Assembly: GCA_009380095.1 (NCBI GenBank)
Contig: WHSL01000035.1
Location: 1-36,524, forward strand
DNA: 36,524 nt
Reading direction: 5' to 3'
DNA from: Streptosporangiales bacterium
GTDB lineage: Bacteria; Actinomycetota; Actinomycetes; Streptosporangiales; Streptosporangiaceae
In this document: positions 1 to 36,524 of the stretch, piece by piece
Numbering within the stretch: position 1 is the first letter of the stretch
Layout of the letters: each line of letters opens with the position of its first letter
The notes under the pieces: generated by a model
The model's database searches: none
Told to the model about the DNA's origin: nothing
The model's input: the letters and a program-made list of their open reading frames with translations, nothing else
Position numbers and translations under genes: made by a program

Positions 1-1
1 C

Positions 2-604
2 TCGCCGTGCCACATCTTCTGGGACGGCACGATGTACAACGGGCGGTCGCACTCGTTGGTCGACGCCGCAACGGGATCGGCGTGGGCGGCCGTCACGGCG
101 GCGGCGAACGGGATCATCACGCGTGGTGTCCTGCTGGACATCGCGAGGGTCCGCGATGTGCCGTGGCTGGAACCGGGCCAGGGTGTGTTTCCCGACGATC
201 TCGAGGAGGCCGAGCGTCGCCAAGGTGTGCGGGTGCGATCCGGCGATGCGGTACTCCTGCGGACCGGCTATGGCCGCTTCCGGCACGAGGCCGGTGAGGC
301 CGGCGGTTTCACGCAGGCCGGCTGGCACGCGTCCTGCCTGCCGTGGCTGCATGAACGGGAGGTCGCGCTGATCGGCGCTGACACCCCCCAAGACGTTCAG
401 CCGTCGGGGTACGAAGACGTGTTGATGCCGGTTCACGCCGTGAGCCTCGTCGCGATGGGTCTGTGGCTGCTCGACAACTGCGACCTGGAGGTGTGCGCGA
501 CGACGGCTGCCGAGCTCGGCCAGTGGGACTTCCACCTCGCAGTCGCGCCGGTCCGCTTCGCCGGTACGTCCGGCAGCCCGGTCAACCCGATCGCCACATT
601 CTGA
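2..604 (+). CDS. Cyclase-family (kynurenine formamidase-like) metal hydrolase, 5' truncated by window edge
   Basis: The reading frame is open from base 2 and ends in TGA at 604, so the gene starts upstream of the window; about 200 C-terminal residues are visible. The first residues, SPCHIFWDG, look like the second half of the metal-binding HxxxDxxxH motif of the cyclase family (PF04199: kynurenine formamidase, isatin hydrolase and relatives). Further on, the GDAVLLRTGYG segment and the VSLVAMGLWLLDNCDLE segment fit the same fold. These enzymes are Mn/Zn hydrolases that open amide or lactone rings; the substrate cannot be told from this fragment. The gene is followed by a convergent TetR gene. 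Identification is by motif recall and the family is fairly secure. Confidence 0.8.
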   Translation, partial: SPCHIFWDGTMYNGRSHSLVDAATGSAWAAVTAAANGIITRGVLLDIARVRDVPWLEPGQGVFPDDLEEAERRQGVRVRSGDAVLLRTGYGRFRHEAGEAGGFTQAGWHASCLPWLHEREVALIGADTPQDVQPSGYEDVLMPVHAVSLVAMGLWLLDNCDLEVCATTAAELGQWDFHLAVAPVRFAGTSGSPVNPIATF

Positions 605-648
605 CCGCGGAACTCCCGCCCGACGCTCGAAGGCTCGGTCCTTGACGC

Positions 649-1206
649 TCAGCCCTTGAGGAGGCCGAGCGCCACCTCGAGCGCGACGCCGACCTTGGTC
701 TCCTCGTCCACGTCACTGTCGGAGAGCAGGAACGGCGCCCCGTGCAGGGCGAACAGCGCCATCCGCGAACGCATCCGGGTGACGAGGTCCCCGTCGTCCG
801 GGTCGCCGAGCACGCGGGTGAGCCGGACCATCTGCTCCTTCATCCGCTCGGCGGGAGCGAACTCGCGGACGGACGCCTGGTTCTCGTGCATGAAGCGGGT
901 GAAGGTGGTCCGGCTGCGGACCAGCTCGGCATAGCGGCGTACGAGCTCCTCGCGGGTGGCCTGGCTCCCCGGCTGCCCCTCGGCCCAGTCGGCCAGCTCC
1001 GCGACCCGCTGCAGGTGGTCGTCGAAGAGTGCGCGGAGGATGTCGTCCTTGGCCTTGAAGTGGTAGTAGAGCGCGGCCTTGGTGACGCCGAGCCGGTCGG
1101 CGATCTCGCGCAACGAGGTCTTCTCGTACCCCTGCTCGGCGAACAGCTCCAGGGCGATCTCCTGGATCTGCTCCCGCGTGTCGGTGCGCCTGCGCTGATC
1201 GCTCAT
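649..1206 (-). CDS. TetR family transcriptional regulator
   Basis: A 185-residue protein with a classic TetR N-terminal DNA-binding domain: residues about 8-54 include TSLREIADRLGVTKAALYYHF, with the helix-turn-helix at about 30-50. The rest is a helical ligand-binding domain without recognisable sequence features. The gene is divergent from an MFS drug exporter gene, and the roughly 130 bases between the two starts carry repeated CTTAC/GTAAG elements. The usual arrangement is that the regulator represses both itself and the exporter until a drug-like ligand binds. The ATG at 1206 lacks a strong nearby Shine-Dalgarno sequence but gives the full-length HTH domain. The family call is firm; the ligand is unknown. 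Confidence 0.92.
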   Translation of the reverse strand: MSDQRRRTDTREQIQEIALELFAEQGYEKTSLREIADRLGVTKAALYYHFKAKDDILRALFDDHLQRVAELADWAEGQPGSQATREELVRRYAELVRSRTTFTRFMHENQASVREFAPAERMKEQMVRLTRVLGDPDDGDLVTRMRSRMALFALHGAPFLLSDSDVDEETKVGVALEVALGLLKG

Positions 1207-1268
1207 GGTGGGGCCGGCTCCTCTCCGTCCGACGCCGTGAATCCATTTGACGTCGGCCTGCTCGTCAG

Positions 1269-1312
1269 CTTACCGTACGGCAAGTAAGTTTCCTAGCCGG
1301 TCGGCAAGTAAG
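1269..1312. promoter_or_regulatory. Probable TetR operator(s) between regulator and exporter
   Basis: The sequence CTTACCGTACGGCAAGTAAG (1269-1288) is an imperfect palindrome with CTTAC/GTAAG ends. Its right half CGGCAAGTAAG recurs exactly at 1302-1312, 24 bases downstream. Both lie in the divergent intergenic region upstream of the exporter GTG at 1340. This is the expected form and place of a TetR operator, possibly with two bound dimers. Binding by the adjacent regulator is inference. Confidence 0.6.
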
Positions 1313-1339
1313 CGACCGCCCTTCCTTCGGAGAGTACAC

Positions 1340-2914
1340 GTGTCCTCATCGGCGTCCCTGGAGGTGGAAGCGGACGCGGCACCCGCCGCGCGCTCCAGAC
1401 GCGAGATCCTCACCGTGCTCGGCGGCCTGATGATCGCGATGCTGCTCGCGATGCTCGACAACATGATCGTCGGCACCGCCATGCCCACCATCGTGGGCGA
1501 CCTCGGCGGCCTCAGCCACATCGCCTGGGTGGTCAGCGCGTACACGCTCGCGACCACCGCCGCCACCCCGATCTGGGGCAAGCTCGGCGACATGTACGGC
1601 CGCAAGGGCATGTTCATGGCCTCGATCGCGATCTTCCTCGCCGGCTCCGCGCTGTGCGGGATGGCGCAGGACATGACCCAGCTCATCGCGTTCCGCGCCG
1701 TCCAGGGCATCGGAGCCGGCGGCCTGATGGTCGGAGCGATGGCCATCATCGGCGACCTCATCCCGCCCCGGGAGCGCGGGCGCTACCAGGGCTACATGGC
1801 CGCGGTGATGCCGCTCGCCATGATCGGCGGGCCGCTGCTCGGCGGCTTCATCACCGACAACCTCGACTGGCGCTGGGCCTTCTACGTGAACCTGCCGCTC
1901 GGCGCGGTCGCCCTGCTCGTCGTCGGGCTCACCATGAAGCTTCCGAAGCACCGGCTGGAGGCGCGCATCGACTACCTCGGCGCGGCGCTGCTCACCGCCG
2001 CCAGCGTGTCGGTCGTGCTCGTCACCACCTGGGGCGGCAGCCAGTACGCCTGGGGGTCGCCGACGATCCTCGGGCTGATCGCGCTGGCCCTGGTCACGGT
2101 GGCCGGGTTCGTGTTCGCGGAGCGGCGGGCGGCCGAGCCGATCATCCCGCTGTCGCTGTTCCGGGACCGCAACTTCTCGCTGATGATGGTCATCGGCTTC
2201 ATGGCCGGCTTCGGGATGTTCGGGGCGGTCAGCTACCTGCCGCTGTTCCAGCAGACCGTGCAGGGGGCCTCGGCCACCAACAGCGGCCTGCTGCTGCTCC
2301 CGCTGATGGCGGGCTCGCTGGCGACCTCGCTGATCGGCGGCAGCCTGATCACCCGGACCGGCAAGTACAAGCTCTACCCGATCCTCGGCGGCGTCGCGCT
2401 CACCGCCGGGTCGGTGCTGCTCGGCACGATGGGGCTGGAGACCTCCACGCTCACCTCCGCGGTGTACATGGCGATCTTCGGGATCGGGCTCGGCTTCCTC
2501 ATGCAGACCACCATGCTGATCGCGCAGAACAGCGCGCCGCAGCGGCAGATGGGGGTGGCGAGCAGTACGGCCACGTACTTCCGGACCATCGGCGGCTCCA
2601 TCGGCGTCTCCATGCTCGGCGCGGTCTTCGCCTCCCGGGTGCAGGACACGCTGGTGGACCGGCTCGGCCCGGTGGCCGGGGAGCGGCTGGCCTCCGGTGG
2701 CGGGCAGCTCACCCCGAAGATGCTGGCGGCGCTGCCGGAGCCGGTACGGGACGCGTACCTGACCGCGGTGACGCACGGCGTGCAGGGGCTGTTCTGGCTC
2801 GGCGCCGTGTTCATGGCCGTCGTGGTGGTGGTCGCGATCTTCGTCCGCGAGGTTCCGCTCCGCTCCTTCGACACACCGGCCCCGCAGCCGGAGGCCGTAC
2901 CCGAGAAGGTCTGA
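1340..2914 (+). CDS. MFS multidrug exporter, DHA2 (14-TM, EmrB/QacA-like)
   Basis: A 524-residue membrane protein of the DHA2 drug:H+ antiporter family. After a polar N-terminus come LTVLGGLMIAMLLAMLDNMIV and TAMPTIVGDLGG (motif D1), GKLGDMYGRKG (motif A, cytoplasmic loop 2-3), and IGGPLLGGFITDNLDWRWAF (motif C, typical of exporters). The length and the number of hydrophobic segments fit 14 membrane helices. The GTG at 1340 is chosen because GGAGAG stands five bases upstream. A longer in-frame start at 1247 would place the operator repeats inside the coding region, so it is rejected. The protein most likely exports a toxic small molecule under control of the divergent TetR protein; the substrate is unknown. 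Confidence 0.93.
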   Translation: MSSSASLEVEADAAPAARSRREILTVLGGLMIAMLLAMLDNMIVGTAMPTIVGDLGGLSHIAWVVSAYTLATTAATPIWGKLGDMYGRKGMFMASIAIFLAGSALCGMAQDMTQLIAFRAVQGIGAGGLMVGAMAIIGDLIPPRERGRYQGYMAAVMPLAMIGGPLLGGFITDNLDWRWAFYVNLPLGAVALLVVGLTMKLPKHRLEARIDYLGAALLTAASVSVVLVTTWGGSQYAWGSPTILGLIALALVTVAGFVFAERRAAEPIIPLSLFRDRNFSLMMVIGFMAGFGMFGAVSYLPLFQQTVQGASATNSGLLLLPLMAGSLATSLIGGSLITRTGKYKLYPILGGVALTAGSVLLGTMGLETSTLTSAVYMAIFGIGLGFLMQTTMLIAQNSAPQRQMGVASSTATYFRTIGGSIGVSMLGAVFASRVQDTLVDRLGPVAGERLASGGGQLTPKMLAALPEPVRDAYLTAVTHGVQGLFWLGAVFMAVVVVVAIFVREVPLRSFDTPAPQPEAVPEKV

Positions 2915-2924
2915 GAGCGGGAGG

Positions 2925-3962
2925 TCAGAGCGGGGTGAGGGTGACCTCGGTGGCCTTGATCGTGACCCAGATGGGGACGCCTTCGGCGAGCGTGAGGTCG
3001 GCCGCGGCGGCGGGGGTGATCTCGGCGACGGCGTCCGGCCCACCGCCGGTGCCGCGGGTGGCGACCCGGAGGCGGGTGCCGACCGGGGTGACCAGCTCGA
3101 CCCGCGCGGGCCAGGTGTTGCGGGGGCTGCCTTCGGGACGGCTTCGGTAGAGCGCCACGTCCTCGGGGTGGATCACCGCGAGGGCGGGGCCGTTGCCGGG
3201 CAGCGGGTCCGCGGTGACGAGGCGGAAGCCGTCGTCCAGCACGATGCCGCCGTCGTCCGCCGTGCCGGGGTAGGCGTTGCGGCCGAGCAGGCGGGCCACC
3301 CAGGCCGAGCGGGGTGCGCGGGTCACGTCGCCGGGTGACGCGTCCTGGGCGACCTTGCCGTCTTCGAGTACGAGCATCCGGTTCGCCAAGGCCAGCGCGT
3401 CCACCGGGTCGTGGGTGACGATCAGGCAGACGCCGGGGTACTCCGCCAGGTGGGTGCGGAGCGCGTGCCGTACGCCCGCGCGGGCCGTCACGTCGAGCGC
3501 CGAGAGCGGTTCGTCCAGCAGGAGGAGCCTGGGCCGTACGGCGAGCGCGCGGGCCAGGGCGACCCGCTGGGCCTGGCCGCCCGACAGCTCGGCCGGGCGG
3601 CGGGCGGCGAACTCCGCGACGCCGAGCCTGTTCAGCCAGTCTTGGGCGACGGTACGGGCCTGTTGGCGCGAGGTCCCGCGGGCGCGGAGGCCGTACGCGA
3701 CGTTCCGTACGGCGCTCAGGTGCGGGAACAGGCCGCCGTCCTGGGGTACGTACCCGGCCGCGCGGAGGTGCGGGGGCAGGTCGGTGACGCGTTCGCCGTC
3801 CAGGGTCAGGTCGGCGGCCGACCGGGCGGGGAGGCCGGCGAGCGCGCGCAGCAGCGTGGTCTTGCCCGCGCCGTTCGGCCCAACGACCGCGACGGTCTCC
3901 CCGGCCGGCACGTCCAGCTCCGCCTCCAGGTACCCGCTCAGCCGCGCGGACAGCCCCTTCAC
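2925..3962 (-). CDS. modC: Molybdate ABC transporter ATP-binding protein ModC
   Basis: A 345-residue ABC ATPase. Walker A GPNGAGKTT lies at about residues 24-32, the signature LSGGQAQRVALARALA at about 125, Walker B LLLLDEPLSALD follows, and the H-loop is VTHDPVDALAL. The C-terminal 60 residues (from about 285) form a TOBE/Mop-like domain, as in ModC. The GTG start at 3962 overlaps the modB stop by four bases (GTGA), so translation is coupled; longer readings of this frame run through modB and are artefacts. It powers molybdate uptake through ModB using ModA-bound substrate. Tungstate specificity cannot be excluded from sequence. The gene converges on the MFS gene with about 10 bases between the stops. 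Confidence 0.93.
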   Translation of the reverse strand: MKGLSARLSGYLEAELDVPAGETVAVVGPNGAGKTTLLRALAGLPARSAADLTLDGERVTDLPPHLRAAGYVPQDGGLFPHLSAVRNVAYGLRARGTSRQQARTVAQDWLNRLGVAEFAARRPAELSGGQAQRVALARALAVRPRLLLLDEPLSALDVTARAGVRHALRTHLAEYPGVCLIVTHDPVDALALANRMLVLEDGKVAQDASPGDVTRAPRSAWVARLLGRNAYPGTADDGGIVLDDGFRLVTADPLPGNGPALAVIHPEDVALYRSRPEGSPRNTWPARVELVTPVGTRLRVATRGTGGGPDAVAEITPAAAADLTLAEGVPIWVTIKATEVTLTPL

Positions 3963-4783
3963 GGCAGCGCTCCCGGGCGGGAGCGGAGCGGGGAGAGCCA
4001 GCGGGCGCGGAGGGCGATCAGGAGGGCGGCGGAGACAGCGAGCAGCAGCAGGCTGACCACGATCGCGGCGTCCGGGTCGTCCTGGAGCAGCAGGTAGACG
4101 GCGAGCGGCAGGGTCTGCGTCTCCCCCGGCAGGTTGCCGGCGAAGGTGATGGTGGCGCCGAACTCGCCGAGCGCGCGGGCCCAGGCGAGCGCTCCGCCCG
4201 CGGCGAGGGCGGGCGCGACGAGCGGCAGCGTGACGGTGCCGAACACGCGCAGCGGCCCCGACCCCAGCGTGGCCGCCACCTCCTCGTGCCGCCGGTCCAG
4301 CCCGGCGATCGCGCCCTCCACGGACAGCGTCAGGAACGGCAGCGCCACGAACGTCTCGGCCAGCACCGCGCCCGCGGTGGTGAACGGGAGCCGTACGCCG
4401 GCCGCGTCCAGCAGCGGCCCCGCCAGCCCGTTGCGGCCGAAGGCCAGCAGCAGCGCCACGCCGCCCACCACCGGCGGGAGTACCAGCGGCAGCAGGACCG
4501 CCGCGCGGACCAGCGCCTTGCCGGGGAACTCCACCCGGGCGAGCAGCCACGCCAGCGGCACGCCCACCAGCAGCGACAGGCCGAGCGCGGCGAACGAGCA
4601 GACCAGGGAGAGGCGCAGGGACTCGGTCACCGCCGGGTCCGTCAGGCGCGGGAGCACCTGCGCCCACGGGGCCCGTACGACGAGCCCCGCCAGCGGCAGC
4701 ACGATGAGCACCAGCGCCCCCGCCGCCGGGATCCACAGCAGGGCGGGAACGCGGGGCCGTACGGCCTTCGGGGTCGTGATCAT
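3959..4783 (-). CDS. modB: Molybdate ABC transporter permease ModB
   Basis: A 274-residue integral membrane protein with about six hydrophobic segments. The EAA-type cytoplasmic loop that contacts ModC is visible as EEVAATLGSGPLRVFGTVTLPL, followed by ALGEFGATITFAGNLPGETQTLPLAVY, which is strongly typical of ModB. The ATG start at 4783 overlaps the modA stop by four bases, and its own stop overlaps modC. The permease forms the transmembrane channel of the high-affinity molybdate importer in the cytoplasmic membrane. Order and overlaps match standard modABC operons, and the call is secure. Confidence 0.95.
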   Translation of the reverse strand: MITTPKAVRPRVPALLWIPAAGALVLIVLPLAGLVVRAPWAQVLPRLTDPAVTESLRLSLVCSFAALGLSLLVGVPLAWLLARVEFPGKALVRAAVLLPLVLPPVVGGVALLLAFGRNGLAGPLLDAAGVRLPFTTAGAVLAETFVALPFLTLSVEGAIAGLDRRHEEVAATLGSGPLRVFGTVTLPLVAPALAAGGALAWARALGEFGATITFAGNLPGETQTLPLAVYLLLQDDPDAAIVVSLLLLAVSAALLIALRARWLSPLRSRPGALP

Positions 4784-5544
4784 GGGGTGCCGAATCCCCG
4801 GGCGGTGAGCTCCTTCCGGAACGCGGGTGAGGACATCCAGGTGACGAGGGCCTGGGCGTGCTCACGGTGCTCGGTGGTGGAGACCACGGCGACCGGGTAG
4901 CGGGCGGTGACGTTCTGCGCGTCCGGGATGGCGACGCCGGAGACGGCCTTTCCGGCCGCGGCGACGTCGCTGCCGTACACGATTCCGGCGTCGGCCTCGC
5001 CGAGCCGGATCCGGGTGACGACGGACTTGACGTCCTTCTCCTCCGACCTGGGCGCGACGTTCACGCCGGCGCGGCCCAGTGCCTGCCGCGCGTACCGGCC
5101 GGCCGGGACGGTGGGCGCGGCGAGCACAACGGTGAGGTCCTTGCGCGTCAGGTCGGCGAGGCCGCGTACCCGCTTCGGGTTGCCCGGCGCCACCGCGATC
5201 CGTAGCCGGTTGGTGGCGAAGACCGACGGTTTGGTCACGTCGTCGCCGAGCCCGCTCATCGTCCTCTCGTCCGCGGTGGCGATCACGTCGGCGGGCGCGC
5301 CCTGCCGCACCTGGGCGGCCAGCTCCTGCGAGCCGGCGAAGGAGAAGCGCGGCTTCACGCCCGGGTGTTCGCGTTCGTACGCGGGCTTCGCGGCGTTCAG
5401 CGTCTCCGTGAGCGAGGCGGCGGCCAGTACGGTCAGCGTGGTCTCTCCGCCGGCCGCGGATCCGCTCGCGCAGGCCCCCGTGCCCAGCGCGAGCGCGACC
5501 ACGGCCGCGCAGGCCGCCGCGGCGACCCGGGCCCTCCCTCTCAT
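4780..5544 (-). CDS. modA: Molybdate-binding lipoprotein ModA
   Basis: A 254-residue solute-binding protein. Residues 1-24 are a basic then hydrophobic signal sequence ending at a candidate lipobox TGAC, with Cys25 the likely lipidated residue. The mature part begins with TLTVLAAASLTETL, the conserved ModA opening in which the AAASL serine contacts the oxyanion, then SFAGSQELAAQVRQGAPADVIATAD and, later, LGEADAGIVYGSDV. It should capture molybdate outside the membrane and deliver it to ModBC. The ATG at 5544 overlaps the stop of the upstream HTH-TOBE regulator by four bases, so expression follows that regulator directly. Confidence 0.95.
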   Translation of the reverse strand: MRGRARVAAAACAAVVALALGTGACASGSAAGGETTLTVLAAASLTETLNAAKPAYEREHPGVKPRFSFAGSQELAAQVRQGAPADVIATADERTMSGLGDDVTKPSVFATNRLRIAVAPGNPKRVRGLADLTRKDLTVVLAAPTVPAGRYARQALGRAGVNVAPRSEEKDVKSVVTRIRLGEADAGIVYGSDVAAAGKAVSGVAIPDAQNVTARYPVAVVSTTEHREHAQALVTWMSSPAFRKELTARGFGTP

Positions 5545-5936
5545 GGCAGGTCCACCGTGACGTTCGTGGACTTCACCCGGGCGACCGCCTCCATGCCGGG
5601 CTCCAGCCCGAGCTCCACGACCGCCTCGGCGGTCAGCAACGAGACCACCCGATGCGGCCCGGCCTGCACCTCGACCTGGGCCACCAGCCCGTCCACGGCC
5701 ACCCGCGTGACGATCCCGGCGAAGGTGTTGCGGGCGGACGTGAGGTGCGCGGTCTCCGGCCCGGACGGCTCACGCCGCAACCCCGCCGCGAACGCCGCCA
5801 GGTCCGCACCCTCCACGGTGCGGTGCCCCTGACCGTCCCGCCGCGTCGGCAACCGCCCGGCGTCGGCCCACCGCCGCACGGTGTCCGGACTGACCCCCAG
5901 CAACTGCGAGGCCCGCCCCACGGAATACACAGGCAT
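5541..5936 (-). CDS. HTH (MerR/excisionase-like) plus TOBE domain molybdate regulator
   Basis: A 131-residue two-domain protein. Residues 3-50 (YSVGRASQLLGVSPDTVRRW, then AGRLPTRRDGQGHRTV) are a MerR/excisionase-type helix-turn-helix. Residues about 65-130 (SARNTFAGIVTRV to VKSTNVTV) are a TOBE/Mop domain, which binds molybdate in proteins such as ModE and molbindins. It leads the modABC unit with four-base overlap, so it very probably senses molybdate and controls its own operon. No Shine-Dalgarno precedes the ATG at 5936; that ATG lies inside a doubled GCATATGC element, suggesting a leaderless or nearly leaderless transcript. An in-frame ATG at 5948 is an alternative start. The domain assignment is confident; the function is inferred. 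Confidence 0.85.
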   Translation of the reverse strand: MPVYSVGRASQLLGVSPDTVRRWADAGRLPTRRDGQGHRTVEGADLAAFAAGLRREPSGPETAHLTSARNTFAGIVTRVAVDGLVAQVEVQAGPHRVVSLLTAEAVVELGLEPGMEAVARVKSTNVTVDLP

Positions 5937-5952
5937 ATGCAAGAGCATATGC
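5933..5952 (-). promoter_or_regulatory. Doubled GCATATGC palindrome at the mod operon start
   Basis: Two perfect 8-bp palindromes GCATATGC (5933-5940 and 5945-5952) are separated by four bases and overlap the candidate start codons of the HTH-TOBE gene. On the minus strand a TTGCAG hexamer lies about 17 bases upstream of CATATG, so the upstream palindrome may overlap a -10 element. The centre-to-centre spacing of 12 bases would place the two sites about one helical turn apart. This is probably the autoregulatory operator of the molybdate regulator; that role is inferred from position and symmetry. Confidence 0.6.
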
Positions 5953-6056
5953 TTACCTACCCCCGCATCTGCAAGGGCAGACCCTGATTCGGCCGGCGCA
6001 GGCGAGATCGACGCCTTACGGCGCGTCGGCACCGGTCCGATCGTGCTGGAGCCCGC

Positions 6057-7363
<1,307 letters not shown>

Positions 7364-7699
7364 TCAGCGGGTGTCGTACGGCACCCCGTTGCTGGTCACG
7401 TCGCTGAGGTGCAGGCCGGACACGTTCTCCAGCAGCATCGGCGTGGTCACGTTGTCGGACGAGGCGTCCGTGATGTTGAGGTTGGTGATCGGCGAGCGTT
7501 CGTAACCGCGCAGGTAGAGCGCGTAGTCACCGTTGCGGCTCGACCACCCCGCCGCGGACCGAGTTGGTCTTGATCCGCAGCCCCCGCCCGGATCGTCGTA
7601 CGCGGCGGCGCGCCGCACCGCTCCAGGCTCGGCCACGCCCACCGCCACCACCAGCCCGAACACCATCGCGAGCCCGGTGATCCTGCTTCATCTCCGCAT
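7364..7699 (-). pseudogene. Relic of a secreted GH28 (polygalacturonase-like) glycosidase
   Basis: Pieces of one GH28 gene remain in different frames. An ATG at 7699 with GGAGG six bases upstream reads only MRR before a TGA at 7688-7690. Beyond that TGA the same frame encodes a signal-peptide-like stretch (LAMVFGLVVAVGV). A second frame at about 7530-7580 encodes LRIKTNSVRGGVVE, a segment typical of GH28 beta-helix enzymes. A third stretch to the stop at 7364 encodes YALYLRGYERSPITNLNITD and LENVSGLHLSDV, typical of the GH28 C-terminus. An intact GH28 enzyme is about 400-500 residues; only about 110 codons survive. Nonsense, frameshift and large internal deletions make it a clear pseudogene. 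Confidence 0.75.
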
Positions 7700-7789
7700 G
7701 CCACGCCTCCGATCGGCACCGTGACCCCGGAGCGATCCCACGCAGGAGTGAAACCCGGGCGCCGACGCCGGTCAACCCGCCAGGGCGAC

Positions 7790-9130
7790 TCAGGCGGCGG
7801 TGTAGGTGGCGAAGTCGGGCTCGTCGTACGGGCCGATGACCGCGAGGGAGCGGGGGCGCCGGAGCACGTCCGCGGCGACCTCGGCCACGTCGTCGAGGGT
7901 GACCGCGTCGATCCGGGCGAGGATGTCGTCGATGGACAGCAGTACCGGGTGGACGAGCTCGCTCTTGCCGAGCCGGCTCATCCGGGACCCGGTGTCCTCG
8001 AGGCCGAGTACGAGCCCGCCCCGCATCTGCCCCTTGCCGCGCTCGAGCTCCTCCGCGGTGAGCCCGCGCCCGGAGACGACCGCCTCGAGCTCGGCGTGGC
8101 AGATCTCCAGCACATCACCGATCTTCGCCGGAAGACAGCCTGCATACACGCCGAAGATCCCGGCCCCCGCGTACTGTGAGGCGAAGCTGTAGACCGAGTA
8201 CGCCAGCCCGCGCTGCTCCCGGACCTCCTGGAACAGCCGGGACGACATGCCCCCGCCGAGCGCCGCGTTGAGCACTCCGAGCGCGAACCTGCGGTCGTCC
8301 CCCCGGGCCAGGCCGGGTCCGCCGAGCACCAGGTTGGCCTGCTCGGTCCGCCGGTTCACGGTCCGCACCCCGGGGCCGGCGTCCGACGGCGCGTCGGATC
8401 CGGTACGCGGCCCGCTCGCCCGGCCGCTGCCCGCCGGGCCATCCGCGAAGGCGCGCTCCACGAGCCGTACCAGCACGTCATGATCGAGGTGCCCGGCGGC
8501 CGCGATCACCAGGTCCTGCGGAAGGTACCGCTCGCGGTAGTGCTCGGCGATGCGGTCCCGGCGCAGCGCCTTGATCGACTCGACCGTGCCGAGGATGGGC
8601 CGGCCCAGCGGCGCATCACCGAAGACCTGCTCGGCGAACAGGTCGTGCACCACATCGGACGGCTCGTCGTCGGTCATCGCGATCTCTTCGAGGATCACGT
8701 CCCGCTCCGACTCCACGTCCTCGGGAGTGATCAGCGAGGAGGTGACGAGGTCGGACATCAGGTCCACGGCCATCGGCAGGTCGTCGTCCAGCACCCGCGC
8801 GTAGTAGCAGGTGTACTCCTTGGCGGTGAAGGCGTTCATCTCCCCGCCCACCGCGTCCATCTCCGCCGCGATCTGCATCGCCGTGCGCCGCGCCGTGCCC
8901 TTGAACAGCAGGTGTTCGAGGAAGTGCGTGGAGCCGGCGTGCGTCAGGTCCTCGTCGCGGGAGCCCACGCCCACCCAGATCCCGAGCGTCACGGACCGTA
9001 CGGTCGGCATCTCCTCGGTCACCACGCGCAGCCCCGAGGGCAGCACCGTGCGCCGTACCGGACCGGCACCGTACGTACCGGGCAGCAGCGTCACCGTGGT
9101 TCCGGGCCGCTGCTCCGCCGCCGTGATCAT
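7790..9130 (-). CDS. M16 family zinc metallopeptidase (processing-peptidase-like)
   Basis: A 446-residue peptidase of family M16 (pitrilysin/MPP type). The inverted zinc motif HFLEH lies at residues 69-73, in the context GSTHFLEHLLFKGT, with the third ligand expected in the ESERDVILEEI segment near residue 150. The second, non-catalytic half contains GLAYSVYSFASQYAGAGIFGVYAG. GGGAG six bases before the ATG at 9130 supports the start. The gene follows pnp as in most actinobacteria, but a 12-bp hairpin separates them. The physiological substrate is not known from sequence. Confidence 0.93.
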   Translation of the reverse strand: MITAAEQRPGTTVTLLPGTYGAGPVRRTVLPSGLRVVTEEMPTVRSVTLGIWVGVGSRDEDLTHAGSTHFLEHLLFKGTARRTAMQIAAEMDAVGGEMNAFTAKEYTCYYARVLDDDLPMAVDLMSDLVTSSLITPEDVESERDVILEEIAMTDDEPSDVVHDLFAEQVFGDAPLGRPILGTVESIKALRRDRIAEHYRERYLPQDLVIAAAGHLDHDVLVRLVERAFADGPAGSGRASGPRTGSDAPSDAGPGVRTVNRRTEQANLVLGGPGLARGDDRRFALGVLNAALGGGMSSRLFQEVREQRGLAYSVYSFASQYAGAGIFGVYAGCLPAKIGDVLEICHAELEAVVSGRGLTAEELERGKGQMRGGLVLGLEDTGSRMSRLGKSELVHPVLLSIDDILARIDAVTLDDVAEVAADVLRRPRSLAVIGPYDEPDFATYTAA

Positions 9131-9172
9131 GAAGGGCTCCCTTTGAGGTCGTACCGGGGGTGGACCAGCGAA

Positions 9173-9200
9173 ACGGCCGGTAGGGGCACCTACCGGCCGT
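9173..9200 (-). terminator. Hairpin terminator after pnp
   Basis: ACGGCCGGTAGG (9173-9184) and CCTACCGGCCGT (9189-9200) form a perfect 12-bp stem with a four-base loop GGCA. It lies 19 bases past the pnp stop on the minus strand and is followed by a short TTT run. It is probably the pnp terminator, or an attenuator before the M16 peptidase gene. Confidence 0.75.
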
Positions 9201-9219
9201 CCGCCACGTACGCGACGCG

Positions 9220-11532
9220 TCAGCTGTTCTCGCTGCGGGCACCGCCGCGGGTACGGCGCCGCCGGCGCTCACCGTCGGAGCCGCCGCGGGACTCACGGTC
9301 ACCGTCGGAGCGGGAGGACTCCCCCTCCTCGGCCGAAGCCTCGCCGCCGCCCTCGGCGGCCTCGGCCTCGACCACGTCGACCGGGACCAGGGACAGCTTG
9401 CCCCGGTCGTCGATCTCGCGGATCTCGACCTGGATCTTCTCGCCGACCTTGAGCACGTCGTCGATGTTCTCGATCCGCTTGCCGCCGTGCAGCTTGCGGA
9501 TCTGCGAGACGTGCAGCAGGCCGTCCTTGCCGGGCAGCAGCGACACGAACGCACCGAACGTCGTGGTCTTCACGACCGTGCCCAGGTACCGCTCGCCGAC
9601 CTCGGGCATCGTCGGGTTGGCGATCTGGTTGATCGTGTTCCGCGCGGCCTCGGCGGACGGGCCGTCGGTGGCGCCGATGTAGATCGTGCCGTCGTCCTCG
9701 ATGGTGATCTCGGCGCCGGTGTCGTCCTGGATCGAGTTGATCATCTTGCCCTTGGGACCGATGACCTCGCCGATCTTGTCGACGGGCACCTTGACCGTGA
9801 TGATCCGCGGCGCGTTCGGGCTCATCTCGCCCGGGCGGTCGATCGCCTCGCGCATCACGTCGAGGATGGCCAGCCGGGCCGCCTTGGCCTGCTTCAGCGC
9901 GCCACCGAGCACGCTGGCCGGGATGCCGTCCAGCTTGGTGTCGAGCTGCAGCGCGGTGATGAGGTCCTTGGTGCCGGCGACCTTGAAGTCCATGTCGCCG
10001 AACGCGTCCTCGGCGCCGAGGATGTCGGTGAGCGCGACGTACTCGCCGCCCTCGTGGATCAGGCCCATCGCGATGCCGGCCACCATCTCCTTGAGCGGCA
10101 CGCCCGCGTCCATCAGCGCCATCGTGCTGGCGCAGACGGAGCCCATCGAGGTGGAGCCGTTGGAGCCGACCGCCTCAGAGACCTGGCGGATCGCGTACGG
10201 GAACTCCTCGCGCGTGGGCAGCACGGGCAGCAGCGCCCGCTCCGCCAGCGCACCGTGGCCGATCTCGCGGCGCTTCGGCGACCCCACGCGGCCGGTCTCA
10301 CCGGTGGAGTACGGCGGGAAGTTGTAGTTGTGCATGTAGCGCTTGGTCCGCTCGGGGTTGAGCGTGTCCAGCATCTGCTCCATGCGCAGCATGTTCAGCG
10401 TGGTGACGCCCAGGATCTGGGTCTCACCGCGCTCGAACAGCGCCGAGCCGTGCACCCGCGGCAGCACGTGCACCTCGGCCGAGAGCTGCCGGATGTCCTT
10501 CACGCCGCGGCCGTCCATCCGGACGCCCTCGGAGATGATCCGCTCGCGGATCAGCTTCTTGGTGACCGCGCGGAACGCCGCGGAGATCTCCTTCTCCCGG
10601 CCCTCGAACTCGTCCCCGGCCTTCTCCAGCGCGAGCGCCTTGACCCGGTCGAGCTCGGACTCGCGCTCCTGCTTGGCGGCGATGGTGAGCGCCTGCGCGA
10701 GCTCGTCGCGCACCGAGCTCTCCACCGCGGCGTACGCGTCGTCCTGGTACTCGAGGTAGACCGGGTACTCGGCGGTCTCCTTGGCGGAGCGCCCGGCGAG
10801 GTCGCTCTGCGCCTTGCAGAGCACCTTGATGAACGGCTTGGCGGCCTCGAGGCCCTCGGCCACGATCTCCTCGGTCGGGGCGACCGCGCCGTCGGCGACG
10901 AGCTTCAGCGTGCCAGGCGTGGACTCGGCCTCGACCATCATGATCGCGACATCGCCGTCCTCGAGCACCCGGCCGGCCACGACCATGTCGAAGGTGGCCC
11001 GCTCCAGCTCGGTGTGGGTCGGGAAGCCCACCCACTGGCCGTCGATGAGCGCCACCCGGACGCCGCCGATGGGGCCGGAGAACGGCAGCCCGGCGATCTG
11101 GGTGGACATCGACGCGGCGTTGATGGCGACCACGTCGTACAGGTGGTCGGGGTTGAGCGCCATGATCGTCTCGACGATCTGGATCTCGTTGCGCAGCCCC
11201 TTGGCGAACGACGGGCGCAGCGGCCGGTCGATCAGCCGGCAGGTGAGGATGGCGTCCTCGGACGGCCGGCCCTCACGCCGGAAGAACGAGCCGGGGATCC
11301 GGCCCGCCGCGTACATCCGCTCCTCCACGTCCACGGTGAGCGGGAAGAAGTCCAGGTTCTCCTTGGGGTGCTTCGACGCGGTCGTCGCGGAAAGCACCAT
11401 GGTGTCGTCGTCCAGGTAGGCGACGGCGGAGCCGGCGGCCTGGCGTGCCAGGCGGCCGGTCTCGAATCGGATCGTGCGCGTGCCGAAGGAGCCGTTGTCG
11501 ATAACGGCCTCGGCTGTCTGCACACCCTCCAC
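9220..11532 (-). CDS. pnp: Polynucleotide phosphorylase / guanosine pentaphosphate synthetase
   Basis: A 770-residue phosphorolytic 3'-5' exoribonuclease. Two RNase PH-like domains flank a helical domain: the first includes [21 protein letters not shown], the second includes [23 protein letters not shown] and [17 protein letters not shown] domain ([16 protein letters not shown]) begins near residue 605 and an S1 domain ([15 protein letters not shown]) near 670. The C-terminal 55 residues are a charged Glu/Ser then Arg-rich tail, common in actinobacterial versions. In this lineage the protein is also called GpsI because it can make pppGpp. The GTG at 11532 is preceded by GAGGAGG at ideal spacing. 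A leader of over 200 bases separates it from rpsO. Confidence 0.97.
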
Positions 11533-11765
11533 GGGGTCCTCCTCTGAGGTGGGTCCTTACCCCGCCCACCCCGACCCCGCGGCCGGTCTTCGATCGAAGC
11601 CCCCGGAGACGTGCGAGGCGGATGCGCCCCGGACCCGGGAACCACTACCGAGGACCGGCCCAAGCGCGGGCCGGCAAGGCGGGTGATGGTCGTTGTTCAG
11701 TTGGCTTACCGGGGTTGCTTCCCCGGACCGGGCGTCGTCATGACCGAACGCCCGAAAACGAGAGA

Positions 11766-11787
11766 GGGAGCGGCAGCAGCCGCTCCC
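11766..11787 (-). terminator. Hairpin terminator after rpsO
   Basis: GGGAGCGG (11766-11773) and CCGCTCCC (11780-11787) form an 8-bp perfect stem with a six-base loop, nine bases beyond the rpsO stop on the minus strand. It is followed by TCTCTCGTTTTC, a partly T-rich tail. It fits an intrinsic terminator or processing site between rpsO and pnp. Confidence 0.75.
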
Positions 11788-11796
11788 TTCCCGGTG

Positions 11797-12066
11797 TCAC
11801 CGACGCAGACCGAGCCGTTCGATCAGGCTGCGGTAGCGGCTGATGTCGGTCTTCTGCAGATACTTCAGCAGGCGACGCCGCTGGCCGACCATCAGCAGCA
11901 GGCCGCGCCGGCTGTGGTGGTCGTGCTTATGAGTCTTGAGATGCTCGGTGAGCTCGGTGATCCGGCGGGTGAGCAGCGCGACCTGCACCTCGGGCGAACC
12001 GGTGTCGCCCTCGTGGGTCGCGTACTCCTCCATGATCTGCTTCTTGTCGGCGGTGTCGAGCGACAC
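11797..12066 (-). CDS. rpsO: 30S ribosomal protein S15
   Basis: An 89-residue protein, exactly the usual S15 length. It contains the conserved [17 protein letters not shown] and the [23 protein letters not shown] motif that contacts 16S rRNA helices. The GTG at 12066 is preceded by AAGGAG four bases upstream; longer readings of this frame into the ribF intergenic region are not coding. It is a primary-binding protein in 30S assembly. It lies between ribF and pnp as in most actinobacteria. Confidence 0.98.
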
Positions 12067-12202
12067 AGCACTCCTTCTTGTCGTAAACGGCACGCATCCA
12101 TGGCAGTCTCCCGGCGGATGCGGGATGCGTCCGGGGGAACCACGCGTGCCAGCAGTCCCCACCGGGCGGCCGCGCCGAACATGGCGCAGGCAGAGTAGCC
12201 AG

Positions 12203-12208
12203 GTTATA
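12203..12208 (-). promoter_or_regulatory. Candidate -10 element of an rpsO promoter
   Basis: On the minus strand a TATAAC hexamer stands about 137 bases upstream of the rpsO GTG, in the 209-base gap after ribF. The surrounding sequence is distinctly less GC-rich than its neighbours. No convincing -35 is seen. An rpsO promoter at this place is common in bacteria, but this assignment is tentative. Confidence 0.35.
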
Positions 12209-12275
12209 CACCCCCGGCAGCACATCACGTTACCACGCGTGGCGGCGTGCCGACGCCCAACGCGAAAAGAGCTGG

Positions 12276-13274
12276 TCAGCGTGGGGGCTCGGCGGAGCCC
12301 TGGAGGATCTCCCGCGCGGCGCGGACGTCGTTGCGCATCTCCGCGACGAGCTCGTCCACCGAGTCGAAGCGCAGCGTGTCGCGGATGCGGGCCACGAAGC
12401 CCACCGCGGCGTGGTCGCCGTACAGGTCGAGGTCGTCGCGGTCCAGCGCGTACGCCTCCACGGTGCGGCTCTCGCCGTCGAACGTCGGGTTGGTGCCGAT
12501 GGAGATCGCCGCCGGCCAGGTCTCCTGCTTCCGCCCCGGCTCGGCATGGGCGGGCACGGTCAGCCATCCCGCATACACCCCGTCCAACGGGATCGCGCTG
12601 AACGGCAGGGTCTCCAGGTTCGCGGTCGGAAAGCCCAGCGCACGGCCGCGCCGCGCGCCGCGGACCACCACGCCCTCGACCCGGTGCGGCCGACCCAGCG
12701 CCGCCGCCGCTGCCACGACGTCACCGTCGGCGAGCCGCTCCCGTACGTGCGTGGAGGAGATCGTCTCGGTGTTGGCGACGAGCGGCACGCCCTCGGCGGC
12801 GAAGTCGTACGACTCGCCGAGCTTGGCCAGCGTGTCCACGTCGCCGGCGGCCTTGTGGCCGAAGCGGAAGTTCTCCCCCACCGCGACCGCGGCCGCGTGC
12901 AGCCGGTCCACCAGCACCTGCCGGACGAACGACTCCGGGTCGAGCTTGGAGAACTCCACCGTGAACGGCAGCACGCACACCGCGTCCGCGCCGAGCTCGG
13001 CGAGCAGCTCGGCCCGGCGGCGCGCGCCGGTGAGCAGCGGCGGGTGGCTGCCCGGGCGGATCACCTCGTCCGGGTGCGGGTCGAAGGTGATCACCACGAC
13101 CGGCAGGCGCAGCTCCCGGCCCAGCTCCACGGCCCGGCCCACGATGGTCTGGTGGCCCCGGTGGACACCGTCGAACACGCCGATGGTGACGACGGACCTG
13201 CCCCAGTCGAGAGGCACGTCCTCAAGGCCCTGCCAACGCCGCACCGCTTCGCTCCTCGCACTCGCAGTCGACAT
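12276..13274 (-). CDS. ribF: Bifunctional riboflavin kinase / FAD synthetase
   Basis: A 332-residue RibF that makes FMN and FAD. The N-terminal FAD synthetase (nucleotidyltransferase) domain shows [15 protein letters not shown] with its HxGH-like site, VVITFDPHP and [13 protein letters not shown]. The C-terminal riboflavin kinase domain begins near residue 190 ([23 protein letters not shown]) and includes GVYAGWLTV and the [10 protein letters not shown] motif. The ATG start at 13274 gives the normal N-terminus. It lies downstream of truB on the same strand, a standard pairing. Confidence 0.96.
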
Positions 13275-13344
13275 CCCCTATGCCGTTCCAAGCCTGCCAC
13301 GCCCACCCGCCCACTCCGTACAGCGCCCCTCGATCAACAAATCT

Positions 13345-14238
13345 CTAGGGGGTGGCGAAGACGATGGTGGGTTTTGTTTGGCCGGATTGTTCTTCGCCGA
13401 GGGCCAGGAGGGTGCCGTCGGGGGCGAAGAGGCCGGCTGGGCCTGTGCCGAGGCCGGTGGCCTGGATGCGGCCGCCGTGCACCAGGCGCCGGGCCTCCTC
13501 CTGGGTCACCGTACGGGCAGGGAAGGCGGCGCGCACGGCCTCCGCGATGGGGAGCACGGTGAGGTCCTTCTCCAGCTGCTCCAGGGTGTGCGCGCGGTCC
13601 AGCCCGTACGGCCCCACACGGGTGCGGCGCAGCGCGGTGAGGTGACCGCCCACGCCGAGCCCTTCACCCAGATCCCGGGCCAGCGCGCGGATGTAGGTGC
13701 CGCTGGAGCAGACGACCGAGGCGTCCACGTCCACGAAGCCGCCCTCGCGGCGGATCGCCGTGATCGCGAACGCGTGCACCGTCACCGGCCGCGCCACCAG
13801 CTCCACCCGCTCGCCCTCGCGGGCGCGCTTGTACGAGCGCACACCGTCCACCTTGATCGCGCTGACCTGGGGCGGAACCTGCTCGATAGGGCCGGTCAGG
13901 GCCGCCACACCGGCGCGGACGGCCTCGTCGGTGACCTCACCCGCCGGGCGTGTCGCGGTGACCTCACCCTCGGCGTCGTCGGTGTTCGTGGTCTGCCCGA
14001 GCCGGATCGTGGCGTCGTACGCCTTCTCGGTGAGCGTCAGGTGCCCGAGCAGCCGGGTCGCCTTCTCCAGGCCGATCACCAGGACACCGGTGGCCATCGG
14101 GTCGAGCGTGCCCGCGTGGCCCACCCGGCGGGTGCCGACCAGCCGGCGCAGCCGCGCGACGACGTCGTGCGACGTCCAGTCGGACGGCTTGTCGACGATG
14201 ACGAGCCCGCTCTCCGCGGGCACAGGACGCGAGCGCAA
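13345..14238 (-). CDS. truB: tRNA pseudouridine(55) synthase TruB
   Basis: A 297-residue enzyme that converts U55 to pseudouridine in the tRNA T-loop. The signature GHAGTLDPMATGVL carries the catalytic aspartate near residue 46. Other family blocks are LVIVDKPSDWTSHDVV, QVPPQVSAIKVDG and CSSGTYIRALARDLG. TTG at 14238 is chosen as start because GGGAGG lies six bases upstream; a GTG 15 bases downstream would also be possible. Cytoplasmic; part of the infB-rbfA-nrnA-truB-ribF gene string. Confidence 0.96.
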   Translation of the reverse strand: MRSRPVPAESGLVIVDKPSDWTSHDVVARLRRLVGTRRVGHAGTLDPMATGVLVIGLEKATRLLGHLTLTEKAYDATIRLGQTTNTDDAEGEVTATRPAGEVTDEAVRAGVAALTGPIEQVPPQVSAIKVDGVRSYKRAREGERVELVARPVTVHAFAITAIRREGGFVDVDASVVCSSGTYIRALARDLGEGLGVGGHLTALRRTRVGPYGLDRAHTLEQLEKDLTVLPIAEAVRAAFPARTVTQEEARRLVHGGRIQATGLGTGPAGLFAPDGTLLALGEEQSGQTKPTIVFATP

Positions 14239-14282
14239 CCAGGGCCTCCCTCACTGCTGAGGCAGCCTAGTTCACCGGCCGA

Positions 14283-15308
14283 CTAGAGGGGGGCCGTGGC
14301 GCGGCTCAGGGCGTCGCGGAACCGGCCGATCGCCTCGGCGGGGAAGCCGCGCCAGAGGAAGCCGGCCATGCCGGGCCCGCCGCCCCCGCCGAGGCGGGTA
14401 CAGATACGGCCCACGTCGACGTCGCCCTTGGACCGCGTGGAGCCGTACCAGGCGCCGTCGTCGGTCTCCTTGAGCACCACCACGAGCTCCGCCTCGGCGG
14501 TGCCGCGCAGCACGTCGACCACGCCCTCGACCTGGTCGTACGAGAGCCCGTACGCGGCCCGGTCGGCGCGCGTCACCGTCGTCCACACCAGACCGCGGCC
14601 GCGCGCGGCCTCCGGTTCCAGCCGGGCCCGGCCGAGCACGCCGGACAGCGCCTGCAGGTAGCCGAACGGGGCGTTCTCCCAGAGCCGGCCCGCCACCTCC
14701 TCCGGCTGGATGCCGGTGGCGAGCAGCCGGGCGGCCAGCGCGTGCACCGCGGGAGTGGTGGTGGCGCGGCGGAACGACCCGGTGTCGGTGACCAGCCCGA
14801 CGTACAGCGAGAGCGCCACCTCGTGGGTGATCGGCATGCCGAGCGCGACGATGAGCCGCTCGGCGAGCACCGCCGTGGCGGCGGCGTGCGGGTCCACGAG
14901 GTGGGCGGTGCCGTACCCGGTGTTGGACGCGTGGTGGTCGACGACGAGCAGTTCCTCGGCCTTCATGGCGTTGGCGGCGAGGCCGCCGAGCCGGTCCAGG
15001 CTGCCCGCGTCGAAGGCGACCATCACCTCCGGCGCGGCGGGAAAGTCGGCCGGCTCCGCGAGCAGCTCGAGGCCGGGCAGGAAGCGCAGGTTGTGCGGCA
15101 CCGTGAAGGGCTCGCCGAACGAGGCCGTGCAGTCCTTGCCGGCCGCCCTGAGCACCTGGGCGACGGCGAGCATGGAGCCGAGCGCGTCACCGTCCGGGTT
15201 GACGTGGCAGGCCAGCGCGACGCGGTCCGCCCTCTCCAGTAACGAGACCGCCCGGTACAGGTCGGCGCTGGTGACGCCGGCCCGGGCGGTCTCCGTCGTG
15301 GAGTTCAC
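14283..15308 (-). CDS. nrnA: DHH-family oligoribonuclease / pAp phosphatase (NrnA-type)
   Basis: A 341-residue DHH/DHHA1 phosphoesterase. [11 protein letters not shown] near residue 35 and VVDHHASN near residue 124 supply the Mn-binding residues. The DHHA1 part contains [15 protein letters not shown] and, near the C-terminus, the glycine run [12 protein letters not shown] that contacts substrate. NrnA-type enzymes degrade nanoRNA and 3'-phosphoadenosine 5'-phosphate. Its start overlaps the rbfA stop by four bases, indicating translational coupling. The exact substrate set is inferred from homology. Confidence 0.93.
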
Positions 15309-15817
15309 GAAGCGGAGTATCCCGCTTCGCCATCCCCTCTGTGCTCGCTTTCGGCAAGGTCGTCATCGGACGCCTCTCCGTCCGGCTCCGCGTCCTCGTC
15401 GCGGGGCTGACGGTACGGGTCCGGATCGCCGGCCGGCGCCGCGCCGGCCGCGGCCTCGGCCACCGCCGCGTCCGCCGCCCGGGCCCGCTCCAGCAGGTCC
15501 TCGATGTGGCGGACGTTCTCCTGTACGTCGTCCTGGACGAACGACAGCGTCGGCGTGTGCCGCAGACCGGTCTGCTTGCCCACCTCGGAACGGATCAGCC
15601 CGCGCGCGCTGGAGAGCGCCGCGGCCGTGTCGGCCCGCTCCCCCTCGCTGCCCATCACCGTGTAGAACACGGTGGCGTCGCGCAGATCGTTGGTGAGCCG
15701 GGTGTCCGTCACCGTCACGAAGCCGAGCCGTGGATCCTTGATCCGCCGCTCCAGCATCTCCGCGACGATCTGCTGAATGCGGTCCGCGAGCTTGCGGGCC
15801 CTCGCGGCGTCGGTCAC
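15305..15817 (-). CDS. rbfA: 30S ribosome-binding factor RbfA
   Basis: A 170-residue protein. The first 115 residues form the KH-like RbfA domain: [31 protein letters not shown] and, later, [13 protein letters not shown]. From about residue 120 an Ala-rich then acidic tail extends beyond the usual family length, a common actinobacterial addition of unknown role. RbfA aids late 16S rRNA maturation, especially in the cold. The GTG at 15817 overlaps the DUF503 stop by four bases, and its own stop overlaps nrnA, so the three genes are coupled. Confidence 0.95.
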
Positions 15818-16110
15818 CAGTCCTCCTCGTTGAACAGCCGCCGGCGCGCCGAGAGCAGTTCGATCTCGGGCCGGGCGGCCACCAGGCGCTCGCAGGCGTC
15901 GAGCACCTCACCGCAGTGCGCGGGCGACGACGAGACCATCGCCACGCCGACCTCGGCGCGGCGGTACAGATCAGTATCCCCCGTCTCGGCGGCCGCCACC
16001 GGGAACCGCTTCTGCAGCTCCGCGATGATCGGCCGGACCGCGGAGCGCTTCTGCTTCAGCGATCGCACGTCACCGAGCAGTACGTCCAGGGTCAACGCCC
16101 CGATGTACAT
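15814..16110 (-). CDS. DUF503 family protein
   Basis: A small protein of 98 residues from the ATG at 16110 (an in-frame GTG at 16122 would add four). It opens [27 protein letters not shown], the hallmark of DUF503 (YlxP-like), and ends with [12 protein letters not shown]. This family is regularly found between infB and rbfA, as here, which suggests a link to ribosome maturation; no biochemical function is established to my knowledge. The start is preceded by no strong ribosome binding site. A large perfect inverted repeat lies just upstream, so the gene may have its own control. Confidence 0.9.
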
Positions 16111-16138
16111 CGTCCGCCCCACTTGTCGCCCCCGTGGT

Positions 16139-16180
16139 CACGGTCGCCCTTCCCCGCCTCGGCGGGGAAGGGCGACCGTG
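16139..16180 (-). terminator. Large perfect inverted repeat between infB and DUF503
   Basis: Bases 16139-16158 and 16161-16180 are perfect reverse complements of 20 bp, separated by two bases; as RNA this would fold as about an 18-bp stem with a six-base loop. It lies 22 bases past the infB stop and 28 bases before the DUF503 ATG. No U-run follows on the minus strand. It may be a U-less actinobacterial terminator, an attenuator or an mRNA 3'-end stabiliser separating infB from the downstream genes. Confidence 0.7.
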
Positions 16181-16202
16181 CACCGTGGATGTTCACCGCG
16201 CG

Positions 16203-19200
16203 TCAGACGCGGGGCTTCTCCCTCATCTCGAAGGTCTCGATGACGTCCTCGACCTTGATGTCGTTGTAGCCGACGCCGATACCACACTCGAAGCCCTCGC
16301 GGACCTCGGTGGCGTCGTCCTTGAACCGGCGCAGGGACTCCACCGTGAGGTTGTCGGCCACGACGACGCCGTCGCGGACCAGGCGGGCCTTGCTGTTGCG
16401 GTTGATCGTGCCGGACCGCACGATCGAGCCCGCGACGTTGCCGATCCGCGGCACCTTGAAGACCTCGCGGATCTCCGCCGTACCGAGCTGGACCTCTTCG
16501 AACTCGGGCTTGAGCATGCCCTTGAGGGCGGCCTCGATCTGGTCGATCGCCTGGTAGATGACCGAGTAGAAGCGGATGTCCACGCCCTCGCGGTCCGCCA
16601 GCTCCCGGGCGCGTCCCTCCGGCCGTACGTTGAACGCGACGATGATCGCGTCCGACGTGATGGCCAGGTTGACGTCGTCCTGGGTGATGGCGCCGACGCC
16701 GCGGCGGATGACCCGGAGGGCCACCTCCTCGCCGACGTCGATCTTGACGAGCGCGTCCTCCAGGGCCTCCACCGAACCGGAGACGTCGCCCTTGATGATG
16801 AGCACGAGCTCCTCGCGGTCGCCCGCGGCGAGCTGTGCCTCCCAGTTCTCCAGGGAGACGCGACGGCGCGACTTCGCCTGCTGGGCGTTGCGCTCGCGCG
16901 CGGCCCGCTGCTGGGCGATCTGCCGTGCCACCCGGTCGTCGTCGACCACGATGAAGTTGTCGCCCGCGCCCGGCACGTTGGTCAGGCCGAGCACCAGCAC
17001 CGGGGTGGAGGGCGGAGCCTCCTGGACCTGGTTGCCGGCGTCGTCGAGCATGGCCCGGACCCTGCCGTACGCGTCGCCACAGACGATGGACTCGCCGACC
17101 CGGAGCGTGCCGCGCTGCACCAGCACGGTCGCCACGGAGCCACGGCCGCGGTCGAGGTGCGCCTCGATCGCCACGCCCTGCGCGTCCTGGTCGGGGTTGG
17201 CCCGCAGGTCGAGCTCGGCGTCGGCGGTCAGCACGATCGACTCGAGCAGGTTGTCGATGCCCTCGCCCTTGAGCGCGGAGATGTCGACGAACTGCGTCTC
17301 GCCGCCGAACTCCTCGGCCACCAGGCCGTACTCGGTGAGCTGGGCCCGCACCTTCTGCGGGTCGGCGCCCTCCTTGTCGACCTTGTTGACCGCGACCACG
17401 ATCGGCACACCGGCCGCGCTGGCGTGGTCGATCGCCTCCGTGGTCTGCGGCTTCACGCCGTCGTCGGCGGCGACCACCAGCACCACGATGTCGGTGGTCT
17501 CGGCACCGCGGACCCGCATGGCGGTGAACGCCTCGTGACCCGGGGTGTCGATAAAGGTGATCTTGCGGTCCTGCCCGTCGACCTCGGTGGCCACCTGGTA
17601 CGCACCGATGTGCTGGGTGATGCCGCCCGCCTCGCGCGCCGCCACGTTGCTGTGCCGGATCGCGTCGAGCAGCTTCGTCTTACCGTGGTCGACGTGGCCC
17701 ATGACGGTGACGACCGGCGGCCGCGCCGCCAGATCGGACTCGTCGCCCTCGTTCTCGCCGAACTCGATGTCGAAGGACTCGAGAAGCTCGCGGTCCTCCT
17801 CCTCCGGGCTGACGACCTCGACGACGTAGTTGAGCTCCGAGCCGAGCAGCTGCAGCGTCTCGTCGCTGACCGACTGCGTGGCCGTGACCATCTCGCCGAG
17901 GTGCATCATGACCTGCACCAGCGACGCGGGGTTGACGCCGATCTTGTCGCCGAAGTCGGCGAGCGAGGCGCCGCGCGGCAGCCGGACGGTCTGCCCGTTG
18001 CCCCGAGGGATCTTGACGCCGCCGATGGCGGGCGCCTGCATGTTGTCGAACTCTTGACGGCGCTGCTTGCGCGACTTGCGGGCACGGCCCGGACGGCCAC
18101 CGGGACGGCCGAAGGCGCCCTGCGTGCCGCCACGGCCGCGGCCACCGCCGCCACCGGGACGACCGCCGAAGCCGCCGGGACGGCCGCCACCGCCGCCGCC
18201 ACCGCCGCCGGGACGGCCACCGCCGCCACCGCCGAAGCCGCCGCGACCTCCGCCGCCACCGCCGCCACCCGGACGGCCACCGCCGCCGGGACGACCGCCA
18301 CCGCCGCCACCGGGACGACCGGAGGGGGCGGGACGCGACGAGGGCATGTTCATCGGGCTGGGACGCGGTCCGCCGGGGCGCGGGCCACCGGGACGCGGGC
18401 CCATGCCGGCCGGACTCGGCCGCGGGCCACCCGCACCGGCGGCGCCGGAACGGCCGCCTGCCCCCGCGGGACGAGGCCCGCCGGGACCGCCACCACGCCG
18501 GTCACCCTGGCCTGAGCCGGGGCCGGGGCGCGCACCGTCGCGGCCGCCCTCGCGGCCGGGGCCGGGACGCGGACCCGGACGCGGGCCGGGCTTGGCGGCG
18601 CCCATGCCGGTCGCCGTGGACGCGAAGGGGTTGTTGCCGGGACGCGGGCCACCGGCGCGCGGGCCCGGACGCGGGCGGCCGCCACCGGGGCGCGGCCCGT
18701 CGGGACGCGCGGCACGGTCGCCTCGGTCACCACGATCACCACGGTCGCCACGCTCGGCGGGAGCCGGCCTCGGGCCGGGACGCGGACCCGGCTTGGGGGA
18801 CGCGGGACGTGCGTCGCCCGCGTCGGCCGCGGGAGCGGCCGGTGCACCGGCGTCGGCGACGTCGGCGGCCGGCTGCGCTGGCGCCTCGGGTACCTCAGGT
18901 GCCTCCGGGGCGGAATCGGCCTGCACCGGGCGCGGGCCCGGTTTGGGGGACGCCGCGGGCCGGGGGCCCGGACGCGGGCCGGGCTTGGGGGATGGACGTG
19001 CGGACTCGCCGGCGCCACCGCCGGCGGATTCGGTGGTCTTGGCACCACCGGAGCGGCGGCCGCTCTTCTTTCCGCTGCCACCGCCGCTGAATGCTTCCTG
19101 AAGTTTGCGTACCACCGGCGCCTCGATCGTGGAGGACGCCGACCGTACGAACTCGCCCATCTCGTTGAGCTTGGCCATGACGACCTTGCTCTCAACGCCG

Positions 19201-19238
19201 AACTCCTTGGCGAGCTCGTATACCCGGACCTTCGCCAC
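16203..19238 (-). CDS. infB: Translation initiation factor IF-2
   Basis: A 1011-residue GTPase that places initiator tRNA on the 30S subunit. An IF2_N domain ([25 protein letters not shown]) opens the protein. Residues about 65-300 are Pro/Arg/Gly-rich with many PGPRPGPR units, and about 300-390 is a Gly-rich RPGGGGG tract. A second IF2_N-like domain ([20 protein letters not shown]) lies near 415. The G domain starts near 505 with GHVDHGKT (G1), DTPGHEAF (G3) and NKVDK (G4), followed by the IF2 C-terminal domains. GTG at 19238 has AAGGAG four bases upstream. The length is typical of actinobacteria. Confidence 0.98.
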
Positions 19239-19298
19239 TGCTCTCCTTCTAATCGGCCCGGGTGCGTGTGCTGCTCCGGACCGTCGCTAGCTTGACAT

Positions 19299-19331
19299 GC
19301 TCATCGCTGCGTGCTCATCGAGCGCTCATCG
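19299..19331 (-). repeat. Three direct repeats of CGATGAGC in the infB leader
   Basis: GCTCATCG (plus strand) occurs exactly at 19299-19306, 19313-19320 and 19324-19331, so the infB leader reads CGATGAGC three times, 60-95 bases before the GTG. The spacing is unequal (14 and 11 bases). The role is unknown; a protein or RNA binding site is possible. Confidence 0.5.
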
Positions 19332-19354
19332 CAATCTGAACCCGCTTCCGACTC

Positions 19355-19376
19355 GTGGCGCCCTTCGTGGCGCCAC
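19355..19376 (-). promoter_or_regulatory. GGCGCC hairpin between ylxR and infB
   Basis: GTGGCGCC occurs twice (19355-19362 and 19367-19374) separated by CTTC; since GGCGCC is self-complementary, the region can form a 6-bp stem with a six-base loop. It lies about 85-105 bases downstream of the ylxR stop and upstream of infB, and may act as a weak attenuator or processing site. Confidence 0.4.
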
Positions 19377-19460
19377 CGTCCTGAGAGACAACACTGCTCA
19401 ACGACTTTCTCCTTTGCGCGATGGCCCGGCGGATCCACGCCGTTCCACACCGCGTCCACT

Positions 19461-19751
19461 TCAACCCGTACGGCGCGTCAAATACTCCCTGAGCGCACCG
19501 GTGTCGAGCGCCCCCGTCCGGCGAAACGCCTTGAGGAACGCCCGTCGACGCTCAGCGAGCTCCAAGCACCGCAGGTCGGGATGCACCGAGGCACCCCGCC
19601 CGGGCAGCCGCCCGTGGGGGTCGGGGATCACAACGCCCTCGACCACCACCAAGCGGAGCAGATCGGACTTGGCCGCACTGACCCGGCAGCCTACGCACAT
19701 GCGATGCGGGGCCGCCAGCCCACGCGTTGGAAGTCTACCGCGCCGACGCAT
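19461..19751 (-). CDS. ylxR: YlxR family (DUF448) RNA-binding protein
   Basis: A protein of about 96 residues if started at the ATG at 19751, which overlaps the end of nusA by 17 bases; an ATG at 19700 (MCVGCRV) is the shortest alternative. The conserved [17 protein letters not shown] and [29 protein letters not shown] blocks identify YlxR/DUF448, a small basic protein always near nusA and infB. Members have been proposed to bind RNA and to act as nucleoid-associated regulators. The start is uncertain; the family is firm. Confidence 0.9.
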
Positions 19752-20841
19752 CGGCCGGACCGGACACCTGTTCGGAATCCGAACCCGGGGCCGCGCCCGC
19801 GGCGGGACCCGCGCTCCCCTCGGAGGCCTCCGTGGACGTGCCGGAGCCGCCGGAGCCACTCGGCTCGCCGGCGGCGCCCTCGGTGTCGGCGCGGATGTCG
19901 ATCCGCCAGCCGGTCAGCCGGGCGGCGAGCCGGGCGTTCTGCCCCTCCTTGCCGATGGCCAGGGAGAGCTGGTAGTCGGGCACGATCACCCGGGCCATCC
20001 GGTTCTCGAGGTCGACGATCTCCACCCGGCTCACCCGGGCCGGGGACAGCGCGTTGGCCACGAACTCGGCCGGCTCGGCCGACCAGTCGACGATGTCGAT
20101 CTTCTCGCCGTGCAGCTCGGTCATCACGTTGCGGACCCGGCTGCCCATCGGGCCGATGCACGCGCCCTTGGCGTTCACGCCCTGCTTGGTGGACCGCACG
20201 GCGATCTTGGTACGGTGCCCGGCCTCGCGCGCCACCGCGGCGATCTCCACGGTGCCGTCGGCGATCTCGGGCACCTCCAGCGCGAACAACTTGCGCACCA
20301 GGTTGGGATGCGTACGGGACAGGGTCACCGAGGGGCCGCGGTGCCCCTTGCGCACCTGCAGCACGTACGCCCTGATGCGCTCGGAGTGCCCGTAGTCCTC
20401 GCCCGGCACCTGCTCCTGCGGCGGCAGCACGGCCTCCACCCGGCCCAGGTCGACCAGCACGTTGCGCGGGTCCTTGCCCTGCTGGATGACGCCGGCCACG
20501 ATATCGCCCTCGCGGCCCGCGTACTCCCCGAAGGTCAGCTCGTCCTCGGCGTCGCGCAGGCGTTGCAGGATGACCTGCTTGGCGGTGGTCGCCGCGATGC
20601 GGCCGAAGCCGGTCGGCGTGTCGTCGTACTCCCGGGGCTCCTCGGTCTCGCCGCCGTCCTCGGTCGCCCACACGGTCACGTGGCCGGTCGAGCGGTCCAG
20701 CTCGACCCGTGCGCGGGTGGCCGCGCCCTCCGTGCGGTGATACGCGATGAGGAGCGCGTCCTCGATCGCCTTACAGACGAGATCGACCGAGATGTCCTTC
20801 TCGCGCTCCAGGCTGCGGAGCACTGCCATGTCGATGTCCAC
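19735..20841 (-). CDS. nusA: Transcription termination/antitermination factor NusA
   Basis: A 368-residue NusA. The N-terminal RNA polymerase-binding domain is residues 1 to about 130 ([20 protein letters not shown]). An S1 domain follows ([22 protein letters not shown]), then two KH domains containing [19 protein letters not shown] and [21 protein letters not shown] Gly/Ser/Ala-rich tail of about 45 residues replaces the acidic repeats of enterobacterial NusA, as in other actinobacteria. The GTG at 20841 has a G-rich sequence seven bases upstream. The gene lies 11 bases after rimP, the usual order. Confidence 0.97.
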
Positions 20842-20852
20842 GTCGAAACCCC

Positions 20853-21347
20853 CTACTCGCCGTCGTCGCCGGGGGTGTCCGGATCGCGGCGGAACTCGAC
20901 TTGGATCCTGCCTGGTCCGAGCTCGCCGTAGCCCATCCGGCGCTTCTCGCCGTCGACGTCGACGGTCACGCCGTCGTCGTCGGCCGCGAGGATGCGGCCC
21001 TCCAGGGTCGCCCCGTCGTCGGCCGGCAGCGGGGCGCGGACCAGCCGGCCCGTCGCGCGCCGCCAGTGCCGCGGCTCGGTGAGGGGACGGTCCACCCCGG
21101 GCGAGCTGACCTCGAGGACGTACGGCGCGTCACCCATCGCGCCGGAGTCGTCGAGCACGCCGGAGACGGTATGGCTGACGGTCGCCACCGCGTCGAGGTC
21201 GACGCCGTCGTCGGAGTCGACGACCACCCGCAGCAGCCGGCGCCGGCCCGCCGGGGTGACCTCGACCGCCTCGAGATCGAAACCCGCCGCGGCCACGGCC
21301 GGTTCGAGCAGCTGCACGAGACGGGCGCGACGATCGTTTGCGCTCAT
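20853..21347 (-). CDS. rimP: Ribosome maturation factor RimP
   Basis: A 164-residue protein needed for 30S maturation. It carries [25 protein letters not shown], then [11 protein letters not shown] and [26 protein letters not shown], the family signature. The ATG at 21347 is fixed by GAGGAGG five bases upstream; the longer open frame has no such site. It is the first gene of the nusA-infB block. The 5' region is shared with a divergent siderophore-uptake relic. Confidence 0.96.
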
Positions 21348-21383
21348 GTGAACCTCCTCGTGCTCTCTGCCCAACTGGCCCGG

Positions 21384-21415
21384 CCTACGCACGCCCGGGT
21401 GCGGGTATGCGTAGG
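21384..21415 (-). promoter_or_regulatory. Stem-loop in the rimP leader; rest of the 21348-21675 gap
   Basis: CCTACGCA (21384-21391) and TGCGTAGG (21408-21415) can pair as an 8-bp stem around a 16-base GC-rich loop, 37-68 bases upstream of the rimP ATG. It may be a leader structure; no known riboswitch was recognised. Apart from this and the iron box at 21628, the roughly 330-base gap between rimP and the siderophore relic shows no supported gene. Confidence 0.35.
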
Positions 21416-21627
21416 TGCCGGGGCGCGCTCGGCCTGCCCGAGCGGCCGCCCCGGTCCACCCCGCCCTCGCGGACGAGCACCTCAAGCTTATCGGCCTCCG
21501 CCGCGCCCGGCGGTCGTTCGCCACCGCGCGGACATTCCCCGGGCGCGCCGGCGCGCCGCGCGCCCTTTCCGGAGGTCAGACCGGATTTGTCCAATCCATC
21601 GATCTTCCCTTAGGCTCCGCCCTGGCC

Positions 21628-21646
21628 TTAGGCAAGGCTTACCTAA
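21628..21646 (+). promoter_or_regulatory. Iron box (DmdR1/IdeR/DtxR-type operator)
   Basis: TTAGGCAAGGCTTACCTAA is a 19-bp near-palindrome matching the DtxR-family iron box (TTAGGTTAGSCTAACCTAA) at most positions, with intact TTAGG/CCTAA ends. It lies about 30-60 bases upstream of the first siderophore permease relic, the right place for Fe(II)-dependent repression. The operator has kept its form although every downstream gene is broken. Confidence 0.8.
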
Positions 21647-21675
21647 AACGTGACCTCGTCCGTCGCACACAGAGG

Positions 21676-22100
21676 GTGGGAGGGCGGTTGTCCTCGACAT
21701 GGACGGCGGCCTCCCGTCGCCCCTTCGTTGTCGCGGCCTGCGCGGTGCTGCTGGCCGCCGCGGTGCTGGCGAGCCTCGCGCTGGGCAGCCGTACCCTGCC
21801 GCCGGCCGCGGTGCCGCAGGCCCTGGTGAGCCCGGACGGCGGTGACGCCACCGCCGTCGTGCGGTCGCTGCGGCTGCCCCGTACGGTCACCGGCATCGCC
21901 GCGGGCGCCGGCCTCGCCCTGGCCGGCGTGCTCATGCAGGCGCTCACCCGCAACCCGCTGGCCGATCCGCGGATCATGGGCGTCACCTCCGTTCGTCGTG
22001 GCGGGAGTCCTCGCGGCGTTCGCCACGGCTCGCGGACTTGACGCGCTGGCCCTCGGCGACGACGTGGCGCGCGGGCTGGGCCGCAGCGTGGGCGGCGTAC
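21676..22100 (+). pseudogene. Decayed FecCD-type siderophore permease, first copy
   Basis: Frame one from a GTG at 21676 (or TTG at 21688) encodes an N-terminal membrane helix and the FecCD blocks SLRLPRTVTGIAAGAGLALAG and LMQALTRNPLADPRIMGV. At about 21985 the gene jumps frame and, skipping the middle of the protein, continues as FVVAGVLAAFATARGLDALALGDDVARGLG, which in intact permeases lies more than 100 residues further on. The C-terminal third is missing. An intact protein is about 330-350 residues. An internal deletion with frameshift plus a 3' loss make this non-functional. Confidence 0.85.
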
Positions 22101-22118
22101 GGCTGCCGGCTCGGCGCG

Positions 22119-22797
22119 GTGCCGAACCCGGGTGCGGGCCGGACGGTGCTGGCCGCGGGGTCACTGCGGTTCCTGCTGCACCATCGCGCGCTGGCCGTCG
22201 GTACGGCGCTGGGCGCGCTCACCGCCGTGGCCGTCCTGGTCTCGGTGGGGATCGGCAGCACCTTCATCGCGCCCGCCGACGTGGCCCGCGCGCTGCTCGG
22301 CCAGGGCGACGCGGTCATCGTGGTGCAGAACCTGCGGCTGCTCGGATCTGGCTCACCGGCAGCCTCGCCGGCCTCGGGTACGCCGAGGCGCTCACCTTGC
22401 TGGTCCCGCTGGCCGCGGCCGTGCCGGTGCTGCTGTGGGCGGGGCGGGCGCTGGACAGCACCGCACTCGACGACGACGTGGCGCGCGGCATCGGCGTACG
22501 GGTCACCGGCAGGCGGTTCGCGCTGGCGCTGGTCGCGGTCGTGTTCGCCGCGCTGGCGACCTCGCAGGCGGGCGCGGTCGACTTCGTCGCGCTGGCCGCA
22601 CACCGCAGCTCGCCCGCCGGCTGATCCGGGCCGAACGACCGCCGCTGGCCTGTGCCGCACTCGCGGGGGCGCTGCTCACCGTGGTCGCCGACCTGGTGGC
22701 GCGTACGGCGTTCGCCCCGGTGCAGCTGCCGGTCGGGGTGCTCACCGCGGCGCTCGGCGGCCCGTACCTGCTGTGGCTGCTGCTTCGGAGGAGGTAA
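22119..22797 (+). pseudogene. Decayed FecCD-type siderophore permease, second copy
   Basis: Three frames carry successive pieces of a second permease. Bases from about 22119 encode LHHRALAVGTALGALTAVAV, PADVARALLGQGDA and VVQNLRLL (N-terminus). From about 22347 a new frame gives WLTGSLAGLGYAEALTLLVPL and LDDDVARGIGVRV up to VDFVALAA. From about 22606 a third frame gives [21 protein letters not shown] and [26 protein letters not shown]. Each joint loses residues relative to the family, so at least two deletions occurred. Frames differ, so no full permease can be made. Confidence 0.85.
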
Positions 22798-22804
22798 GGA
22801 ACGC

Positions 22805-23377
22805 ATGACCGGGGAACGGCGGCCGTCCGTGGAGTCGGCGGCACGTGACCTCACCGCCGGCTACGGCGAACGCATGGTCATCGAAGATCTCGGGATGGAA
22901 CTGCCCGGCGGCGTGTTCACCGTCATCGTGGGGCCGAACGCCTGCGGCAAGTCCACCCTGCTGCGCACGCTGGCCCGGCTGCTGCGGCCACGCTCGGGTA
23001 CGGCGCTGATCGACGGCGCCGGTGTGCACGCGCAACCCACCCGGGAGCTCGCCCGGCGGCTCGGCGTACTGCCGCAGGGACCGGTCACCCCCGAAGGGCT
23101 CAGCGTCGCCGACCTGGTGGCGCGTGGCCGGCAGCCGTACCAGCGCTGGTTCCGGCAGTGGGACGCCGAGGACACCGAGTCGGTCGAGCGGGCGCTGCGG
23201 CTGACCGGGCTGGACGGCCTGCGGGACCGCCCGGTCGACGCGCTGTCGGGCGGCCAGCGGCAGCGGGTGTGGATCGCGATGACGCTGGCGCAGGACACCG
23301 ACACGCTGTTGCTGGACGAGCCCGCCACCTACCTCGACCTCACCCACCAGGTCGAGGTGCTGAACCTGCTGCGGCTC
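22805..23377 (+). pseudogene. Truncated siderophore ABC transporter ATPase (FecE/FepC-type)
   Basis: From the ATG at 22805, with AAGGA four bases upstream, about 190 normal residues follow: Walker [11 protein letters not shown] near residue 40, [13 protein letters not shown] signature, and Walker [13 protein letters not shown]. Homology stops after [11 protein letters not shown], before the H-loop histidine and the C-terminal 60-70 residues expected in this family. The frame then runs on out of frame into binding-protein sequence, ending at 23590. Without the H-loop the ATPase should be inactive. The break is a fusion of the ATPase 5' part to a binding-protein 3' part, consistent with one deletion spanning both genes. 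Confidence 0.8.
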
Positions 23378-23979
23378 CAAGTTCCGCCAGGAGAAGTTCT
23401 ACGGCGAGCTCTCCAAGATCGCGCCCACCGTGTTCACCGACAAGGTCGGCAAGCCGTGGAAGGAGAACTTCCTCCTCGACGCCGAGGCGGTCGGCAGGAA
23501 GGCGGAAGGCGGAGGGCGAGACAAAGCTCAGTGCGTACGAGTCCCGTGCCAAGGAGGTCGGCTCCGGGCTGGGCGACCCGGCGAAGCTGAAGATCAGCCT
23601 GATCCGGTTCAGGCCTGATGAGATCCGGCAGTACGGGCCCGAGTCCTTCTCCGGGATCGTGCTGAACGATATCGGCCTCGGCCGGCCGCAGGGGCAGCTG
23701 CTGGAGGGCGCTGAGGACCGGCGGTTCGCGCCGCTCAGCCCCGAGCGCATCGGGGAGGCCGACGGCGACTTCATCTTCGTCTCCGCCTTCGGCGCCAAGG
23801 CCGCCGCGGCCCAGGCCAAGGTCACCGCCGGGCCGCTGTGGCAGAGGCTCGACGCGGTCAAGGCCGGGCACGCCAAGGTGGTCGACGACGAGACGTGGAT
23901 GACCGGCATCGGGGTCACCGCCGCCGGGAAGATCCTCGACGACGTGCAGAAGTACCTGACGCCGCCGGCCAAGGGCTGA
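23376..23979 (+). pseudogene. Truncated, frameshifted siderophore-binding protein (FecB/FepB-type)
   Basis: The 3' half of an iron-siderophore binding lipoprotein. From about 23376 one frame encodes [34 protein letters not shown]; a second frame continues [33 protein letters not shown] and VVDDETWMTGIGVTAAGKIL to the stop at 23979. The signal peptide and N-terminal lobe are gone. The frame change coincides with a 7-bp perfect tandem duplication GGAAGGC-GGAAGGC (23497-23510); removing one copy restores [14 protein letters not shown] in one frame. This explains the frameshift directly. Confidence 0.85.
23497..23510 (+). repeat. 7-bp tandem duplication causing a frameshift
   Basis: GGAAGGC is present twice back to back (23497-23503 and 23504-23510) exactly where the binding-protein reading frame shifts. 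Deleting one unit joins the upstream and downstream frames seamlessly. This is a typical slippage duplication. Confidence 0.85.
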
Positions 23980-24061
23980 CCGCACGGCCCGATCGCGGCG
24001 GCCATTCCACGGGGCGGATCCCCTTAAGCTGTCTCCGTTGTCGTGCCATCGGGGAGTGATC

Positions 24062-24598
24062 ATGGTGACCGCTGGTGGACCCGGCCGGCGCGCGGTGCTC
24101 CACGGCGGTGCCGCGCTCGGTGTCGGTCTGTTGGGTGCGGGTTCCGCGCTCACCGGGTGCCAGGCCGAGCCCGAGCCGGAGCCGCCGTCCCCCGACGAGG
24201 TCGCGCTGCAGGCGACCATCGCCGACAAGGAGTCCCTGGTCCAGCGCTATCTCCTGCTCCGTGGCGCCGAGCCCGGCCTGGCGCGTACGCTCGATCTGCT
24301 CGTCGCGGACCACCGGGCGCACCTCGCCGAGCTGCGGCTGCGGCTGCCCGGCCGCGGCACGGCGTCCCCCTCACCGAACGCCGGCCAGGACGGGGAAGGC
24401 GGCGGCACGCCCACGCCGTCCCGCTCGCCGTCGCAGCGGCCGCCGTCGCTGGAGACGTTGCGCGCCGCCGAGGCGGCCGCCGCGGCCGCCCGGATCCGCC
24501 GGCTCGCCGGTGTGTCCACCCCGGTGGCCCAGCTGCTGACCTCGATCGGCGCCTGCGAGGCCGTTCACGCGGACCACCTCGGCGAGGCCGCCCGATGA
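24062..24598 (+). CDS. Ferritin-like (DUF4439-type) lipoprotein
   Basis: A 178-residue exported lipoprotein. Residues 1-32 are a signal sequence with twin arginines (GRRAVLHGG) and a lipobox LTGC, Cys33 being the lipid site; the twin arginine hints at Tat export. The mature part is helical: QATIADKESLVQRYLLL, LLVADHRAHLAELRLRL, a Pro/Ser/Thr linker (about 100-130), then AAEAAAAAARIRRLAG and ACEAVHADHLGEA. Paired His/Glu/Asp residues suggest a ferritin-like four-helix bundle. GGGGAG five bases before the ATG supports the start. A second, shorter ferritin-like gene follows by 52 bases. Family assignment is by pattern and is moderate. Confidence 0.7.
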   Translation: MVTAGGPGRRAVLHGGAALGVGLLGAGSALTGCQAEPEPEPPSPDEVALQATIADKESLVQRYLLLRGAEPGLARTLDLLVADHRAHLAELRLRLPGRGTASPSPNAGQDGEGGGTPTPSRSPSQRPPSLETLRAAEAAAAAARIRRLAGVSTPVAQLLTSIGACEAVHADHLGEAAR

Positions 24599-24650
24599 AG
24601 AACTCCGGGCCGGCCGTGGTCGCCGGCCGGGCGCTGAAAGGGGCTGTACG

Positions 24651-25106
24651 GTGACGCCGTCTCCCAGTCCGTCCACCGAGGCCGCGGCGGTCGTGGCGGC
24701 GCTGCAGGCGACGCTCGAGTCCGAGCACGCGGCGATCTACGGCTACGGCGCTCTCGGCGCCCACCTCGGCGGCACCGAGCGCGACCGCGCCCGCCGCGAC
24801 CTCGACGTACACCGGCTGCGGCGGGACCGGCTGCACGCCATGCTCACCGAGCGCGCCGCCGCCCCCGCCGCCGCCCGCTCCGCCTACCGCCTGCCGCTCC
24901 GGGTGACCGACGCGATGACCGCCCGCCACCTCGCCCGCACGCTCGAACAACGCCTCACCCGGACGTACGTGGCCCTGGCCGGCGCCCCCGACCCGGAGGT
25001 GCGCCGCTTCGCGGCGATCGCCGCCCAGGACGCCACCTTGCGCACCACACGCTGGGGCGGGCGCACCGGCCCCTTCCCCGGCGTCCCCAACGGCGCCTAC
25101 CGCTGA
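24651..25106 (+). CDS. Ferritin-like DUF4439-type protein
   Basis: A 151-residue protein without signal sequence, so probably cytoplasmic. LQATLESEHAAIYGYGALGAHL, then RDLDVHRLRRDRLHAMLTER and later ARTLEQRLTRTYVALAG make four helices with the E..H..Y and H..RRD pattern of the actinobacterial ferritin-like DUF4439 family. Its role is not established; iron or other metal binding is possible. GTG at 24651 has AAAGGGG seven bases upstream. It follows the ferritin-like lipoprotein gene and is presumably co-transcribed with it. Such genes are often found near rimP in actinobacteria, here separated from it by the siderophore relic. Confidence 0.8.
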   Translation: MTPSPSPSTEAAAVVAALQATLESEHAAIYGYGALGAHLGGTERDRARRDLDVHRLRRDRLHAMLTERAAAPAAARSAYRLPLRVTDAMTARHLARTLEQRLTRTYVALAGAPDPEVRRFAAIAAQDATLRTTRWGGRTGPFPGVPNGAYR

Positions 25107-25187
25107 GGCGTGGCCGCCGGCGGCGGCTCCGGACGGGGTTGGCACGATCATGATCGGTATGGAGACGGATCGGGGGCTGGAGGTGCC

Positions 25188-26333
25188 ATGTCCGCTGCGT
25201 CCGCGACCCCGCAAGGCGTGACCCGGGAGTTCGTCGGGCTCCCGTCCCCGCTGGCCCCACGCGCCGGCGCGGGCGGCCACCCCTGCCAGGGGATCTACCA
25301 CGCCCCTGCCGGCGGGCGGCCCCGTACGGCCTTCATCGCGACCCACTACAACGCGGACTTCTCGGAGCACTACCTGGCCGAGCACCTGGCCGCGCGCGGA
25401 TACGGCTTCCTCGGCTGGAACACCCGGTTCCGCGGCAACGAGGCGTACTTCCTGCTGGACCACGCGCTCGCGGAGATCGGCGTGGGCGTGCGCTGGCTGC
25501 GCGAGCGGGCCGGGGTGGAGCGGGTGGTGCCGCTCGGCAACTCCGGCGGCGGCTCGCTGATGGCGGCGTACCAGTCGCAGGCCACGGAGCCGAACGTGAC
25601 CCCGGTCGCGGGCATGCGCCCGATCCCGGCGATCGACGACCTGCCCGCCGGGGACCTGTACGTGGCCCTCGCCGCGCACCCCGGCCGCCCCGAGGCGCTC
25701 ACCGCCTGGATGGACCCGTCGGTGACCGACGAGACCGACCCGCTCGCCGCCGACCCCGGGCTCGACCCGTTCGCCCCGGGCAACGTGCCCCCGTACGACC
25801 CGGACTTCCAGCGCCGTTACCGCGCCGCCCAGGTGGCCCGCAACGAGCGGATCACCGACTGGGCGCTGAGTGAGGTGGAGCGGCTCGCCGCGCCGGGCTC
25901 ACGCGCCCGGGACCGGCTGTTCACCGTGTACCGCACCTGGGCCGACCTGCGCATGATGGACCCCACGCTGGAGCCCTCGGACCGCCGCCCGAACCACTGC
26001 TACGCGGGCGACCCGGCCAAGGCCAACTACGGCGTGTTCGGCATCGGCGCGCTCAGCACGCTCCGCGGCTGGCTGTCCATGTGGAGCCTGCGTACGTCGC
26101 AGTGCCGCGCGGCCCCGCATCTGGCGCGGATCACGGTCCCGTCCCTGGTGGTACACGCGACGGCGGACACCGGTGTGTTCGAAAGCGACGTCCGGGCGAT
26201 CCTGGACGCCCTCGCCGCCGCGGACAAGAGCCTGGAGTACGTGGCCGGCGACCACTACTTCGCCGAGCGCGAGGGCGCCCGCGCCGAGGTCGCCGACCTC
26301 GTCGCCGCCTGGGTGGCGGACCGCGCGGCCTGA
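25188..26333 (+). CDS. Alpha/beta-hydrolase family protein
   Basis: A 381-residue probable serine hydrolase without signal peptide. The nucleophile elbow is GNSGGG with Ser119; candidate acid and base are Asp327 (HATADTGVF) and His356 (AGDHYF), in the right order for the fold. Between them lies a long lid-like insertion (about 150-290). The N-terminal HYNADFSEHYLAEHLAARGYGFLGWNTRF matches uncharacterised actinobacterial hydrolases. The substrate is unknown; esterase or carbon-carbon hydrolase activity is possible. The ATG at 25188 is preceded by GGAGGTG. Confidence 0.85.
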   Translation: MSAASATPQGVTREFVGLPSPLAPRAGAGGHPCQGIYHAPAGGRPRTAFIATHYNADFSEHYLAEHLAARGYGFLGWNTRFRGNEAYFLLDHALAEIGVGVRWLRERAGVERVVPLGNSGGGSLMAAYQSQATEPNVTPVAGMRPIPAIDDLPAGDLYVALAAHPGRPEALTAWMDPSVTDETDPLAADPGLDPFAPGNVPPYDPDFQRRYRAAQVARNERITDWALSEVERLAAPGSRARDRLFTVYRTWADLRMMDPTLEPSDRRPNHCYAGDPAKANYGVFGIGALSTLRGWLSMWSLRTSQCRAAPHLARITVPSLVVHATADTGVFESDVRAILDALAAADKSLEYVAGDHYFAEREGARAEVADLVAAWVADRAA

Positions 26334-26405
26334 TCGCGCCATGTCCCGCTCACCGCGGGACGAACGCGCGCGCAACGGGTAGATCACCCGCCGAGGGGGC
26401 GCGCC

Positions 26406-26600
26406 ATGTTCGTGATCGTCGGTTCCATCGCGGCATTCCTCGGCTATATGTCCACCCTGGTGTGGTGGATGGGTGGCTGGGAGTACTCCGCCATGGCGTG
26501 GGCGCAGGACGCCCAGCCCCTGGCCGGCCTGCTGGTCGGCACGGTGGGCCTGCTGCTGGCGATCCTGTCCCGCGCCGAATGGCGCCAGGGCAGCCGCTAG
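26406..26600 (+). CDS. Small two-helix membrane protein
   Basis: A 64-residue protein with two hydrophobic segments, IVGSIAAFLGYMSTLVWWMGG (about 4-24) and PLAGLLVGTVGLLLAIL (about 38-54), ending in a short basic tail RAEWRQGSR. A G-rich sequence precedes the ATG. Codon use is like its neighbours, which supports a real gene. It lies 72 bases after the hydrolase gene and may share its transcript. No family is recognised. Confidence 0.65.
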   Translation: MFVIVGSIAAFLGYMSTLVWWMGGWEYSAMAWAQDAQPLAGLLVGTVGLLLAILSRAEWRQGSR

Positions 26601-26646
26601 CCGCCCGAACGCTCGGGACACCCGAAACCTTAGGAGACCCGAGCAC

Positions 26647-28389
26647 TCAGGAGGCGACGACCTCCACCACCCGGTCGACGACCCCGTCGAGCGCGACCTC
26701 CGTACGGTCCCCGGTCGCACGGTCCTTCAACTCCACGACGCCGTCGGCGAGCCCGCGCCCGACCACGAGGATCGTGGGCACCCCGATCAGCTCGGAGTCG
26801 TTGAACTTGACCCCCGGCGACACGCCCTTGCGGTCGTCCACGATCACCCGGACGCCGCGCTCCTCCAGCTCCCCGGCGATGCGCAGCGCCGCCTCGATCT
26901 GGTCGTCGCTCTTGCCGGTGGCGACGATGTGCACGTCGGCGGGGGCGACCTCGCGCGGCCAGATGATGCCCTTGTCGTCGTGGCTCTGCTCGATGATCGC
27001 GGCCACCGAGCGCGACACGCCCACCCCGTACGACCCCATGGTCACCCGCACCGGCTTGCCGTCCGCCCCGAGCGCGTCGAGCCCCTGCACATCGGCGTAC
27101 TTCCGGCCGAGCTGGAAGATGTGACCGAGCTCGATGCCGCGGGAGATGGCGAGCAGGCCGCCGCAGCGCGCGCACCGGTCGCCGGCCCGCACCTCCACGG
27201 CGCCGATCTCGCCGTCGGGCTCGAAGTCGCGGCCCCGTACGACGTTCGCGGCGTGCTTGTCGGGCTGGTTCGCGCCGGTGATCCACGAGCTGCCCGGCAC
27301 GACCGAGGGGTCGACCAGGTAGCGGACCTTCTCCTCGCGCAGGATCTGCGGGCCGATGTAGCCGCGCACCAGCGCCGGATGCGCGGCGATGTCGTCGGCG
27401 TCGGCCTGGGCCACCTCGGTGGGTTCGAACTGCCCCTCCAGCCGGTCCAGCGACACGTCGCGGTCGCCGGGCACGCCCACCACCAGCAGCTCCCAGTCCT
27501 CACCGGGGCGGCAGGTCTTCAGCACCACATTCTTCAGCGTGCCAGAGGCGTCGACGTCGTAGCCCTGCGCGCGGACGGACTCCACCAGGGTCTCGATGGT
27601 CGGCGTGTCCGGCGTGTCCAGCTCCACCATCGCGGCGTGCCCGGAGGGATCCTCGGCGGGCGGCACGGCCAGCTCGACCGCCTCGGTGTTCGCCGCGTAG
27701 TCGCAGTTCGTGCACTGCACGAAGGTGTCCTCACCGGTCGCCGACGGGGCGAGGAACTCCTCCGACGCCGAGCCGCCCATCGCGCCGGACACCGCGAAGA
27801 CCGTGCGGACCTCCACGCCCAGCCGGGCGAAGAGCCGGTTGTAGGCCGAGCGGTGCAGCTCGTACGAGCGCTCCAGGCCCGCGTCGTCGAGGTCGAAGGA
27901 GTAGGAGTCCTTCATGACGAACTCGCGCCCGCGCAGCACGCCCGCGCGGGGCCGCGCCTCGTCGCGGTACTTCGTCTGGACCTGGTAGAGGATGACGGGA
28001 TAGTCCTTGTAGGAGGAGTACTCCCCCTTGACCAGGTCGGTGAAGAGCTCCTCGTGCGTGGGGCCGAGCACGTAGTCGCCGCCCTTGCGGTCCTGCAGCC
28101 GGAACAGCTGGTCGCCGTAGTCGGTCCAGCGCCCGGAGTCCTCATAGAACTCGCGCGGCAGCAGCGCCGGGAACAGCACCTCCTGCCCGCCGATGCGGTT
28201 CATCTCCTCGCGCACCACGCGTGCCACGTTGTCCAGCACGAGCTTGCCGAGCGGCAGCCAGGAGTAGATCCCGGGCGCCACCCGCCGCACGTATCCGGCG
28301 CGGACCAGCAGCTTGTGGCTCGGCACCTCGGCGTCCGCCGGATCCTCGCGCAGGGTACGCAGGAACAGGGACGACATCCGCAGCAGCAC
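26647..28389 (-). CDS. proS: Prolyl-tRNA synthetase (bacterial type)
   Basis: A 580-residue class II aminoacyl-tRNA synthetase. Motif 1 is in [20 protein letters not shown], motif 2 is [22 protein letters not shown], and motif 3 is [17 protein letters not shown]. Between motifs 2 and 3 lies the roughly 180-residue INS editing domain of bacterial ProRS (about 225-395), which removes mischarged Ala-tRNA(Pro). The anticodon-binding domain is C-terminal ([18 protein letters not shown] and on). The GTG at 28389 has GAGGAG six bases upstream; an ATG 12 bases further in is an alternative. The gene is convergent with the small membrane-protein gene. Confidence 0.97.
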
Positions 28390-28547
28390 GGGGAACTCCT
28401 CGAACAGAACAAACAAGGCGAAAAGCCTGGGCGCGACAAGAGAGGGTCCCAGCGTACTCAGGTCGTAGGCCCGCGCGCGCCGCCGTTATTCACATGGGCT
28501 GGAGTCATGGGGCCGCGACCCCATAGGTTTGCCGGAACACAGATCCG

Positions 28548-28604
28548 CGACGGCACACGCACGACATATGTACGACGGCACGGGCACGACGGCACACGCA
28601 CGAC
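28548..28604. repeat. Short direct repeats upstream of the 206-aa gene
   Basis: CGACGGCACACGCACGAC occurs exactly at 28548-28565 and 28587-28604. A near-copy, CGACGGCACGGGCACGAC, occupies 28573-28590 and overlaps the second. Between the first and the near-copy stands ATATGTA. The array lies between proS and the ATG at 28621, so it is probably in the promoter or leader of the latter. Confidence 0.6.
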
Positions 28605-28620
28605 GGTACGGGGAGGCGGC

Positions 28621-29241
28621 ATGGCGGCGCCGGCCACGCTCGGGCTCGCCGAGCACAGCGGCTGGGCCGTGCTCGTCGCGCTCGGCGGCACGCCCCTGCA
28701 GCCGGTGCTGCTCACCCGGCGGCGGATCGAGCTGGTGCACACCCGCCCCGCCCGGCTGCCCGTCCAGCCGTTCCACGCCTCGGCAAGCCTGCCCGCGGAC
28801 GAGGCCGCCGACCTGGTCGGCCGCGTACGCCGGGCCGCGCGCCGCAACGCGCGGCGCGAGCTGGCCCGTGCCCGGGACGAGCTCGCCGCGCGGGGTCATC
28901 CGGTTGCGGGCGCGGCGGTCGCGATCCACGAACGGGACGACCGGCTGCCGCCGCTGGACCGCGTGCTCCGCTCGCATCCGCTGCTGCACGCGGCCGAGGG
29001 CGAGCTGTACCGGGACTGCCTGGCGCACGCGGCGTCCGGGCTCGGCCTCGCGGTGACCAGATACCTGCCCGGCGGGCTCACCGGCCGGGCGGCGGCCGCC
29101 GTCGGCACCACGCCGGAGGCGCTGCAGGCGCACCTGCGGCTGCTCGGCCGCGCGGTGGGCCCGCCCTGGCAGAAGGATCAGCGGGTGGCGGCCACCGCGG
29201 CGTGGCTCGCCATGGCGGCGCCGGCGGGTCTCAGGGCTTGA
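28621..29241 (+). CDS. Uncharacterised 206-aa protein
   Basis: The ATG at 28621 follows GGGGAGG by four bases. The protein opens LGLAEHSGWAVLVAL and then LLTRRRIELVHT, reminiscent of a family of uncharacterised actinobacterial proteins with an RNase H-like opening strand. RRAARRNARRELARARDELAARG is a basic helix near residue 80. VAGAAVAIHERDDRLPPLDRVLRSHPLLHAAEGELYRD and AVTRYLPGGL follow. No signal peptide or membrane helix is visible. Its stop overlaps the convergent methyltransferase stop by 11 bases. No function is assigned. Confidence 0.75.
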   Translation: MAAPATLGLAEHSGWAVLVALGGTPLQPVLLTRRRIELVHTRPARLPVQPFHASASLPADEAADLVGRVRRAARRNARRELARARDELAARGHPVAGAAVAIHERDDRLPPLDRVLRSHPLLHAAEGELYRDCLAHAASGLGLAVTRYLPGGLTGRAAAAVGTTPEALQAHLRLLGRAVGPPWQKDQRVAATAAWLAMAAPAGLRA

Positions 29242-30088
29242 CGGCCAGCCCGCAGTACATGAAGGCGTTGCGGTCGGGCACCTCGGGGGCCGCCTCGTCC
29301 AGGTTCCACGTGTTCACCAACGTGACGCCCGGATCCACCAGGTCCAGGCCGGCGAACAGCGCCTCCACGCCGGAGCGCGTGTACGCGACGGTCGGGATGC
29401 CCTGCGCGTTGTAGCTCCGTACCGACTTGGCGACCTCGTCGCCCGCGGGCGCGGGCAGGTCGCCGGCCACCGTGGAGACGGCCAGCGCGCTGCCCGCGGG
29501 AAGCGCGCCGAGGATGGTGGACACGATCTCCCTGGCGCGCGCCTGGTCCGGGATGAACTGCAGGATCGCGATCACGCTGAGCAGCACCGGGCGGGACATG
29601 TCGAGCGTGTCCCGGACCTGGGGCGAGTCGAGGATGGCCTGCGGGTCGCGGAGGTCCGCGTTCACGTACGCGGTACGCCCCTGGGGGGTGCTGGTGAGCA
29701 GCGCCCGGGCGTGCGTCAGCACGATGGGGTCGTTGTCCACATAGACGACCCGGGACTCCGGCGCCACCGCCTGTACGACCTCGTGCATGTTGGGCGGCGT
29801 GGGCAGTCCGGTGCCGATGTCCAGGAACTGGCGGAGGCCGAGCTCGGTGACGGCGTGCTTGGCGACGCGCCGTACGAAGTCGCGGTTGGCGCGCATCGAG
29901 ATCGGCAGGCCGGGCACCTGCCGCACGATCTCCTCGGCGGCGGCGCGGTCCGCGGGGAAGTTGGTCTTGCCGCCGAGCAGGTAGTCGTAGATGCGCGCGG
30001 CGTGTGGCACCTCGGTCTTCAGGTCGATCGTGTCGAGCCGTTCGCCGCGGGCCGCGGCGTCAAGCCATCGGCGTGCGTCGTCGGACAC
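29231..30088 (-). CDS. SAM-dependent methyltransferase, DUF574-type
   Basis: A protein of about 285 residues of the actinobacterial SAM methyltransferase family PF04672. Typical blocks are PHAARIYDYLLGGKTNFPADR, then the SAM-binding FLDIGTGLPTPPNMHEVVQ, VVYVDNDPIVLTHARALL and VLLSVIAILQFIPD. These genes are numerous in filamentous actinomycetes and their substrates are mostly unknown. GTG at 30088 gives the normal family N-terminus; an in-frame GTG at 30142 preceded by GAGG is an alternative. The gene is monocistronic and convergent with the 206-aa gene. Confidence 0.9.
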   Translation of the reverse strand: MSDDARRWLDAAARGERLDTIDLKTEVPHAARIYDYLLGGKTNFPADRAAAEEIVRQVPGLPISMRANRDFVRRVAKHAVTELGLRQFLDIGTGLPTPPNMHEVVQAVAPESRVVYVDNDPIVLTHARALLTSTPQGRTAYVNADLRDPQAILDSPQVRDTLDMSRPVLLSVIAILQFIPDQARAREIVSTILGALPAGSALAVSTVAGDLPAPAGDEVAKSVRSYNAQGIPTVAYTRSGVEALFAGLDLVDPGVTLVNTWNLDEAAPEVPDRNAFMYCGLAVKP

Positions 30089-30260
30089 GAGCCCACACCC
30101 CTGCCATCCGATGATCTTGCTAGCGCCATCGTAATGAGGCACGCCTCGGACGGGACCCCCTCACCTCCGGGAAATCCCGCGATGCGACACAGATCACAGG
30201 CCGAACCGGCCCGCCTTCCCGGGATGCGGGAACGCGGCCGGAAACGGCCGGACGAATCGG

Positions 30261-30560
30261 TCAGAGCGCGAACTGCACGGCCGTACGGCCGTCCACGATC
30301 GGCGCGATCGTCTCCGCGATCGCCGCCCTGTGCTCCGGATGATCGCGGTAGACGAGATAGTCCTCCCGCGAGGCGAAGTCGGCCACCACGGCGAAGTCCC
30401 CGTTCCCCTGGTTGAGCCCCACGTCGCCGCCGAAGGCGTACGCGGCGATCTCCGGAATGGCGCCCGGCAGCGCGGACAGCCGCTCGGGCACGGCCCGGCG
30501 CTGCTCCTCGGTGGCCTCGGCCTTCCAGGTGAACACCACGACATGCCGAATCCCGCTCAC
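30261..30560 (-). CDS. Dabb-domain (stress-responsive alpha/beta barrel) protein
   Basis: A protein of about 99 residues from the GTG at 30560, which has GGGAG five bases upstream; an ATG at 30572 would add four residues. IRHVVVFTWKAEATEEQ, VPERLSALPGAIPEIAAY and DYLVYRDHPEHRAAI are characteristic of the Dabb family of ferredoxin-like dimeric barrels. Members include polyketide cyclases and proteins of unknown role. Nothing in the surroundings points to a substrate. Confidence 0.88.
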   Translation of the reverse strand: MSGIRHVVVFTWKAEATEEQRRAVPERLSALPGAIPEIAAYAFGGDVGLNQGNGDFAVVADFASREDYLVYRDHPEHRAAIAETIAPIVDGRTAVQFAL

Positions 30561-30813
30561 GCTCACTCCCATCCTCACGTCGTCCTCGAGGCGAGCGTAC
30601 GCCGCCGCCCACGACCGCACCCGGACGGGTCCACGGGAGCCGCGCCCGCCCGGCCCACGATCTTGACGACAGCTTTACCGGGACGACGGCGCGCGCAGCC
30701 CGCCCGCCCCGCCGGACGACTGCCAGGATCGTCCGCGACGAGAGTCCCGGCACCACAAGAGCTGGAGACCCTTGGCAACAGCACATCATCGGACACATTC
30801 AGGGGGAATCGCC

Positions 30814-31179
30814 ATGCGCATGACGACGCGCGCGGCCGGGATCGCGGTGGCCGCGGCGGCCGGCGCTCTCATGTTCGGGTCGCCGGCCCAGGCCATGGAG
30901 AAGGACGACGGCGGCGACTGGAACAACAACGTCCAGCTCGTTCCGGTTCAGCTGTGCAACAGCGACATCGCCGCCCTGATCGGCGTGCAGGTTCCGGTCA
31001 TCAGCCCGGAGACCGTGGGCGGGCCGTGCATCAACGGGCCCGTGCAGGGCGTCGACAAGGACTCCAAGGACTCCAAGGACTCCAAGGGCGGCCACAAGGG
31101 CGGCAAGCACGGTAAGGGCGGCAAGGACGGCTACAACGGCGGCCACGGCGACGGCTACAACGGCGGCTACAAGGACTGA
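30814..31179 (+). CDS. Small secreted two-cysteine protein A, with Lys/Gly-rich tail
   Basis: A 121-residue precursor. Residues 1-27 are a signal peptide with AQA at the cleavage site. The mature core (about 35-76) is rich in Asn, Val and Ile: WNNNVQLVPVQLCNSD, then IGVQVPVISPETV and GPCINGPVQ, with two cysteines about 27 residues apart. A 43-residue tail follows, with three DSK units encoded by a perfect 9-bp tandem repeat (31060-31086) and then Gly/Lys/His/Tyr-rich sequence. Two homologues without the tail follow downstream. Size, signal, two Cys and beta-prone core resemble chaplins, but the sequence is not chaplin-like. It is probably a cell-surface protein; the function is unknown. Confidence 0.85.
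   Translation: MRMTTRAAGIAVAAAAGALMFGSPAQAMEKDDGGDWNNNVQLVPVQLCNSDIAALIGVQVPVISPETVGGPCINGPVQGVDKDSKDSKDSKGGHKGGKHGKGGKDGYNGGHGDGYNGGYKD
31060..31086 (+). repeat. 9-bp tandem repeat GACTCCAAG x3
   Basis: Three perfect copies of GACTCCAAG encode Asp-Ser-Lys three times at the start of the tail of secreted protein A. The number of units could vary between strains by slippage without frame loss. Confidence 0.85.
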
Positions 31180-31229
31180 GCGCCCGTACAGGGCGGGTGC
31201 CGCGCCACGCCGGCGGCACACCACCACCC

Positions 31230-31265
31230 CCGAGGCGCCGGGACCGTAAGGTCCCGGCGCCTCGG
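31230..31265 (+). terminator. Strong hairpin terminator after secreted protein A
   Basis: Bases 31230-31245 and 31250-31265 form a perfect 16-bp stem closed by GTAA, 51 bases past the stop. No clear T-run follows. It should separate this transcript from the downstream copy. Confidence 0.8.
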
Positions 31266-31496
31266 AACGTGCGGAGGCCTGCGACCGAAAGCCCGCCCGG
31301 AAACGCGGGCGAATTAGGGCGAAATCGAATTAGCACCAGCAAATAGTGCGCCCCCGCCGAGAATCTCGTGTCCGATGCGTGGCGCGAGCCGCATCGCGCG
31401 CATCTTTGTGTAATGTCATGCTCGCTTTGGGTGAGGTCTGCCACCCGGCAGGCCGGCCCGGAGACACCGGCAACAAACCAAGTTGGGGGACGAGAA
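31266..31496 (+). other. Non-coding gap upstream of secreted protein B
   Basis: About 230 bases between the terminator of the first small secreted-protein gene and the start of the second. Part of it (about 31310-31425) is less GC-rich than the rest of the window, as expected for a promoter, with GAAATCGAATTAG near 31320. No reading frame here has support. A closing GGGGGACGAGAA precedes the next GTG and is probably its ribosome binding site. Confidence 0.5.
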
Positions 31497-31730
31497 GTGC
31501 TGAAGAAGACCATTGGCGTTGCCTTTGTCGCCGCCGCGGGCCTCATGATGATGGGCTCGCCGGCCAACGCCGACATGAAGCACGACTTCCCGTCGGGCGA
31601 CTGGAACAACAACGTCCAGCTCATTCCGATTCAGCTCTGCAACAGCGACATCGCCGTCCTCGGCGTGCAGGTTCCGATCGCCTCCCCGGAGACGACGGGT
31701 CCCTGCATCAACGGCCCCGTCCAGGACTAG
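31497..31730 (+). CDS. Small secreted two-cysteine protein B
   Basis: A 77-residue precursor with a signal peptide (LKKTIGVAFVAAAGLMMMG, cleavage after SPANA, residue 25) and a mature chain of 52 residues. The core WNNNVQLIPIQLCNSD, VQVPIASPETTGPCING is shared with proteins A and C; the two cysteines should form a disulphide outside the cell. GTG at 31497 follows a GGGGGA-type ribosome site. Relative to copy C it lacks one codon in the DIA-LGV segment and one before GPC. Coding DNA is almost identical to copy C for the first 160 bases. Its own terminator follows. The function is unknown; a surface structural role is plausible. Confidence 0.85.
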   Translation: MLKKTIGVAFVAAAGLMMMGSPANADMKHDFPSGDWNNNVQLIPIQLCNSDIAVLGVQVPIASPETTGPCINGPVQD

Positions 31731-31799
31731 GGCCGTCTCGGGGTCGCGGCCGGCCCACCATGCCGGCCGTACCTTCCGAGCATGTGAGGGAATGTCTCG

Positions 31800-31832
31800 G
31801 GGGCATCGGATCCGCGCACCGATGCCCCTTTT
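31800..31832 (+). terminator. Intrinsic terminator after secreted protein B
   Basis: GGGGCATCGG (31800-31809) and CCGATGCCCC (31819-31828) form a 10-bp perfect stem with a nine-base loop, directly followed by TTTT. This is the most canonical Rho-independent terminator in the window. Confidence 0.9.
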
Positions 31833-32007
31833 CCACGTCTATGGCACGGCCACCACTCCACATTCTTTACGTTGATCTTGCATGTCGGTCATGGTTCCCC
31901 CCGCGGCGGCGGGCAATGCTTCAACCTGACGGCACATTCTCGGGCCCCGAGAGTGCCGGAGAAGGGCCTATGGGTCATTTCCGACAATCGAAATCGAGGG
32001 AATCGAC

Positions 32008-32247
32008 GTGCTGAAGAAGACCATTGGCGTTGCCTTTGTCGCCGCCGCGGGCCTCATGATGATGGGCTCGCCGGCCAACGCCGACATGAAGCATGACTTC
32101 TCGTCGGGCGACTGGAACAACAACGTCCAGCTCATTCCGATTCAGCTCTGCAACAGCGACATCGCCGCCCTGATCGGCGTGCAGGTTCCGATCGCCTCCC
32201 CGGAGACCGTCGCCGGCCCCTGCATCAACGGTCCCGTCCAGGACTGA
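32008..32247 (+). CDS. Small secreted two-cysteine protein C
   Basis: A 79-residue precursor, the closest paralogue of protein B, with the same signal peptide and the core WNNNVQLIPIQLCNSDIAAL, VQVPIASPETVAGPCING. The mature chain is about 54 residues with two cysteines. GTG at 32008 has GAGGG seven bases upstream. The 277-base gap before it includes a less GC-rich stretch around 31850-31885 and the terminator of copy B, so it probably has its own promoter. No cell-wall anchor, LPXTG or membrane helix is present apart from the signal peptide, so it is expected to be released or to assemble on the surface. Confidence 0.85.
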   Translation: MLKKTIGVAFVAAAGLMMMGSPANADMKHDFSSGDWNNNVQLIPIQLCNSDIAALIGVQVPIASPETVAGPCINGPVQD

Positions 32248-32270
32248 TCCCAGGGCACACCCATGCGGCG

Positions 32271-32299
32271 GGGGACGCCGGGCTCGGCCCGGCGTCCCC
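32271..32299 (+). terminator. Hairpin terminator after secreted protein C
   Basis: GGGGACGCCGGGC (32271-32283) and GCCCGGCGTCCCC (32287-32299) form a perfect 13-bp stem with a three-base loop, 24 bases beyond the stop, followed by TTCC. Confidence 0.85.
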
Positions 32300-32401
32300 T
32301 TCCGCCGTGCGGGGCCGAAATGTGGTTTGCTCACAACAGACCTGTGCGCCGCGCCGTCCACGCGGCCGCACGCGGGGCGGTCCGTCACACCGGGAGAATC
32401 C

Positions 32402-32965
32402 GTGTCCACCGACTTATCCCCGGGCGACCCGCGCCGGAGGCGGGCCGGCGCCAAAGCCCGGTGGCGGGAAAGGCCGGCCGCCCCGGCGCGCTACACCCTG
32501 GCCCGGTCCTCCGCCCGCTCCACCTGGACGCTGACCCTGCCCTTCGCGGCCGCGTACGGCCTCCTCGCCCTCGTCGTACCGATGGCGCCGCGCGCCGCGG
32601 GCCCCGCCACCGTCACGCTCACCGCCATCGTGGTGCCGCTGGCCCTGCTGCGCTGGATCCGCTGGCTGTTCCGGTACGGCAGGTCCGCGCTCGTCTCCTG
32701 CCCCGCCCATCTGGAGCTGATGTACGGCGCGCGGTGGACCCACGTCCCGTGGCACGCCGTGACCGCCGTACACCTCGTCCCCGGTGATCCGCACGCCGCG
32801 CTGGTGCCGCCTGGCCGCCCGCCGCGGGTGGTGCTGCACACCACGCGGGGCCGGATCCACGTGCCGCTGCTGCTCCTGCGGCGCAGGGACGCGGCGCGGG
32901 CGCTGGCCCGGTTACGCGCGGAGTGCGCCCGCCGGATGATCCCGTTCAGCGTGCACGGCCGGTAG
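32402..32965 (+). CDS. Membrane protein with C-terminal PH-like region, unknown function
   Basis: A 187-residue protein from GTG at 32402, with GGGAG five bases upstream. After a basic N-terminus come two hydrophobic segments (LTLPFAAAYGLLALVVPMA and VTLTAIVVPLALLRWI). A soluble C-terminal half follows: LELMYGARWTHVPWHAVTAVHLVPG and VVLHTTRGRIHVPLLLL, whose alternating strands resemble small bacterial PH-type domains. It ends in a basic helix. Function unknown; family membership is only suggested by the pattern. Confidence 0.7.
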   Translation: MSTDLSPGDPRRRRAGAKARWRERPAAPARYTLARSSARSTWTLTLPFAAAYGLLALVVPMAPRAAGPATVTLTAIVVPLALLRWIRWLFRYGRSALVSCPAHLELMYGARWTHVPWHAVTAVHLVPGDPHAALVPPGRPPRVVLHTTRGRIHVPLLLLRRRDAARALARLRAECARRMIPFSVHGR

Positions 32966-33061
32966 CCGCCGGGGTCCGGCCGGACCCCGGCGTCGACGTC
33001 CGCCGCCCGGCTCTGCGAGCATGGCACGCGGACCCAACCCGCGCACCGGCGAGGAGCCACC

Positions 33062-34261
33062 ATGGCCGACGCAGACCAGGTCTCGGGCACGTGCGACGAC
33101 CGTTTCGCCCGGGTACGGGACGTGTTCACCGAGCACTTCGCGCGCGGGGAGGAGCTCGGCGCGGCCGTCGCCGTGTACTCCGGGGACGACCTCGTGGTCG
33201 ACCTCTGGGGCGGCGTCGCGGACCGGAAGACCGGCCGCCCGTGGCTGCGCGACACGCCGTGCCTGGCGTTCTCCTGTACGAAGGCCGTCACCGCGGCGGC
33301 CGCGCTGCGGCTCGCCGACGCGAAGGCGTACGACCTGTCCGCGCCGGTGACCACCTGGTGGCCGGAGTACGGCACGCACGGAAAGCAGGACACCACGGCC
33401 GAGCATCTGCTCAGCCACCAGGCCGGGCTGCCCGCCTTCGACGCGGACGAGCCCGCCGCGATCGGCGCGGACCCGGCCGCGGCGGCCGCCAAGCTGGCGG
33501 AGCAGGCGCCCGTGTGGGAGCCGGGCACGGACCACGGGTATCACGCGATCACCTACGGCTGGCTGGCCGGCGAGATCGTCCGGCGGCACGCGGGGAAGGG
33601 CGTGGGCGCGTACGTGGCCGAGGAGATCGCCGGTCCGTCCGGGCTGGAGCTGTGGCTGGGCGCGCCGCCCGAGGTCATCGAGCGGGCCGCGAAAATGTCC
33701 GCCGCCCGGCGCGGCGGCGGCTCCGGTCAGGCCGCGCCGCTGGACCCGGCCACGCTGGAGGGTCCGTATCGAGCGCTCGCCGAGGCCGCGCAGGACCCGC
33801 GGAGCCTGATGAACCGGGCGCTGTACAACCCGCGCGTGGCCGAGGAGCCCGGCGGCTGGAACAACCCCGCGGTGCTGGCGGCCGGCTGGCCCGCGGCCGG
33901 CCTGATGGCCACCGCGCGCGGGCTGGCCGGCCTCTACCGCGACCTGCTCGCGCCCGGCCGGATCGTACGGTGGCCGACGCTCGTCGACGCGGTGGTCCGG
34001 CGGGTCGCCGGGCCGGACCGGGTGCTGCACATCGACACCTCGTTCGGCCTCGGGTTCATGCGGCCCTCCTCCGCCTTCCTCACCCCCGCGGCCGGGCGCG
34101 ACTCGGCGTTCGGGCACACCGGTGCGGGCGGCTCCGTGGGCCTCGCCGACATCGAACGCGGCGTGTCCATCGCGTACGTGATGAACCGGATGGGCGAGGA
34201 GGTCTCCGGCGGGCTCCGCGCCTACCGACTGATCGAGGCGCTGTACGCCAGCCTGGACTGA
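33062..34261 (+). CDS. Serine hydrolase, class C beta-lactamase / EstB-like family
   Basis: A 399-residue protein of the beta-lactamase family (PF00144). The SxxK catalytic motif is SCTK with Ser71 and Lys74. HLLSHQAGLPAF is the typical following block. A second Tyr motif lies in HGYHAITYGWLAGE, and the KTG-like motif is HTGAGGS near residue 360. No signal peptide is visible, so it is likely an intracellular esterase (EstB-like) and not a secreted penicillin-resistance enzyme. GAGGAG precedes the ATG at 33062. The gene converges with the solute-binding lipoprotein gene 10 bases away. Confidence 0.92.
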   Translation: MADADQVSGTCDDRFARVRDVFTEHFARGEELGAAVAVYSGDDLVVDLWGGVADRKTGRPWLRDTPCLAFSCTKAVTAAAALRLADAKAYDLSAPVTTWWPEYGTHGKQDTTAEHLLSHQAGLPAFDADEPAAIGADPAAAAAKLAEQAPVWEPGTDHGYHAITYGWLAGEIVRRHAGKGVGAYVAEEIAGPSGLELWLGAPPEVIERAAKMSAARRGGGSGQAAPLDPATLEGPYRALAEAAQDPRSLMNRALYNPRVAEEPGGWNNPAVLAAGWPAAGLMATARGLAGLYRDLLAPGRIVRWPTLVDAVVRRVAGPDRVLHIDTSFGLGFMRPSSAFLTPAAGRDSAFGHTGAGGSVGLADIERGVSIAYVMNRMGEEVSGGLRAYRLIEALYASLD

Positions 34262-34271
34262 AGCACCTGCG

Positions 34272-35576
34272 TCAGGAGCCGGCGTGGCGGTCGGCGGCGG
34301 CCGCCAGGTCCTCGGTGAAGCGGGTGGAGTCCCGTACGGACAGGAAGAGCGTGAGCGCGCGGTCGATCTCGCCCGCCCAGGCGTTGGACGCCACGCCGCC
34401 GTGGGTCAGCGAGCCGATCGGTGTGTCCTTCTCCCAGGCGTCGCGCGCCCAGCCCAGGTAGCCGCCGTCGATGCCGTCCATGGCGTCGGTGCGCGGCGGC
34501 AGACAGCCCTTGACCTGCGCCATCCGCCGCTGGGTGGCGGGCTCGGCGCACACCCGCAGCCAGGCCCGCGCCGCCGCGGCGTCGGGCACCCCCTTGGGCA
34601 GCGTGAACACGTCCGACAGCCACTGGTAGACGCCGTCGGTGCCGGGGGCCACGGCCCACGCGTAGTCCTCCTCGGGGCGGCGGCCCTGCTCGGCGAAGAG
34701 CCCGTACACCCAGTCCCCCATGACCATGCAGCCCGCCTGCCCCTCGGTCACCAGGGTGGCGGCCTCCTGCCAGGTGAGCGTGCCCGCGTCGGGGTCGGTG
34801 CGGCGCAGCAGCGAACGGAACGTACGGATCGCGCGGCGCACGTCCGGTCCGCGCCAGTCGCCCTCGGGGCCCCACAGCCGCTCGTACCCCGCCGCCCCGA
34901 GCTCGGCCGCGAGGACGGTCTCCAGCAGGTGCTTCGCGGTCCACGCCTCACCCAGCGCGAGCGGCAGCCGGGCCGCGGCGGCGATCTTCTCCAGCGTCTC
35001 CACGAAGGACTCCGGGTCCTCCGGCGGCCCGTCCACCTTGGCCAGCTCGAACACGCGGGGGCTGTACCAGAGCAGGTTGGCCCGGTGCAGCGTGACCGGC
35101 ACCCCGTGCAGGTGCCCGTCGGTGCGCAGCCGGTCCGCGAGCACCTCGGGCATGGCGTCGGCCAGCCCGGTGCCGGTTATCAGGTCGTCGAGCCGCTGGA
35201 GCCGGTCGGCCCGTACGTGGTCGAGCAGCTCGGGGCCGGCGTGGCCCTGGAAGGAGCCGGGCGGCCGGCCGGTCTGCAGTCGCTGCTCCAGCACGGCGCG
35301 GGCCTGCACGCCGGCTCCGCCGGCCACGGCCGCGTTCACGAACGTGATGCCGGGGTGCAGCCGGGCGTAGCGATCGATCAGCACGCGCAGCGCCGTGGCC
35401 TCGCCGCCGGCGCCCGCCCACCAGGAGAAGACCTCCAGCTCGCGCTGCTCCGAGGTCTCCCCGGCCGGACGCGCCTCGCGGCCTTGGGTGCAGCCGGCGG
35501 CCCCGAGGGCCAGCCCGCCCAGCAGCCCGCCGAGAACACTGCGCCGTCTCGGTGCGGCAGCTCGCTCACCGCGCAT
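34272..35576 (-). CDS. Extracellular solute-binding lipoprotein (sugar ABC type), orphan
   Basis: A 434-residue family 1 solute-binding protein. The signal region has a twin-arginine stretch (RRRSVLGG) and a lipobox with Cys29 (GAAGC). LEVFSWWAGAGGEATALRVLIDRYARLHPGITF opens the mature domain as in sugar-binding proteins; later VPVTLHRANLLWYSPRVF, GQAGCMVMGDWVYGLF and FTLPKGVPDAAAARAWL are typical. Such proteins deliver sugars to an ABC importer. No permease or ATPase gene lies next to it in the window, so it is an orphan here. The ATG at 35576 has GGAGG seven bases upstream. Confidence 0.92.
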   Translation of the reverse strand: MRGERAAAPRRRSVLGGLLGGLALGAAGCTQGREARPAGETSEQRELEVFSWWAGAGGEATALRVLIDRYARLHPGITFVNAAVAGGAGVQARAVLEQRLQTGRPPGSFQGHAGPELLDHVRADRLQRLDDLITGTGLADAMPEVLADRLRTDGHLHGVPVTLHRANLLWYSPRVFELAKVDGPPEDPESFVETLEKIAAAARLPLALGEAWTAKHLLETVLAAELGAAGYERLWGPEGDWRGPDVRRAIRTFRSLLRRTDPDAGTLTWQEAATLVTEGQAGCMVMGDWVYGLFAEQGRRPEEDYAWAVAPGTDGVYQWLSDVFTLPKGVPDAAAARAWLRVCAEPATQRRMAQVKGCLPPRTDAMDGIDGGYLGWARDAWEKDTPIGSLTHGGVASNAWAGEIDRALTLFLSVRDSTRFTEDLAAAADRHAGS

Positions 35577-35799
35577 CGCGCACCTCCGTCGCTCTCGGCG
35601 ATCGTCCGGTGACATCCGTCTTAGTCCATCCGGGGTGGCCCGGACAATGCCACGGGACGTTTCGCGGACCGTTCACGTCTCCGCCACGCCGGGGACACCG
35701 GCCGCCCGGGCCGATCGGCCAGCGTGGACGGGTCGCCGCGGCCGCCCTGCCATCGGCGGGGCCCTCAGACCGTATCGTCCGCCGACCCGGGGAGCATCC

Positions 35800-36516
35800 G
35801 TGACCGATCCGACCGCGCGCCCGCCGATCCGGCTCGTCGTGCTGGACATGGCCGGCACCACCGTGGCCGACGACGGCCTGGTGCTCGAGGCGTTCACGGC
35901 GGCCATGGCGGGCCACGGGGTGTTTCCCGGCGAGGCGGCGCACGAGCGGATGCTCGCCTACGTACGGGCCACCATGGGCGAGTCGAAGATCGCGGTGTTC
36001 CGGGAGCTGCTCGACGGGGACGAACGGCGGGCGCGGGCGGCCAACGCGGCGTTCGAGGAGGCGTACGACGCGCTGGTCGCGGCGGGGCGGTGCGCGGCGG
36101 TGCCGGGAGCCGAGGAGACCATCCGGCGGCTCCGTGCCGATGGCGTGATGGTGGCGCTGACCACGGGTTTCTCGGCCCGTACGCAGAGCGCGATCCTGCG
36201 CGCGCTGGGCTGGCAGGGCCTGGCCGACGTGTCGCTCTGCCCGGCCGACGCGGGGCGCGGACGGCCGTACCCCGACCTCGTCTTCGCCGCCCTCATGCGG
36301 CTCGGCCTCGACGACGTACGGGCCGTCGCGGTCGCCGGGGACACCGCCGCCGACATGCTCACCGCCCGCCGTGCCGGCGCCGCGGTCGCCGCCGGCGTCC
36401 TGACCGGCGCCCACGACACCCGGACCCTGACCGCGGCCGGCGCCACCCACATCCTCAACTCGATCACCGACCTGCCTGCGATCCTCACCACCGCCGACGC
36501 CCCGGTCCCCGGGTAA
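35800..36516 (+). CDS. HAD hydrolase, phosphonatase-like
   Basis: A 238-residue haloacid dehalogenase-type phosphatase. The nucleophile motif is LVVLDMAGTTVADDG near residues 12-26; motif II is in VMVALTTGFSA, and motif IV is AVAGDTAADMLTARRAGA. The DMAGTTV signature and length match the phosphonatase-like HAD family. The true substrate is unknown and no phosphonate genes lie nearby. GTG at 35800 is chosen because GGGGAG lies five bases upstream; the longer open frame upstream has no such site. It is divergent from the solute-binding lipoprotein gene, with about 220 bases between. Confidence 0.92.
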   Translation: MTDPTARPPIRLVVLDMAGTTVADDGLVLEAFTAAMAGHGVFPGEAAHERMLAYVRATMGESKIAVFRELLDGDERRARAANAAFEEAYDALVAAGRCAAVPGAEETIRRLRADGVMVALTTGFSARTQSAILRALGWQGLADVSLCPADAGRGRPYPDLVFAALMRLGLDDVRAVAVAGDTAADMLTARRAGAAVAAGVLTGAHDTRTLTAAGATHILNSITDLPAILTTADAPVPG

Positions 36517-36524
36517 GCGCGGAA

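Follow-up and report, generated by a model that had tools for sequence, protein, structure and literature searches.

What are the three small, presumably exported proteins encoded in a row in this DNA, and do they belong with the proteins that coat the aerial hyphae and spores of actinomycetes? The window (the whole stretch of 36,524 nucleotides that was analyzed) had received a preliminary description in which the three genes were proposed to form a separate family of surface proteins, chaplin-like in design but not in sequence. Judged from sequence, what is new here appears to be an unnamed family, and its kind appears to be a known one, that of exported coat proteins. Its resemblance to chaplins and to rodlins is slight, though it was tested against controls. 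The matter is of some consequence, as the water-repellence of aerial hyphae and spores is poorly known in actinomycetes other than Streptomyces, and a conserved multigene family with a dedicated promoter offers a concrete target for the study of such non-Streptomyces coats.

The features of the locus are as follows.

30814-31179, + strand: gene 1, ATG start, 121 aa, two cysteines, signal peptide; family profile E value 4.2e-22
30814-30894, + strand: predicted signal peptide of gene 1, ending in AQA, read from the translation without a signal-peptide program
30916-31041, + strand: two-cysteine core of gene 1 (DWNNNVQLVPVQLC...CINGP)
31230-31265, + strand: inverted repeat 3' of gene 1, perfect 16-bp stem; terminator candidate without a T run
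31497-31730, + strand: gene 2, GTG start, 77 aa, two cysteines; family profile E value 4.8e-23
31497-31571, + strand: predicted signal peptide of gene 2
31599-31718, + strand: core of gene 2
31800-31828, with TTTT to 31832, + strand: 10-bp inverted repeat 3' of gene 2; terminator-like, read from the sequence
32008-32247, + strand: gene 3, GTG start, 79 aa, two cysteines; family profile E value 1.6e-22
32008-32082, + strand: predicted signal peptide of gene 3
32110-32235, + strand: core of gene 3
32265-32305, + strand: 19-nt inverted repeat 3' of gene 3, 89% complementary; terminator candidate without a T run

In their translations, all three precursors show a basic start, then a hydrophobic stretch with A-x-A at its end, which is the pattern of a Sec-type signal peptide, and neither alanine of the A-x-A varies among the 26 family members that were aligned. 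The three proteins have in common a core of ~42 residues that reads DWNNNVQL(I/V)P(I/V)QLCNSDIA..GVQVP..SPET..GPCINGP. Each contains exactly two cysteines, spaced by 21 or 23 residues. In gene 1, the core is followed by a tail of 45 residues that is rich in Lys, Gly, Asp, and Tyr and contains some His. Neither an LPxTG sequence nor a hydrophobic stretch of membrane scale was found in the mature parts of the three proteins. The preliminary description had claimed three such genes, signal peptides, two conserved cysteines, and the lack of an anchor, and all of these claims stood, the cysteines well beyond the window, as both are present in every one of the 131 unique core domains that we collected.

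Gene 3 is a near-copy of gene 2. Over codons 1 to 51, two codons differ, one of them synonymously; beyond codon 51, there are few base differences and two in-frame 3-base gaps; and the flanks of the two genes are unrelated to each other. Because the identity ends at the borders of the open reading frames (ORFs), it is possible that the two genes were homogenized by recent conversion between copies. A strong inverted repeat follows each of the three genes, which makes three separate transcripts plausible. Separate terminators had also been proposed, and here the outcome was mixed: the repeats are there for every gene, but a T run is found at the second alone, and a scan for consensus terminators reported none of the three.

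Searches of Pfam and of NCBIfam gave no match to any of the three window proteins at an E value of ≤10. In the window's own genome, the protein query and the profile found these three copies and no more. Elsewhere the core recurs: of 60 genomes searched with the protein query, 10 had members (own genome counted), and of 250 genomes from the GTDB family searched with a profile of the mature core, 47 did, representing 14 of its 68 genera. The proposal of a separate family was thus upheld. A full-length profile (A1) gave weak matches beyond the family, and those that were translated were chaplins or owed their score mainly to signal-peptide likeness; since that profile catches signal peptides and chaplins, the later counts rest on the mature core. 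The mature-core profile is also the stricter one, missing the single divergent copy that the protein query found in each of G001 and G020. Carrier genomes have between two and six matches to it, and 32 of the 47 have exactly four. The named loci number 16, of which 12 are from Nocardiopsis, 3 from Streptomonospora, and 1 from Marinitenerispora. Arrays of two draft genomes (L013, L016, L025, and L082) lie at contig ends; near-identical copies may break assemblies, so copy numbers in such genomes are best read as lower bounds.

The first cysteine is followed by Asn or Arg in all 131 core domains, and the second stands in the context C-x-N-G in 125 of them. Most members have a mature chain of ~50 residues and, like genes 2 and 3, no tail, the core being the conserved part; His-rich tails occur in all four members of G021, and a few further arrays have one on their last gene. 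The cores are rich in Val, Ile, and Leu and in Asn and Gln and low in charge, with a charged fraction of 0.066 versus 0.278 in other ORFs and an Asn-plus-Gln fraction of 0.24 versus 0.036. The composition of window gene 3 is milder than the family mean (0.148 charged and 0.167 Asn plus Gln). In the open-licence literature on chaplins, rodlins, amyloid, and aerial mycelium in Nocardiopsis, Actinomadura, and Thermobifida, as represented by titles and the beginnings of abstracts, the family is not described.

A match to a characterized family of another function, such as a toxin, bacteriocin, or inhibitor, or evidence of retention in the cytoplasm had been named beforehand as counting against a coat role. 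Both were looked for. In the Pfam and NCBIfam searches, 26 members did not agree on any toxin, bacteriocin, or inhibitor family, and a toxin, bacteriocin, inhibitor, or RiPP identity was set aside on that ground. No sign of cytoplasmic retention appeared, and the members have predicted signal peptides. A search for relatives with solved structures returned six chance matches (best E value, 0.87), and two AlphaFold predictions produced no confident fold (pLDDT of 48 and 52), which is uninformative either way. An Rfam search of one 2.3-kb stretch gave subthreshold matches only.

Chaplins are the most obvious candidates for comparison. They assemble into amyloid layers, and all but ChpE have two cysteines, thought to be disulfide bonded and important in ChpH (PMC5618241). 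Species with chaplin-like genes include Nocardiopsis dassonvillei and Thermobifida fusca (PMC4255298). A plain chaplin identity of the window proteins was set aside on two grounds. First, as the preliminary description had anticipated, they have no match to the chaplin model PF03777 at an E value of ≤10, and this model is not among the 20 families listed for 26 members. Second, the three GN motifs of chaplins, 12 to 13 residues apart by the spacing given in PMC13251363, are missing from all three window proteins. Any GN motif is found in just 6 of 131 family domains, versus two or more in 159 of 161 chaplin domains, a comparison set that was chosen by a C-x-N pattern, so that one GN is partly built in.

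The claim that the likeness to chaplins does not extend to sequence was not borne out, as the core has a weak, in-register similarity to chaplins and also to rodlins. The chaplin alignments cover the first half of the family core, around the first cysteine (VPVxxC..xVxVxG), and several of them keep both cysteines in register. Of 161 chaplin domains scored on the family profile, 84 matched at an E value of ≤10, versus 3.6 shuffled sequences. The reverse test was far less clear, with 6 of 131 family domains matching the chaplin profile versus 2.2 shuffled (maximum, 5) and a best family score of 6.6 bits versus 12.6 bits for a shuffled sequence. Profile-profile alignment of the family with chaplins gave a score of 17.5 and a probability of 21%, with 3 of 500 column shuffles reaching that score; in global mode, the probability was 0.2 to 0.4%.

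Chaplins and the family also occur in the same genomes. The core profile found no chaplin in the window's own genome at an E value of ≤10, and PF03777 has 20 matches there, all on three other contigs. These matches (L001 to L008; contigs C306, C297, and C45) lie in long, multirepeat frames of 204 to 571 aa on small contigs, which differ from the one- and two-domain chaplins of Streptomyces coelicolor (PMC5618241). Among 37 genomes of the GTDB family searched for both, all 10 that bear the family have chaplins, versus 16 of the 27 that do not (one-sided P of 0.015, with kinship ignored). In G001, a chaplin frame of 437 residues has an LPxTG-type end, and the divergent member starts ~280 bp downstream of this frame. 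Separately, G386 encodes a small exported protein (L057:1345-1788; core, GNVVSVPIDVCNVNVLAIVLGQKC) that is seemingly intermediate between chaplins and the family and has no Pfam match at an E value of ≤10.

A plain rodlin identity was likewise set aside. The rodlin model NF041022 does not match the window proteins at an E value of ≤10, and its best E value among 26 members, two of which it matches, is 0.12. Neither does it match anything in the window's own genome. Of 394 genomes of the class, 31 have a match to the model; 30 of these belong to a single genus, and this GTDB family has none. PMC4255298 places obvious rodlins in streptomycetes only, with very low-scoring matches in two other genera. 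Outside the main rodlin-bearing genus, the C-terminal part of one 281-residue frame (L223:905-1747, - strand) matches the rodlin model at 8.1e-6, and this frame has no match to the family profile.

Rodlins align with the other half of the family core. The match covers ~17 residues and is confined to the C-terminal rodlin block, with the pattern VP[VI]LSxPQxxxxCTxN, in which the x after LS is optional (VP[VI]LS(x)PQxxxxCTxN). A rodlin profile matched 20 distinct nonrodlin ORFs (E values from 1e-4 to 5), and 18 of these were family members. On the family profile, 27 of 36 rodlin cores matched versus 1.35 shuffled, with best scores of 10.9 versus 11.6 bits; in the opposite direction, the counts were 64 of 131 family domains versus 3.0 shuffled and the best scores 11.7 versus 11.4 bits. 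The profile-profile score was 18.3 with a probability of 8%, and 3 of 500 shuffles reached it. In RdlB, the amyloid-determining region comprises residues 17 to 42 of the mature protein, near its N terminus (PMC5314377). Because the family lacks this N-terminal part, amyloid formation cannot be predicted from the likeness to rodlins by itself.

To consider the two likenesses together, the mature-core profile was run against 8,467 ORFs taken from family, chaplin, and rodlin loci. Among the 22 nonfamily matches at an E value of ≤1 were 13 chaplins and 5 rodlins, in a library that is richer in both than a genome would be (they account for 134 of its 8,329 nonfamily ORFs) and in which kinship was ignored. 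The other four were the G386 intermediate, an out-of-frame ORF overlapping a family gene, and two short ORFs without assignment. Chaplins and rodlins with shuffled residues gave 0.1 matches on average and never more than 1, and no windows of unrelated families reached the local profile-profile scores (0 of 62 and 0 of 90). No direct recognition was seen between chaplins and rodlins (0 of 161 and 0 of 36). Homology of the family with both chaplins and rodlins is thus suggested by these comparisons, not proven.

The main alternative to common ancestry is convergence among exported peptides of low charge, and it forms part of the rival explanation that survives best. Under that explanation, the family would be a secreted protein of the mycelial matrix or of adhesion, neither tied to sporulation nor amyloid, which resembles the coat proteins because low-charge exported peptides rich in Val, Pro, and Asn come to look alike. 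The low profile-profile probabilities fit with this, as does the chaplin profile, which barely prefers the family over shuffled sequences. The arrays of relatives add a further point in its favor, since their promoter contains TTGACA. Set against it are the controls, in that neither shuffled sequences nor windows of unrelated families reproduce the number or the strength of the matches, and the register of both cysteines in several chaplin alignments. We regard this explanation as unlikely overall, though deserving of real weight.

The promoter just mentioned was seen when 13 regions upstream of the first genes of arrays in relatives (L067 to L081) were aligned. They share GGCGTTGACA, then ATGATT, and then GTCCACCGC, at near-constant spacing. 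TTGACA corresponds to the -35 element that housekeeping sigma factors recognize. In 30 genomes, the pattern TTGACAN{14,22}GATTN{3,9}GTCCACC has exactly one match in each of 16, all of them among the 23 family-bearing genomes and none among the 7 others, and in 16 of 16 cases it ends 62 to 71 bases 5' of the array's first family match. The reversed pattern, used as a control, did not occur. Variants with two or three mismatches precede the arrays of G139 and G245; a looser search of 20 genomes (up to three mismatches) gave, among the matches listed, scattered sites besides the array promoters, one of them recurring. The pattern has no match in the window's own genome, and the best promoter score in the window is -25, versus at least 53.8 for any true site, so the window copies are presumably run differently. 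Between promoter and start codon, most of 27 leaders from the arrays can form a stem-loop, followed in many by a U-rich stretch; L071:7623-7697 provides an example. The mean z score of leader folding is only -1.0, and 7 of the 27 leaders are no more stable than shuffled sequences. Such a stem-loop could be an attenuator or a stabilizing hairpin.

The surroundings of the genes also differ between window and relatives. Upstream of the window genes, on the opposite strand, lie a Dabb-domain gene and a SAM-methyltransferase gene; downstream are a gene without a Pfam match and a beta-lactamase-fold gene. In 19 large loci of relatives, the array has conserved surroundings of its own, which are not found in the window. 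In both relatives that were scanned for it, the array is followed downstream by a Wadjet-like operon (L067:10051-16241 and L069:9379-16240), with matches to JetB and JetC in both loci and to JetA in one, and JetC-related genes are present in all 19 of the large loci compared and absent from the window.

It is also possible to see in the family metal-binding wall proteins, the tails of which would bind Zn or Cu while the core keeps them at the surface. The His-rich tails described above point this way, and single members weakly match His-rich or metal-uptake families. Most members, however, lack a tail, what is conserved is the core, and the neighbors scanned (14 genes of the window, some close by and some distant, and 6 genes of one relative) include no gene for metal uptake. 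We consider a metal-binding role quite improbable. Secreted antimicrobial or signaling peptides, bacteriocin-like or processed, are more improbable still: small size, export, two cysteines, tandem copies, and arrays that adjoin a Wadjet-like defense operon in relatives would suit them, but no bacteriocin or RiPP family matched above chance, the same 14 and 6 neighbors include no gene for maturation, immunity, or peptide export, the window has no Wadjet neighbor, and the steady four matches in 32 of 47 genomes would suit structural dosage better than an arms race.

Taken together, these observations suggest that the family probably helps to build a surface coat. The more specific proposal, that it is a third such group of exported proteins, alongside chaplins and rodlins, we hold to be evenly balanced between true and false. 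A coat protein of this kind might work as follows. The precursor would be exported by the Sec route and cut by signal peptidase after the predicted A-x-A, and the mature core of ~45 residues would form a disulfide. Cores could then assemble with those of sister copies on the surface of hyphae or spores, next to the cell's own chaplins, and long chaplins anchored in the wall might tether them. Copies with a tail, such as gene 1 and the His-rich copies of some relatives, could fix the layer to the wall. The role would be a developmental one in aerial growth, with the coat acting in sporulation, and the family may share common ancestry with chaplins and rodlins.

Should the family prove to be linked with both chaplins and rodlins, a shared origin of the two coat families would be indicated. 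An excerpt of PMC5314377 notes only an SVIGL motif as common to chaplins and rodlins. A bolder reading takes the family as the missing link between the two, and the array of the Nocardiopsaceae, with its own dedicated promoter, as the counterpart of the rodlins in lineages that have none; if true, chaplins and rodlins would derive from one ancestral exported core with two cysteines. We put this forward as a speculative and rather doubtful idea.

Among known systems, the short chaplins of Streptomyces coelicolor (ChpD to ChpH) resemble the family in being exported and unanchored, in having a low-charge mature core of ~45 to 55 residues with two cysteines and several copies per genome, and in the VPVxxC..xVxVxG stretch that aligns in register. 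Two cysteines per domain are common to the family and the chaplins, yet they are not exclusive to chaplins. Unlike chaplins, the family has CN after the first cysteine where they have CGN, and it carries an extra P-x-x-SP-Q/E-T between the cysteines. The rodlins RdlA and RdlB are likewise exported surface proteins, encoded in small gene groups and rich in Asn and Gln (0.20 in the three rodlin cores measured, versus 0.24 for the family), but the family core is about half as long as theirs and has no counterpart of the N-terminal, amyloid-forming stretch of RdlB (PMC5314377). Finally, CwpA and CwpB of Actinoplanes missouriensis are hydrophobic proteins exported to the surface; they have no chaplin domain and are believed to do the work of long chaplins (PMC13251363). 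These are sortase anchored and much larger, whereas the family is small, unanchored, and arranged in tandem.
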